Shown here: in pieces, positions 1-51,683 of the stretch | Numbering within the stretch: the first letter of the stretch is position 1 | Layout of the letters: each line of letters begins with the position of its first letter | DNA from: a virus | IMG/VR virus record: IMGVR_UViG_3300047552_000616 | Span: 1-51,683 of that record | DNA length: 51,683 bases | Strand: one strand, 5' to 3' | The notes under the pieces: generated by a model | Seen by the model: only the letters and a program-made list of their open reading frames with translations | The model's database searches: none | What the model was told of the DNA's origin: nothing | Position numbers and translations under genes: made by a program

Positions 1-123
1 TACGGATGGGACTAGCTCTCGTCTTGCTATTACATTTACTCCATTGTTAACTACTAGTTATTTGGAGCTAGAAGCTAATGTAACATTCCATTGCTCAACT
101 GGCGCTGGTGTTGGACTTTTCGT
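1..123. repeat. Terminal direct repeat, left copy
   Basis: These bases are identical to 51561-51683. The fibre reading frame runs through the repeat without change, so it most likely reflects circular assembly (overlap of contig ends) of a circular or circularly permuted genome rather than a biological terminal repeat. A true short terminal repeat cannot be excluded from sequence alone. Confidence 0.95.
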
Positions 124-382
124 GCATGATGGCACTACAATCTTTAATGTTGTAACATCCGAAATTACCTCTGCATTGGATAATGAAACACAAAGTGTAT
201 GCCTTCGCGCCCTAGTTGCATCTCCCGGTTCAGTTAAAACGTATACTGTAATGGGATTCAAGAATAATGGCGAGACTAGTGTAGTGACAATGCATCAATC
301 TGTTGATGGTAATTTTGGTAATCAAATGGCTGGATACTTCTCTATCAAAGAAGTCAATATGGGAAGTCTAGCCATACTGTAA
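1..382 (+). CDS. Tail fibre-like structural protein, C-terminal part (joins 50719-51683)
   Basis: This is the C-terminal part of the gene that begins at 50719. The frame enters at base 2 and ends at the TAA at 380-382. After removal of one 123-bp repeat copy the whole protein is 407 residues. The visible part is beta-rich, with many Thr, Ser, Val and Asn and no catalytic motif, and ends in a compact domain like the C-terminal heads of phage fibres. The tail tube protein gene starts 4 bp downstream, which places it in the tail module. A fibre or appendage role is inferred from composition and position. Confidence 0.7.
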   Translation, partial: TDGTSSRLAITFTPLLTTSYLELEANVTFHCSTGAGVGLFVHDGTTIFNVVTSEITSALDNETQSVCLRALVASPGSVKTYTVMGFKNNGETSVVTMHQSVDGNFGNQMAGYFSIKEVNMGSLAIL

Positions 383-386
383 CTTT

Positions 387-1373
387 ATGCCCCTCTCCAA
401 TATCATAGATATCATCAGCCGTCAGTTTGGCTTCTCGGTAACAGATGCCGAAGAGAAAGCCACGCTGATTGATGGTATTAATACCGCCGCGCGAAAGATA
501 TACTTAGGCAATGATGGAGTAGGAGATGATCTTGATGGCAGTCTGGTAGAGAATGTATTCAATATCAATCAATCCAGTAATCAAGTATGCTTAACTCCCG
601 ATGCTGGTTGGATTCGTGGTGTAAGATACTTTGATAGTAGACTTCGGGTTGAGATTAACGACATGTATCCACGATATCATCATGGTGGATTTAGTCGCGA
701 AGCTTGGCCTATGAAGTTCCGGGAATTAAATAAGTCCCCACTAGCTCGGGATATTGAGAATCAATCTACACTGACATTTACAATTCCAGCCGTGGATGGT
801 GATATCGTAACAATCACAATCATTGGATCTACTACAAATTCTTCTTTTGTAAGGGAGGTAGTTACCATCCCGGTCGGGCTTAAGTCGGTAGAAACTGTGG
901 CAAACTGGACCACAGTAAAATCTATAGCTAAAACCGGGCGGAGCTTGTATGATATTTCCATCACAGATGCTGGAAGTAACGTCATGGCAGTCTGGCCTAA
1001 CTACATGAAACAGTTGGAACATGTGGTATTTCAGCTATCGGATGACGAATATAATCCTCCGGTCCTTGATCGCGCATCAGTTGAAGTATGCTATAAACAG
1101 TCGTTTGTCCCGATGGAGGAAGATTCGGATGAATTCCAATGTGGACAACAATACGATGAAACTATCGCATGGAAGTTCATCGAGCTATATCAACTCCTAA
1201 AGAAAGATAATGCTCAAGCCGCGCTGGCAGCTAAAGGATTGGTAGCTGAAAGTCTAGGAGAAATTGGACAGAATGCAGATGAGAATCGAGTGAAGAAACT
1301 TAACTTTAGAAAGCCCGGAGTATATAGAGCTTTCGATAGACTTCGTAATGGATATCCATATAGGAGCCTGTAA
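387..1373 (+). CDS. Tail tube/head-tail adaptor-like protein
   Basis: The product is 328 residues with a helical N terminus (about residues 5-40, INTAARKIYLG), a beta-rich middle and a helical C terminus (AWKFIELYQLLKKDNAQAALAAKG). Helix-beta-helix order, and a position just before a long nozzle-like protein, fit the tubular/adaptor proteins of short-tailed phages (T7 gp11 or P22 gp4 role). It is longer than those, and I infer that the beta-rich part at about residues 125-225 is an inserted domain. It is the first gene after the fibre, 4 bp from its stop. No Shine-Dalgarno site is visible. The role is inferred from gene order and fold pattern. Confidence 0.6.
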   Translation: MPLSNIIDIISRQFGFSVTDAEEKATLIDGINTAARKIYLGNDGVGDDLDGSLVENVFNINQSSNQVCLTPDAGWIRGVRYFDSRLRVEINDMYPRYHHGGFSREAWPMKFRELNKSPLARDIENQSTLTFTIPAVDGDIVTITIIGSTTNSSFVREVVTIPVGLKSVETVANWTTVKSIAKTGRSLYDISITDAGSNVMAVWPNYMKQLEHVVFQLSDDEYNPPVLDRASVEVCYKQSFVPMEEDSDEFQCGQQYDETIAWKFIELYQLLKKDNAQAALAAKGLVAESLGEIGQNADENRVKKLNFRKPGVYRAFDRLRNGYPYRSL

Positions 1374-1378
1374 TTCTA

Positions 1379-3088
1379 ATGTCCTCTCCTGCTGAAGCAA
1401 AGATTATCCAAAGTTCATTTTCAGGTGGACTACGTAGATCAGTAGATGCTACGGAGTTATCTGAAAGTGAATACTTCTTCTTAGCTAACGGGCGCACCCG
1501 GACTAATAAAATCCGGCCTACCAAGAAACATTTGGATATAACTTCCCGAATACCTGAAGGGTTAATGCAAGGTATCTATGGAGCAGATAATTTACTCCTA
1601 GTTTTTGTTAGTGGAAATGCCTATTACTTAGATTTCCTTAATGCTGGCATGGTAGCCAACTGGACTTTCAACAAGCTAAATCCCTTCCAGCAAGTCCGGG
1701 CTGATGTAGAGTATGTCTATGCCCAACTAATTCCCCAAAGCAGTAATAAGTATACTCGTAAGCTATCCGATGAAGGTAATGTGGGAGGGGAAGTTCTACT
1801 GCCCGAAATTGTATTGAATGGTTCCCCATCATGTGCTGTAGTTCAAGATGGATATAGTAGGCCACAGATTATCGAGACAACAGGAGCATGTAGATATTGT
1901 AAGGGATTTGCGGAGTGGGCATACGATGATCCCGAATATGTCCCTGTAGGCAAGAATATGGCATATGTGGATGGGATACTATATACAGTAGATCCTACAA
2001 GTAGTTTCATATTCCGATCTGTTCAAGGTAGGCCACTAGATCATATGGTGGCGATAGACATAGAAGGGAATCCAGTAGATAGTAATGAACTTAAAGGTGG
2101 AGCATACTTCACAAGTCATGATGTAGACTATGAGCGTATTGTAGGTATTCATCAGATACCTAGCAATAACAGGGGATTCATTGTTAGTAGCAGGAAATCT
2201 ACATATATCGTAGCCCCTAACTGGGAACAGACAGTATATGCTCAGCCTACGTTCAATAACATATTTCTCTTTAGTTCAGGTGAAGTTAGTCCGAATGGAG
2301 CTACGGATATTGGTGGAGATACAGCTTTGGTTGATTTCAGTGGAATTAAGTCATTCAATGCAGTAGCAACAACTAGCTTTGATGGTAAGAATGCTCCATT
2401 TAGTAAAGATGTATTCAATCTATTTGAATACTCCCCTAACAAACCAGTTATCCAGACTGTCACAGCCGCGATAACTTATGACAATTATGGGGTCTTTGGT
2501 GTCACGACAATTCATGGGCCAGCGATTATGGTCTATGATACCCTAATTCAGAAGTGGATAAGTTGTGACCTATTAGATGCGGATGCTGGCCTAATTAAGC
2601 AATTCTGTGAAATTAAGGTAGAAGGTATCCGTAAGCTATTTTTCATCACAACTGCTAACAAGGTATTTGAGGCATGGGGAAGTGATGAAACATCTAGTTG
2701 CAAATTGTATACCCGAGAGTGGACTTCAGGCGATCCCGAAATAGAGACCACATTGAATGCAGTCAAACTTCTGTTTATCAATGTAAGAGAATCCGGGACA
2801 GTTTACCTGACACAATTCGCGGATGGCGTTAAGGGAACTCGTAAAAGCTATGCTATTACTGCTCCTACCTATACTCCTTCTTCTGGCTATGTTAGTGTTC
2901 CTTTTCAGGAAGTAGATAGTGGGAACACGGAGAATGTGACATTTGGATTACAGTCTGGTAAGCAGGGATGGAAACAGGGATTACTGATTGAGTGGGATTT
3001 TGATGCAGAACTTAGTCACATTAAACTTATTGCTATGCCTCAAGGTGGAGATGTAGCTACTAAGCAAACATTGAGGACTAGAAGCTAG
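1379..3088 (+). CDS. Tail nozzle/tubular B-like protein
   Basis: The 569-residue product starts with the SFSGGL..S.....ESEY..L.NG pattern typical of beta-propeller tail nozzle proteins of podoviruses (T7 gp12 or P22 gp10 type). Repeated beta blades follow, such as NMAYVDGILYTVDP, NNRGFIVSSRKSTYIVAP, GGDTALVDFSGIKSFN and IMVYDTLIQKWIS, and the C-terminal part is beta-rich. It would form the distal tail tube through which DNA passes. It starts 5 bp after the previous gene. Recognition rests on the blade pattern and position, not on a search. Confidence 0.65.
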   Translation: MSSPAEAKIIQSSFSGGLRRSVDATELSESEYFFLANGRTRTNKIRPTKKHLDITSRIPEGLMQGIYGADNLLLVFVSGNAYYLDFLNAGMVANWTFNKLNPFQQVRADVEYVYAQLIPQSSNKYTRKLSDEGNVGGEVLLPEIVLNGSPSCAVVQDGYSRPQIIETTGACRYCKGFAEWAYDDPEYVPVGKNMAYVDGILYTVDPTSSFIFRSVQGRPLDHMVAIDIEGNPVDSNELKGGAYFTSHDVDYERIVGIHQIPSNNRGFIVSSRKSTYIVAPNWEQTVYAQPTFNNIFLFSSGEVSPNGATDIGGDTALVDFSGIKSFNAVATTSFDGKNAPFSKDVFNLFEYSPNKPVIQTVTAAITYDNYGVFGVTTIHGPAIMVYDTLIQKWISCDLLDADAGLIKQFCEIKVEGIRKLFFITTANKVFEAWGSDETSSCKLYTREWTSGDPEIETTLNAVKLLFINVRESGTVYLTQFADGVKGTRKSYAITAPTYTPSSGYVSVPFQEVDSGNTENVTFGLQSGKQGWKQGLLIEWDFDAELSHIKLIAMPQGGDVATKQTLRTRS

Positions 3089-3093
3089 GGAGT

Positions 3094-3453
3094 ATGGATG
3101 ATATAACCCTAAATGATTGCTTTCAGTTTATTCTTAAGTATCGAAAAAATAAGGTATTTAGAGGATTTTCGGAAGCTCAGATTAAGGGAGCACTAAGCCA
3201 GGGATTACAGACTGAGTGTATAATCGTTGACGTTAAAGATAACAAGATATGTGGCTTAGCTTTAGGAATCCCGTTCTTCACAACTTACACGATGCACGTA
3301 TCTCATATCTTGTGTATCGAGGCTGGTTCGATGGCAAGAATTTTGCTACGTTTCATGGAACTTTGGCCAGGTTGGAATATAGAAGCAGAGCGAAAAGGAA
3401 AGCTTAAGAAATACAAACCTAGTATATTTAAGAAGATTTTATCTTATGGGTGA
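3094..3453 (+). CDS. GNAT acetyltransferase-like virion-module protein
   Basis: The 119-residue product has the layout of a shortened GNAT fold: an N-terminal helical pair (residues 1-40), central strands with ECIIVDVKDNKICGLALGI, then HVSHILCIEAGSMARILLRFMELWPGWNIEAERKGK. Small GNAT-like proteins sit between nozzle and internal virion genes in many podoviruses. I do not see the canonical acetyl-CoA loop Q/RxxGxG/A, so catalysis is doubtful. A GGAG lies just before the ATG, and its end overlaps the next gene by 8 bp. Confidence 0.45.
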   Translation: MDDITLNDCFQFILKYRKNKVFRGFSEAQIKGALSQGLQTECIIVDVKDNKICGLALGIPFFTTYTMHVSHILCIEAGSMARILLRFMELWPGWNIEAERKGKLKKYKPSIFKKILSYG

Positions 3454-3892
3454 CACATTAAACCAGGACTACAAATATTCGATGCCAAGTAGCTTCGGGA
3501 GCACTAATGGTAAGGTATTTGTGCCTAATTTCCTTTTAGCTAGCACGCCATGGCAATATCCGCAATCTGTCCGGGAATCTGTTGGAGGATATTTTGGACT
3601 AAATCCTAAGACTGTAACACAGGATATTGGAGCCATGTATAAGAATCCTATTGTTGGTGACAGAAGGCTAGATCCCAATAGCCCCTGGACTGGATTGGCA
3701 CAGAAAGAGCCTACTGATAGTTTATTCCAGAAACTAGATGCAGCTATTATGGATAATAAAGGAGCTGGCACAGCTAGAGGAGCACAACAATATAGTGGTT
3801 TTGGCACTGGAATGCCAATCAATAGATCTAAAATACGGCAGCAATCCCTTAAAGATGTCTATGCATCTATGGGAATCACACCATCAATTTAA
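3446..3892 (+). CDS. Small internal virion-module protein, unknown
   Basis: This 148-residue protein is rich in Gly, Pro, Ser, Asn and Gln and has no membrane segment or enzyme motif. Its start overlaps the end of the GNAT-like gene by 8 bp, and it precedes three larger Gln/Gly/Pro-rich proteins that look like internal virion (ejection) proteins. A structural or ejection accessory role is inferred from position and composition only. Confidence 0.5.
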   Translation: MGDTLNQDYKYSMPSSFGSTNGKVFVPNFLLASTPWQYPQSVRESVGGYFGLNPKTVTQDIGAMYKNPIVGDRRLDPNSPWTGLAQKEPTDSLFQKLDAAIMDNKGAGTARGAQQYSGFGTGMPINRSKIRQQSLKDVYASMGITPSI

Positions 3893-3909
3893 CTAACTGA
3901 TACAATATT

Positions 3910-4758
3910 ATGGGCGACTCTGGACCATCACAAGAACCTACAAGCCAACAGCTATCTAGCTTTACAGCAGCGCTGCCGGGCTATCTTCGCACAGTGGCAC
4001 GGGAGACTTTGCCATACGAACAGCAGATGCTTGGCAATAGGGCTGTTATTGCCCCACAACAGATGTCCCTTGAAGAGGGCTTGTTGGGATACTATGGTCC
4101 TCGCTATGCTGGCATTGGAGCAGATATCCAAGAACAGCTTGCCATGCGTAATGCGATGACAGAAGGTAATGTATTACGTGGTCCGGGAACTGATCTGGTG
4201 ACTTCTGCCCAACAACTTGCCCAGTATGTTGATCCCCAATATTATGCTGGTAGGCAGGCAGCCGGGGGTAAGATGGTGGATCTTATGGGGACATTGAACC
4301 CCTATGGATTGTCCGGTAGCGAACGAGAAGAAGTGGCGCGAGGGTTGAATAGAACTAATTTGGCATCTGGTAATGCTAATACTCCATCCCAAACTGCCGC
4401 GATTAGTAATGCTTTGACTTTTGGTGATAGGTATGCTGCCAAACAAAACCAGATATCCAATATCCTAGCTCAAACGCCAGCACAGTTGGCTAGCTTTAAG
4501 TCCGGAGTGGATGTATTCCAGCAAGCTACTGGTCGGCCTAGCTATGGACAGAATTTCGGGCAAGGACAATATAATACACAACAGGGTCAATTTGGGTCTG
4601 TTCCTGTTGGACTAGCGCAGAATCTATTTGGTGAGGTTGGGCAGAATGTTAGAAACTTCCAGAATATAGATGCCCAGAAGAAAGATTGGGCAGATTATCT
4701 GGGTCAAGTTACTAGCTCGGTTGGTAACCTAACTTCTGGTATGAGCTTTGGAATGTGA
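3910..4758 (+). CDS. Internal virion (ejection) protein-like
   Basis: The 282-residue product is rich in Gln, Gly, Ala and Asn, with long helical stretches (residues about 15-120 and 125-190) and a glycine-rich tail. Its place directly before two long disordered or helical proteins matches the gp14/gp15/gp16 ejection set of T7-like phages, but I see no sequence signature that proves homology. The start is the ATG 17 bp after the previous stop, with an AT-rich leader and no Shine-Dalgarno site. Confidence 0.5.
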   Translation: MGDSGPSQEPTSQQLSSFTAALPGYLRTVARETLPYEQQMLGNRAVIAPQQMSLEEGLLGYYGPRYAGIGADIQEQLAMRNAMTEGNVLRGPGTDLVTSAQQLAQYVDPQYYAGRQAAGGKMVDLMGTLNPYGLSGSEREEVARGLNRTNLASGNANTPSQTAAISNALTFGDRYAAKQNQISNILAQTPAQLASFKSGVDVFQQATGRPSYGQNFGQGQYNTQQGQFGSVPVGLAQNLFGEVGQNVRNFQNIDAQKKDWADYLGQVTSSVGNLTSGMSFGM

Positions 4759-4766
4759 AGTAATAT

Positions 4767-6449
4767 ATGAGCACAAGAGCTAACGCAGAGAAATACGGAA
4801 GCCGTCGCGGATCTGGTGGTACTGGATTTGGCGGACTAATGCAATATGCTTTGGGTCTTGGTCCTGATCCAGAAGCTCGTATTCGACGACTGCTGGAAAT
4901 GGAGGATGAATTTAAGACAGCATCCGAAGCTCGCGCTAACGCGGCAGCGGCGGACCGGCAAAGACAGGCCACAGATGAACAGATTAGATTTGGGAAATCT
5001 GAGAGGGAAGCTAAGACAGCAGAAGAGACCAAGAAGTTTGGGGAGACATCTACTGGGATTGGGCAAGCTTTAGGATCTTTGCCTACTGAGGATCTACAGA
5101 GATATATTCCAGCCGGGACTACTTTCGAGTCTCCTGAAGAACAGGCTAGATTTGTAGCAAGTAGACAGCAATTGTTGGCTGGATTGCCCGTGATGTCCGG
5201 GAATCAACAGCAGGATATTCAAAATAGAAATCTCATTGATCTATATGGATCTAGTGAAGGTAGGACTATCCAGAGAGCTGTAGAGGCAAATAAGGGTAAT
5301 GTAAACGTGGGACCAGGACAGGCTGTATTTGGCCCACTAGATACATTTACTGGAAGTGGGAGTAAGGTGTTGAGGAAGTATGAGAAGACAATAGATCCCA
5401 CTACAAACATGGAGAAAATAGTCCCCGTCGATGTAATGGAGACTATTCCGGCCCAACGAACTACCAATGTTAGTGAAGAAGAAATGGCTAAGTTTAAGGG
5501 TGTCCCTAGCGCGGGTGGTGGTAGCCAATACTATCAGGGATATCCTGGTGATTCTCCATTCCCGGCTCGTCCTGCCGCTCCTAGTGTGCCACAAGCTAGC
5601 GCGGAAAGAGCTACTGGACCTGCTCAGAATAGTAGTGCTGGAAGTATGTCTCGCATTGCTGAGTCTATGCTTACTGGTGGTATTTCTGGAATGGGAACAG
5701 AGATTGGAAAACAGATTCAACAGAATTATCAAGAGGCAAATAGAACTGGAAATATGGGTAGATGGGGAAGTCCAGAAACTCCTAAAGTTAGTGGTCCCAA
5801 TTTTTGGGATTTAATTTGGGGTGGACCCGAAAAATATGTTGGTGATATTCTTGGACAATCTATTCAGAAATCTATCCCTAAAGCTAAGCCAGCAGCTAGT
5901 CCTGATAATCCTATCCCACGGGCTACGGGTGAACAGATGGGACCGCCCGCGCCATCTCAATGGAGTCCGGATGGAACTAAATGGATACCGCAAAAGCCGT
6001 TAGATCCAGCAACACTTCCATCTATTGTTCCACCTACATCCCAACTTAATCCCCTAGAATATCTCCCCCAAACAGGAGCTGGTAACTTTGCTCCTGTATC
6101 TACAACCTGGACCGAGCAACTCCCACAAATGACATCCGCGCTAACCGGACTCCAAGATGGCCAATATCCAACGGAGCTTCCTGCGCCCGGAACTGTGCCC
6201 CCATGGCAACCCCAACGAAGAGTCGCGCCAACTTTCGAGTTACCTGAGCCAGCAAATGACTACTTAAGAATGCTCATGAGCGAAGTGGCAAAAGCTATGT
6301 ATCCCCAGAAAGAGCGTGAGTTACAGGATGAATGGGCCGCGAATAAGGCTCTAGTTGAACAGCAACGAATGGCACCATACAATGAATTGATGGCACGGAG
6401 TAAGCAAGAATACGACACGAAGTATCCGCCCTTTGGACCGAAACGCTAA
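4767..6449 (+). CDS. Internal virion protein-like, Pro/Gln-rich
   Basis: The 560-residue product has an N-terminal coiled-coil-like charged segment (residues about 30-105, EARIRRLLEMEDEFKTASEA then RQRQATDEQ). A largely disordered Pro/Gln/Gly-rich middle follows, and then a short helical C terminus with MLMSEVAKAMYPQKERELQDEW. It lies 8 bp after the previous gene and 5 bp before the giant ejection protein. I infer that it is packaged in the head or tail core. No enzymatic motif is visible. Confidence 0.5.
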   Translation: MSTRANAEKYGSRRGSGGTGFGGLMQYALGLGPDPEARIRRLLEMEDEFKTASEARANAAAADRQRQATDEQIRFGKSEREAKTAEETKKFGETSTGIGQALGSLPTEDLQRYIPAGTTFESPEEQARFVASRQQLLAGLPVMSGNQQQDIQNRNLIDLYGSSEGRTIQRAVEANKGNVNVGPGQAVFGPLDTFTGSGSKVLRKYEKTIDPTTNMEKIVPVDVMETIPAQRTTNVSEEEMAKFKGVPSAGGGSQYYQGYPGDSPFPARPAAPSVPQASAERATGPAQNSSAGSMSRIAESMLTGGISGMGTEIGKQIQQNYQEANRTGNMGRWGSPETPKVSGPNFWDLIWGGPEKYVGDILGQSIQKSIPKAKPAASPDNPIPRATGEQMGPPAPSQWSPDGTKWIPQKPLDPATLPSIVPPTSQLNPLEYLPQTGAGNFAPVSTTWTEQLPQMTSALTGLQDGQYPTELPAPGTVPPWQPQRRVAPTFELPEPANDYLRMLMSEVAKAMYPQKERELQDEWAANKALVEQQRMAPYNELMARSKQEYDTKYPPFGPKR

Positions 6450-6454
6450 ATCAT

Positions 6455-9400
6455 ATGCCAGTATTTCTACAGCCAGAAGAAAAAGCTAACTTACTGCGAG
6501 CTAAGGGATATGATCCGGCTCAATATGATGTCAATGAATTTGGCATCATTAGCCAGAAGCCACAGCAAACAGTAATCAATCAGCAACCCCCGTCTGGATT
6601 CTCTCCTACCGTAAATCCACCTACAACTGACAAAGTTAGTAGAACACAGGCTTTGGTATCAGGTGCGGGGAGTAGTGCTGGATCTACTGTTGGTGGTCTT
6701 GGGTTACCTGCTTTGGCTATGGGTCTAGGAGTATTCTCTGGAGTTGGGACAGTCCCCAGCTTACTGGGACTAACTGCTCTAGGTATTGGTGGTAGTTATC
6801 TAGGTGGCAAAGCTCAGCAGGGAATTGAGTCAGCAGTGCTCCCGCAACCCGCATTTGAATCTTTGCAGCAATCTAGGGCAGTAGCTCAAGCTGAACATCC
6901 CTATGCATTTGGTGCGGGTGCAGTATTACCTTCGGGTTTTGCTCTCCGTCCCAGTGTCTCAATGCTTCGCGACGCTGGAAAGGCTCTTGTTGGTGCTCGG
7001 CCTATTGGTAGTTTGGCAATGAGAGACTTACCGCTTATTCAACAGCAAGCATTAGCCAACACTGCTATTGGCGGAGCACTTGGAGCAGGTATTCCCACGG
7101 CTCAAAGTTTGATTCAACGTGGTGAATTACCTCCACTGTCCGAATTAATCCCCTCAACTGCTGCGGGATTACTTTTGAATACTCCTACCAAGCTAGTTGG
7201 ACAGAAGATTCTGCGATTTCCTGCCCCAGCTAACAGGGAAATAGACTCTGTGACCGCCGCTAAGTATCAAAAGCGAGTGGATTACTTCAAGGGAATGGGA
7301 TTGGGAGATGAAGAAGCTGCTGCTTTAGCGTTAAAGGAAGCAGAATTACTTCGAGCAAAGGAAAGTGCTGACCTAGAGACCAAGAAATATGGTGATGAGT
7401 ATCGAAGATTGCAAGAAGGTCAGACTGAAGCTGAAAGATTCGCGCAAGAACAGCAGGAAAGAGAGCTTGTAACCTTCCGCGAACAACTTCGGGAGCGCCA
7501 AAAGCTTGCTAGAATACCGGTTGAAGATCAACCTACTCAAGGTCCAGCCTTTACTGCTAAGGATTCGGAAGGGAATTACATTTGGGACAAGAAATCCTTC
7601 GGGCAAGCTGTTAAAAAGGCTGTGGCTACTGGTAGATTTCCAGAATCTCTGCTAAAGAAATACAGAATTGAGTCGGGTGACCCGCGAAGTGTAGATACAT
7701 CCATTAAACTCAATGAATCACAGTTACGGGAGTTCATGGACAAAGAATTCAACCCCGCTATTGGTGAAGCAATGGGGATTGAACAAGATATTCTCAAGCA
7801 ACAGAAGGCAGCAGCGGATGTAGAGAGACAACAAGCTGATGTTAAGAAGGCTAGGGTAGATGCTGCTAATTTACTTAAGCAACAAGCTGCATATAATGAG
7901 AGATATCGTCTATACACTGAGCTAAAGAAGAATAATGTCCCAGAAGAGAAGATCAAGGATTTTGCTGGCCCGGATTATCGGGATTTTTCTAGTAAGTGGA
8001 ACCGGGAGCGTGTAAGCGCGACGGTTAAAGCTGCTCCGGGACTAGATACTGCAGGACGAGAAGGTGAATTAGCATCCGGATTAGAGGGTGGATTGGATGT
8101 GAGGGATATCCAACAGCAAATTGCTGAGGAAGTTAAGCCTAAGATTGAGCCATTTAAGCCAACAGAGCCTGCCGCGCCAACTTATCCCAAACCTGCTGAG
8201 GATATTGATTTGCGACAGCTTCAGGCTACAATGAAGCGGAATCAGTTGGGTGAACCACCAGCAGAAGGGACTACTAGGTATGCTCCCGACGAAGAATCCA
8301 CTCCAACTTCCCCCAAACTTCCATCTCCTCCAGAAGAACCCTCACCAGAAGCCCTAAAGATAGCCGGGCGTGCTGGACTCACAGATATCGTCGGTCGTGA
8401 AGAACTCACTGGCGACAAAGGTGAACCTGTCTTTGGTAAGTGGCAACCAAAGAAACCACAGGAAGCAGAGGTATCCCAACAAGCTCCAGATCCAGATTCA
8501 ATAGCTATCCATGAAGCTAATCACCGGCTGCGGATGAATGATTACGCCGGGATGACTAAGACTGGCAAAGCATTGTGGGAGAGGGGAGAAGCATTGGGTA
8601 ATGATGCAGCCAAGGCTTTGGGTATTAGTCCCGAAGAATTACTTGTTCGCGCTATCACGCCCCGGACTAAGGAACTAGCTCGGATGCGCCTAAGTCGCGA
8701 GCGCGGGAATCAGCTTAAAACATGGTGGCGAGATTTCATGTCCAATGTGCGCTATACTTTGGGCAAGGATACTGCTGATGATATTGCCAATATACTATCA
8801 AGACGACAACTGGATCAGATTAACTATTGGGAAAGTCCATTGGCAGGTAAGGATATCTTGACAATGGTTAAGGGAATTCCGGGATATGGACAGGGAGACA
8901 CTAGACTTGCCCCCGAAAAAGATAAGTTCGGATATGTGGATATGGATATCCCAGCAGCTAAAGCTATAGCTGAGAAGGTCGGACTTAGGTGGGATGGTGA
9001 ACAGGGATGGTATGGGGAGAATGATCAGGTAGAAGGTATTTGGGGATTTACTGATACAAATCCGAAATCACCAGCATATAAGGCTACGTTCTACACTAAG
9101 GCCGGGGCTAGTGAAGGGGAAGTTCGGGCTAAGTTTGAGGAGAAGGTGGGGCAGTTTAAGAGTGGGGGGGAGGGGGAGACTAGATATGCTCCCGCTACAG
9201 ATACAGGAGAGAGTCCTGCTAGTGCTAAGCTTCCCTCCCGTCCCGATCCATTTCACCATCTCCTAATGCCAGTAAATGAGAAGGTAAAACTCATTGGTGG
9301 ATCTTCTGCTGGATTGTTGAGTAAACAGCTTAAAGCATTCGAGGGTGGCAGTAAATACTATCGGGGACAGTTTGTCAGTAAACTACAGAATATCTCCGAG

Positions 9401-11665
9401 GAATTTAAGCCTGCTGTCCAGGACTCCGTTAACTCCAAACTTATCGAGGCAGATATCGCGGGTGCTGAGCAGGGGTATACACCTGAAGAACAGCAGCTAG
9501 TTAGTAGCTTAAGACAGGAGCTAGTAGGTATCCACGACTTACAACGAAAGTTGGACTACAAGATTGGTGGCATACGTAATCCCAAAGATAACCCGACATA
9601 TTGGCCCAGTGTATTGAGCAAGGAATCTCTAGATATCCTCACGAATCGCCCCCTTAGCCAAGAGGCCAAAGACATTAAGAATACCATCGCGGACTACTAT
9701 GTCCAAGCTTCCGGAGGTAAAATCCAGAAACCTGAAGCCTTAGATATCTTCCAAGAATACTTGAATGCTCTTCAGGGGATTCGTCGCGCCGGGATTGATC
9801 GGATTAAATTTGGTGCATTAAACAAAGCAGAAGGTTTAGGCCTACCTGCTAGTGTTCGTGAGAAGTCCTTGCTAGAGACTATAAGACGATATGGCCAACG
9901 AGCGGCTCGCGATATGGCCTTCTTCCAGTATCTCCAATCTAATCCCGCAATCCGAAAGATATTAAATATAGATGATCTTGAAGGCAAACGATTCGGGCCA
10001 AGTGAAGAGGTTAAGATACCGGGAACTGAAGAGAATGCTGAGACCCTGATATCTGACGATAGGGTTAAGCGAGCATTGCAGTATGTATATGAGCCAGGTG
10101 GTAATATCCTAGAAGTTCCGCCATGGCTTAGGCAGACAATGCGTATCGTAAGTAACTCGATATTTGGCGCGGGAACGGGGGTTAGGGATACTATATCTTC
10201 TGTTGCCCAGATGATGCCATATATTAGGATGCAGGATTATGGGACATACTTCAATGCTCTAGGTAAGGTGGCTGGGAATTATGGTAAACTTAAGCAAACA
10301 GTAGAGAATCTCGGGCTATTGCGCAAAGACCAGCAATCTATGTATTTCGGTGAAGATGAGTTCATGAAACTCACTGACCGATATGCTAGAAATGCCTCCA
10401 AGTTGGCAGATACACTCTACAAATATTCAGGTCGCCAGAAGCTAGAGGAATTCAACCGGATATATACCTATGCCATCGGGGAAGATCTAGCTATCAAGAA
10501 TTTCCTCCGAGCTAAATCCGGAGATAAGCAAGCACAAAAGATGCTCCAGGAATTTGGGGATATTGTCGAGGGTGGCGTCGAGCAATATTGGACCGAGCCA
10601 GGGAAAGATATCCCGGAAGATGCTATCCAGAAGGTAGCGACTAGATTCACTGATAGAGTTCAGCAGGAATACAATCCCAACGATCTTCCCGCTTGGGCTA
10701 TCAGTGGTCCCATTGCACCATACTTTACCGTCGCGCGCTGGAGTATTGGTAAGGCCAATAATATCTACCGGGATGTATTTGTGCCCGCGAAGAATGGGGA
10801 TTTTGCTCCACTGCTAGCCTATACGCTTGGTAGCTTTATGACTGGCGCGGCAATCCAACAGATCAATAAGTTCCTAAATGCCAAGAAAGATTACAATCCA
10901 ACTGTAGTTGAAGCTTTCAGTGAACAGGGAACAGATATTCAGGAGCAGGTAAATAGTATCCTGAACTTAGCATCCCTCGGCTCCTATGCTGGAATCACTT
11001 CAGATATGGCCAAGATGTTAGGTGATGCAATGTCCGGACGTATGCCTAGGGGATACAATATCCCAGTGATTAATACGTTAACGGATACCATTATGGGTAA
11101 TCTTATCAACGCTAAACAAGCGATAGAAGAGGGCGCACCGCCAGTAGAGACTATGCTATCGTTCGTTGAGGATGTATTGGTTAACACTGTGCAGGATGTG
11201 AGGATGGTAGCTAACAGAACATGGAAGGCTGAAGAAGTAGAGAAGAAGGAGAAGTTTAGAGACTTAGCTACCTACGAGAAGATCACGGGAAGGAATACTC
11301 CGGAATTGCGTCCGAGTATGCCTAACCGTTATTTGCGCCCAGAAGAGCGGGCGTTTAAAGAAGAGAAGAATCCCCAGGTTGCAGGTCAAATGGCTGGGGA
11401 TTTGGTGAGGAAACTTGTGGCTGAAGCTACTGATAAAGCTACGGGTAGAGTTGATGTGGAGAAATTACAGTCTGGTTTAAGTCGGGTTAAGCGAATGAAT
11501 TACCAGACATTCCCTGCGCCCGAAACAAATCCACAGAAATTCATGGGATATAAACGCTTCCTTGAAGAGACACAAGGGCCGGGGGAAGCACAAGGCCGGA
11601 TGACTGACTTCCTAAAGACACGGGAAATCAATAGGGCTAAGAGTTTGATGATACCAAATCTTTAG
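6455..11665 (+). CDS. Giant internal virion/ejection protein with zincin-like motif
   Basis: This 1736-residue protein is the last gene of the late arm. The N terminus has a Gly/Ala-rich hydrophobic stretch (about residues 70-125) that could insert in membranes. Long charged coiled coils follow (about 270-360 and 430-520), then a proline-rich linker. Residues 686-690 read HEANH, an HExxH zinc-protease-type motif, in the block IAIHEANHRLRM. The C-terminal half, from about residue 930, is helical and resembles the large polyvalent or ejection proteins of podoviruses. A linker pattern (TRYAP followed by SPKLPSPP or SAKLPSRP) occurs at about residues 605 and 908 and brackets the zincin block. It probably enters the cell with the DNA. 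Its 3' end overlaps the opposing gene by 29 bp. Confidence 0.65.
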   Translation: MPVFLQPEEKANLLRAKGYDPAQYDVNEFGIISQKPQQTVINQQPPSGFSPTVNPPTTDKVSRTQALVSGAGSSAGSTVGGLGLPALAMGLGVFSGVGTVPSLLGLTALGIGGSYLGGKAQQGIESAVLPQPAFESLQQSRAVAQAEHPYAFGAGAVLPSGFALRPSVSMLRDAGKALVGARPIGSLAMRDLPLIQQQALANTAIGGALGAGIPTAQSLIQRGELPPLSELIPSTAAGLLLNTPTKLVGQKILRFPAPANREIDSVTAAKYQKRVDYFKGMGLGDEEAAALALKEAELLRAKESADLETKKYGDEYRRLQEGQTEAERFAQEQQERELVTFREQLRERQKLARIPVEDQPTQGPAFTAKDSEGNYIWDKKSFGQAVKKAVATGRFPESLLKKYRIESGDPRSVDTSIKLNESQLREFMDKEFNPAIGEAMGIEQDILKQQKAAADVERQQADVKKARVDAANLLKQQAAYNERYRLYTELKKNNVPEEKIKDFAGPDYRDFSSKWNRERVSATVKAAPGLDTAGREGELASGLEGGLDVRDIQQQIAEEVKPKIEPFKPTEPAAPTYPKPAEDIDLRQLQATMKRNQLGEPPAEGTTRYAPDEESTPTSPKLPSPPEEPSPEALKIAGRAGLTDIVGREELTGDKGEPVFGKWQPKKPQEAEVSQQAPDPDSIAIHEANHRLRMNDYAGMTKTGKALWERGEALGNDAAKALGISPEELLVRAITPRTKELARMRLSRERGNQLKTWWRDFMSNVRYTLGKDTADDIANILSRRQLDQINYWESPLAGKDILTMVKGIPGYGQGDTRLAPEKDKFGYVDMDIPAAKAIAEKVGLRWDGEQGWYGENDQVEGIWGFTDTNPKSPAYKATFYTKAGASEGEVRAKFEEKVGQFKSGGEGETRYAPATDTGESPASAKLPSRPDPFHHLLMPVNEKVKLIGGSSAGLLSKQLKAFEGGSKYYRGQFVSKLQNISEEFKPAVQDSVNSKLIEADIAGAEQGYTPEEQQLVSSLRQELVGIHDLQRKLDYKIGGIRNPKDNPTYWPSVLSKESLDILTNRPLSQEAKDIKNTIADYYVQASGGKIQKPEALDIFQEYLNALQGIRRAGIDRIKFGALNKAEGLGLPASVREKSLLETIRRYGQRAARDMAFFQYLQSNPAIRKILNIDDLEGKRFGPSEEVKIPGTEENAETLISDDRVKRALQYVYEPGGNILEVPPWLRQTMRIVSNSIFGAGTGVRDTISSVAQMMPYIRMQDYGTYFNALGKVAGNYGKLKQTVENLGLLRKDQQSMYFGEDEFMKLTDRYARNASKLADTLYKYSGRQKLEEFNRIYTYAIGEDLAIKNFLRAKSGDKQAQKMLQEFGDIVEGGVEQYWTEPGKDIPEDAIQKVATRFTDRVQQEYNPNDLPAWAISGPIAPYFTVARWSIGKANNIYRDVFVPAKNGDFAPLLAYTLGSFMTGAAIQQINKFLNAKKDYNPTVVEAFSEQGTDIQEQVNSILNLASLGSYAGITSDMAKMLGDAMSGRMPRGYNIPVINTLTDTIMGNLINAKQAIEEGAPPVETMLSFVEDVLVNTVQDVRMVANRTWKAEEVEKKEKFRDLATYEKITGRNTPELRPSMPNRYLRPEERAFKEEKNPQVAGQMAGDLVRKLVAEATDKATGRVDVEKLQSGLSRVKRMNYQTFPAPETNPQKFMGYKRFLEETQGPGEAQGRMTDFLKTREINRAKSLMIPNL

Positions 11666-11846
11666 GCCTCACCGGATTCTTACAATATTCTTTAATGAAA
11701 GTTTCTGTTTCTAGCTTTCCCCATCGCGCCTCTGCCCATCGAATCATCTTACGTATTGGATCGTCAGATAATCCCAATACTTGATTTCTGTGCATTCCAT
11801 GATGCCAAGCTACTGCGAATATATGTTGTAATTTACTAGTATTCAT
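11637..11846 (-). CDS. Small protein, unknown, last gene of leftward arm
   Basis: The product is 69 residues, basic and helical (DDPIRKMIRWAEARWGKLETETFIKEY). Its ATG overlaps the stop of the DUF3987-type gene in an ATGA arrangement, which supports translation by coupling. Its final 29 bp overlap the 3' end of the giant virion protein gene on the other strand. The function is not recognised. Confidence 0.55.
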   Translation of the reverse strand: MNTSKLQHIFAVAWHHGMHRNQVLGLSDDPIRKMIRWAEARWGKLETETFIKEYCKNPVRPKDLVSSNS

Positions 11847-13318
11847 AGCAATCCAAGCTCTTTAGCCTTCTCTCTCAATGCTTGCATTTGATTACCAACT
11901 GCAAGCATTTTTTCATTTCTAATTTGCATCTCCAAAACATCCCGGTCCGAAGCTCGGGGTGCATTAAGCGGGACATACACTACCTTAGGTTTATTGTTAA
12001 TTAATGTTGTTGTATCTTTCTCCACACCGATCTTACCTACTGTTTGGAGATATCTGACTACATCTAGAAGTTCGTTTTCCTTCATGGGAAACTTAGCCCA
12101 TATGTCCCGGAAAGATTGTCGCGGATGGGAGAATAGCCATCGCTCAACTTCGCCGCAAATTGTGGAGAATTCATTTGAGCCAACTAAGCTCAGAGCTTTT
12201 GACATCTTAGGTTCGATAGCTTCTAGTTGGGCTAACACTTTCTTAACCGTGGGCAATCTTATCACGAAATCTGTAGTTTGATCTGCAAAGTGATGCGCCA
12301 TGGCTAGCTTCTGTGTGGTTATGTTCTTGCGAGCATAGTAGGAATCTAGCTTAGGATCTGTATTGATTCGTTCATTGGGTAAGATCTTAGTGAAATATGT
12401 ATGGAGGAATTCATCTGCTTCCGGGTCAAAACTAACCTGGCCGAAAGCCTTACTTAGTGCTAATAGGTGATCCAATATATGTTTCTTACACTCTAGTTGT
12501 TCATCATTGAAGTCCGGGATTCTGAAAGCATACCGTCGCGGGACTTCCTCGTAGATAATCACCGTCCTACCAAAGAATCCTTCATGAAGTAATCCTTTGG
12601 CCTTACCTTCCATTAAGAAATCACTGACAGTTCCAGCTATTAAACTAGTGCATGTATTTTTCAGCAGGTCATTACCCTGTGTTTTAGTCCGATATTCAAA
12701 TGGACCACAATCATATGTGGTTAGCAGATATCGGACTACCTGTTCAGCTTCGCGACGAAATAGCGTGGACATTTCGGGAAGGATAAAGCATATGCTATTA
12801 TGCATATATCTACCCTTTGGAGCTAATACTCTAGTGGGTTTTTGATCAACTAGATACCGGGGATTAGATCCATTAAAACGAACCAAATCTTCAAAGCTAG
12901 TAGCATCAGCACCAACAGGGAACACAAGAGAATCCTCGATTTGTCGCGGACCACGCTGACCATTCCTTAAGTTCTGCATTGCAGCCATACCATCTAGCAT
13001 CCCGGCCAATGCTGCTTGAAAGTCATCGGGACTTATTCCCTGAGTTTGGGCTTTAGCTTCCTCTTTGGCTGGTAGCTTTCGTTTTACTATATGATGACTG
13101 AGGAAACTCCTAACAGGCCCAAGGACTAGTCCCTTGCCTACTCCTGGTGGCCCAACAAGCATCACATACATATTGGCGAAAAGTGGCATCTCTTCACCAC
13201 CACACCAAACTCTTCGTTGAAGCGCAGCCGCGATAAGGAAATAAAACCCGAAGTCAATAAAATGATCCGGTGATGTTATGTCCTTAAGGTAGTATCTCCA
13301 GCGATCTAGGTTGGTCAT
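11843..13318 (-). CDS. DUF3987-type P-loop ATPase, probable replication protein
   Basis: The 491-residue product has a Walker A motif GPPGVGKG at residues 56-63 inside NMYVMLVGPPGVGKG and a hydrophobic-acidic ICFILPEMSTLFRR segment at about 170-180 where Walker B is expected. The family pattern (FGFYFLIAAALQRRVW then the P-loop, and later STLIAGTVSDFL) is that of DUF3987 proteins, which often stand in for helicase or primase modules in phages. The C terminus has a winged-helix-like part (FRDIWAKFPMKENELLDVVRYLQTVGKI). It is next to the polymerase genes, so a role in replication is likely. I see no separate DnaB helicase or DnaG primase here. Confidence 0.65.
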   Translation of the reverse strand: MTNLDRWRYYLKDITSPDHFIDFGFYFLIAAALQRRVWCGGEEMPLFANMYVMLVGPPGVGKGLVLGPVRSFLSHHIVKRKLPAKEEAKAQTQGISPDDFQAALAGMLDGMAAMQNLRNGQRGPRQIEDSLVFPVGADATSFEDLVRFNGSNPRYLVDQKPTRVLAPKGRYMHNSICFILPEMSTLFRREAEQVVRYLLTTYDCGPFEYRTKTQGNDLLKNTCTSLIAGTVSDFLMEGKAKGLLHEGFFGRTVIIYEEVPRRYAFRIPDFNDEQLECKKHILDHLLALSKAFGQVSFDPEADEFLHTYFTKILPNERINTDPKLDSYYARKNITTQKLAMAHHFADQTTDFVIRLPTVKKVLAQLEAIEPKMSKALSLVGSNEFSTICGEVERWLFSHPRQSFRDIWAKFPMKENELLDVVRYLQTVGKIGVEKDTTTLINNKPKVVYVPLNAPRASDRDVLEMQIRNEKMLAVGNQMQALREKAKELGLL

Positions 13319-13319
13319 A

Positions 13320-13811
13320 TTAAGGCTGCCTTCCCAATAGTAAATATTCTTCGGGAACGAGTAATACTCCTTCCATCCATGGCAATACTACAAGAAGCAT
13401 TCCAAGTAATATATTAGGAGTATGGATATTATATTGTTCTAGCTGTTTAATTACGAGTGGTTGATATATCATTAAATTAGAACCCATTAAAGCATTAAAA
13501 TGTTCTATTCCCATTAAGATAGTAAATTTTCTAGAGGTACAAAAATTATACTCACGATGAAGATGAGAGGAAAGCTTTATAATTTCAGTATAAAGTTTTT
13601 CTTTATCTATTGTAACAGTTTCCGTGATAGTAAGTTCTTCTTGCTTCTTCTTTACCCATCCGATTTGCTGCAAGAATTTAATATATGAGTTAGCTCTCTT
13701 GCGAATAGTTTTCTTAACCGGCCTAAGTCGCTTAAGAATAAATTCTTCTTTTGAGTCTATCCACTTAGAAATTCTTTTACGATTATTTACAATAAATTTT
13801 TGGTATCTCAT
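13320..13811 (-). CDS. Unknown protein between polymerase and ATPase genes
   Basis: The 163-residue product has a very basic N terminus (residues 1-60, NNRKRISKWI and RPVKKTIRKRANSYIKFL) and a hydrophobic C terminus (ILLGMLLVVLPWMEGVLLVPEEYLLL). The start overlaps the polymerase C-part stop by 4 bp. The region is more AT-rich than its neighbours. The basic N terminus could bind nucleic acid, but I do not recognise the family. The context suggests a replication accessory protein. Confidence 0.5.
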   Translation of the reverse strand: MRYQKFIVNNRKRISKWIDSKEEFILKRLRPVKKTIRKRANSYIKFLQQIGWVKKKQEELTITETVTIDKEKLYTEIIKLSSHLHREYNFCTSRKFTILMGIEHFNALMGSNLMIYQPLVIKQLEQYNIHTPNILLGMLLVVLPWMEGVLLVPEEYLLLGRQP

Positions 13812-14818
13812 ATTTCCTTCATCCCTTCCGGATTTACTTTTTCATCGTAGTCATCCCAATTATATCCTGCACATACCTCAACCTTCATCTTAAATTCTTC
13901 TCCCTGCTCATTCTTTAAATCCTGCTCTAACATTGTTCTTAATGTGTTAGCCATTTCTTCAACGTCTGCTGTATTGTCTGGCACCTGCGTTAATATCGAA
14001 TCATGTTCATTGTTCAATATGTGCCAAATACTAGCTCGCATCGTAGTCTCAATATACTGCTGCAATCCATAGAATGCTATATTCGTTATTGTCCCTACAG
14101 TAGATTGAGGTATCCATGCTGTCATATCTCGCATGGCCTTTTCTGTTATGGGGCCATAGTAGTAGCATGGATGCCCGAAAAGATTTCTAAAAGCTAGCTT
14201 ATGTTTTAGCTTGTAGTCTATCGAATTAGCGTGCCACTCCCTTATTTCGGGAAAGAGCGAATGATATCCATCTAGAAAGGCATCAGCTTCTTTCCGGGAA
14301 ATGACCACCTTCCCTTCGGACTCTCGTAAGATGTCCTGCTGAAAAGTAGGTCCACGCATACGGTAATTTGCTGATAGCCCAGTCTTTTTGCCGATGAAAT
14401 ATCTGATCGGACTTGCTTTAATAGCTTTTTCCAATCCGGCCCATGCGTGAAATTGTTTGATTTCTCTGACAGGCAATGATAAGATTGTGTCGATGTGATG
14501 ATGACCTTCTTCTTTCCAATAGTTCCTGAAGATTTTTGCTGTGACATAAGTATGTAGTTTAATTTTGTTAAGAAATAACTGACGTAAATTACCGTCCCGA
14601 CATAACCAAGCAACAATTAAGGCTTCTGCTCCCGCTTGATCTGCTTTGACAAATTTATACCCCTGATCGGGAATGACTAATCGCTTCTCTTCTTGCGATA
14701 AGTTCTGGCAATTCCGTCCCCATATACCAAGGAGCTTGGAAGATCGGTTACGGAAGCTATTAGCTAGTCCGACTTTCCATGCTCCAGTGAGGCGGGATGG
14801 TGATAGGTTAGGGAGCAT
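13808..14818 (-). CDS. DNA polymerase family A, palm/fingers part (split gene)
   Basis: Numbered from the chosen ATG, the product is 336 residues and carries the C-terminal catalytic half of a family A polymerase. Motif A is at about 57-66 (FVKADQAGAEALIV, the counterpart of DYSQIELR). The O-helix, motif B, is at about 143-156 with GKKTGLSANYRMRG, and motif C is at about 271-276 (EHDSIL). The stretch before motif A (NRSSKLLGIWGRNCQNL) matches the usual TGRLSS...NLQN segment. Thumb and exonuclease are missing here and are encoded at 15549-17111. Two other genes lie between. An in-frame TTG at 14836 is an alternative start; I prefer ATG at 14818. The start overlaps the preceding gene. Confidence 0.85.
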   Translation of the reverse strand: MLPNLSPSRLTGAWKVGLANSFRNRSSKLLGIWGRNCQNLSQEEKRLVIPDQGYKFVKADQAGAEALIVAWLCRDGNLRQLFLNKIKLHTYVTAKIFRNYWKEEGHHHIDTILSLPVREIKQFHAWAGLEKAIKASPIRYFIGKKTGLSANYRMRGPTFQQDILRESEGKVVISRKEADAFLDGYHSLFPEIREWHANSIDYKLKHKLAFRNLFGHPCYYYGPITEKAMRDMTAWIPQSTVGTITNIAFYGLQQYIETTMRASIWHILNNEHDSILTQVPDNTADVEEMANTLRTMLEQDLKNEQGEEFKMKVEVCAGYNWDDYDEKVNPEGMKEI

Positions 14819-15224
14819 TGGAATAATCCCATTCAAAAGGATACCTAGATTTCAATGTCTCATACAACTCCATCAATACAGCATATAGTCTTGGGGCATT
14901 ATTCTTCATCATACTTCCATCTTCCCATTCACCTGTTCCGGGAATAAGGACATGATAACGGGGTTCGGGATATGCTGAAGCTATCTTTGTGAATTCATCT
15001 ATAATAATACCCTCATATGTCCGGAGTTCCATATCCCAAAAGAAATCCTGTTGCTTATTGCATGGTGCTCTCTTGGTTGTTATGGGAAAGCAATTGGGAT
15101 ACTTATTCCATGTGCATCGCCAATGATCTTCTCCTGCTCGCTTTAAGTTATCACCATATATGAAGCTTATTTCAGGATGCTCCATTACATACAGTGGAGT
15201 TATTTTATAGGGTATCTTAGTCAT
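14808..15224 (-). CDS. DUF7831-like protein inside the split polymerase locus
   Basis: The 138-residue product has the pattern FIYGDN...G........NKYPNCFPITTKRAP at residues 21-54. It resembles the FGDN...G.A..R...N..GIPTKR pattern of DUF7831-type phage proteins, which I associate with macro-like folds of unknown function. It lies between the two halves of DNA polymerase A. Its stop overlaps the start of the palm part, and its start overlaps the previous stop by 4 bp, so the genes are probably translationally coupled. The family call is from memory of the pattern. Confidence 0.55.
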   Translation of the reverse strand: MTKIPYKITPLYVMEHPEISFIYGDNLKRAGEDHWRCTWNKYPNCFPITTKRAPCNKQQDFFWDMELRTYEGIIIDEFTKIASAYPEPRYHVLIPGTGEWEDGSMMKNNAPRLYAVLMELYETLKSRYPFEWDYSNAP

Positions 15225-15556
15225 AGAACCTCAGTCAAGATTCGCCATGATTTTAGTGTGTTATTATCAAACACAAGTTCAACTGGAGTATCTTTAAGCT
15301 CCTCCACTGAATTCACTTTTGCTTCATCAAGAAACTTTGAGATTAGTCTAACCAATTCATCATGGAATTTACTCCGCTCTTTTTCTGTCCATACAGCATG
15401 CTTAGATTTCTTTATCTTAGTTGGGTCCCATGTAGTGAATCTCCAACCAACACCTCCAAAGGGACCGCCAAATTCAACATGAAGTCCAAGTCTTCCCTCG
15501 CATACACCAAACTTAATGCTTGTGATTTTTCCTAGTTTAATGTCGTTGTCATTCAT
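15221..15556 (-). CDS. Conserved small phage protein inside the split polymerase locus
   Basis: The product is 111 residues from the ATG that overlaps the polymerase N-part stop (MNDNDIKLGKITSIKFG). The pattern, with KLGKITSIKFGVCEGRLGLHV early and VNSVEELKDTPVELVFDNN plus LKSWRILTEVL at the end, matches a small protein family common in unrelated phages whose function I do not know. It is the first gene of the cassette separating polymerase halves. A longer TTG-started frame (15616) would lie inside the polymerase coding region and is less likely. Confidence 0.6.
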   Translation of the reverse strand: MNDNDIKLGKITSIKFGVCEGRLGLHVEFGGPFGGVGWRFTTWDPTKIKKSKHAVWTEKERSKFHDELVRLISKFLDEAKVNSVEELKDTPVELVFDNNTLKSWRILTEVL

Positions 15557-17111
15557 AACAATTCCATCTAATAAACTGTAATCCACTTGTTTGTTTTTGT
15601 ATCCGCCTAAATTCAATGGTGAGATCCAATATGGGATTGAATGCTTCCTTACTCTTCAACCATAGCTTCATCTTATATAGCTGACTTTTACCAAGGCTAG
15701 CCCGATGTGTTTTCTCGCTTCGGGCCATTACCTTATATCCCATCAGTTCATGGAAGTAATGAATGCATTGCTTATTGCTGGATGGTAGTAGCTCAAAGCC
15801 AGCTAGGATCTTAATCATCCGCATTATCTGCATCATTTTTCTGTCGTTCTCTTGGATCTTAGCTGTGGCCTTATCTTCATCAAAACAGATGCCCATTAAA
15901 CTATTCACTAGATAAGCATATAGTGCATTGTTAGTGCATTCTATGCTGGACTTCAACCCAGCATCCTTACTCGCCAGTCCATCCAGCCCTTCCTTTACCA
16001 ACATCATCCCATAGATATCCTTGCCATTATATTCCCACAGCTTACGCTCATCCCCGGCATTATGTGGTGCAAAGATACCCTCATCTTTATGGTAAGGTAA
16101 CCATGTTAAGTGACTCATTGCATGGCCAAGAGATTTCTCCACACCAACAAATGCCTTATGGTGGGATATCATCGTATCATATATCTTTCGGCCAAAAGGA
16201 ATCTTGTAGTAGTGTGCCAAGATAAATAAATCAAACATACTATTGTGCACCACTACTTCGTTATCCCTCATTCCCGCAGCCAATGCTCTAACCAAAAGTA
16301 TAGTCCTTTCGCCATAAGCCAGAGAACCATCATAGCGAAATATAGGCACAACAAACACAGAAGGAAATCCAAAGCTGAATCCGATACACCGAAGATTCGG
16401 CCTCTCTTCCATATCCGTTTCGATATCCAAGTATAGTGTTTTGTTTTTCGTGGTAATGAGCGTTTCATAAGCTTCCTCAAATGTGGGATAGATAACATAT
16501 TGAGGTGTGGGATGACATGGAACTTTACCGTTAAAGTTTAGTAGGATATCCTTAACCCGTCGCGTGTCTGTGGTCAGCCAAAAGCGATAATTAGATCGGC
16601 GGGTTTTACCATGATCTTTGATGGACTCATCTTCGGCATCAGCATCCTCTTCTCCATCTTCATTGTATCGTGGTGTAAGTTCACCGTCCGGGATAGCTTC
16701 GGCGGGATTTAGGTAGGGATTCTTATCCTTCTCCCAGTCCTGCATATCGAATGCATCCACGGGTAAGTAGCTTGCAATCGCCGGGATATCTGGATATTCC
16801 TTTAGCGATAACGGAGTGCCACGATGTTGATTGAGACTTAGCGCGGGATCGACTAGAGCTTTAAGGGCATCCGCACCAAGGATGAGGATAGATTTAGTGC
16901 CATCACGGAGTCTCTTGCCTCCGGCCCGATATGCCTCCAAATCCATCACGTCACATTGGAGGTTATTTATTTCGGGACGGAGGCAGTCTTCCCTAAACCA
17001 CAATCCTGCATTGCCAGCTAGGAGTTGCTTGGCTTGCATATCAAATCGCGATGGATTCGATAGGATTATTGTTAATCCTTTGTAGGAGAATTTAGGGGGA
17101 TGGTGGAACAT
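15549..17111 (-). CDS. DNA polymerase family A, UDG-like + 3'-5' exonuclease + thumb part (split gene)
   Basis: The product is 520 residues. Residues about 1-130 resemble the uracil-DNA-glycosylase superfamily domain found fused to some phage polymerases (ILILGADALKALVD, HRGTPL, IASYLPVDA). An acidic linker follows at 150-170. The DEDDy exonuclease has Exo I LDIETD at 228-233, Exo II HNSMFD at 289-294 and Exo III YNGKD at 361-365. The helical thumb begins at about 380 and stops abruptly after EFRRIQKQTSGLQFIRWN. The palm is encoded separately at 13808-14818. A terminator lies upstream at 17120-17152, so this gene may begin a new transcript or depend on read-through. Confidence 0.85.
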   Translation of the reverse strand: MFHHPPKFSYKGLTIILSNPSRFDMQAKQLLAGNAGLWFREDCLRPEINNLQCDVMDLEAYRAGGKRLRDGTKSILILGADALKALVDPALSLNQHRGTPLSLKEYPDIPAIASYLPVDAFDMQDWEKDKNPYLNPAEAIPDGELTPRYNEDGEEDADAEDESIKDHGKTRRSNYRFWLTTDTRRVKDILLNFNGKVPCHPTPQYVIYPTFEEAYETLITTKNKTLYLDIETDMEERPNLRCIGFSFGFPSVFVVPIFRYDGSLAYGERTILLVRALAAGMRDNEVVVHNSMFDLFILAHYYKIPFGRKIYDTMISHHKAFVGVEKSLGHAMSHLTWLPYHKDEGIFAPHNAGDERKLWEYNGKDIYGMMLVKEGLDGLASKDAGLKSSIECTNNALYAYLVNSLMGICFDEDKATAKIQENDRKMMQIMRMIKILAGFELLPSSNKQCIHYFHELMGYKVMARSEKTHRASLGKSQLYKMKLWLKSKEAFNPILDLTIEFRRIQKQTSGLQFIRWNCYE

Positions 17112-17119
17112 GCTGTGTA

Positions 17120-17152
17120 AATTAAAAGTCCCGATATTATATCCGTCGGGAC
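17120..17152 (-). terminator. Rho-independent terminator after ssDNA-binding-type gene
   Basis: On the minus strand GTCCCGA (17152-17146) pairs with TCGGGAC (17134-17128) around an 11-nt loop and is followed by TTTTAATTT. It ends the recombination gene group whose last gene is 17177-17716 and separates it from the polymerase genes. Confidence 0.75.
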
Positions 17153-17176
17153 CAGCGGAGGGTGGTAGTCTAGAGC

Positions 17177-17716
17177 TTAGAACTTATCGCTAGCTCCCTG
17201 CTGCGCAACAACAGTGCTAATCCCGAGGATACCATTCAACCCAATATTAACCCGATATCCACGGATAACATTATTGCCCTGAGCATCCTTAATGATATCC
17301 CCTACTTGTTGCCCCGGCTTAGGCGCGAGCCTCGCATAGTTTGGCTCGGCATTAACGATGGCATCCAAGAGCATACCATCGAGCCAATTCAAGTCCGGCG
17401 GATTCTCGGGATCAATATCATCAATCTCCGGATGTCCACAAGCCTCAAAGAAGTTGAACACATTATCCATGTTCTTCTCTGAGTATGTCAAGTAAACAGT
17501 TCCCTTAACTCCAGCAATGTTATACTTGACACCATCCACTTCGATGATATCCAGCCCGTTACCATCGCACACCAATTCCACAGGCAAGGTATGCTGTGGA
17601 TTGCCACTTCCCTTGGACTCACCAAAGGAAGGCTTACCACATCGGATGACATACCGATTTTGTGGGATGGGACAACTAGCACCAGACTTAACTACTTCGG
17701 ATTTTTTATATGACAT
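17177..17716 (-). CDS. ssDNA-binding-type protein (DUF669-like)
   Basis: The 179-residue product starts with SGASCPIPQNRYVIRC..PSFGESKGSGNP, the opening pattern of phage single-strand-binding proteins of the DUF669-like kind (xPxGxYxxRxxxxxxxxSKxGNP). A beta-barrel-like middle follows. It stands directly after a Sak4-like ATPase gene, the usual pairing in phage recombination modules. The leader is long, G-poor and rich in CAA/AACA repeats, with no Shine-Dalgarno site, and a terminator follows the gene. The role in coating replication or recombination intermediates is inferred from pattern and neighbour. Confidence 0.55.
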   Translation of the reverse strand: MSYKKSEVVKSGASCPIPQNRYVIRCGKPSFGESKGSGNPQHTLPVELVCDGNGLDIIEVDGVKYNIAGVKGTVYLTYSEKNMDNVFNFFEACGHPEIDDIDPENPPDLNWLDGMLLDAIVNAEPNYARLAPKPGQQVGDIIKDAQGNNVIRGYRVNIGLNGILGISTVVAQQGASDKF

Positions 17717-17760
17717 ATGTTTTATGTTTATGTTTTGTTATGTTGTTGTTACTTTACTTC

Positions 17761-17796
17761 TACATTAACCATACATACACATATATAGTTAATGTA
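17761..17796. repeat. Short inverted repeat between ssDNA-binding and Sak4-like genes
   Basis: TACATTAAC at 17761-17769 is the exact inverse complement of GTTAATGTA at 17788-17796, with an 18-bp AT-rich spacer. It lies in the gap between the two genes. There is no T-run after it on the minus strand, so it may be an operator or a weak processing hairpin rather than a terminator. Confidence 0.4.
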
Positions 17797-17802
17797 AATT
17801 CT

Positions 17803-18687
17803 TTAAATCCTATATTTCAAGAAGCTACCATATTCAGCAGGCACATACTTAGCACCGTCCGCTTTAGTCAACGTGCTTGTTGCAGAGAATTCATCATCAG
17901 AAGTTATCTGCCAGAAATACTCTACATCTTTCGATAAACTGTAGCTCCTATTCCCTGGCACATGAAGCTTGACTTCCTCTCCCTTCCTATTATATCGTGG
18001 CACAGCTATCTGCCTGAAGAAGTCCGTGAAGTGAGAAGCTATCTGCGTAGTAAACTTACCCTGCATCAGGGGCTGGATCTTTTCTAATAGCATCCCGGAC
18101 TTAGGGTCACGTTGGGGCATCTCATGAAATGTACAGATAACATGACAGTTCAGGGATTTCAGTAAACTACAAACATCCGCTGACCAATCAATCTTAGCCA
18201 TCCAGAATGCGAACTCATTCACCTTACCATCCCGGCCTACTTCTGGTTCAATTTCTGTCTGTTGATCAAAGGCTGCTTGAAGTGAGGTCCATGAATCGAG
18301 GATTAATGTTTGGTCATTTTCTAATTTCTGTCCTTCAGTGCTTAACCACCAAGTTAATGCATCCCTTCGATTAGGTGGCAACTTCGGGTCAGGTTTACCA
18401 ACTCCACCCCGCGTTGTCTTGCCAATATATCCATTGGAAAATGGAGCATTGTTTATCTTCAGATCTTCATTGATAAATCGGGCACTCCAGAACGGGAGCA
18501 CTCTGACATCAGTTCGATCTTTGTGGACTCCGAGCTTATTGTCGAAGTCTGCTACTACGATAGGTCCGGGCCAGCCATTAAGGCTAGCATATGTTTTACC
18601 TTCACCGGGAGCACCCTGAATTCCCAGCCTAATTTGCTGGAAGGGTATTTCGGATATAGGTTTTGAGTGTGTAGGTAGGTAGGCCAT
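17803..18687 (-). CDS. Sak4-like RecA-fold ATPase (single-strand annealing/recombination)
   Basis: The 294-residue product has a Walker A motif, GAPGEGKT, in RLGIQGAPGEGKTYASL at about residues 22-38. VVADFDN follows, with a Walker B-like TLILDSW at about 130-138 and a later HVICTFHEM strand. This is the layout of the AAA_24/Sak4 ATPases that phages use for annealing single strands. It is flanked by a Cas4/RecB-like nuclease and an ssDNA-binding-type gene. The ATG at 18687 directly follows the upstream stop. The GTG at 18702 would overlap that gene and is less likely. Confidence 0.75.
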   Translation of the reverse strand: MAYLPTHSKPISEIPFQQIRLGIQGAPGEGKTYASLNGWPGPIVVADFDNKLGVHKDRTDVRVLPFWSARFINEDLKINNAPFSNGYIGKTTRGGVGKPDPKLPPNRRDALTWWLSTEGQKLENDQTLILDSWTSLQAAFDQQTEIEPEVGRDGKVNEFAFWMAKIDWSADVCSLLKSLNCHVICTFHEMPQRDPKSGMLLEKIQPLMQGKFTTQIASHFTDFFRQIAVPRYNRKGEEVKLHVPGNRSYSLSKDVEYFWQITSDDEFSATSTLTKADGAKYVPAEYGSFLKYRI

Positions 18688-18688
18688 A

Positions 18689-19147
18689 TCAATTCTTTCC
18701 ACTATACAATATCACCAAGTTCATGTATCTCTCTGCTCTATCTCTAATCTTACGAGATACTTTAGTAAGATCAAAGCCATGGCGACGATAGCCATCAAAT
18801 CCCATATTCCACATAACATAGACTTCATGATATGTGGCATGTTTACCTGTTGCTTTTTCATATTGGATTAGTAGATGATGTAGATACTCACCAGCTACGC
18901 GAGTAGATATGCTGCTATCTTTAGCATAATGTTTGAAGCTCATAGTAGAACTATATGCTTTCCAAACATCCGCTGTAATCTGATACCGTCCGCGCTCTCC
19001 AGCTCGGCCCACAACATGATCCCGGCATCCAGTCTCTATCATAGACAGAGCTTTGAATACGGGTAGCTCGGGTGTGGCTGAAGTTCTATCTACGAACATA
19101 AAGCCTAGTAATCCCAGATAACAAAGCTTGAGCTGGGATTTAGTCAT
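18689..19147 (-). CDS. Lytic transglycosylase with N-terminal signal/membrane segment
   Basis: The 152-residue product begins with a signal or anchor sequence (LKLCYLGLLGFMFVD at residues 6-20). A transglycosylase-like core follows: ALSMIETGCRD with the likely catalytic Glu38, VGRAGERGRYQI at 46-57, and a later VMWNMGFDGY. This order (E.G...G..G..G.YQI...WN.G) is that of SLT-type lysozyme folds. It would cut peptidoglycan in the periplasm, either as an endolysin with its own export signal or during infection. It lies unusually inside the recombination gene group. The start overlaps the previous stop as ATGACTAA. Confidence 0.7.
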   Translation of the reverse strand: MTKSQLKLCYLGLLGFMFVDRTSATPELPVFKALSMIETGCRDHVVGRAGERGRYQITADVWKAYSSTMSFKHYAKDSSISTRVAGEYLHHLLIQYEKATGKHATYHEVYVMWNMGFDGYRRHGFDLTKVSRKIRDRAERYMNLVILYSGKN

Positions 19148-19457
19148 GTTTAGCTGTTCCTAGTTGAGATAGTAAACTTGGAAGTGCCTCATATTTCTTC
19201 CAGAATTTATCTTGTTCATCTTTAGTCATTGGCTGTAGTTCGGTTTCTCCGGTATGCAATTCATCATAAGCATCATCCCAAAATCTACTATCAGATATTT
19301 TCTCACGCAACCAATCTTGCATAGCATTAACTGCGTTTGGAAGCATGTGAGTCATTATACCAGATTCTCCTACGATGTATTCTATATCTTTGTAGATATC
19401 ATCCATACACGTATGAAGCCTACCTGTTGTAAGATTTCTAATTCGTTGATTAGTCAT
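19140..19457 (-). CDS. Hypothetical protein
   Basis: The product is 105 residues from the ATG that overlaps the upstream stop (ATGACTAA). An earlier in-frame start at 19493 would lie inside the upstream gene. It is helical and acidic in its C terminus (ELQPMTKDEQDKFWKKYEALPSLLSQLG). The pattern resembles small phage accessory proteins that carry an INxMQDWLxEK-type segment, but I do not assign a function. It ends by overlapping the transglycosylase start by 8 bp. Confidence 0.6.
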   Translation of the reverse strand: MTNQRIRNLTTGRLHTCMDDIYKDIEYIVGESGIMTHMLPNAVNAMQDWLREKISDSRFWDDAYDELHTGETELQPMTKDEQDKFWKKYEALPSLLSQLGTAKHD

Positions 19458-19647
19458 ACTTCCCATTCGTTTCCCAATCCAAAATACATGCAAACATAGC
19501 CCGACGTATCATATCATCAGGTAATGCTACTACTCGAAAGTGATCACACACATTAGGATTGTGTGATCCCCAATCTTTCCACCATTGCTCAAAGGCTTGT
19601 TTGAGCCGAAGGTCATGACATACTACTGGAGGTTTTACTGTTGCCAT
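19450..19647 (-). CDS. Small hypothetical protein
   Basis: The 65-residue product is rich in Trp and His (LKQAFEQWWKDWGSHNP, and later DMIRRAMFACILDWETNG). The leader overlaps the end of the nuclease gene and is rich in AACA repeats. The stop overlaps the next ATG in the 8-nt ATGACTAA pattern. No function is recognised. Confidence 0.55.
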   Translation of the reverse strand: MATVKPPVVCHDLRLKQAFEQWWKDWGSHNPNVCDHFRVVALPDDMIRRAMFACILDWETNGKYD

Positions 19648-19660
19648 ATAGGTTATTGTG

Positions 19661-20713
19661 TTATTGTGTTACTGTTGTTACTTTACTTTTCATTTCTTCC
19701 AACATCTGTCCCATCTTAGAGATATCGCTTAGCTTAACTCTATTCTTATCCCTATCCAATGGGTTATAAATCTCTTGTTTAAACTCCCGCTTGAGTAATA
19801 CCTCAGCACTATACTCATCAGGCGCGGCGCAACCAACGAAGAATGGACATTCCCCATAGTTACCACTACAAGCTCCATTGCTTAATCCCTGCCTGTTGGG
19901 TATCCATCCATTTGCCAACAGCTGATCCATCCGGCCAATGAGATGCAATAGTTCTCCCTCATATTCCATCAAATCTTTATCAGTAAAGAAGAATGTATCA
20001 GAGAAAGCATACTGTCTTGTTTCACCACTCGAAACAAATATCCCATCAATCATCACGCCAATTCTCTTGTGAACAAATTGGCTATAGAACTCTGAAGTCT
20101 CACCATATGTTTTGACAAACCATTTCCATGCATATAGATATGTCAACATCTGATGGCTGAGTCTATATTGCTTGAAGTAATCCTTAGGTTTATATGCTCC
20201 GGTTGTTTTGTAGTCCCGGATTACATAGACATCATTATGTTTACCTACCCAGTCTATTGTGCCTTGGAGTAGGTAATGTGCTGTGGGAGTTTCTAGAATT
20301 TGGATTGCGAAATTCTGTTCGACAGTGGGACGGGAATTCTTATCGCGACATGGTTGAAGATTGTGGCCACCGAGATATACTTTCTGGTGCCATTCAATAC
20401 ATGTAGCCGTCAGGTATTCTATTGTTAGATAGGATCTATTGGACTTAATTCCCATTGGTGTATCCCGAAAATAGTCTTGGGCTTTGGATACTGCTTCTGG
20501 TAAGCTACCTGTTAACTCTAATTCTTTAGTGAATATATGGAAGGCAATCCCGAACTCTATATCATTGGCATGGATATGGGATCTATATCCATCTATGACA
20601 TTACGCCAGAATTTAAGTAGGCATACAGCAGACCTTAAGGCGGTCGCGTCGAATCTTACTATATACTTTCCGGTCTTTGTGTCGCGTGCTAGGTAGGGGT
20701 AGGTAGTGGTCAT
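19661..20713 (-). CDS. PD-(D/E)XK nuclease, Cas4/RecB-like
   Basis: The 350-residue product has the nuclease core GTIDWVGKHNDVYVIRDYKT at about residues 156-175 (motif II Asp, then DYK). A C-terminal cysteine group, ACSGNYGECPFFVGC, lies at about 277-291. With Cys31 near the N terminus this gives the four-cysteine layout of Cas4/AddB-type 4Fe-4S nucleases. In a phage it is expected to act as a recombination exonuclease with the Sak4-like ATPase and the ssDNA-binding-type protein downstream. There is no Cas1 or Cas2 nearby, so a CRISPR role is not indicated. Confidence 0.75.
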   Translation of the reverse strand: MTTTYPYLARDTKTGKYIVRFDATALRSAVCLLKFWRNVIDGYRSHIHANDIEFGIAFHIFTKELELTGSLPEAVSKAQDYFRDTPMGIKSNRSYLTIEYLTATCIEWHQKVYLGGHNLQPCRDKNSRPTVEQNFAIQILETPTAHYLLQGTIDWVGKHNDVYVIRDYKTTGAYKPKDYFKQYRLSHQMLTYLYAWKWFVKTYGETSEFYSQFVHKRIGVMIDGIFVSSGETRQYAFSDTFFFTDKDLMEYEGELLHLIGRMDQLLANGWIPNRQGLSNGACSGNYGECPFFVGCAAPDEYSAEVLLKREFKQEIYNPLDRDKNRVKLSDISKMGQMLEEMKSKVTTVTQ

Positions 20714-21058
20714 TTAATTTGTATTTATTTTTTGTTCGGGAGTAAGAGAATCCCAGAAATCTTCGAGAGCTTCGGGCGCGATGGCATTGAGTATGTTGGT
20801 GAACTCAGGAGAATTAAATGTCCCCATTACAATATCCGTGCTTTTACTTTCAATGGGCATAGTTGGACTTATACTTGTAGTGGCACGTGCACCCAAGTCT
20901 TTCGACGAGATTGCAACAGGGACAAAAACGGTATTAGTTATATAGACTGGAACTTGCTTCTCACTATGACATTCGCGAATGCTTAATGGCACAGCAATCA
21001 TAGCAGCTATGATTGTAGCAATAGCAATAACAGAAGCATTCTCAGCTAGATCATTCAT
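20714..21058 (-). CDS. Small membrane-anchored protein, unknown
   Basis: The 114-residue product has one N-terminal membrane segment (ASVIAIATIIAAMIAVPL at residues 8-25) followed by a hydrophilic, Thr/Ser/Pro-rich part and an acidic helical C terminus (FTNILNAIAPEALEDFWDSLTPEQK). The topology, with a short N terminus, one helix and an outside domain, is that of an inner-membrane spanin or superinfection-type protein, but no motif decides. It is packed between the nuclease and a secreted protein. Confidence 0.5.
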   Translation of the reverse strand: MNDLAENASVIAIATIIAAMIAVPLSIRECHSEKQVPVYITNTVFVPVAISSKDLGARATTSISPTMPIESKSTDIVMGTFNSPEFTNILNAIAPEALEDFWDSLTPEQKINTN

Positions 21059-21065
21059 AAACTTG

Positions 21066-21815
21066 TTAGTTCAATGGCACCTGATTTGAGTTTCCCATAA
21101 CCGGATTCTCAATTATGGCATCCTTTACTCCATAGGGATAAGTTTCCTTCTGTGCATATCCAACCTTCTGCATCCATATAACTCCTGGAATAAGTGTGCG
21201 TGCTTGTGTGAGTGAAGGTTGCCATGAGACTACTGCGCCAGCACTTACTTGAGTGTAGTATTTCAGGTAGGTATCCTCGCCAGCCGGTGCAATCCTAAAG
21301 TTAAACATGATCCAGTAGTTCCTCCCTGTATTACGGCTGTTGTCTATCTTATATACCACATCTCCTTCCCTACTCTCACTTACTCCATTAGTCCCAGCAT
21401 AGAATATCTTCCCATGAAAACTAATAGGTGCTTCAGCTATCTTCACTGGCCAGCTTGGTGTATAGTTAGTGACCCATACGCTACTGCTAAATGTGATAGA
21501 TATATTGGTATAGGAACAGAAGAGTTTGGTTACTGGGTCTTTATAATACCATCGCTCGGTAATATTGACAGCTCCACTCACAGGAATAACATAAGCATTT
21601 GTGGATTTATTCCATGTTTTCATTAAGCATATCCGCTCAATACAATAGTCCGGCCAGACTGTCCACTTAGTTGTTTGGACTGTGCTGTTGGTTAAGTCAT
21701 TCCGTCTGTATAATGTAAACCCCTTTAAGGGCATCACCCGTGGGACATACTCTTGTGCACAGGAAAGGTTAACAGCAGTGAGAACACCTAGGACTAGTAT
21801 TGATTTATTTACCAT
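21066..21815 (-). CDS. Secreted beta-rich protein or lipoprotein, unknown
   Basis: The 249-residue product has a signal peptide (SILVLGVLTAVNLSCAQ). Cleavage may be at SCA-QE, or Cys19 may be lipid-modified (LSC). The mature part is beta-rich with many Tyr, Trp, Asn and Thr (NITERWYYKDP, SSVWVTNYTPSWPVKI, GVIWMQKVGYAQ). This composition is like host envelope proteins of Verrucomicrobiota-type bacteria. It is encoded in the leftward arm, so it could alter the infected cell's surface. The function is unknown. Confidence 0.5.
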   Translation of the reverse strand: MVNKSILVLGVLTAVNLSCAQEYVPRVMPLKGFTLYRRNDLTNSTVQTTKWTVWPDYCIERICLMKTWNKSTNAYVIPVSGAVNITERWYYKDPVTKLFCSYTNISITFSSSVWVTNYTPSWPVKIAEAPISFHGKIFYAGTNGVSESREGDVVYKIDNSRNTGRNYWIMFNFRIAPAGEDTYLKYYTQVSAGAVVSWQPSLTQARTLIPGVIWMQKVGYAQKETYPYGVKDAIIENPVMGNSNQVPLN

Positions 21816-21817
21816 AA

Positions 21818-22114
21818 CTATTTCTTTACGTTCACTTTACTAACATCAATTCCCTTATCTTTAGCCATCTTCAACATCATTGCCATCATCAAATCCATCT
21901 GTCCTGTTGAAGGTCTCGCGCTAGCATTGGGAGATTTCCTGACATTTGCTGTGGGTCTCCTTATCGCGGTGCCTTCTATCGCGGATGACTTCTTAGCTAA
22001 TGTAGATTCAGGTCTACAGAATTTGAAATAGGGCTGAAGTTCAGCTATCAATTCCTGATCCGATATTGCTTCTAGTTCACCAGCGGACTTAGCTAACAGG
22101 AGATCTATGTTCAC
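21818..22114 (-). CDS. Small hypothetical protein, GTG start
   Basis: The 98-residue product is helical at the N terminus (LLAKSAGELEAISDQELIAELQPYF), has a basic Ser/Thr/Arg-rich middle, and ends in a helix DLMMAMMLKMAKDKGIDVS. The start is GTG in the overlap TAGTG with the upstream stop, so translation is probably coupled. The middle resembles a flexible linker. No function is recognised. Confidence 0.5.
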   Translation of the reverse strand: MNIDLLLAKSAGELEAISDQELIAELQPYFKFCRPESTLAKKSSAIEGTAIRRPTANVRKSPNASARPSTGQMDLMMAMMLKMAKDKGIDVSKVNVKK

Positions 22115-22764
22115 TAGCTCAACGCTCCTTCCAGTGCACTACTGTATGCTATGATAAATCCGGTGTAGGTTAACTTCAAAACATGAGCATGAGGTATCCC
22201 GGCTATCACTGTGGTAATGTAATCCACATCTGCCTCATACAACTGTAGTCCATTCTTGATTATTGTTGTGCCTTCCTCTGCTGTTAGTAAGAATTCCTCT
22301 AACTCTATCTTCCATTTCTTCTCCGGTTTATCCGGCATGTTAGTTGCGACTTGTCTTGCTCGAAGTTGCTCCATAAAAACTTCATTGCGTTGCTTGACAA
22401 TTTCCTTCCACCTTATCGCGACACAAGAACGCTCCACAGATACGATAGTCCAATCGCGGATTAGTCTGTAGATTCTTGTCGCGGGATTGTCTAGATGCTC
22501 CACTAAGTAACACCATGATTGAGTTATGCGCTGTCGCAATGTCCGGCGTTGCGGGCCATGTGCATCTGGCTTAAGCGGGAATTCAAGTTCGGCTAAGATA
22601 TTGATACTGCCATCGGGGAATAGTAATGTGCTGTCGATATGCTTCTTAAGTTCACTAGCATAGCTATGTCGATAGTATGGATAGTTGCTTAGCGTGCTAC
22701 CACTAGACCGGGGACGATAGTGTCTAGGTCTAACGTAAGTTGTCTTGATTTTAACTAGGTCCAT
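22114..22764 (-). CDS. Hypothetical protein
   Basis: The 216-residue product is basic and Tyr/Arg-rich at the N terminus (YVRPRHYRPRSS) and then helical, with RRTLRQRITQSWCYLVEH and IYRLIRDWTIVSVERSCVAIRWKEIVKQRNE. The C terminus has a hydrophobic segment (YTGFIIAYSSALEG). The ATG at 22764 directly follows the stop of the upstream gene. An earlier in-frame start at 22797 would overlap that gene. No family is recognised. Confidence 0.5.
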   Translation of the reverse strand: MDLVKIKTTYVRPRHYRPRSSGSTLSNYPYYRHSYASELKKHIDSTLLFPDGSINILAELEFPLKPDAHGPQRRTLRQRITQSWCYLVEHLDNPATRIYRLIRDWTIVSVERSCVAIRWKEIVKQRNEVFMEQLRARQVATNMPDKPEKKWKIELEEFLLTAEEGTTIIKNGLQLYEADVDYITTVIAGIPHAHVLKLTYTGFIIAYSSALEGALS

Positions 22765-22765
22765 A

Positions 22766-22966
22766 CTAGTCTGTGTCTGATTCTTCCCACGGATCAATAG
22801 GATCTAATAGTTTAAGACCTTCCTTTAAGCGAAGAAGGTTTGCTATGTAGCGCATCTCATGAACAGTAAGTGGGATTTCTTCTTGATAATCTTTGTTGAA
22901 GGTATCATCCCAAAGATCACCACATATCTTAGCAGAACAGGCTGCTTCAAATTCTTTTGTTGTCAT
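22766..22966 (-). CDS. Small hypothetical protein
   Basis: The 66-residue product is acidic and helical (IPLTVHEMRYIANLLRLKEGLKLLDPI). It is the first gene downstream of the tRNA and non-coding region. Its leader is AT-rich with no Shine-Dalgarno site. No function is recognised. Confidence 0.5.
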   Translation of the reverse strand: MTTKEFEAACSAKICGDLWDDTFNKDYQEEIPLTVHEMRYIANLLRLKEGLKLLDPIDPWEESDTD

Positions 22967-22978
22967 AAACCAAATTTA

Positions 22979-23107
22979 TTCCCAACCAAAATCTCCCCTA
23001 GATACAGACAAGCATCAGGCGAATAGTATATAACATGTTTTGTGTTTTCATCACGACAACTTGAGTTTTAGTTAGCAGTTTGTTACAACTATTGTTTTGG
23101 TTGGGAA
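22979..23107. repeat. 13-bp perfect inverted repeat enclosing 103 bp, next to the tRNA 3' end
   Basis: TTCCCAACCAAAA at 22979-22991 is the exact inverse complement of TTTTGGTTGGGAA at 23095-23107. The spacer has no convincing gene. The right arm ends 2 bp from the CCA end of the tRNA-like gene. The element could be the last domain of a longer structured transcript on the minus strand, or a processing or termination structure. Confidence 0.6.
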
Positions 23108-23109
23108 AT

Positions 23110-23218
23110 TGGCGAGCGCGGCAGGATTTGAACCTGCAACATGTCTGCCAATTCTGCAAAGTTGACATTGGCTCTGCATCTATTCGGCTTTTGCGTCTTT
23201 ACGTTCCGCCACGCGCAC
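23110..23218 (-). tRNA. tRNA-like gene (class II-like, anticodon uncertain)
   Basis: Read on the minus strand, the 5' arm GTGCGCG pairs with CGCGCTC at the 3' end (one U-U mismatch) and is followed by G and an encoded CCA. The T-arm is canonical (GCAGG, loop TTCAAAT, CCTGC). The D-arm region TGGCGGAA...GACGC looks like tRNA-Leu/Ser. The 55 nt between D- and T-arms are about 16-25 nt too long for a class II tRNA, and I cannot fold a standard anticodon arm. One partial option is a bulged stem with loop TTGCAGA (GCA). It may be degenerate, carry a small insertion, or be a tRNA-like end of a larger RNA. Confidence 0.5.
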
Positions 23219-23682
23219 ATAAATTAAACGGTAGCCAGGCGCTGAGCATCTTAGCTACCGGGACATTTATACACCTAAATGTATTTGCCTACTGGGCCTT
23301 GTGCCTTCTGCCCTTACCACTATACTCACAGAAACAACATAACATAAAGCAGTGGCGAACTGCCTAGCCTGATTTAGTTTATTGTTAGTAGTCATATAGC
23401 GTGGTCAGTTACTCTACATATTTATTTCACGAAGTTCCTTACGGTTGACTTGGCTCTGGAGACAACTGAATATCAAGCTGACAGAGCTTAAATGAATGGC
23501 GACAACGGAGTATGTTTCATGTTCAGTTTTCCGATATAATCGCGGGCCGAAGTTTCTATACAGTTGCCTCGACCGTTAAACAGTCCTCGGAATAAGCGGG
23601 ACTCTCCGCACGATGTCACAAGCATTCTAGAAATGCTTCCAGACTTACGTAGCTTTCGCATTGCCGCCAAAAGTAATATCAC
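23219..23682 (-). ncRNA. Candidate structured non-coding RNA upstream of the tRNA-like gene
   Basis: No convincing gene lies in this stretch, and the minus strand is dense in hairpins. An 11-bp long-range helix pairs 23659-23669 (TGGCGGCAATG) with 23497-23507 (CGTTGTCGCCA). Inside it is the stem AAGCATT/AATGCTT. Further along are GCTCTG/CAGAGC with an inner CAGCT/AGTTG stem, GCAGT/ACTGC, ACATTTA/TAAATGT and CGGTAGC/GCTACCG. The tRNA-like gene follows directly. A large RNA beside phage tRNA genes recalls the GOLLD and ROOL classes, but I cannot show membership. A 64-residue GTG-started frame at 23488-23682 exists and looks non-coding. Confidence 0.45.
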
Positions 23683-24042
23683 CTACCGAATTACAGTCTT
23701 TCCCGTTGGCTTAAATTCCCATTGCTTAATTCCACAGTTAGGCTGCTCAGGTAATGCCAAGATCTTCTGTCCCACTTCCACAGCTTCATCATCCTCTGCC
23801 CATGCTATAATCAAAGCATCGAATCCACTATGCTTGGCCCATAGGAAAGGATTAACATCATCCCGGCCTACCTGACTCTGCAAGTATTCATTAAGCTTGT
23901 TGATCTTTTCGTTGACAGCAGCTTGAGAATATTCTTGTGGGGCTTCAGTCGCGGGCGCTGTAGGTTCCGGCTCAGCTTTAACTTCAGGAATCTCAGCCAG
24001 AGATTTGAGTGTCTTCAATTTACTTAGGTCTAATTTACCCAT
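23683..24042 (-). CDS. Hypothetical protein with Pro/Ala/Glu-rich N-terminal half
   Basis: The 119-residue product starts with a basic helix (LDLSKLKTLKSLAEIPEV), then a Pro/Ala/Glu-rich linker (about 25-45), then a compact C-terminal domain with GFDALIIAWAEDDEAVEVGQKILALPEQPNC. The DALIIAW segment recalls the core of motif A in this phage's polymerase (EALIVAW), but the protein is too short to be an enzyme of that type. It directly precedes the non-coding RNA candidate. No function is assigned. Confidence 0.5.
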   Translation of the reverse strand: MGKLDLSKLKTLKSLAEIPEVKAEPEPTAPATEAPQEYSQAAVNEKINKLNEYLQSQVGRDDVNPFLWAKHSGFDALIIAWAEDDEAVEVGQKILALPEQPNCGIKQWEFKPTGKTVIR

Positions 24043-24132
24043 ACTATTTTCTTTCGTATAATATTATGCTATTCATTACTCGGCATAGCAAGAACCATGC
24101 CAGATATTTGATAGCCTAGTGTTACGTTATCG

Positions 24133-24354
24133 CTAACATCCCCAATTCATCAGTAAGTCATAAGCATTGTATAATTTTCTTAGCCCCTCATATCTACATA
24201 ATACAAAGTCACCATCAGCAAACATACTAAAGTCAGGTATCATTCCATCCCTTGTTATTAGCTTGCCATCTTTAATAATCAATCGGGATGGTTTAGTAAA
24301 TATTTCAGAGATATGTTGAGGTACTATAACTTTTGTTTTCGTTTTCTTTTTCAT
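24133..24354 (-). CDS. Small hypothetical protein
   Basis: The 73-residue product starts at the ATG that follows the upstream stop by 4 nt (MKKKTKTKVIVPQHIS). It has a basic N terminus and a C-terminal beta/helical part (FADGDFVLCRYEGLRKLYNAYDLLM). A longer frame starting at 24396 would overlap the upstream small gene and is less likely. No function is recognised. Confidence 0.5.
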   Translation of the reverse strand: MKKKTKTKVIVPQHISEIFTKPSRLIIKDGKLITRDGMIPDFSMFADGDFVLCRYEGLRKLYNAYDLLMNWGC

Positions 24355-24358
24355 ATTA

Positions 24359-24535
24359 TTAAGGTGCCGGATATTTCTTTGCTGTAAAGTATCCATCTTC
24401 CCATGCTTCGCTCTGAATTTTCTTAATCCAATCTTCTATTGTTTCATTGTTTTGTGCTGTTGATTGAACATCAGTAAAGATCCAATGATTAACTAGAAGT
24501 GCTAGTTCTTCTCTTAATTCAGTGGGTGATTTCAT
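24359..24535 (-). CDS. Very small hypothetical protein
   Basis: This 58-codon gene starts MKSPTELREELALLVN and ends in TAKKYPAP. It is acidic and helical (IEDWIKKIQSEAWEDGY). It fills the gap between the AAA+ gene and the next small gene, follows the AAA+ stop by 5 bp and ends 4 bp before the next ATG, so it fits the tight packing of the arm. No function is recognised. Confidence 0.5.
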   Translation of the reverse strand: MKSPTELREELALLVNHWIFTDVQSTAQNNETIEDWIKKIQSEAWEDGYFTAKKYPAP

Positions 24536-24540
24536 GTAGC

Positions 24541-25416
24541 TTATTCCATATTAAATATATACTGCGTTATCATACTCTGCAACTGTCGAACATTTCCCAA
24601 CAATGAAAACTCCATCAAACTATCCATTAATGGTTTCCATTCTATGTCATCGGGATCTTCAACCCCATACTTCATCGCGATAGGTTCGATATCTTCTCTG
24701 CGGTTTCGCAATGGCAATATTCTCAACGTAAATGTAGCTAGTCGCCAGTAGAGATCTTCCCTCAACACTGCCATGGGGTTCTGATGTGTAGCTGCTATCA
24801 CCCGTGTGTCGAATGGGATATCTCCTAGTGCTCCAATAGGTCTAGCTTTATGTTCCTGTAAGGCTCTCAATAACTTAGCCTGCAATGGCTTAGGCATATC
24901 TCCAATCTCATCTAGGAATAATGTGCCCTTGTTAGCATAGAATAACAATCCTTCCTTATCCTCATACGCTCCCGTGAAGCTACCTTTCTTGTGACCGAAT
25001 AGCTCGGACTCTACTAGGTAGTCAGGCAAGCTAGTGCAATTCAATGCTACGAAATTCCCGACCCTATTCCCATGCAATGCTCGGGCAATAGTCTCTTTAC
25101 CCGTCCCGGTCTCCCCTAGAATTATCACGGGATGGTTTTCTATGGCTAGCCTGCGGACTATATCTTTCAGCTTAAGCATCTCGGGATTCTTGGTGATGAA
25201 TTTCCTTAGCTCAAATTCACATTCGATACTGGGGATCTTTAGGTCAGTGTATTTGGTTTGGATTCCTCGCCAGAAAGTATTAGCTTGCTGGCGATCACCC
25301 ATTGTGTAGAATCCTTCTACGATTTTAAGTTGCTGTTGAACAATTAGGGGTAAGTGTTCAATGTGTTGGAGGATTGTTAGACCAGATGTTGCTTGTTCGT
25401 GTAGGGGGATAGGCAT
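24541..25416 (-). CDS. Sigma54-activator-type AAA+ ATPase without DNA-binding domain
   Basis: The 291-residue product has an unknown helical N terminus (1-75) followed by a complete bacterial enhancer-binding AAA+ core. This has Walker A GETGTGKE at 101-108, a sigma54-contact loop GSFTGA at 145-150 (GAFTGA family), Walker B in GTLFLDEIGDM at 164-174, arginine-rich DLYWRL and LRNRREDI segments, and sensor II LLGNVRQLQ at 272-280. It ends at residue 291, so the usual C-terminal helix-turn-helix is missing. In bacteria such proteins remodel sigma54 RNA polymerase. Here it could act from solution on host sigma54 promoters, or have been re-used for another remodelling task. Confidence 0.8.
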   Translation of the reverse strand: MPIPLHEQATSGLTILQHIEHLPLIVQQQLKIVEGFYTMGDRQQANTFWRGIQTKYTDLKIPSIECEFELRKFITKNPEMLKLKDIVRRLAIENHPVIILGETGTGKETIARALHGNRVGNFVALNCTSLPDYLVESELFGHKKGSFTGAYEDKEGLLFYANKGTLFLDEIGDMPKPLQAKLLRALQEHKARPIGALGDIPFDTRVIAATHQNPMAVLREDLYWRLATFTLRILPLRNRREDIEPIAMKYGVEDPDDIEWKPLMDSLMEFSLLGNVRQLQSMITQYIFNME

Positions 25417-25422
25417 AATGTA

Positions 25423-25716
25423 TTAGTCTTTCAGTTGTTCAACTACTTCGAGTAGTTCATAATTTGTAACAGAAAAATCTTTTATATATTTCTCTGCTTG
25501 TTCTTTTTCTGTGAACAGGAGATTTATATTCTGGCACATAAGAACCCAAAACCTATGTGGTTCAGGTTTGATGCGATAGTCTTCTGGATAACTATTGAAT
25601 ATTGGTTCTGATATATCTTGCCATGTCTCAGCGTTTGCTGACTTTACTTGAATAGTCTTGCCATTTGCATATGCTTCAAACACTGGTAATAATATTTTAA
25701 CTGCTTTTCTTGTCAT
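25423..25716 (-). CDS. Small conserved phage protein (YRIKPEP family)
   Basis: The 97-residue product has the pattern VFEAYANGKTIQVKS...TWQDISEPIF..YPEDYRIKPEPH. It is shared with many small phage proteins in which AxxxGKxIQxxxxxxWxD...YRIKPEP is conserved, and their function is unknown to me. The leader overlaps the helicase C-part stop and is made of AACA/TAACAAG repeats with no Shine-Dalgarno site. Confidence 0.6.
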   Translation of the reverse strand: MTRKAVKILLPVFEAYANGKTIQVKSANAETWQDISEPIFNSYPEDYRIKPEPHRFWVLMCQNINLLFTEKEQAEKYIKDFSVTNYELLEVVEQLKD

Positions 25717-25747
25717 AATGTTATTTGTTACTTGTTATTACTTGTTA

Positions 25748-27001
25748 TTATTTGTTTTGATCCAACTCATCATCTTCAATAAATAATCCCGCCGCTTCTT
25801 CCTCTTCTTCATCCTCTTCCTCATCTCCATCCGCACCTTTCAATAACCTTATGCTTCCCGCCATACTCTCACTGTTAGCATGAGATTGCCCGGCTGCTTC
25901 TAGGATAACATCTTCCCAGCTTTCCTTCTGCCTAACTACTTTCTTTAGGCACTTAAGTTTCATGCTCACTATCGCGGCGACGTGTTCTTCTACTGTGCCC
26001 TTATAGAACAATACAACTTGTGACGTATCACTAAGGCTAGTTAATCGCGGTGCTCGGCCTAAGCCTTGGACTAATTCAATGGCAGAGTATGTTGTGTTGA
26101 GAAATGTTACTCGTTGTCTAGTGGATACCAATGGGATATCTTCTTCATATGCATATCCCGATTCATCTTTCCTTCGGACTTTGTGCTTGGTTAGTTCGTC
26201 AGTGTGATGTAAACTTAGTCCTACTCCACCCGACTTAAATGTGTAGAAACAATACCTGCTTCGGCCCGACTGGAATCTATCTATCTCTTCCTGTCGTTGA
26301 GTCCGGGATTGTGACCCTAAGTTATACCCAGACATATCCCCTAGTCCAGCATCATCCGATTTAAGTTGTTGCTTAATCTTCTTGATTGTTGCTTTCGGGA
26401 TATCATCAAACTTCCCGGACATCATTAATCCAAACACTCGAATAAACTCTGCATTATCAATTCGTTCTGTTTGATTATAGGCTGCATTTCCTCCCCATAT
26501 CAGGGAGATTTCATCTCGCTTTACTTTATATTTCTCTATCAAACATTTAACTGCACGTGCTATTCCTTGTTTGAAGCAGAAGACTGCCACAGGACTTTGA
26601 TCATACTTTGTCCTCGCATCATACATAGCTTCAGCTATTGCTTCAGCTTTACAATTCTCTGCTGCTTCCTTGAACTTCTGCATCTCAGCGAATAGCATGT
26701 AGCCCCTTACCCTGCCATCCAGCTTATCTGCCTTGCTACAAAATTCCATCCACCTTTCCCATGCCGAAGCATAATGCTTACGTTCCCATTCCGTTCTAAA
26801 CTCTAGCAACTGAACACCATTACGAGCATGGAATTGTGGACGTAGATTCTTGATGTCAACTACATGGGGCATGATCTTCTTCATTAGCCTCTCCATAGCT
26901 GATGGAGAATTTTCATCAGGATCTTGCGGGAACGCTATAGCTTTAGCGAATCCAGCCCAGTTTTGGTTAGTGACTTTGCGTTTGGGTGTAGTTATGTTCA
27001 T
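25748..27001 (-). CDS. SF2 helicase, C-terminal ATPase domain (split gene)
   Basis: The product is 417 residues from the ATG at 27001, which follows the upstream stop closely. It contains the second RecA-like domain of a DEAD/SNF2-like helicase: a motif IV-like AVFCFKQGIARAVKCLIEKY, motif V FKSGGVGLSLHH and motif VI IELVQGLGRAPRL with its arginine finger. VVLFYKGTVEEHVAAIVSMKLKCLKKV follows, and the tail is acidic. The first domain is encoded separately at 28072-29040, with three small genes between. Together they would make an intact phage SF2 helicase. The alternative start at 27022 lies inside the preceding gene. Confidence 0.8.
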   Translation of the reverse strand: MNITTPKRKVTNQNWAGFAKAIAFPQDPDENSPSAMERLMKKIMPHVVDIKNLRPQFHARNGVQLLEFRTEWERKHYASAWERWMEFCSKADKLDGRVRGYMLFAEMQKFKEAAENCKAEAIAEAMYDARTKYDQSPVAVFCFKQGIARAVKCLIEKYKVKRDEISLIWGGNAAYNQTERIDNAEFIRVFGLMMSGKFDDIPKATIKKIKQQLKSDDAGLGDMSGYNLGSQSRTQRQEEIDRFQSGRSRYCFYTFKSGGVGLSLHHTDELTKHKVRRKDESGYAYEEDIPLVSTRQRVTFLNTTYSAIELVQGLGRAPRLTSLSDTSQVVLFYKGTVEEHVAAIVSMKLKCLKKVVRQKESWEDVILEAAGQSHANSESMAGSIRLLKGADGDEEEDEEEEEAAGLFIEDDELDQNK

Positions 27002-27009
27002 ATCTATAT

Positions 27010-27333
27010 CTATTCTTTCCATTTACCTAGTGTCTTTAAGAATGCTTCGGCTCGTTGGCGGGAGGTGGCATTGATGGTTCTGTCGAGAATGAAAGGCTCA
27101 TTTGGTCTTAGTGTCTCCATCAAGACGTGATTGATGCTTACGCGAATGGAGCCTGGTTGAGACATGATCGCCTCGTGCATGGCATTGAGATCTGCGCAGT
27201 AGTTGGGAACATAGGACCAAACGTCGCCCTCGCAATCTGGTTTGTATCCTTCTGGACCATTAACTCTCACAGGATCGATGTCATGCCACCCACAGCACTC
27301 CGCAATCGCGATATTGATTTCGGTGTCGGTCAT
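27010..27333 (-). CDS. Conserved small phage protein between the helicase halves
   Basis: The 107-residue product has a family pattern that I recognise from many phages: MTDTEINIAIAECCGW at the start, PNYCADLNAMHEA in the middle and NATSRQRAEAFLKTLGKW at the end. The function is unknown. It is the last of three genes separating the helicase halves. Its start overlaps the previous stop by 4 bp. Confidence 0.65.
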   Translation of the reverse strand: MTDTEINIAIAECCGWHDIDPVRVNGPEGYKPDCEGDVWSYVPNYCADLNAMHEAIMSQPGSIRVSINHVLMETLRPNEPFILDRTINATSRQRAEAFLKTLGKWKE

Positions 27334-27707
27334 ACATTCACACTGGCATAAAAGTTATCAATTGCTTTCTGTGTTGATTCGAGCCTCTGGTATTCTGGAA
27401 TCTCTTTTGAGAACTCCACTTCTAATTCAACAAGTGCATTGCATAGATCGCAAGCGATGTTCTTCCATGTTGTGGTGTCTGGCACTTGCATAAGTGGAGG
27501 ACTATCCTTGAAGTCCCGTAACCGTTCCCCAAGAATGTTAGAATACTGAACCATGATTTCATGTTGTCGCTTGAGTAAAATCTTGTGCCGATCAGACACC
27601 CCGAAGAGCAAGCGTCCAGAGATGAAGTCATACAGGCGGGCAATTTTGGAATCCAGTTCCTGCTTTTCCGTTGCTACCCGTTCTTCTACATTTTCAGATA
27701 TTTTCAT
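27330..27707 (-). CDS. crAss001_48-like small protein between the helicase halves
   Basis: The 125-residue product begins ENVEERVATEKQELDSKIARLYDFISG and continues ILLKRQHEIMVQYSNILGERL. This is the pattern of the widespread small phage family named after crAss001_48 (RVxxEKxELDxKxxxLxxF...L..Q...M..Y...L..R). The function is unknown. The leader reads CAACAACAAATAAAACAAAT and overlaps the upstream stop. Confidence 0.6.
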   Translation of the reverse strand: MKISENVEERVATEKQELDSKIARLYDFISGRLLFGVSDRHKILLKRQHEIMVQYSNILGERLRDFKDSPPLMQVPDTTTWKNIACDLCNALVELEVEFSKEIPEYQRLESTQKAIDNFYASVNV

Positions 27708-27710
27708 ATG

Positions 27711-28064
27711 TTACTTGATTTGTTTTATTTGTTGTTGAGAGATAAGAATTAGAATAATGATTACCAAAACAATCTGAACCAAATTAAATGGTTCTTTTTG
27801 AAGACCTGAAAGCCATCCCAGAACAACCAGCAGTAAAACAATGGTTATCATGGTTCCATTGCAAATGTCAGCAGCATCCGTCATCCCCTGCTTCCATGCG
27901 TCGAGTTGGATTTGTTTGACAAATTCCATTAAGTTCTCTGCGCTATGCTCTGATTCATAGGAGAATGTTAGTGATGATAGACTTGTAGCTTTCTTTTCTT
28001 TGGTGTATTGAAAGTCAGGTATAACTGTATCTTCATTCATTACCCACTCTTCTGCTGTTTTCAT
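27711..28064 (-). CDS. Small C-terminal membrane protein between the helicase halves
   Basis: The 117-residue product has a soluble N terminus containing EFVKQIQLDAWKQGMTDAADI (a common phage motif, xxxIQxDAxxxGMxxAA). Two hydrophobic stretches follow (MITIVLLLVVLGWLSGL and FNLVQIVLVIIILILISQ). It is first in the cassette between the helicase halves. The function is unknown. Confidence 0.55.
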   Translation of the reverse strand: MKTAEEWVMNEDTVIPDFQYTKEKKATSLSSLTFSYESEHSAENLMEFVKQIQLDAWKQGMTDAADICNGTMITIVLLLVVLGWLSGLQKEPFNLVQIVLVIIILILISQQQIKQIK

Positions 28065-28071
28065 ATCTTAT

Positions 28072-29040
28072 TTATTCTTGCTTATAGCTAGCCACTTCTT
28101 CAACATTCATCTCTACCCCACACCCAACACTAACAACCTTAGCTTCACTAACTTTAGTGAATGGTGTTGCGCTGGCGAATACGAATCTTAACAAAGGATG
28201 TCCTATGTCACATGCTGCCTGGAATACTTTGCTTTGCATACTCTTCTCATTCTTTACAGCCTGACATTCATCTAGGATAAACAATACAGGATGGAATAAC
28301 TTCCATTTGATTTCATCTTCCTCCTGCCCATATCTAATTACTGTCTTCCAATCAATATACATCTCCCCAAAGCTAGCCCGGAGTTGATCGTAGTTGGTTA
28401 GCAAGACATCTCGTTTCATATCTAGTCCGAACCAATTAGTTAGCACTCTTCTAGTTTGTTCCACGATACTAGCTTTTGTCACGTAGAATACACTATATGG
28501 GCATAAGTGTTTGCCTTTGATGACTCCCGACTCTATGCTATCACTAATGAACTGACCCAATACGAATGTCTTACCTGTGCCTACACCTGCCGGAATTAGT
28601 GCGCCACGTAGGTTATCTATCCACAATCTAGTGAATAGATTTCTTGCTGCTTCTCGCTGTGGTTTGTAGAGAAACAATCCCGGCTTAGCTTTAGGGGATT
28701 TGTGTAGCTTCAGCTTAGTCGTTGCGTTATCTTCGGGGAACTTATCGCCACATGTAGTAGAGAATACTGTTTCGTAACTAGAGTCCGGGAAGCCTACAGT
28801 ATCTCCGGGGAAATGCAGGTTAGCTAGTTCGGGAGGGAGTTTGGATCTATCAAGCCTAGGGGATTGGGATTCTTCTTTCGCCATCGCACTACTCGTCGCA
28901 GGCAAGCTAGCTTTTGTTGTAGTAATGAGGGCTGTTGAACTTTTGCTTTCTTCTTGTTTGTTTTTGTTTTCATTTTTATTGCCTGGTAACCTTAAGTTAT
29001 TCCAATTGATTGGCGTAGGTTTAGGTAGAATTGTTTTCAT
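28072..29040 (-). CDS. SF2 helicase, N-terminal ATPase domain (split gene)
   Basis: The product is 322 residues. A disordered N terminus (1-110) precedes the first RecA-like domain. This has a Q-like motif LYKPQREAARN, Walker A PAGVGTGKT at 150-158, motif Ia VFYVTKASIVEQTRR, motif II LFILDECQ at about 253-260 and motif III FASATPF at 288-294. It stops soon after, at GVEMNVEEVASYKQE. The second ATPase domain is encoded separately at 25748-27001. Neither half could hydrolyse ATP productively alone, so the two products must associate or be joined. The ATG at 29040 follows the upstream stop. The start at 29058 would overlap that gene. Confidence 0.8.
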   Translation of the reverse strand: MKTILPKPTPINWNNLRLPGNKNENKNKQEESKSSTALITTTKASLPATSSAMAKEESQSPRLDRSKLPPELANLHFPGDTVGFPDSSYETVFSTTCGDKFPEDNATTKLKLHKSPKAKPGLFLYKPQREAARNLFTRLWIDNLRGALIPAGVGTGKTFVLGQFISDSIESGVIKGKHLCPYSVFYVTKASIVEQTRRVLTNWFGLDMKRDVLLTNYDQLRASFGEMYIDWKTVIRYGQEEDEIKWKLFHPVLFILDECQAVKNEKSMQSKVFQAACDIGHPLLRFVFASATPFTKVSEAKVVSVGCGVEMNVEEVASYKQE

Positions 29041-29041
29041 T

Positions 29042-29494
29042 TCATATATTCTTCTCAATTTCTCCGAGGTATTTATCTAGTGGAAATCCCGGTAAGTTCT
29101 TGCGAATCATTTCGGGATTCTTTGTCATGGCATTAACCATCATCAAGAACATGGGACTGCTGGCAATGTCAATACCTTGATGTTCCTTCATCCACTTAGC
29201 CATTGCTAATGCTAGTCCACCTTGAACAAGTGCTTCCTTATTGCGCTTAGCCATCCCGGCCTTAGCGCGATCTTGTTTCTCCTTGTCAGATTCCCAGTCC
29301 GTTCGGTTCCAAATTACTGGTGCTTTGTCGGGAGAGTCTGGCTTGATTAATACCAGTGTTGGTGGCAGTGAACTATTTAACTTTTCCAATGCTTCAACTA
29401 CTGGCTTACTTGGGCAATATCTATCGCGACCACGTAAGAGGAAGTGATGGAATTCTTCTATGTCTGTGAAGCGAAAGGTTATTGTTATTTCCAT
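29042..29494 (-). CDS. Hypothetical protein upstream of the helicase
   Basis: The product is 150 residues from the ATG at 29494 (MEITITFRFTDIEEFHHFLLRG). It has a ferredoxin-like beginning, then charged helices (RAKAGMAKRNKEALVQGGLALAMAKWMKEH) and a C terminus IRKNLPGFPLDKYLGEIE. An upstream in-frame start at 29542 would overlap the previous gene. It may partner the helicase because of its position, but no function is recognised. Confidence 0.5.
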   Translation of the reverse strand: MEITITFRFTDIEEFHHFLLRGRDRYCPSKPVVEALEKLNSSLPPTLVLIKPDSPDKAPVIWNRTDWESDKEKQDRAKAGMAKRNKEALVQGGLALAMAKWMKEHQGIDIASSPMFLMMVNAMTKNPEMIRKNLPGFPLDKYLGEIEKNI

Positions 29495-29498
29495 TAGG

Positions 29499-29714
29499 CT
29501 AGCCTTTCTTTTCTTCAAAGTTAATACACCCAAAGTTCTCACCCATTAAGACATCACTATCCCATCCACATACAATACCAATATCGCGAGAACTTCCATC
29601 AAACCTTGTGATATTGGGGGGAACGATAGAGCATGAGCCTAGGGGATGGCTAGTCATGTCTGCAAATTCTGTTGTTGATTTATAGTGTTTGCAATTCTTA
29701 CAGATAGGTTTCAT
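29499..29714 (-). CDS. Small cysteine-rich (zinc-binding type) protein, copy 1
   Basis: The 71-residue product has cysteines in ICKNCKHY, LGSCSIV, IVCGWD and NFGCINFE, the pattern of small phage proteins with CxxCxH...GxC...GxxxGCxxxE. It probably binds zinc. A second gene of the same type lies at 31277-31525, so it is a local paralogue pair. The leader is short and has no clear Shine-Dalgarno site. Confidence 0.55.
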   Translation of the reverse strand: MKPICKNCKHYKSTTEFADMTSHPLGSCSIVPPNITRFDGSSRDIGIVCGWDSDVLMGENFGCINFEEKKG

Positions 29715-29715
29715 A

Positions 29716-30096
29716 TTAGATTAGCCGTTCTTCTATCTTAACATATATTGTTTGTGGTTCAAAGGATCTTTCCTTGAAGTTTTCTATCCAAGATTCCATT
29801 GCAGTATGTGTATCATACCATACAGCATAGCATGGATCATCTGGATCAAGATGTGGATAGGAATATTCCAAACATGAATATTCTCTACTCCATCTTATCT
29901 GTAACTCTATTCCACCCTCTAGCTTTTCACCATCAAAAGCTATTGTTAGTTTAATATCTTTTGGAAGATCTTTCTTCTCTATGATAGTGGGGAAGAATTT
30001 CCACACAAAGTCAGAGCATATGAATGGAGAATCATATTGTGGACTATAGTATGCTCCATGATAACTGTGGAGAAATAGATCAATAGATTGTTTCAT
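29716..30096 (-). CDS. Hypothetical protein
   Basis: The 126-residue product is acidic and aromatic-rich, mostly beta (IKLTIAFDGEKLEGGIELQIRWSREYSCLEYSYPHLD), with a helical part TAMESWIENFKERSF. It has no membrane segment or catalytic motif. It sits in the string of small accessory genes near the start of the leftward arm. The function is unknown. Confidence 0.5.
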   Translation of the reverse strand: MKQSIDLFLHSYHGAYYSPQYDSPFICSDFVWKFFPTIIEKKDLPKDIKLTIAFDGEKLEGGIELQIRWSREYSCLEYSYPHLDPDDPCYAVWYDTHTAMESWIENFKERSFEPQTIYVKIEERLI

Positions 30097-30105
30097 GTTA
30101 TGGTA

Positions 30106-30426
30106 TTAGCCTTTCTTAGCCTTAGCCTTCCCCTTCCCACCAAACACATAAGCTTGCCATGCTTTCCATACACTCTGGGCTTTCTCCCCTGTATAGCTTA
30201 AGCTATGGTTTGCTGTGAGTTGGAGATATAATACGGGTGTCCAGATATCATAGATGCCTAGATTCTTAGCCATCAAGATATCCTTAGCTGTTCCCAATGG
30301 ATATCCTCTAGCTGTGGGAATTACCGGCCTTGTGTCCATTCGCATCCCGTGTTGGTTTGCCCACATTAGTTTGGCCCATTGGACATGGCGTAGGTTGACT
30401 ACTGCTTTGTTGTCTATGATTTTCAT
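30106..30426 (-). CDS. Hypothetical basic protein
   Basis: The 106-residue product has aromatic helices (LRHVQWAKLMWANQHGMRMD, QSVWKAWQAYVFGG) and a Lys/Ala/Gly tail (KGKAKAKKG). The start is ATG, possibly overlapped by the small frame at 30308-30523. The function is unknown. Confidence 0.5.
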   Translation of the reverse strand: MKIIDNKAVVNLRHVQWAKLMWANQHGMRMDTRPVIPTARGYPLGTAKDILMAKNLGIYDIWTPVLYLQLTANHSLSYTGEKAQSVWKAWQAYVFGGKGKAKAKKG

Positions 30427-30523
30427 ACTCGTAATGGCGATCTTCTTTATCTTGTGCTTTAGGTTGTAGCTTAGGGGATTCAGGTTTGAATCTATCGAAG
30501 AAGTTAGGGGATGGTTTGTTCAT
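30308..30523 (-). CDS. Doubtful small gene overlapping its neighbour
   Basis: This 71-residue frame starts at an ATG that overlaps the upstream stop by 4 bp (MNKPSPNFFDRFKPESPK) and fills a 93-bp gap. Its second half overlaps the next gene in another frame, where its composition (Gln/Ser/Pro/His) looks like shadow translation. It may be a short real gene, or the leader part of a frameshifted product with 30106-30426. Confidence 0.3.
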   Translation of the reverse strand: MNKPSPNFFDRFKPESPKLQPKAQDKEDRHYEYENHRQQSSSQPTPCPMGQTNVGKPTRDANGHKAGNSHS

Positions 30524-30924
30524 GCGATAGTATGATTGGTTTCATATGATGGATAAATTAACTCTGCGATTGGTGTAATGGAATCACATTCAAGAGCATG
30601 TTCACAGCCATAAGCAGGTCGCTTATAATTAAATGGCGATGACAGACTATAAACAGTGTCTGGTGCCAACTTAACTCCGGTTGCCCGACAAAGAAAGACG
30701 CGACGGTTTTCTCTTGGTACTAGAAGAAATTCTCCACATAATTCCTTGTCAATGTCCATTCCAAAAGCAAACAATCCAAACTTCCAGCCTTTACGTTTCC
30801 TTGTTGTCTTGCCTATGGCATAGTGTTTGGTGAATCTTTTGTTGTCTCTGCATGAATTAGTGTAGAGTGATGTTTGATCTGTTCTTGTAATCTTATAGAC
30901 TATAGTGGTAGTTTGTTTATTCAT
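30520..30924 (-). CDS. Hypothetical protein
   Basis: The 134-residue product starts MNKQTTTIVYKITRTDQTS. It has a basic middle (HYAIGKTTRKRKGWKFGLFAFG) and beta strands with LLVPRENRRVFLCRATGVKL. The shape recalls small phage proteins that begin with a YKxT-type strand, but no function can be given. The start follows the previous gene by 6 bp with an AT-rich leader. Confidence 0.5.
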   Translation of the reverse strand: MNKQTTTIVYKITRTDQTSLYTNSCRDNKRFTKHYAIGKTTRKRKGWKFGLFAFGMDIDKELCGEFLLVPRENRRVFLCRATGVKLAPDTVYSLSSPFNYKRPAYGCEHALECDSITPIAELIYPSYETNHTIA

Positions 30925-30930
30925 AAAATG

Positions 30931-31272
30931 TTAACAGAATTCCAATGTCTTTTTCCAGTTAGCACATTCTTCCATTCCTTTTGCAAGAAGAAGTGCTTGT
31001 TGCTTATCATAATCAGTATCATCCCAGCTTTCGATTAGTCTCCTTAATCGCGGAGCGACTTTCTTGCAAAGAGTGTGTGAAATTGTTCCATCACAATCTG
31101 AATGATTAAGTAATATGCATATAGGATCTTGGATATTTTTCCATGATAAATCTCCTCCAAATCCTTGCATTGAATCAAGATTAATACCTATTTCTTTAGC
31201 TAGCTTTCGTCTGAATGCACTGAAGCCAGAGTAAGACCAATGTGCTTCTGCTCCATTAAAATCTAGTCCCAT
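30931..31272 (-). CDS. Conserved small protein (MGLDF...HWSYSGF family)
   Basis: The 113-residue product has a pattern I recognise from many phages and bacteria: MGLDFNGAEAHWSYSGFSAFR at the start, ILLNHSDCDG in the middle and DDTDYDKQQALLLAKGME near the end. The family function is unknown to me. The strong conservation of NHSDCDG suggests a binding or catalytic site. Confidence 0.6.
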   Translation of the reverse strand: MGLDFNGAEAHWSYSGFSAFRRKLAKEIGINLDSMQGFGGDLSWKNIQDPICILLNHSDCDGTISHTLCKKVAPRLRRLIESWDDTDYDKQQALLLAKGMEECANWKKTLEFC

Positions 31273-31276
31273 AATA

Positions 31277-31525
31277 TTATGTTTCCTTTCTCACTTCCCA
31301 ATGCACACAACCAAACAATGCGCCAACACTAATGGTAATCCCATCCGTTAGTGCTGTGCTTTCCGCGCTGTGGTCACAGACTACCTGACTACTGTATAGT
31401 TCTGTGACATCATATTGGAATGCCATCTTATGCTCACAAGTTCCATGTGTTGGAACGGGAGCATGTTTATCTATTGCTATTAGTCGTTGCCAATGCTGGC
31501 AATCTTTACATCTGTTGGGGTTCAT
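31277..31525 (-). CDS. Small cysteine-rich (zinc-binding type) protein, copy 2
   Basis: The product is 82 residues from ATG at 31525 (MNPNRCKDCQHWQRL), with further cysteines in HGTCEHK, VVCDH and ALFGCVHWE. It has the same CxxCxxW/Y...GxC...GxxFGCxxxE layout as the gene at 29499-29714, so the two are paralogues. An upstream start at 31570 lies inside the previous small gene and is less likely. Confidence 0.55.
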   Translation of the reverse strand: MNPNRCKDCQHWQRLIAIDKHAPVPTHGTCEHKMAFQYDVTELYSSQVVCDHSAESTALTDGITISVGALFGCVHWEVRKET

Positions 31526-31679
31526 TGCTCTTGTTCGCTTTCTCTTTCCAAGTTTCCACAATCTTTTCATCCCGTGCCTTGATATATGTTCCCATGCTAG
31601 CTGGCCACATAACAGCGGCGCGATGGTGGTTAGATTGCTTCTGTTGTTTCTTGTGTTCTGTGTATTCTTGTTTAGTCAT
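31506..31679 (-). CDS. Very small hypothetical protein
   Basis: This 57-codon gene begins MTKQEYTEHKKQQKQSNHHR and contains VMWPASMGTYIKARDEKIVETWKEKANKS. It is basic and helical. It fills the space before the second cysteine-rich gene and overlaps its start by 20 bp. The function is unknown. Confidence 0.45.
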   Translation of the reverse strand: MTKQEYTEHKKQQKQSNHHRAAVMWPASMGTYIKARDEKIVETWKEKANKSNEPQQM

Positions 31680-31685
31680 AAATCA

Positions 31686-31871
31686 TTATCGAGTCCTTAA
31701 TGCTTGGCGAAGCTTGGGGATATTTACTTCAATGACATAGTTTAATCCTTGTTCTATACATTCTCCAACAAGGAATTCTTTTGTTGTTTCTTTTTGGCGC
31801 TTTAAGTCACGGATTTCATCTGTTCTTTTTTCGTATTGGTTAAGTGCATCACGAAGTTTATCTGTGTTCAT
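31686..31871 (-). CDS. Small hypothetical coiled-coil-like protein
   Basis: The 61-residue product is charged and helical (LRDALNQYEKRTDEIRDLKRQKETTKEFL), then EQGLNYVIEVNIPKLRQALRTR. The leader on the minus strand is unusual: it is rich in ACTACC/TACATA and nearly free of G, with no Shine-Dalgarno site. A terminator lies just upstream, so this gene may start a transcript. Confidence 0.5.
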   Translation of the reverse strand: MNTDKLRDALNQYEKRTDEIRDLKRQKETTKEFLVGECIEQGLNYVIEVNIPKLRQALRTR

Positions 31872-31913
31872 ATGTGTAGGTAGTATAGGTAGTATGTAGA
31901 TTAGTTAATAGAA

Positions 31914-31962
31914 ACACTAAAACCCTATAGGGATTTGATGTTATCTCTACCCTATAGGGTTT
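31914..31962 (-). terminator. Terminator built from a duplicated CCCTATAGGG palindrome
   Basis: AAACCCTATAGGG (31920-31932) and CCCTATAGGGTTT (31950-31962) form a perfect 13-bp hairpin around a 17-nt loop. Each arm is itself a 10-bp palindrome. On the minus strand the hairpin is followed by TTTTAGTGTTT, so it can end transcription after the gene at 31999-32559. The palindromic arms could also be protein-binding sites. Confidence 0.65.
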
Positions 31963-31998
31963 GCGTTGCTATGGATGGTAGACTGTTGCTAGCTAGCT

Positions 31999-32559
31999 TT
32001 AGGCCGCAGCTTCAGCAGCAGGTTCACCTTCCTTGCGCTTGCGTGACTTCCTGTCAGCTGCTTCCTTCAACGCCTGAGCCTCAGCTTGCAACTGCATCAC
32101 CCGACCAAGCATCTCGATAGTAGCCGTACCACTGTTAATCGCGGCGGTAGCATCAGCCGCTGCCTTGTTCATCTCCGCGAACTTATCATCAAACAAGGCC
32201 AACAGTTCGGCCTTAGTTTCAGTCCGGGAGCTGAGTTCACTCCAGAACTTAGCAACCTTATCCAGATCCAATGCGCCTGCTGGATCTGTGGCATCTTCCA
32301 TGACAGTCTGTGCCATCTGACGCACTTTGGCTGTCAGGTAGTCAATGATAGTTTCCACGCCGAAGAACTTGACAAGGTTATCCCAATTCCCCTTGTCAAA
32401 AAACTTAGGTGATGGCATGTAGAAATACTCCGCAGGCTGTCCTTCCTTCACTCGTTTCTTGTCCTCAACGAGCACGACACTTACGCCATTGCGTTCAATG
32501 GGCAATGGTTCAAGCGTTACGGGAGTAGCAGTCGCGGGGGTAGTGTTATTGTCTGGCAT
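31999..32559 (-). CDS. Alanine-rich helical protein, unknown
   Basis: The 186-residue product has a Thr/Pro-rich start, a beta part (NGVSVVLVEDKKRVKEGQPAEYFYMPSPKFF), long helices (about 60-165) and an Ala/Lys/Arg/Glu C terminus ending in AAEAAA. It has its own long CAA-rich leader (32560-32730) and its own terminator, which suggests a separate and possibly strong transcript. Composition and coiled coils suggest a DNA- or protein-binding scaffold. No function is recognised. Confidence 0.55.
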   Translation of the reverse strand: MPDNNTTPATATPVTLEPLPIERNGVSVVLVEDKKRVKEGQPAEYFYMPSPKFFDKGNWDNLVKFFGVETIIDYLTAKVRQMAQTVMEDATDPAGALDLDKVAKFWSELSSRTETKAELLALFDDKFAEMNKAAADATAAINSGTATIEMLGRVMQLQAEAQALKEAADRKSRKRKEGEPAAEAAA

Positions 32560-32730
32560 ATGTTTTATTTACTTGTTTATCTTGTTTGTTTACTCGGACT
32601 ATGTAAGTTAATAGCTTTGTGTCTACACACGTAGATTAAGTTATTAACTAAATTCTATAATGGATAGCTTTAGCAAAAAGCATGCCATGTTGTGAGATAG
32701 GTTGAGGATACGTTAACGGGTAAAGATAGC
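32560..32730 (-). promoter_or_regulatory. Leader and probable promoter region of 31999-32559
   Basis: This 171-bp gap holds an AT-rich stretch with TATAGA near 32655-32662 on the minus strand, which could be a -10 element (the -35 is weak). Near the start codon it reads AAACAAACAAG and AAACAAGTAAATAAAACAT, a G-poor leader like those of other leftward genes. There is no Shine-Dalgarno site. Confidence 0.4.
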
Positions 32731-32892
32731 CTACTCTCTTTCAATCAAATACAATATTCCACTTGCTATCATCACAATTCCCATTAGACTAAGTCCCAAT
32801 GTGTGATATTCATAGGCTCTGTATATGGCTAGACTGCCGGTAACAATTAAACTTAAGCCAAATAGGAGATTAAGTTTTAGGAGAGCTTTCAT
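32731..32892 (-). CDS. Very small two-helix membrane protein
   Basis: This 53-codon gene encodes MKALLKLNLLFGLSLIVTGS, then LAIYRAYEYH, and a second hydrophobic helix LGLSLMGIVMIASGILYLI. Its ATG overlaps the upstream stop in an ATGA arrangement, which supports real translation. The topology (two membrane helices, short loop) could fit a holin or a superinfection-exclusion peptide. The role is unknown. Confidence 0.55.
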   Translation of the reverse strand: MKALLKLNLLFGLSLIVTGSLAIYRAYEYHTLGLSLMGIVMIASGILYLIERE

Positions 32893-33131
32893 TCAATCTC
32901 TATTGTATCAGCTATATCATAGCTTACATTGTCGTTTGTATAGCGTCCATCCCTATCTTCATCATACCTAAGATTGTGGAATTTAGAATCGAGCTGTTCA
33001 ATCCATTCAGATACAGCATCACGATTTGATGCCATAACTATGAATTGTTCTGTATGCTTAACATCATCTGATACTGTGATCCATGACAATGTTATGAGAT
33101 AGGGAAGCTTAAGTTCAACTGTGATGGGCAT
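32889..33131 (-). CDS. Small hypothetical protein with a Shine-Dalgarno-like site
   Basis: The product is 80 residues from the ATG at 33131 (MPITVELKLPYLITLSWI). AAAGGA lies 4 nt before this ATG, unlike most genes here, which decides the start over an upstream TTG at 33143. The protein is beta then helical (FIVMASNRDAVSEWIEQLDSKF) and acidic at its end. A strong hairpin precedes the ribosome site. The function is unknown. Confidence 0.5.
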   Translation of the reverse strand: MPITVELKLPYLITLSWITVSDDVKHTEQFIVMASNRDAVSEWIEQLDSKFHNLRYDEDRDGRYTNDNVSYDIADTIEIE

Positions 33132-33143
33132 AAATCCTTTCAA

Positions 33144-33176
33144 TGTGGATATTCTTACGGCTACCGGTTATCCACA
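33144..33176 (-). promoter_or_regulatory. Hairpin next to the ribosome site of 32889-33131
   Basis: On the minus strand TGTGGATA (33176-33169) pairs with TATCCACA (33151-33144) around a 17-nt loop that contains ACCGGTAGCCGT. It ends three bases before AAAGGA and could control translation of the small gene. Confidence 0.45.
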
Positions 33177-33226
33177 CGGAGCATTGGATATGTTGCTGAT
33201 TAGGTCGCGACGGTTGAAGCATGGCC

Positions 33227-33442
33227 TTAGCTTTCCGGCCACTTCGCACCGATTGTGTTACTGGCTTGCTGCCATTGACGATTCTGGTTTTCGATTGCTT
33301 GGTCATATGTTTCTCTACTTTCTCTTTCCCTTTCACCACAGGGATAGCATAGGTTTTTGTGTTGGGGATGTCTGCAGCTGATAATGCAGCCACAGTAATT
33401 GCATAGGCGGTTGTTGCTCACGTTATTGGATCTCCAAGTCAT
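33227..33442 (-). CDS. Small zinc-ribbon-like protein
   Basis: The 71-residue product contains LCNYCGCIISCRHPQHKNLCYPCGE: a CxxC pair, then a second CxxC pair 16 residues later, a zinc-ribbon or treble-clef layout. A charged helix follows (RERESRETYDQAIENQNRQWQQA). Such small proteins in phages often bind nucleic acid or host transcription proteins. A tiny 24-codon frame just upstream overlaps its ATG. The function is unknown. Confidence 0.5.
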   Translation of the reverse strand: MTWRSNNVSNNRLCNYCGCIISCRHPQHKNLCYPCGERERESRETYDQAIENQNRQWQQASNTIGAKWPES

Positions 33443-33515
33443 ATGGCCATCTTGCTATGGGAGTTAATGCGAATTCTTCAATTGTGTGGTTATTCATAAC
33501 TTTTCTTTAATCTCA

Positions 33516-33683
33516 CCAGAAAACTAATCCCCGGAGGGAATTACTATCTACATTACGGTCATGCGTTATACAATAACTAACTAACTAACTAACTAATCCA
33601 CGATAACAACTCAGTCAACTTTTGTAAGTGTCGTTGAAGTTGAGGGGATACTAACAGGGGATATTTGGGGATTAGTTTTCTGG
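33516..33683. repeat. 17-bp perfect inverted repeat enclosing a 134-bp non-coding element
   Basis: CCAGAAAACTAATCCCC at 33516-33532 is the exact inverse complement of GGGGATTAGTTTTCTGG at 33667-33683. Inside are five to six tandem CTAA units (about 33574-33596), an inner CAACTT/AAGTTG pair and GGGGAT repeated at the right end. No convincing gene lies here. It could be a structured RNA or an origin-type or binding element. Confidence 0.6.
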
Positions 33684-33709
33684 GAAGATTAAATTAATAT
33701 TTAATCTTC
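33684..33709. repeat. 11-bp AT-rich hairpin beside the inverted-repeat element
   Basis: GAAGATTAAAT (33684-33694) pairs with ATTTAATCTTC (33699-33709) around TAAT. No clear T-run follows on either strand. It lies between the inverted-repeat element and the gene at 33730-33918. Confidence 0.5.
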
Positions 33710-33729
33710 TTTGGTAGTAATATTAACTA

Positions 33730-33918
33730 CTAAATATCTTTACTATTAAGTATAACTGTTGCTATACTATCTCGAAAATCTATAAAAGCATCTGTAGACA
33801 AAGACCAATATATGGTAGCATTGATCTCTTTCTTATCATACTTTTCTTTGATAGTATTTTGTAGCTTAATGTAGTTAGCTTTGTGCTTTCGGATTTTATT
33901 TATTGTTGTTTTGTTCAT
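33730..33918 (-). CDS. Small hypothetical protein
   Basis: The product is 62 residues from ATG at 33918 (MNKTTINKIRKHKANYIKLQ). It is basic at the N terminus and ends in a beta/helix part (IYWSLSTDAFIDFRDSIATVIL). An upstream in-frame start at 33948 is possible. The local sequence is AT-rich. The function is unknown. Confidence 0.4.
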   Translation of the reverse strand: MNKTTINKIRKHKANYIKLQNTIKEKYDKKEINATIYWSLSTDAFIDFRDSIATVILNSKDI

Positions 33919-33949
33919 AAGAAAGGGGAAAGGGCAAGCTACTGTCACG

Positions 33950-34377
33950 TTAGTTGCCCCTTTTGTTGTTATTTAAATGGCCTAAGTGCTAAGTGCTAAG
34001 CACATAGAATGCCATCGCCCTAGTTTATGAAAGCCAGAATCCGGTATTATATTCAGGTTACTGGTAAGACTGCGCATTGAGGCAGTATTCTAGCTTTAGC
34101 TAAGGACTCATCCAGTCTAACACTTGCGCAAGGTTAAGTGAGCTTACTTTATAATTAGTGCTCTACTTCTCAAAAACCTACCGCATTACTTGTTCCCGGA
34201 TGTTTCGCGATGGCAATAGTTCAGCCATTACAGTGATTATTAAGTTATCATCTTTCATTTAGCTATGTCGGACATAGCATCTAGTTATTCGGCAGCCTAT
34301 CTATTGCTAGATAACTTTCCTTTAGCTAGTATGTCAAAGGAACTAAAGTGGTGGAAATTATTGTTAGCTTTAGCTTA
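33950..34377. other. 428-bp hairpin-rich stretch without a recognised gene
   Basis: I see no convincing coding frame. On the minus strand TATCTA-GCAA-TAGATA forms a 6-bp stem with a GNRA loop (about 34300-34315). Nearby are GCTATG/CATAGC, ATGGC/GCCAT, CACTT/AAGTG and ACTGC/GCAGT. One pair (CCGGTA/TACTGG) works only on the plus strand. The density suggests a structured RNA, most likely leftward, but the strand is not certain. Confidence 0.35.
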
Positions 34378-34536
34378 CTAAATCTTAGCATATCCCCTTA
34401 TGCTAATATATCTTCCCCTTACAAATCCACTTTCCCGGCCTTTCGCAATTCTTTTGCTAGGGGCGGAATTCTTGGCTATTTTGATTTGTTTGGCTTTCCA
34501 AAAGCCAAGGAGTCTGTTGAATTCTTGCTTACTCAT
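34378..34536 (-). CDS. Very small basic protein
   Basis: This 52-codon gene encodes MSKQEFNRLLGFWKAKQIKI, then a Lys/Arg/Ser-rich part KNSAPSKRIAKGRESGFVRG and YISIRGYAKI. It follows the strong terminator of the upstream gene, so it would need its own promoter or read-through. The basic composition suggests nucleic acid binding. It is too short for certainty. Confidence 0.4.
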   Translation of the reverse strand: MSKQEFNRLLGFWKAKQIKIAKNSAPSKRIAKGRESGFVRGRYISIRGYAKI

Positions 34537-34555
34537 AAAGTCTAAGGTGGTGCGG

Positions 34556-34609
34556 AAAAAGAATAAGGGCGGGAGAGTAGGCTTTATCAGCCCTAACTCT
34601 CCCGCCCTT
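34556..34609 (-). terminator. Strong rho-independent terminator
   Basis: A perfect 14-bp stem, AAGGGCGGGAGAGT (34565-34578) with ACTCTCCCGCCCTT (34596-34609), encloses a 17-nt loop that can pair further. On the minus strand it is followed by a T-rich tract (TTATTCTTTTT). It ends the first leftward gene. The stem could also stop transcripts from the other direction. Confidence 0.85.
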
Positions 34610-34622
34610 GCTGGTCTATCTT

Positions 34623-35051
34623 TTACTTCAGCCCATCAATCCACTTCACGAATTTCTCTGCCAAGTGCCATTGCGTATTGACTACGCTAATGTTGTGCTT
34701 CAATGCCTCGTTGGCGTAAGCTACGGCCCTTGCGATTGCGATGCTGAACGTTTCGGCACAACCTTTGACTTTGCAGGACTCTCCCAAAGTCAGTTGGCCA
34801 TTATCATTGACTTTCTTGCCCAGCTTAACACTGACTTCAGCGTCACGCATATAGGCGCCAAAGTCAGAACCGAATTGCCGTGCAACTTTCTCGGCCTTGT
34901 CGGAAGTCAGCTTGAAAATACGCTGACTGTCCTGATACAGTTCCTTCATGGCCAAGCTATATCGGCCATTGCCAAAACTGATTTCAGCTTGCTTCGCGTT
35001 GGATTGCTGGTTATTGGATTGCGTTGCGTTCTCAACTGTAGGTGTAGACAT
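34623..35051 (-). CDS. First leftward gene, hypothetical helical protein
   Basis: The product is 142 residues from ATG at 35051 (MSTPTVENATQSNNQQ). The N terminus is disordered and polar. Helices follow (YSLAMKELYQDSQRIFKLTSDKAEKVARQFGSDFGAYMRDAEVSVKLGKK), with KVKGCAETFSIAIARAVAYANEALKHN at the end. It is the gene nearest the divergent control region and has its own terminator. It is therefore a candidate for the earliest, strongly made product. A longer frame from 35144 exists and is less likely. No family is recognised. Confidence 0.55.
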   Translation of the reverse strand: MSTPTVENATQSNNQQSNAKQAEISFGNGRYSLAMKELYQDSQRIFKLTSDKAEKVARQFGSDFGAYMRDAEVSVKLGKKVNDNGQLTLGESCKVKGCAETFSIAIARAVAYANEALKHNISVVNTQWHLAEKFVKWIDGLK

Positions 35052-35821
35052 AACTCTTAGCTTGTGTTTTACTGTTTCCTCATGCACCGTTCGCTTCTGG
35101 CGAACATTCAAGCGCACAAGGCAAATCCAGAACTGCCAACGCATTCCCGGTTCACTGCTTCGCGACGGCAGATTTCTCCGCCCGCCCGCATGACCAGCTT
35201 GTCAAAGATCTGAGGAGAACCTAGCACATCTCTCCATCTTGGCAACATTTATTTTACATTTTTTTTCTAATCATGACAACCATATCCTTTAACTTCCTCT
35301 TATATCATCTATTCTACTTTTCACCCTACTTTCCCATTACTTCCCCTTGTATAACTACCGTTTGCAAGTTTCGGAAAATATGCCCCTATGGCTTATATAA
35401 TATATATATATAATATACATATATATATACTATAGTATATCTAATTATTAATTAAATGCGTATAACTTATTTCAGTAGCCAGACAACCAGAGGGAGCAAA
35501 ATTAGCCTAGATTCAGAATGTTAGTATACTCCGGGATTCTTTACCCTACCAAGCAATCTTAGCCCATACTATACCTTTTGCTCCATTTAGGAAATTAGCT
35601 AAATGGCTAAATGTCCTTGCCCACTACCAAAGCCATCCCGAACTATCTAGACGGCAACCATAGCCACCCATCCCCCCAGAAACGAAATCCGAATCCTATA
35701 CATGCACTCTCTTTTCCCCACCCTAAAATATCTCCATGCGCAGAAGGGTAAGATAAGAGGAGGTAAGTGGAGGGGGCAGAAGATATTAAATGGCATGGGG
35801 GGTGCTAGAGGATAGGGGATT
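35052..35821. promoter_or_regulatory. Divergent control region between the two arms
   Basis: The 770 bp hold no convincing gene. From left to right there is a 6-bp hairpin GTTCGC/GCGAAC (35089-35105) in the leftward leader, then a G+C-rich patch (35145-35195). A long alternating AT tract lies at about 35392-35455. A pyrimidine-rich plus strand (about 35625-35730) then switches to purine-rich (35745-35820). Both arms start from here, so early and late promoters and possibly an origin are expected. I could not fix exact -35/-10 sites. Confidence 0.6.
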
Positions 35822-35875
35822 ATGAATACTGTTGATGACATACTAGAAAATAACGATTTGAAGAGATTAGTCTAA
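35822..35875 (+). CDS. 17-residue leader peptide frame overlapping the terminase start
   Basis: ATG at 35822 opens MNTVDDILENNDLKRLV and stops in TAATG, sharing its last base with the terminase small-subunit ATG. Translation of the two would be coupled. It may be a leader peptide or chance. It is preceded by a purine-rich tract (AGAGGATAGGGGATT) that could serve as ribosome site. Confidence 0.35.
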   Translation: MNTVDDILENNDLKRLV

Positions 35876-36378
35876 TGACAGCCGCGAATACCCAAGTGGT
35901 TAAGGCATACGAAGACTGTGGGATGCTTCCATCCGAAATTGCGGAGACGCTCGGATGGGAGGAATCTGCGATCAAAGCTATCCTTGCAATCCATAGCAGG
36001 AAATACCGTAGTGATACCAAAGATCTGGGGGGTCCCCTGGAAGTATCCTCTAATGCTATACAGAAAGTAGATCGCGAGGGGGAAAGCGGGGCAGAAGATG
36101 TAGAAATAACAGACCCCGAATACCAAGAGATAATCTCTGCCTACAAACAACTAGCCCTATATAGTGAAGTAGACAGCGTTCGCGAAAGAGCGCTCCGGAA
36201 CCTTATTGATGAAAAGAAGGGTCGAAAACGAATCCTCAGCCCAAGCAAGGTTGGAAGCCTGAATATTGCACAGATTAATGTTTACATAAAACAGGCGCGG
36301 GAGGAGCTTCGGGGAATGATTGAAGGGATAAATCCCATTAACATAGAAGCTGAAGTTAAGCAGTTGAAACAGGGATGA
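35875..36378 (+). CDS. Terminase small subunit-like protein
   Basis: The 167-residue product has an N-terminal helix-turn-helix (residues about 6-40, VVKAYEDCGMLPSEIAETLGWEES), an acidic linker and C-terminal helices (EVDSVRERALRNLIDEKKGRK, INVYIKQAREELRGM). This layout and the position directly before the large terminase support a small terminase that recognises packaging DNA. Its end overlaps the large subunit start by 4 bp. Confidence 0.7.
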   Translation: MTAANTQVVKAYEDCGMLPSEIAETLGWEESAIKAILAIHSRKYRSDTKDLGGPLEVSSNAIQKVDREGESGAEDVEITDPEYQEIISAYKQLALYSEVDSVRERALRNLIDEKKGRKRILSPSKVGSLNIAQINVYIKQAREELRGMIEGINPINIEAEVKQLKQG

Positions 36379-38345
36379 TGAAATCTGGTATCCACAAATT
36401 TTCTAGTCCAGAAGAACTTCAGAAGTTCCTTAATCCCATATTAAGGAAAGCAGCAGGGAGGGTAGCTAATGATCCCATATCAGTATCAACAGCAGATCCA
36501 AAAGATAATCTTACTAAATCCCAAAATAATGGAAAAGGGAAAGAGGGAATTGACCTTACTAAACAAGGTAAGGAAATTACGTATGATGTCAAGAGGGAAG
36601 CTAATTCCAATGACATATACGTTCCCGACCTATCCTGTCCCGATTCAGATGGCCAAATCTATCGCGGAGACTTCAAGGTAGAAGATAACACGACAGAAGC
36701 CGAAGTTCGCGAACGCCTAAAGCCTAGAAATCTAGGAGAGTATGAACCACTTGAATTTGCTAATCCCGCAGAAATGTTCATATTCTTTGAGCGAATGGCT
36801 CAGGGACAACGTAAGCCATATTCCTGGCAAATAGAAACATTGTTGTTTCTAGGCAAACAATACTTCAAAGAAAATCCCCTTAGATTCTTCCTGCAAGCAT
36901 GTAATGGTAGTGGAAAGGACTCCTATATCATAGCATTATTTGCTGTATGGTTTATCGCAAGCAAAATCCGGAGTAGATTTATCGGGACATCTAGCTCATA
37001 TACACAGCTCGAAGGTCAAACAGAGAACTATATCCGGACCTATGCAGCACAAATTAATGCAGCAATTGGTGAGAATATCTTCCTAATCAAAAAACAACAC
37101 ATTGTATGCACTAAAACTGGTAGTGAAATTGTATTGTTCAGCACCAATGAACCTGGCCGGGCCGAGGGGTGGCATCCCCATCCGGACTATCCTGATGCAG
37201 AAATGTGCATATGTATCAATGAAGCTAAAACTATTCCCGATGAAATATTCTTGCACCTAAAGAAATGCACAGGCTATAACATATGGTTAGAGGTATCTAG
37301 TCCCGGAGGCACTAGTGGGCATTTCTACAATGAATGCCGGGTAGCAAGACAGTGGAGCGAGGGGTATGATGGAAGAAGTAAATTTAAGCGGAAAGTAACC
37401 TATGCTGATTGTCCACACATAAGTAAACAGGAAGTAAAGGATGCTATAGATGAACATGGAATTGGTAACTTCTGGGTAAGAGCAACCTATTTCGCGGAAT
37501 TCACAGACTTAGATAGTGAAGTAGTAATTGGGGGAATCCTGATAGATAATTGTGTAGAGAATCCCCCACCCATAATAGAAGAATGTCCCGAGCTTCCCTT
37601 AAGGGCGGGGGTCGATTTTAGCGCGGGAGGGGATGAAGATACCATATATGTATTCCGGGGTAACTATCTCTGGAAATCTAAAGCATTCCGGGAAGCAGAC
37701 ACTGTGATAGCAGCGGAGATAGTAATTCAATTCCTATCCTCATGTGGATTTAAGCCGGGGGAAGCTGAGAATGTAAGTATAGATGATGGTAATGTGGGAC
37801 ACATGCTAGTAGATACAATGCAACATAGGGGGTGGTCGGTATCCCGCGTTGCATTTGGTGGCAAGGCAATCAATTCCCTGATGTATGGAAATAAGGGCAC
37901 AGAAATGTGGTTCAATGTTAAGAACCTATTTGAGCAGGGATTACTCCACATACCAAAACAAGTCGCGGCAAGTGACAGGAAACTTCTCGATCAACTTAAG
38001 GGCAGGAAATACAAGAGATCCAATGCTAGCGGTAAACTCATATTACTAAGCAAAAAAGAGCAGAAAGAAGATGGATACCTTAGCCCGGACCGCGCTGATG
38101 GATTTGTTCTAGGTAACCATAGACTTCGTTGGAAAGATCTAGAATCCTTCTTCCGGACTAAACTTGAAGAAACTAAAGTCAAAGGAGTATCCCCTGAAGC
38201 ACTGCCGGGATACTATGATGATAACTTTGTATACAATCGCTTTGAGCAACATCCCCGTGGAACAAAACCTGCTTTGGTTGGAGATCAATATCGGATAGGA
38301 AAGAAACAGATTTTTAGTCACATTAAACGAATGATTGGAATATAA
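36375..38345 (+). CDS. terL: Terminase large subunit
   Basis: The product is 656 residues. The ATPase half has an adenine-motif region SWQIETLLFLG, a Walker A-like ACNGSGKDS at 175-183 and Walker B with catalytic acid MCICINEAK at about 277-285. The nuclease half has the RNase H-like acidic residues in LRAGVDFSAGGDED (about 409-422), VSIDDGNVG (467-475) and SPDRADGF near 600. It cuts and pumps DNA into the prohead with the small subunit and portal. The N-terminal 120 residues are charged and may be an extra domain. Confidence 0.9.
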   Translation: MMKSGIHKFSSPEELQKFLNPILRKAAGRVANDPISVSTADPKDNLTKSQNNGKGKEGIDLTKQGKEITYDVKREANSNDIYVPDLSCPDSDGQIYRGDFKVEDNTTEAEVRERLKPRNLGEYEPLEFANPAEMFIFFERMAQGQRKPYSWQIETLLFLGKQYFKENPLRFFLQACNGSGKDSYIIALFAVWFIASKIRSRFIGTSSSYTQLEGQTENYIRTYAAQINAAIGENIFLIKKQHIVCTKTGSEIVLFSTNEPGRAEGWHPHPDYPDAEMCICINEAKTIPDEIFLHLKKCTGYNIWLEVSSPGGTSGHFYNECRVARQWSEGYDGRSKFKRKVTYADCPHISKQEVKDAIDEHGIGNFWVRATYFAEFTDLDSEVVIGGILIDNCVENPPPIIEECPELPLRAGVDFSAGGDEDTIYVFRGNYLWKSKAFREADTVIAAEIVIQFLSSCGFKPGEAENVSIDDGNVGHMLVDTMQHRGWSVSRVAFGGKAINSLMYGNKGTEMWFNVKNLFEQGLLHIPKQVAASDRKLLDQLKGRKYKRSNASGKLILLSKKEQKEDGYLSPDRADGFVLGNHRLRWKDLESFFRTKLEETKVKGVSPEALPGYYDDNFVYNRFEQHPRGTKPALVGDQYRIGKKQIFSHIKRMIGI

Positions 38346-38349
38346 TAAC

Positions 38350-40275
38350 ATGGACACACAGACTGCAAATTTTACTGGCAATATGGTTCCCGGAGCACCT
38401 AGCTCTGAAGGTGCAGTTATGGTTGATGAAATCTCCCAGTTCCTAAAAGATGAAGCTGAAAAGCAGCTAGATTTCAATCAAGCTAGGCAATATCTAGACA
38501 TAATGCTTAATGATTGGAAGGATGAAGAAGATAAGACATTGGAAAGGCGGAAGCTTCGTAAAGTAGAAATTAACATTGAAGAAGAGCGAAATGAAGGTAA
38601 CCTGGGGCAGGATGAGACAATAATTCCTGTTCGCGTCATTGATACCAATATCCGTCGCGAACAACCGCCGTTCGTAAGCTACCTAAAGCAAAGTAGAAGA
38701 TTGGCGGTATTCAAAGTAGATGCAGAACCTGGACTAGATACCCAGCAAGTAGAGACGGCATTTACTAACGGGATGACCTATGAGAACTGGGAGACACCAC
38801 TCTATAAGACATTAGATGGTGCACAGACTCATGGTTGGGATAGCGTAGAAATCGTTTACGATAAAGATAAACCACTAGCTGTAGGCATAGAACATATTGG
38901 TCACGATAGGCTCATATTTCCGAAAGATGCAATTAGCATACAGCATGCTAATCGGCTAATCCGGAGATACGATATCACAATAACCCAACTCATAGCCTTC
39001 ACGGAAAGCTTTGGCTTTAATCGGGAGCAAGTAATCCTAGTCCTGAACAAATACAAAGAACGGAATACTGGGAAGCTAAATGCTAGCACGATTAAGGTAT
39101 ACAAAGTATTCTTCCGAATTAATGGTGTAGTTCATACGGCATGGTTCGCAGACAGGGAATGCGGGACTAATGATTGGCTTAAGAATCCCACTAAACTAGA
39201 GCTGGGAATTAGTAGGCTTGAATCATATATGGAGATGGGGATGCAGATAGATCCCATGTCCGGGATGCCTGTGCCCATGCCCATGCAAAAGCAAAGATGG
39301 GTTCCCGCTGATGTTAGGCTTTATCCTGTATTCTGCTTACCCTATGCTGAAACTGAAGAAGATCCCATATTCAGCTATAAGGGCAGGGTATTCCTAGACC
39401 AATACATGCAAGAAGCCCAGACATATATTACGTCGGGCTATGTTAATGCAATCGGTAGGGCTAGTAATCTCTATGCAGCAGTAGAGGGAGATGATGGATC
39501 TTCGGCCGCGATTAAGCAAGTGGCAAGTTTGGAGTCCGGGGTTATCCTGAATAAAGCCATCCGGTTCTTCCAGCCAGAATATCCCGATGCAAGTGTTGTG
39601 TCGGCTTTGCAATACCTATCTACTAGCAATGCCAATGAAACTGGACAGGTAGCTTGGGCAGTAAATAACAGGGAAGATAGCCGAAAGACAGCTACTGAAA
39701 TAGGTGCGGCACAGCAACAGCAAAGCCTACTGAATTCTGTTCAGCTAACCTTATTCTCAACCTTTATCCGACAGATCTATTCTTTTGCTTGGCAGATAGT
39801 TAAATCCCAAGCACTACAGAATAATATCCAATTCCTTCTAGACCCACAGACCGGGATGAACCGGACTGAGCTAGTAGACAAGAATTACTCTATACGGGCC
39901 GCTGGTGATATTGATGTAGTTCAGAGAGCTGAGAAGTTGGCTGAGATGAAACAATTCTGGCCAATCGTGGCAGGAACTCCCGCAGCACTACCGTTCCTGA
40001 CTAACATGCTCAAACTAGCATTCCCGGACGATGGTGAGAAATATGAGATGATAATGCAGCAAGGAGATATCCAGAAAGCTATCATCCAACAAATGTATGG
40101 AATCTTAGCCGCACTTGGTGATGAAGTAATCAAGGGATTACCTCCACAGCAACAGCAGAACTTTATGATGTTGATGCAACAGGCGCAGCAAGTATTGGGA
40201 CAACAGGGACAACAGGAACAACCGCAACAGCAGTCTACCACACAACAAAATGGCCAACCTAGTAGCAATATATGA
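38350..40275 (+). CDS. Portal protein
   Basis: The product is 641 residues. It has a long charged helix at the start (MLNDWKDEEDKTLERRKLRKVEI) and portal-type wing/stem parts (RREQPPFVSYLKQSRRLAVFKVD, LYKTLDGAQTHGWDSVEIVYD). A helical crown follows (ATEIGAAQQQQSLLNSVQLTLFSTFIRQIYSFAWQIVKSQ), and the tail is Gln-rich. Size and the position after the terminase match podovirus portals. The ATG at 38350 is used; a TTG at 38335 overlaps the terminase gene. Confidence 0.8.
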   Translation: MDTQTANFTGNMVPGAPSSEGAVMVDEISQFLKDEAEKQLDFNQARQYLDIMLNDWKDEEDKTLERRKLRKVEINIEEERNEGNLGQDETIIPVRVIDTNIRREQPPFVSYLKQSRRLAVFKVDAEPGLDTQQVETAFTNGMTYENWETPLYKTLDGAQTHGWDSVEIVYDKDKPLAVGIEHIGHDRLIFPKDAISIQHANRLIRRYDITITQLIAFTESFGFNREQVILVLNKYKERNTGKLNASTIKVYKVFFRINGVVHTAWFADRECGTNDWLKNPTKLELGISRLESYMEMGMQIDPMSGMPVPMPMQKQRWVPADVRLYPVFCLPYAETEEDPIFSYKGRVFLDQYMQEAQTYITSGYVNAIGRASNLYAAVEGDDGSSAAIKQVASLESGVILNKAIRFFQPEYPDASVVSALQYLSTSNANETGQVAWAVNNREDSRKTATEIGAAQQQQSLLNSVQLTLFSTFIRQIYSFAWQIVKSQALQNNIQFLLDPQTGMNRTELVDKNYSIRAAGDIDVVQRAEKLAEMKQFWPIVAGTPAALPFLTNMLKLAFPDDGEKYEMIMQQGDIQKAIIQQMYGILAALGDEVIKGLPPQQQQNFMMLMQQAQQVLGQQGQQEQPQQQSTTQQNGQPSSNI

Positions 40276-40570
40276 CAAGGTTCGAGAGAAAGATAAATCT
40301 CCCGAAGAAATTGCAAGAGTCAAAAACGAAGAAGCTGACAAAGCAGTATTTCAGGCGCAGCTTAAAAATCAGCGTGAAGCATGGCTGGAGCATGAAGTAA
40401 CTAAAAGATTTCTCGGTGAATTGTGGAAATTCTATCGAGATAACTCTGATATGGCAGTAACTCTAACGGGAAGATCTGCTAGTCAGAGTGATGTTAATAA
40501 CCTATTACTCGAAAACAAAACAATAAGAAAGGTAATCAAGTATGCCAGCACCGGAGTCTACGGGGAATAA
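40250..40570 (+). CDS. Small conserved capsid-module protein
   Basis: The 106-residue product is charged and helical (KVREKDKSPEEIARVKNEEADKAVFQAQLKNQREAWLEHEVTKRFL). Its start lies inside the portal gene end (26-bp overlap) and its end overlaps the scaffold gene. Proteins of this size in this place in related phages are head completion or scaffold helpers. No specific function can be shown. Confidence 0.55.
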   Translation: MANLVAIYDKVREKDKSPEEIARVKNEEADKAVFQAQLKNQREAWLEHEVTKRFLGELWKFYRDNSDMAVTLTGRSASQSDVNNLLLENKTIRKVIKYASTGVYGE

Positions 40571-41783
40571 TCTACCTGCGTTCACACCAGGGGAAGTTCA
40601 GAAAGCAAGTCAGTCTGTAAATCCAGACCAAGTATTCCAGGGAAAACCTGTTGGGAATGATGCTGACGTTAAGCCAGCATCTACTGAACAGGTAGAGGAT
40701 ATTCCCGGAGCAACAAAACGAGAGGATACTTCTGAAGGGAAGGATCTATCTAAAGTATCTTTTGATGACTTTCAGTCAGTATTAGATAAACATGCTGAAA
40801 AGCAAGGGGAAGAGTTAAAAGATAATGAAAAGAAAATCGACACATCACACAAAGCAACAGAGCCTGACATCAAGAAACAACAGCAATCTACTCAGCAAGC
40901 TACTGAACAAAGGCCGGGTAGTGATAAGGAAAGATCGCCGGACCAACGAGATTATTCTGGGCTTCCTGAAGAAGTAGTTCCCTTATTCAAGAAAATGGGA
41001 AGAGAGTCTTTCGATAGACTTAAGCCCATGTATCTTGAGCATGCTGAGCTAAAGAAAAAGATCGCAGATGTAGAGAAACAAGCTAGAGATGGACGACTAG
41101 CTAACAAGATCCCTGATAACTGGTATGAACATGAAGAGGCTTATGCTCTAACTCCGGAATTCCGTCAAGTTAGTAGTGACATAAACGAGGCTGCAAGTGT
41201 TATCCGACATTGGCAGCAACAAATTAGTAACATTCGTCAGGGTAAGGATTGGGAGGGATTGGCTTGGGATACGCAGAATAAGAGGATTGTGAGGACAGCG
41301 CCGGTAGCAGGGACGCCTGAAGCTGAAGCTGCCATTATCGCAAATCTTAACCATGCTCAAAACCAGCTAGTCCAATTCCAAAATGAGGCCCGACAAATTC
41401 AGCAGCAATTTCGGGGTGGCTATGAAGGTGCCCGGAATGAAGTCACAGAACTTACCAAGCAATTCTTTGGCAACTATGAGACAGAAGGAGAGAAGCATCC
41501 TATGGCTCAAGTTGTGAAGAATGTATTTGATAAGATTCCACAAGCATATCGCGGGCATCCACTGGCCAAACTTGTAGCATATACTGCTGCGAATAATGTT
41601 CAGCTAAGACTGATCCTTGATGATATGCAGAAGAAACAGGGAGCAACTGAGCGGGTAACTCAGACTGCTAAAGCTGCCGGACCTAACATGAATGATATTA
41701 ATGGAGTCACAACAGGAACAGGACGAAAGTCTGATGTAGCCTATGATGACTTTAAGCGTATTATTTCGGGGTATACTGAATAG
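40542..41783 (+). CDS. Scaffolding protein-like
   Basis: The 413-residue product is hydrophilic. Its disordered first third is rich in Lys, Glu, Gln, Ser and Thr, and long helices follow (FKKMGRESFDRLKPMYLEHAELKKKIADVEKQARDG, NLNHAQNQLVQFQNEARQIQQQF). Composition, length and position between portal and capsid genes fit a head scaffold. A strong terminator follows directly, which would lower expression of this gene's upstream transcript relative to the capsid gene. Confidence 0.65.
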   Translation: MPAPESTGNNLPAFTPGEVQKASQSVNPDQVFQGKPVGNDADVKPASTEQVEDIPGATKREDTSEGKDLSKVSFDDFQSVLDKHAEKQGEELKDNEKKIDTSHKATEPDIKKQQQSTQQATEQRPGSDKERSPDQRDYSGLPEEVVPLFKKMGRESFDRLKPMYLEHAELKKKIADVEKQARDGRLANKIPDNWYEHEEAYALTPEFRQVSSDINEAASVIRHWQQQISNIRQGKDWEGLAWDTQNKRIVRTAPVAGTPEAEAAIIANLNHAQNQLVQFQNEARQIQQQFRGGYEGARNEVTELTKQFFGNYETEGEKHPMAQVVKNVFDKIPQAYRGHPLAKLVAYTAANNVQLRLILDDMQKKQGATERVTQTAKAAGPNMNDINGVTTGTGRKSDVAYDDFKRIISGYTE

Positions 41784-41808
41784 ATTACCTTAATCTCTAA
41801 CGATATCG

Positions 41809-41846
41809 AACTCCTAGTCTGGCTATTCCAGCTAGGAGTTTTTTGT
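41809..41846 (+). terminator. Rho-independent terminator after the scaffold gene
   Basis: AACTCCTAG (41809-41817) pairs with CTAGGAGTT (41832-41840), with an inner CTGG/CCAG stem and CTATT loop, followed by TTTTTTG. It separates the packaging and portal transcript from the capsid gene, which must have its own promoter downstream. Confidence 0.9.
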
Positions 41847-42019
41847 TTTGGCATGTTTATTGCTATATCCGCTCTTGCCACTTCTTGTTGTCCTGGGCAA
41901 ACAACTTCTGCCACTAATTCAGAAGTGAATGGGCATCGCTTCCAGCCAAATTGTTGGTTTCCGGCTGAGATGTGAAACCTATAGTTAATTAACTGTAGTT
42001 TTAAAGTAATTTCTGAATT
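41847..42019 (+). promoter_or_regulatory. Capsid gene promoter/leader region with hairpin
   Basis: This 173-bp region between the terminator and the major capsid gene should hold a promoter (a TTGGCA with a TATAT-containing segment nearby is one option). ACTTCTG (41904-41910) pairs with CAGAAGT (41920-41926). The same heptamer pair recurs in the leader at 44137-44239. The start codon is preceded by an AT-rich, Shine-Dalgarno-less stretch. Confidence 0.5.
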
Positions 42020-43330
42020 ATGCCTAGTTATGCGATTCCGGCACTAGATGCCAATTATTGCTCAGGATGGAATGAGCAGGACATTAACCTTTACAATAAA
42101 CTTGATTTCTACTTTGCTAAAATGCAAGTAGAGATGAAGAAAGGTTGGCCGCTCTGGAGTAAACTTCTTGGTAAAATCCGATGGCAGCCCAATATGGGTA
42201 ATACCATGCGTGGTGTTACTAAGATGCCCTCGCCCCATCTTCGTCAGTTCGCAGTTCCATCGCCAATTCTTAATGGAACTCTCCCTAAGAAAGATATTCT
42301 TGATGTTCGTGAGCGTAAAGAAGATGTGACGATTTATCGTCATCGCTTTGAGTCTCAGATCATGAACTTCATTCCGAGCTTTCGTGACTTCTTCAAAGAT
42401 CACGTATCTGCTCACTCTACTGATATTGCTGAAAAGCAACTGAGGTATGATGATATCTATATTCGTGGTAACATCTTCCATCAAGCTCCGTTTGTATTCC
42501 TGCCTGATTCTGCTCAGGCTGCTGGTAGCTTGATTGATGCTCCTTATGGCGTGGGTGATGATGCCGGACGGAGTGAAGCAAATGGATATCAGTCTAGCAA
42601 TACAGCTAAAACTAAGGTTTGGCTGCAAGCTAAGTTGGCTGAGATTGGAACTCCCGGCAATCTGAGCTTTAATGCTCTGAATCTGCTGCTAACTATTATG
42701 GAAAACGATCTGCGTATTCCATACTATAGTGGTAGTGATATGCCGAAGGATGATGCTGGACTGAGTGGTAAGTATGTTCTTATCTGCTCAGGGGAAGCTT
42801 GGAACCAATTCCTGTATGATCCCTGGATGCTTGCTAATAAACCTATTGATATGGATGTAGTCCACAATGGGTGGAAAGGTAGCTTCTTTGGTCGCATTAC
42901 AACTAAGATTGAAGATCTTCCTCTTCGTATCTCGGCTGATGGAACATTCCCCAATCCCCAAACTCGGGAAGTTAATCCGAATGCTTATAACTACCAGGAA
43001 ACTATCAACAATCCTGCATACAATAATGCCCCCTATGAAGTGGCATTCCTTGCTGGTGCTCAGGGTTATGATAGTATTGAGATTGGACCGCCGCCGTCGC
43101 CATTCGCGGGTGGAATGCCTGATGGTTTTGGCAAGATGATTTGGAATGGCGAAATTGTCATGACCAAGAATATCTTGATTCCTTGCACAGATGATCGCAA
43201 TCAGCTTACGTATGATACCAATAACTATGGTGAATACCTTAAGTTGATCTCTCAGGTTACTTATGGTATTATGCCTAAGCAACGTCGAAATATCATTCCG
43301 ATTATCTTCCAGCGTAAGCGTGGGGCATAA
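42020..43330 (+). CDS. Major capsid protein
   Basis: The product is 436 residues with no cysteine clusters or membrane segments. Aromatic-rich parts such as MKKGWPLWSKLLGKIRWQPNMGNTMRGVTKMPSPHL, and the C-terminal YLKLISQVTYGIMPKQRRNIIPIIFQRKRG, have the flavour of HK97-fold shell proteins. Size, place after scaffold and terminator, and a codon usage visibly different from its neighbours (more CGT, CTG, GGT, GCT) fit a highly made shell protein. The family is inferred from context. Confidence 0.8.
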   Translation: MPSYAIPALDANYCSGWNEQDINLYNKLDFYFAKMQVEMKKGWPLWSKLLGKIRWQPNMGNTMRGVTKMPSPHLRQFAVPSPILNGTLPKKDILDVRERKEDVTIYRHRFESQIMNFIPSFRDFFKDHVSAHSTDIAEKQLRYDDIYIRGNIFHQAPFVFLPDSAQAAGSLIDAPYGVGDDAGRSEANGYQSSNTAKTKVWLQAKLAEIGTPGNLSFNALNLLLTIMENDLRIPYYSGSDMPKDDAGLSGKYVLICSGEAWNQFLYDPWMLANKPIDMDVVHNGWKGSFFGRITTKIEDLPLRISADGTFPNPQTREVNPNAYNYQETINNPAYNNAPYEVAFLAGAQGYDSIEIGPPPSPFAGGMPDGFGKMIWNGEIVMTKNILIPCTDDRNQLTYDTNNYGEYLKLISQVTYGIMPKQRRNIIPIIFQRKRGA

Positions 43331-43374
43331 GCTGAAGGAATAGAAAGGATACAACGTAATTACTAAATAAGAAT

Positions 43375-44076
43375 ATGAAAAAACTATTTGTTTCAATTGG
43401 ACTTAGTGTAATGGCAACAGTTGCCTTTGCGCAAAGTGGATGGGTGGTGACGAACTTCCCTGCGGTTACTGCTGGTGGTGGACATTCTTCTCTGGTTGGC
43501 ACAACCAACTATTGGAAGTTGTTTACGCCTGCTAATACTGTGGTAGAAGTTGATAGCATTACGGCTCAGCTTGTTGATGTGCCTAGTTCTGGATGGACGA
43601 ATACTCTTCCAGTCAAGTTCTACTTGCATGACAACTGGACCGCGACAAATCGGTGGAAGGTTTCAACGACTGATGCCACAGCTTCGGAACACACGTTTAC
43701 TAATTATTCTGGCTATGCCACGAATTATATTACTGTAGCGTGTCCGGGCGGAGTTACTGATCCGGGTGCTCCTGGTGCCCATTTCACTAACTATCTGACT
43801 GCTGGTGTATATACTAATTGGTTCACTAATTCTGCTTGGTTCACATTGCCAGTAGCAACTACATGGACCAACTTGTTTACACCAACTCCTAGTGGTCAAG
43901 TTAAGAAAACATGGCAGCAGAGTCCGAGCACTACTGTAACGCATAACGATCTCGGTATCATTTGCACTAAAGGTGGTGTGTTTGGTTGGGTAGTTGATGG
44001 TGGGGCTAGGATTGAAACCAACACTGTCAACGTATCCATTAAGTATCGCACGCTCTTCGGTCCGAATCGTCCTTAA
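43375..44076 (+). CDS. Secreted beta-rich protein behind the capsid gene
   Basis: The 233-residue product has a clear signal peptide (MKKLFVSIGLSVMATVAFAQ, cleavage AFA-Q). The mature part is rich in Thr, Asn, Trp and Tyr with repeated TNYW/TNWF-like elements (FTNYSGYATNYITVACPGG, HFTNYLTAGVYTNWFTNSAWFTLP). The composition resembles host outer-surface proteins of Verrucomicrobiota-type bacteria. It could be exported to the cell surface or be a head decoration protein with an unusual leader. No catalytic motif is visible. Confidence 0.55.
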   Translation: MKKLFVSIGLSVMATVAFAQSGWVVTNFPAVTAGGGHSSLVGTTNYWKLFTPANTVVEVDSITAQLVDVPSSGWTNTLPVKFYLHDNWTATNRWKVSTTDATASEHTFTNYSGYATNYITVACPGGVTDPGAPGAHFTNYLTAGVYTNWFTNSAWFTLPVATTWTNLFTPTPSGQVKKTWQQSPSTTVTHNDLGIICTKGGVFGWVVDGGARIETNTVNVSIKYRTLFGPNRP

Positions 44077-44136
44077 TGATTGGGTGTGTGGAGGAACAAC
44101 GACGCACGCATGTAGAGTAGTAGGGTAGGTAGACAT

Positions 44137-44228
44137 AATGCACACAGAGCTTAACTGGACAGAAGTTTTCTCTGTGTGCATTAGTCTATATAAGAGGCAA
44201 TAAATAATCTAACAAGAAACTTCTGTCC
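44137..44228 (+). promoter_or_regulatory. 13-bp hairpin whose loop pairs with the next gene's leader
   Basis: AATGCACACAGAG (44137-44149) pairs with CTCTGTGTGCATT (44170-44182). The 20-nt loop contains GGACAGAAGTTT (44157-44168), which is the exact complement of AAACTTCTGTCC at 44217-44228, just before the ATG at 44240. A pseudoknot or two alternative folds are possible. No U-tract follows, so it is not a standard terminator. Confidence 0.6.
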
Positions 44229-44239
44229 GCTCCAATTTT

Positions 44240-44668
44240 ATGGCAAATACAGCAGAACAAGCAAACATTCCGGGACTCGGGACAATGTATCCCCGTGCTG
44301 AAGTTCAGATCTTTGATGATTTGAATTACAGGAACATGATTAAGATTAAGCGTGGCACGAAGACGGCCCCACTTATTGGCTCTGCTGCTCGCGAGATCTA
44401 TATTGGACCATGTGTTCTCTATGATATTGTTATCAAGAGTTACTCTGCTGCGAATTGCGATATCCTTGTGTTTGATCTAGCAACAGAGCCGGATACTGAG
44501 GATGAAGATTTTATTTTTGATGTGCTAGCTGGTAAGACTTCTAGCTGGACTAGCGCGAAGGGTTGGCTAATGCGTAATGGTCTTTGGATTATATTTGGAA
44601 CATTAGTTACTGACACATATGTTGCAACTGTTCAATTACGTCCGTTGCCAGGTGCTGTAGTTTCTTAA
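44240..44668 (+). CDS. Small virion-type protein, unknown
   Basis: The 142-residue product is beta-rich (ILVFDLATEPDTEDEDFIFDVLAG, LWIIFGTLVTDTYVATVQLRPL) and has no signal peptide. It lies between the capsid region and the secreted cassette. A head decoration or fibre-base role is plausible. Its leader carries the hairpin described at 44137-44228, so its translation may be controlled. Confidence 0.5.
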   Translation: MANTAEQANIPGLGTMYPRAEVQIFDDLNYRNMIKIKRGTKTAPLIGSAAREIYIGPCVLYDIVIKSYSAANCDILVFDLATEPDTEDEDFIFDVLAGKTSSWTSAKGWLMRNGLWIIFGTLVTDTYVATVQLRPLPGAVVS

Positions 44669-44711
44669 TTATTAACAATTTATTGGAGAGTGTTCTGGAG
44701 GATCACCAAGT

Positions 44712-46271
44712 ATGAATAAACTAATAGTAATGCTGAGTATAGCTCTCGTAGCAACACTCTCTGATTCTTTCTATGTTGCAAAAGGAGCAGTAGGTAGCAC
44801 GGGAGGGACCGGAGGGGGGACGACAACTGTAAGTGCAGTTGGGGCTATGACTACCAATCTGTATTTGATGAGCACGTTTTCAGATGACCAGAAACTCTCC
44901 CTTCGCATCAGCTACGACGGCACGAATTGGGGAGAGTTTGTGCCAAACTTTCGCGAAGTTTATTCTGATCCTGAATATGCGTTGGTGGGACCAGTGGTGC
45001 GCGATCCGAGTATAATCTACGATGAAGCCACGGAATCCTGGTTGTGTGTTTATACCTATACCTACGATGGATCGAATGCTTTTGGGATTGCTCAGAGCTT
45101 CGATTTGATTAGTTGGAATCGCATTGCCATGATCGACGCGTACGATACGACAGCGGTAACTGCCACCTGGGCACCTGAGTTCTTTGTCGATACGGATGGA
45201 ACTCTCCGCGTTCTTGGTGCACTTGCCACAGGGACAAGTGGTGAGATGGAGATTTACGAGTTCAATGCTACGAGTGGCACTCGCTTGGCATGGTCTGCGC
45301 GCAGCCTACAAATAGCGAAACCGGCTGCTAATGTTAATTTGATCGATCCCTTCATGATGATTCACACCAATGGTGCCTATTGGTTGTGGGTCAATCAATA
45401 TAATACGGGTTCTCCGTATAATCGCTATTATGTGGCCTATACGAATACTGCTGGAGTCGGCAATACATGGTATCCACACAAGACCAACACCACCTGGACG
45501 GTGGACTCATACGAGGGCCTGAGCATCGTCACTAAGCCGGGCGGCGGTTATCGGGCGTATCTCGACAAGACTCCGGGCGGCGTTGGCAACATATTCACCA
45601 GCGAAAGCGCTGACCTGTATACCTGGACTGCTCCTGCTGCTATTGTATGTGCATCCAATGCTGTGCATGGAACAGTAGTGAGATTATCTGATCCGCTGCA
45701 ACGGGCGAATGTGATGGCGAATTGGGGGAAGTCTACGAATCTGGTATTGGGCGATCTCACGGTAAACGGGACTTTGACTTATGATTTGCTTACTGTTGAT
45801 ACAGCAATCGTCACCAACCTCTACGGAAAGATTGGCTGGATTACCAATGCCAATGGGGAATACGTTCCTACGGGGAGTAGCAATGTGACATGGAGTGGTA
45901 TTCAAACATTCAGCGGGAACAACCTATTAAGTGGGTCCAATGTCCAGTCAGGCACACTGCAATATTCAACCAACGCGGCACTTGGAGGAGCAGTAATCAG
46001 TCTTGCAGAAGCCTATCAATACACCAATTGCCTGAACTGGGATGCAGTGCGATATACTTCGCTATCAGGAACCAACGATGCTTATGTGCAATCAACTGTT
46101 CTATTCTTGGAATGCAGCACGAACAAAGTCATTGAAGTGGCTATTCCAGGCGTGCGGTCAGTGGATGGTATTTACACGAACACCATCAACACCACAAGCA
46201 ATGCAGTAATTTCAATTGTTCGTTATGGGAACACGCTAACCAACATGGCGTTTAAAGTATTCCGCCCATGA
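44712..46271 (+). CDS. Secreted GH43-like propeller with C-terminal fibre-like region
   Basis: The 519-residue product has a signal peptide (MNKLIVMLSIALVATLSDSF, then a Gly/Thr linker). Residues about 50-340 match a five-bladed glycoside hydrolase of the GH43 kind: VVRDPSIIYDE with Asp98, WAPEFF at 153-158, NLIDPFMM with Asp212 and SYEGLSI with Glu268, the three expected catalytic acids. Residues about 350-519 are beta-rich and fibre-like. It may cut host surface polysaccharide. GGAGGA lies 12 nt before the ATG, one of the few good Shine-Dalgarno sites. The gene is richer in G+C than its neighbours and overlaps the next by 4 bp. Confidence 0.65.
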   Translation: MNKLIVMLSIALVATLSDSFYVAKGAVGSTGGTGGGTTTVSAVGAMTTNLYLMSTFSDDQKLSLRISYDGTNWGEFVPNFREVYSDPEYALVGPVVRDPSIIYDEATESWLCVYTYTYDGSNAFGIAQSFDLISWNRIAMIDAYDTTAVTATWAPEFFVDTDGTLRVLGALATGTSGEMEIYEFNATSGTRLAWSARSLQIAKPAANVNLIDPFMMIHTNGAYWLWVNQYNTGSPYNRYYVAYTNTAGVGNTWYPHKTNTTWTVDSYEGLSIVTKPGGGYRAYLDKTPGGVGNIFTSESADLYTWTAPAAIVCASNAVHGTVVRLSDPLQRANVMANWGKSTNLVLGDLTVNGTLTYDLLTVDTAIVTNLYGKIGWITNANGEYVPTGSSNVTWSGIQTFSGNNLLSGSNVQSGTLQYSTNAALGGAVISLAEAYQYTNCLNWDAVRYTSLSGTNDAYVQSTVLFLECSTNKVIEVAIPGVRSVDGIYTNTINTTSNAVISIVRYGNTLTNMAFKVFRP

Positions 46272-46957
46272 AAACCCTCCTCGCTTTTCTCCTATTCCCG
46301 CTGTGCCTATTTGGCCAGCCGTTCACGTTCAACGACACGGCCTTCATGGGCAATTTGACGGCGGCTGCGAGTAGCGCGTACTTGATAGATGAAGACTTCG
46401 AGGGCACTGGCGCTCCATCAGTCTGGACAACCATTGGCGGCCTTCCAGACTGGGATCATACCGATACACCGTTGGAAGGATCTCAAAGCTGCTGGACCAA
46501 TTCAATCAATGCGTACATCAATTACGACTTTGGAGCGAATTATGATACACTCTCGATTTACTTCATCGTCTCCATTACCAATGCGCCCGCGTCGTCAATA
46601 CACTGCGTTGCATTTCAAAACGATGGAACTAATCTTTCCTCTTTTTATCTATTAACAACCTCTGGAAGCATCAGGGTATACAATGGCACGGTAAACTCTA
46701 CAGCGGCAGGAGTTCTTAACTATGCGGAAGCTGTGTATGTGTGGATGGACTACACTAAGGGAACCGGTGCAGATGGCATAACAAGAATCTATATGTCAAA
46801 CACTTCCAGTAAGCCAGGAACAGTCACTGTAGAGCGAGTTAATGGCAATGCGATGCAAGGAGTGAAGGCTTTGAAAGTGCGATTCGTAGACACGGGAATG
46901 CTCATTGACAAAATCCGAGTCAGCACATCCATCCTTGGAAACGGTGGTGTGCCATGA
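46268..46957 (+). CDS. Secreted lectin/jelly-roll-like protein
   Basis: The 229-residue product has a signal peptide (MKTLLAFLLFPLCLFGQ) and a single beta-sandwich domain with the opening LIDEDFEGTGAPSVWTT and PDWDHTDTPLEGSQS, a pattern of concanavalin-like carbohydrate-binding domains. It lies between the GH43-like gene and another secreted protein, with ATGA overlaps on both sides, so the three are one translational unit. A role in binding surface glycans is inferred. Confidence 0.55.
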   Translation: MKTLLAFLLFPLCLFGQPFTFNDTAFMGNLTAAASSAYLIDEDFEGTGAPSVWTTIGGLPDWDHTDTPLEGSQSCWTNSINAYINYDFGANYDTLSIYFIVSITNAPASSIHCVAFQNDGTNLSSFYLLTTSGSIRVYNGTVNSTAAGVLNYAEAVYVWMDYTKGTGADGITRIYMSNTSSKPGTVTVERVNGNAMQGVKALKVRFVDTGMLIDKIRVSTSILGNGGVP

Positions 46958-48378
46958 GAACTTTTCTTGCATTTCTACTTGGCTGCAATATGGCGTTTTC
47001 CGCCACCACAAACCAGCTTGTTCAGTGGGGGATTACGTTCCAATTCGATGCCGCAGTAGACTACGGCACATTTGCCAACGGCGATTACTGGGTCGTTACC
47101 CCAGTTACAGTAACAAATCTGTTACCAGAATGGGATTTGCGCAATCACGGATGGGAAATTAATCCGACGTTCGTAACAGCACAGGGATTTACGACCAACC
47201 TATCAACATACAGTGAAGATAAGCGCCCGGCGCTTCCTTTCACGCTTACCACAAATTGTTCGCTGGTGAAAGTGATTAGCACTAATGTGGAAACGGATTC
47301 AAGCTATGTGCTGTCGGCGGCTGTGTTGACTGCGCTTGAATCTACTCCTGCGGGAGGCGGCGCGGGTTATTTTCGACCGCCATACGTCGGCACAAACAAG
47401 CCGCTTTATTTGGTGAGCGATTTGCAGAGCAGCATTCTTCCAAGTATTGGAACAGCAAGCAATGCAGTGGGACTTGCCGATGTGCTTGCAGACTTTTCAA
47501 AGTGTCTTAGGATGGATCACAACTCAGGATCGCCTCGCTCGACAAGGCCAACGTATGCAATGAAAGGCTACCAGCCAAACAACACTCCAGAGTTAAACGA
47601 GGCCATGATGCAGTTGATGCTAAATGACAGTTACGCCGATAAACTTCCTGCATTGATTCAGTTCACGCAGCACACAATTGACCAGTTACACGTTGTGATG
47701 CTGGGATACCGAGCGAGCGACAACGGGCACAACCCGAATCATCGAGTTTTGGCAGCATGGGCGGCTACCATGCTGAACATAACCGAGGGCAAGACTTACA
47801 TGGCCACGGCGACGAACTTTCATGAGGACATATACCTTTCGGATGGAACAGCAGGGTTTGCTTTGTGGGGTAGAAGTTATCCCGAAGCAAGCTATTGGAC
47901 CTACATAATTAGTGGGGACGGAGATCGGTCAATTCGCGATCCATATTTCATAATCGACGGAGGAGATTTGGAAGGCACGGGTTATCAGAACATTGTTTCT
48001 CAATCTCTAAAAGGTCAGGCGTTGGCGTTCATTCTATTCACAAATATGCAAGCGTGTTTGCCCGCAAGTCGATTTAATACGCTGTCGAATTACGCTTACC
48101 GTTGGGTTAACACAGGAAAGTGGGCAACTCCAGACCCAGTGGCGCCCTACGATGGAACTCCAGAGAATTACGGTGTTACCTTTGGACCTGATGGAATGGG
48201 AAGTTACATCGCAGGATCTGGTAGATTTCCAGCAGCGCATGGGACATTGAAAGATGAAGGCACATACAGGAGCGAGTTTGTGGCAACGATGTGGGACCAG
48301 TATTGGAATTATAGAGCGCCTCTTCCACGATCCAGCACCATCCAAACCCTGCGCGTGGGAACTTTGCGGACGCCATAA
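46954..48378 (+). CDS. Secreted large helical protein, possibly carbohydrate-active
   Basis: The 474-residue product has a signal peptide (MRTFLAFLLGCNMAFSA), a beta-rich first part (WGITFQFDAAVDYGTFANGDYWVV) and a helical second part from about residue 190 (LNEAMMQLMLNDSYADKLPALIQFTQ, HRVLAAWAATMLN, ALAFILFTNMQACL). Such helical toroids occur in polysaccharide lyases, but I see no catalytic signature. The codon usage and G+C are like the two genes before it and unlike the rest. It is probably of host origin. Confidence 0.5.
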   Translation: MRTFLAFLLGCNMAFSATTNQLVQWGITFQFDAAVDYGTFANGDYWVVTPVTVTNLLPEWDLRNHGWEINPTFVTAQGFTTNLSTYSEDKRPALPFTLTTNCSLVKVISTNVETDSSYVLSAAVLTALESTPAGGGAGYFRPPYVGTNKPLYLVSDLQSSILPSIGTASNAVGLADVLADFSKCLRMDHNSGSPRSTRPTYAMKGYQPNNTPELNEAMMQLMLNDSYADKLPALIQFTQHTIDQLHVVMLGYRASDNGHNPNHRVLAAWAATMLNITEGKTYMATATNFHEDIYLSDGTAGFALWGRSYPEASYWTYIISGDGDRSIRDPYFIIDGGDLEGTGYQNIVSQSLKGQALAFILFTNMQACLPASRFNTLSNYAYRWVNTGKWATPDPVAPYDGTPENYGVTFGPDGMGSYIAGSGRFPAAHGTLKDEGTYRSEFVATMWDQYWNYRAPLPRSSTIQTLRVGTLRTP

Positions 48379-48411
48379 AGGAAACAAGGAATAGCACAAC
48401 TCAGTTAAAAT

Positions 48412-48738
48412 GTGAGCCATAATGATAATCAAAGAAATCAACCAAGAACTAACGGACGAGGTCTTGAAACGGCACAGAGGGTGGCGGCGATTGCTTTGGC
48501 TGCTCTCACTTTCGGCGGGATTGTCTTTAGTGCTGGCAGCCTTTTCCAGCGGATTGGTAGCGTCGAGCGAACCATTGCCGTTAATAGCGCCCGGCTTAAC
48601 GAACTTGAGCTATGGCGACGAGAGGCCTATGGAGCTGTTATTGACAACGCGGCACAGCACAAGCGTATCGAGGAATTGATTAGGGATATGAGGGAGGATA
48701 TTGCGAAACTGGAATTACTGATAAGGAATAGACCATGA
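48412..48738 (+). CDS. Membrane-anchored coiled-coil protein, spanin/holin-associated type
   Basis: The product is 108 residues with a GTG start (no other start in frame upstream of the helix). It has one membrane helix (VAAIALAALTFGGIVFSAG, about 24-42) and then a coiled coil (SVERTIAVNSARLNELELW, HKRIEELIRDMREDIAKLELLI). The topology fits an inner-membrane spanin or XhlA-type lysis protein. It overlaps the next, holin-like gene by 4 bp. A second frame (48422-48679) also codes for a hydrophobic peptide but has no lipobox cysteine. Confidence 0.55.
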   Translation: MSHNDNQRNQPRTNGRGLETAQRVAAIALAALTFGGIVFSAGSLFQRIGSVERTIAVNSARLNELELWRREAYGAVIDNAAQHKRIEELIRDMREDIAKLELLIRNRP

Positions 48739-48938
48739 TGAAAGACTGGAAAACAACATTAGGTGGAGCATTGAGTGCTCTAGGAACAACATTAATGGGT
48801 GTTGGAACTGTCACCGCACTAAATGGCACCAATACTAAATGGATTCAAGGGATGATGATTGGTGGCTTTATTCTTAGTGCATTTGGTAAGTTCTTCACTG
48901 CACTATTTACTCCTGATAAAACTAATGGGCAATCATAA
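48735..48938 (+). CDS. Holin-like small membrane protein
   Basis: The 67-residue product has two membrane helices (LGGALSALGTTLMGVGTVTAL and IQGMMIGGFILSAFGKFFTALF) with a short polar loop and ends in DKTNGQS. Size, two helices and position beside a coiled-coil membrane protein fit a class II holin, which would release the transglycosylase or trigger lysis. The ATG overlaps the previous stop. Confidence 0.6.
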   Translation: MMKDWKTTLGGALSALGTTLMGVGTVTALNGTNTKWIQGMMIGGFILSAFGKFFTALFTPDKTNGQS

Positions 48939-49023
48939 TGCTCATTGATGGATTCCGGGGAGTGTAAGTGAGAGTGGTGATCATTAACTAATGGCATGTG
49001 AAATGCTTTAACGATATATTAAT

Positions 49024-49518
49024 ATGAATCGAAGATCCTTTATGTTTGGTGGTGGTAGTGTTGTAGCTTTCGGTTTAGCTGGATGCGCAACTGCTCCTGA
49101 TGGAACAGTAGTGCCCCCGGACTATGTTGCTATCGCGTCTGCTGTAGCAAAGACAGCCGCGACCGCTGCTGTAATTAAGTATCCCAAATTCAAGACAGCA
49201 TTTCAGTTGGCTGAAGTGGGATTGACTAAGTTGATTAATGCCGAGGACTACGATAGGGTGAAGTTAGCTGAAATCCTAGCTAGCCTTAATATCGCTGAAT
49301 TTCAAGGAGCAACGGGAACAATCTGGATCTCCGGGATTATCTCCATTTGGGAAGCTGTGACTGGAAATGTGTATATTGTGGATAGCACTAAAGCTCTTGG
49401 CAAGGTGATCACGGCGATTCGCGATGGATTTAGAGTTGGATTAGCCATGCCTGCTAGTAGGGGAATTGCCACGCCAGTTCGACTTAGGCATCCTGTTAAG
49501 AAATCCTTTGTGATCTAA
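49024..49518 (+). CDS. Tat-type lipoprotein
   Basis: The 164-residue product has an N terminus with the twin-arginine pattern MNRRSFMFGG, a hydrophobic stretch and a lipobox LAGC, so Cys21 would be lipid-modified. The mature part is helical (VAIASAVAKTAATAAVIKYP, TAFQLAEVGLTKLI). It may be an outer-membrane partner in lysis or a surface-exclusion lipoprotein. Its stop overlaps the next ATG (TAATG). Confidence 0.6.
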   Translation: MNRRSFMFGGGSVVAFGLAGCATAPDGTVVPPDYVAIASAVAKTAATAAVIKYPKFKTAFQLAEVGLTKLINAEDYDRVKLAEILASLNIAEFQGATGTIWISGIISIWEAVTGNVYIVDSTKALGKVITAIRDGFRVGLAMPASRGIATPVRLRHPVKKSFVI

Positions 49519-50696
49519 TGGATTATATGGCACGGGATATTTGGCAAACATTACGTAAGGCGCCTTTAGTTGGGCGCCTTAACAAGTATGTTACTATACC
49601 TGCGTTTAGTGTGGAGTGTGGTCCAACTAGAGGGTGTTTGTATGCAGCACATGAAACATGGGATGTTATAGAATTACCTATTGGATCTCAATATGATTCT
49701 TTCGCTGTAGAATTCTGGATTAAACCACAAGCTACTGTTGATGGTCCTGCCACTGCTGATTATCTTAGTTCCTTTGTTACATTAACATATGCTTTATCTG
49801 GTGATACATATACACTAGAACTCCGATGTGCTCCTAGTGTAAGCCAGGTTGTTACCTCTATCAATGGTGTAGAAGCTATTGATATGACAACTCCTAACAT
49901 TGGACATAATGTTTGGTCTCATGTAGCTATTGTTAATGATGCTGGTTCTGATAATGAAATTCGGCTATATGTAAATGGAGTTCTTGCTGACACAAAAGCT
50001 ACAGCTACTGGTGGTATTGGTGTAGGGGAGCTTGCAATTACGATTGGTGATGTTGGTATATGTAGGGTTGCTGATGTTCGAGTTTGGAACAATGCAATCT
50101 CATATGATGAAATCTTGTATAGAATGGATAAATATACAAGTCATGCTAACATGTTGTATCATTTTCGATTTAATGAAGATTTTGATGATACAACTGCAAC
50201 ATATACTGGAACAACAACTGATGCAAGTTTAGTCTATATTGATGATGAAAGTTATCCACCGATAGGATTTGGAGCATCTTTTATCGCGGCAGAATTTCAG
50301 TGTGCATTAAGTTATCCAACATCATTTAAATATCCAGTAGAGAAGCCTACTACTGATTGTAATTTCTGCTTATGTGTTAGATGGGAAGATGAAGATGGCA
50401 GCATTCAGCGAAGAAAGTTCTGGACGGTTGGAGAAGATATCGCGCCAGATCCCGCAGAATATGCAGGGGAAAGATTACCTGTAGATTGTGTGCTGGAAGT
50501 CTGGAACATTGATGGGAATGATACTGTGGATTTAGCTACGGCTTTGAGCTTAGACATCGGACTAACAGTAAAAGCAACAAGTGGTGAGGATTTCACACAG
50601 ACAGCAGAGCAAACATTAACAAAAGATTCTGCATTGTATGTAACATTTCCAACAGCAGATGATACATTAACTCCTAGTGCAGAACCTAGTTACTAG
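49518..50696 (+). CDS. LamG/concanavalin-domain protein, fibre-associated
   Basis: The 392-residue product carries at about 40-220 a LamG-type lectin domain: FAVEFWIKPQATVDG, NVWSHVAIVNDAGSDNEIRLYVNG and VADVRVWNNAISYDEI are its hallmark blocks. The rest is acidic and beta-rich. It starts in overlap with the lipoprotein gene and precedes the fibre gene by 22 bp. A role in binding host glycans is inferred. Confidence 0.65.
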   Translation: MDYMARDIWQTLRKAPLVGRLNKYVTIPAFSVECGPTRGCLYAAHETWDVIELPIGSQYDSFAVEFWIKPQATVDGPATADYLSSFVTLTYALSGDTYTLELRCAPSVSQVVTSINGVEAIDMTTPNIGHNVWSHVAIVNDAGSDNEIRLYVNGVLADTKATATGGIGVGELAITIGDVGICRVADVRVWNNAISYDEILYRMDKYTSHANMLYHFRFNEDFDDTTATYTGTTTDASLVYIDDESYPPIGFGASFIAAEFQCALSYPTSFKYPVEKPTTDCNFCLCVRWEDEDGSIQRRKFWTVGEDIAPDPAEYAGERLPVDCVLEVWNIDGNDTVDLATALSLDIGLTVKATSGEDFTQTAEQTLTKDSALYVTFPTADDTLTPSAEPSY

Positions 50697-50718
50697 ATAA
50701 TATTTATTTGATTTATTT

Positions 50719-51683
50719 ATGGCAACACAATATGATGTAAATCCGGGACTTGATTTAAGTGCGCTTAGCTCGGCAACGCTAGCCCAAATCCAACAAGCTA
50801 TTGCGCAGATTGCACCACTGAGTAATATTGGTGGAATCGTATATTCTGCTACCACACCAGATGTAGCTAACAATCCGCGATTTGCTCGATACATGTGGAT
50901 TGACATTGGTGTGAGTGGAACTCCAACCGCGCCAGTGTGGAAGTTGTATGATGGTGTTTCGGCGTGGAACTTGGCAACATTAGCTGATGCGAGTGTCACT
51001 AACGCTAAGATTGCTAATTATGCAGTGAGTGTCCTGAATGCTTCTAGTGCTAACAAGATAGCATACAAGCATGATGCATCTGCTGTTGGAGCTAAGAGTA
51101 ATTATATCCTGCGACTTGACTCTGCTGGACAATATGTGGAAGTGGTTGCCTTGAGCACAATCCTAGCTGCTGATACTGTTCCGTTGACTGCGCTCGCGCT
51201 TGGACCTACGGCTAGATCTAGTTCAGGTAGTGCTAATAAGATTCTATCATTTGATAACACTGGAGCCAACATAGGATTCTATGCGTTTAGTAATAGCTTA
51301 ATCGTGGATGGTAGTTTAGATGGAGCTAAGCTTGCTGATACAAGTGTTACTAACGCTAAGCTTATTGATAAGACTATTAGTCCTGGAAAACTATTGTTTA
51401 CAACTGGAGATAAACATAAAGTTCCAACTGTTAATGCAGGGGAGACAGCTATTGCATTAGCTATTCCCACGATTGTTCAACAAGCCGCAGTAAAGACTAT
51501 TACTCCTACCGTTGCTGCTGCTCTTGGTGCTGGTAATATGGGAGCTTCTGGCTTGTTTGTTACGGATGGGACTAGCTCTCGTCTTGCTATTACATTTACT
51601 CCATTGTTAACTACTAGTTATTTGGAGCTAGAAGCTAATGTAACATTCCATTGCTCAACTGGCGCTGGTGTTGGACTTTTCGT
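50719..51683 (+). CDS. Tail fibre-like structural protein, N-terminal part (continues at 1-382)
   Basis: ATG at 50719 opens MATQYDVNPGLDLSALSSAT and the frame stays open to the window end. It continues after the duplicated 123 bp at base 124, giving 407 residues. A helical start (LAQIQQAIAQIAPLS) is followed by beta-rich repeats, including twice the pattern LAD(A/T)SVTNAK. Such repeats are typical of phage fibre shafts. It follows the LamG protein and precedes the tail tube gene. Confidence 0.7.
   Translation, partial: MATQYDVNPGLDLSALSSATLAQIQQAIAQIAPLSNIGGIVYSATTPDVANNPRFARYMWIDIGVSGTPTAPVWKLYDGVSAWNLATLADASVTNAKIANYAVSVLNASSANKIAYKHDASAVGAKSNYILRLDSAGQYVEVVALSTILAADTVPLTALALGPTARSSSGSANKILSFDNTGANIGFYAFSNSLIVDGSLDGAKLADTSVTNAKLIDKTISPGKLLFTTGDKHKVPTVNAGETAIALAIPTIVQQAAVKTITPTVAAALGAGNMGASGLFVTDGTSSRLAITFTPLLTTSYLELEANVTFHCSTGAGVGLF
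51561..51683. repeat. Terminal direct repeat, right copy
   Basis: This is an exact copy of bases 1-123. Removing one copy joins the fibre gene that starts at 50719 to its C-terminal part ending at 382 in the same frame, so the unique genome length is 51,560 bp. Confidence 0.95.

Follow-up and report, generated by a model that had tools for sequence, protein, structure and literature searches.

A phage SF2 helicase encoded by two genes, with small genes at a probably old break between its motor lobes

How does a motor protein that normally keeps both of its lobes in one chain come to be encoded by two genes, and did the small genes lying between them cause the break or arrive after it? The question arises from the complete IMG/VR virus record IMGVR_UViG_3300047552_000616, whose 51,683 bases are referred to here as the window. 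The N half of a helicase occupies positions 28072–29040 on the minus strand (ATG at 29040) and comprises an accessory N terminus followed by motor lobe 1, with the motifs GVGTGKT, DECQ and SATP. The C half (25748–27001, minus strand) starts with MNITT and comprises motor lobe 2, with the motifs GGVGLSLHH and QGLGRAPR, and an acidic tail; an upstream ATG at 27022 lies within the end of the preceding gene. SF2 motifs I, II, III, V and VI are thus found in order over two RecA-like lobes, the arrangement of an SF2 helicase or translocase. In profile searches, the N half matched ResIII (PF04851, E-value of 1.7e-5) and the PHROG family 62 DNA helicase profile (phrog_62, E-value of 3e-12), and the C half matched phrog_62 (E-value of 4e-8), with the two halves covering successive profile positions, 682–851 and 1034–1182. 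Among the 27 rows scanned, ResIII and DEAD matches were present in 21 and 19, respectively. The genes of this stretch are co-directional and separated by short overlaps or spacers, so the helicase halves and the genes between them probably form one operon. Downstream of the helicase, at 24541–25416, lies a sigma-54-activator-type AAA+ ATPase (GSFTGA loop; PF00158, E-value of 3.5e-54) with no recognised DNA-binding domain, which is conserved in the relatives checked within the phage family.

The helicase is present as one open frame, at 34–44% identity, in 21 distinct related contigs (L002, L003, L004, L005, L006, L008, L010, L011, L012, L014–L018, L132–L136, L138 and L140), of which L136 is truncated at the 5′ end and L140 lacks the N-terminal accessory part; the near-copies L009 and L013, and L023 and L024, which are cut by contig ends, are excluded from this count. 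The window C half shares 43–49% identity with the matching region of relatives, be it a separate C half or the C part of a longer protein. Concatenation of the two window halves, a check proposed in the preliminary description of the locus, gave an end-to-end alignment with the intact 727–771-residue proteins at 34–40% identity with all motifs in order. In this alignment the break falls past motif III, where that description had put it, and within the linker that joins the motor lobes; the coordinates given there are correct. When the halves are joined at MN, the linker aligns without gaps to that of L003, with 23 residues between K and W. The suggestion that a native internal methionine codon became the new start, drawn from an N half ending near GVEMN and a C half beginning MN, does not hold. 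The N half runs past GVEMN into VEEVASYKQE, a tail resembling the C termini of split N halves from other phages (AEVGSEDMVGYKGD, RAEMGTE and RAEMGD), and the starts of the C halves vary among split phages (MN, MK, MP, MI, MS and ML), so the match is probably a coincidence.

In the structure predicted by AlphaFold for the one-chain L003 protein (pLDDT of 78, pTM of 0.59), SATP starts at residue 315 and a conserved HW is found at 349, which puts the break after lobe 1 and before the helix that follows it, H347–358. The top Foldseek matches of this model are Chd1, Rad26/CSB, ISW1 and Rad54, with E-values down to 1.9e-14 and query TM-scores of only about 0.4. A structural search with the window C half alone also matched SNF2 motors, some of the hits being C-terminal lobes (PDB entry 1z5z, for example). 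The helicase is thus an SF2 protein with an SNF2-like predicted fold; sequence similarity to SNF2 is weak, the profile PF00176 matching 4 of 27 rows (best E-value of 1.4e-4) and PDB entry 1z63 giving an E-value of 2.3e-4. Among isolated phages, nothing matched the window C half, and the only match of an intact helicase was a weak one to Paracoccus phage Shpa. The large terminase of the window (36375–38342) is closest to those of Akkermansia phages (31% identity), hinting at a Verrucomicrobiota-like host, and the majority of the structural proteins scanned had no PHROG match. The helicase C part of this phage family is also carried by L025, a contig binned as archaeal (Methanoregulaceae MAG contig JACTVG010000013.1), which is probably a misbinned phage or provirus.

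Searches with split members identified seven more phages in which the helicase is likewise cut within the inter-lobe linker and both halves are present: L021, L036, L037, L041, L042, L123 (with its near-copy L124) and L126. L125 has a free-standing C half with its own start, and shows the C half only because the contig ends. In the six split phages tabulated, the break lies 22–33 residues past the S of SAT. The gap between the halves ranges from 11 nt with no gene in L021 and 86 nt with a 27-aa hydrophobic frame in L036, through 247 nt with an 87-aa frame in L041, 251 nt with one gene in L123 and L124, and 384 nt with small frames in L037, to 1,049 nt with three genes in the window, 1,538 nt with about five genes in L042 and 1,998 nt with about seven genes in L126. 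Because the gaps of L021 and L036 are nearly empty and the filler differs in every lineage, the break is older than the three-gene filler of the window; on the same observations, the idea of the preliminary description that an inserted small-gene cassette caused the split is not supported.

The two halves themselves are well preserved. Walker A, DExQ, SAT, GGVGLSLH and QGLGR are kept in all six split phages inspected, and each half is an open frame of 316–424 residues. In the closely related pair L042 and L123, the C halves are 88% and the N halves 76% identical, and the gaps (1,538 versus 251 nt) differ by about four genes. The dN/dS for this pair is about 0.05–0.06 in both halves, a value to be read qualitatively because dS is near saturation, and by this codon comparison both halves are under purifying selection. 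Close kinship with constrained halves and different gaps implies rapid turnover of the filler at a stable break. Gaps between neighbouring core genes in the same genomes vary as widely as the helicase gap, so the insertion of small genes at the helicase boundary need not be special.

The three genes within the window gap lie on the same strand as the helicase. The first (27711–28064, minus strand) encodes a 117-residue protein of the MKxAEEW..IQLDA family with two hydrophobic C-terminal segments forming a putative hairpin. Other members lie just upstream of the intact helicase in G012 and within the L042 and L126 gaps. One more is found at 24359–24535, so that the window holds two members of this small-gene family (MKxxxE..IxxIQxxA), which recurs in several relatives. 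The second (27330–27707, minus strand) is crAss001_48-like (PF21825, E-value of 9.1e-13), with no relative among the 19 phages searched. The third (27010–27333, minus strand) encodes a 107-residue protein of the DLNAMHEA..AFLKTLGKWKE family, relatives of which occur elsewhere in at least seven phages (G001, G002, G007, G011, G016, G017 and G018) and within the L126 gap. Neither a nuclease domain, as expected of a homing endonuclease, nor a recognisable mobility gene was found among the filler of the window, L037, L041, L042 and L126. The three genes were also considered as one mobile cassette, and this was rejected: relatives of the window filler are single and at different places, although two of the families recur in the L126 gap.

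An imperfect direct repeat of 34 columns flanks the three genes (27 of 34 columns in a local alignment). Its left copy (28060–28091, minus strand) ends at the ATGAA of the first intervening gene, and its right copy (26997–27030, minus strand) ends at the ATGAA of the C half. The search for target-site duplications recommended in the preliminary description returned this repeat, but 3–7 of 666 pairs of gene-start contexts score as high or higher, and the repeat is absent at the four other gaps tested. It would fit recombination at gene-start sequences, for which it is suggestive only.

The number of fissions was approached through trees. In a helicase tree of six split and fifteen intact proteins, split and intact forms are separated by a single branch (99/97), and the same division is found with the N part only (89/91) and the C part only (99/97). 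The window is nearest by path to L036 and L037 in the C tree and to L036 in the N tree. Given the concordance of the N and C trees, the halves derive from one ancestral gene, and the possibility that they belong to two different helicases is excluded. Trees of the polymerase, an independent gene, also separate phages with split and intact helicases by one branch (100/99, or 93/91 with 26 phages); L140 lies on the split side with weak support, yet its motor core is unsplit. With an outgroup of distant intact helicases, the split clade is nested inside the intact proteins, monophyly of the intact proteins not being rejected (AU p of 0.23). Enlarged helicase trees, including more distant intact proteins, need two changes, with one split clade not rejected (AU p of 0.27 and 0.51). 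A single origin of the split was dropped as a proven statement, since the enlarged helicase trees and the polymerase trees disagree. By these trees the number of old fissions is one or two, a few at the most, and the direction was most likely from intact to split. The split N halves have long branches, which could reflect a changed or relaxed function of lobe 1.

The family-A DNA polymerase of the window is also encoded in two parts. Its N half (15549–17111, minus strand) matches phrog_17 (E-value of 4e-20, profile positions 565–949), its C half (13808–14836, minus strand) matches PF00476 (E-value of 6e-14) and phrog_17 positions 970–1235, and two genes lie between them. The preliminary description saw in the two enzymes a shared process. 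The anatomical likeness, a split enzyme with small genes between its halves, is real, but in every one of the 26 family genomes that were searched and carry the polymerase its halves are separate open reading frames, with gaps from a 38-nt overlap up to about 2.2 kb (19 genomes measured), whereas only part of the family has a split helicase. The two splits are for that reason no evidence for a shared recent process, and the polymerase split is, judging from its distribution, a family-wide ancestral trait, older than and separate from that of the helicase. A comparable three-gene polymerase locus, broken about 40 alignment columns away, occurs in Vibrio phage ABTNL-3; the polymerase genes of Pseudomonas phage 119X and a Desulfofustis phage are intact. 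In G014 (12041–14008, L077/L078), the polymerase C half contains an in-frame insert of about 300 residues that resembles an intein (from CVDKETMLL to ISVTGN-S), and in G025 (28556–30424, L154/L155) the C half is also interrupted, with one TGA in frame.

We propose, with a probability of about 0.82, that a stable old gene fission gave rise to a two-subunit SNF2-like helicase, and that ordinary small-gene traffic followed at the new boundary; the proposal draws on the sequences of uncultured metagenomic contigs. Intact single-chain homologues exist, and the halves are collinear, co-directional and conserved, as expected of a fission. The fission would be an old event, single or repeated a few times at most, that hit the flexible linker joining the two RecA-like lobes and left the halves as separate genes of one operon. 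In SF2 motors, ATP is hydrolysed between lobe 1, with the Walker motifs, and lobe 2, with the arginine finger. Here the lobe 1 half has the ATP site (motifs I–III) and the lobe 2 half has motifs V and VI including the arginine finger, so the ATPase is expected to need both halves. Since neither half is expected to be active alone and both are conserved, they most likely form a heterodimer, which would assemble in trans. The former coding linker would have become an ordinary gene boundary that early small phage genes may enter and leave without cost, as at the other boundaries of the module, the filler presumably being neutral for the helicase. A further-reaching and rather improbable version is that both the polymerase and the helicase act as pairs of chains separated at domain boundaries, that the split is functional and no tolerated accident, and that small early genes repeatedly dock in the gaps; a functional split could permit, for example, separate dosage, regulation or lobe exchange.

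That the same linker was split independently at least twice, lobe separation being useful or harmless (selection or tolerance), is a minority possibility: it has in its favour the two changes needed by the enlarged helicase trees, the split polymerase of the family and the polymerase split at an unrelated site in phage ABTNL-3, but those same helicase trees do not reject one split clade and the polymerase trees give one branch. The model of the preliminary description, in which a mobile small-gene cassette broke the ancestral helicase, some lineages subsequently losing or replacing it, seems unlikely. It draws on the repeat around the three-gene block and on the recurrence of two of the three filler families in the L126 gap, but L021 and L036 have the break with almost no gap, the filler is lineage-specific, lacks a recognisable mobility gene and has its families singly elsewhere, and the repeat is matched or beaten among other gene starts and missing from the four other gaps tested.

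It is very unlikely that the split is only apparent, with one polypeptide restored across an intron, a split intein, a programmed frameshift or a sequencing error. Phage genes split by introns or inteins are common in general, and the G014 polymerase insert is intein-like, but no Rfam intron was found in the window at the gathering score, or in the gap at E-values up to 5. A gene fractured at a split intein is expected to carry intein fragments at the ends of both halves; no Pfam intein match was found in the helicase halves, and their tails are too short to hold one, with 22–33 residues past SAT in the N half and fewer than 25 before the conserved W/F in the C half (from the first plausible start). 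The gaps moreover contain in-frame stops and other genes, and eight independent contigs agree. Least probable of all is that the halves are degenerating pseudogene fragments, to which the long branches of the split N halves might point; this is contradicted by the retention of every motif, the low dN/dS of L042 and L123 and the long open frames of both halves. A stable old fission followed by filler accounts for the gaps with a clear time order, which argues against assuming that genes found within an interrupted phage gene caused the interruption.

Split phage enzymes are already known. The T4-like DNA polymerase genes 43A and 43B are split in Aeromonas phages 44RR and 25, and the phage 25 halves co-purify and are active (PMC2988022); because only a spacer separates the halves in 44RR, and an endonuclease lies between them in phage 25, the split may have preceded the insertion (PMC2988022). 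This resembles the helicase described here in placing a replication enzyme in two adjacent genes, with the same possible order of split first and insertion later, but the enzyme is a family-B polymerase with a homing endonuclease or an untranslated spacer between its halves. In the OM43 phages MEP401 and MEP402, a family-A polymerase is split with one small unknown gene between, and its authors considered an intron and could not tell (PMC10580990); a replication enzyme in two genes with a small gene between is again the likeness, but this is a polymerase from a different phage lineage, whose helicase is not reported as split. The catalytic core of jumbo phage Pol III alpha is likewise divided into two standalone proteins, which are expected to reassemble (PMC7824862), but these are encoded far apart and belong to another enzyme. 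The nrdA gene of phage Aeh1, split by mobE, yields two polypeptides that are fully active (PMC2988022), an essential phage enzyme built from two chains as here, but its split is attributed to homing endonuclease insertion and none was detected at the helicase break. A search of the open-licence literature found no description of an SF2 or SNF2 motor whose two lobes are encoded by separate genes. The SWI2/SNF2 translocases, such as the Sulfolobus Rad54-like enzyme (PDB entries 1z63 and 1z5z), resemble the intact relatives in predicted two-lobe fold and motif pattern and are their best structural matches, but these cellular enzymes are single chains with weak sequence similarity. Against them, the split helicase would be a natural two-chain version of a motor that otherwise has both RecA lobes on a single polypeptide; it is maintained in a diverse clade of phages (about 40% identity), and it makes testable whether an SF2/SNF2 motor works with its lobes joined by protein contacts only.
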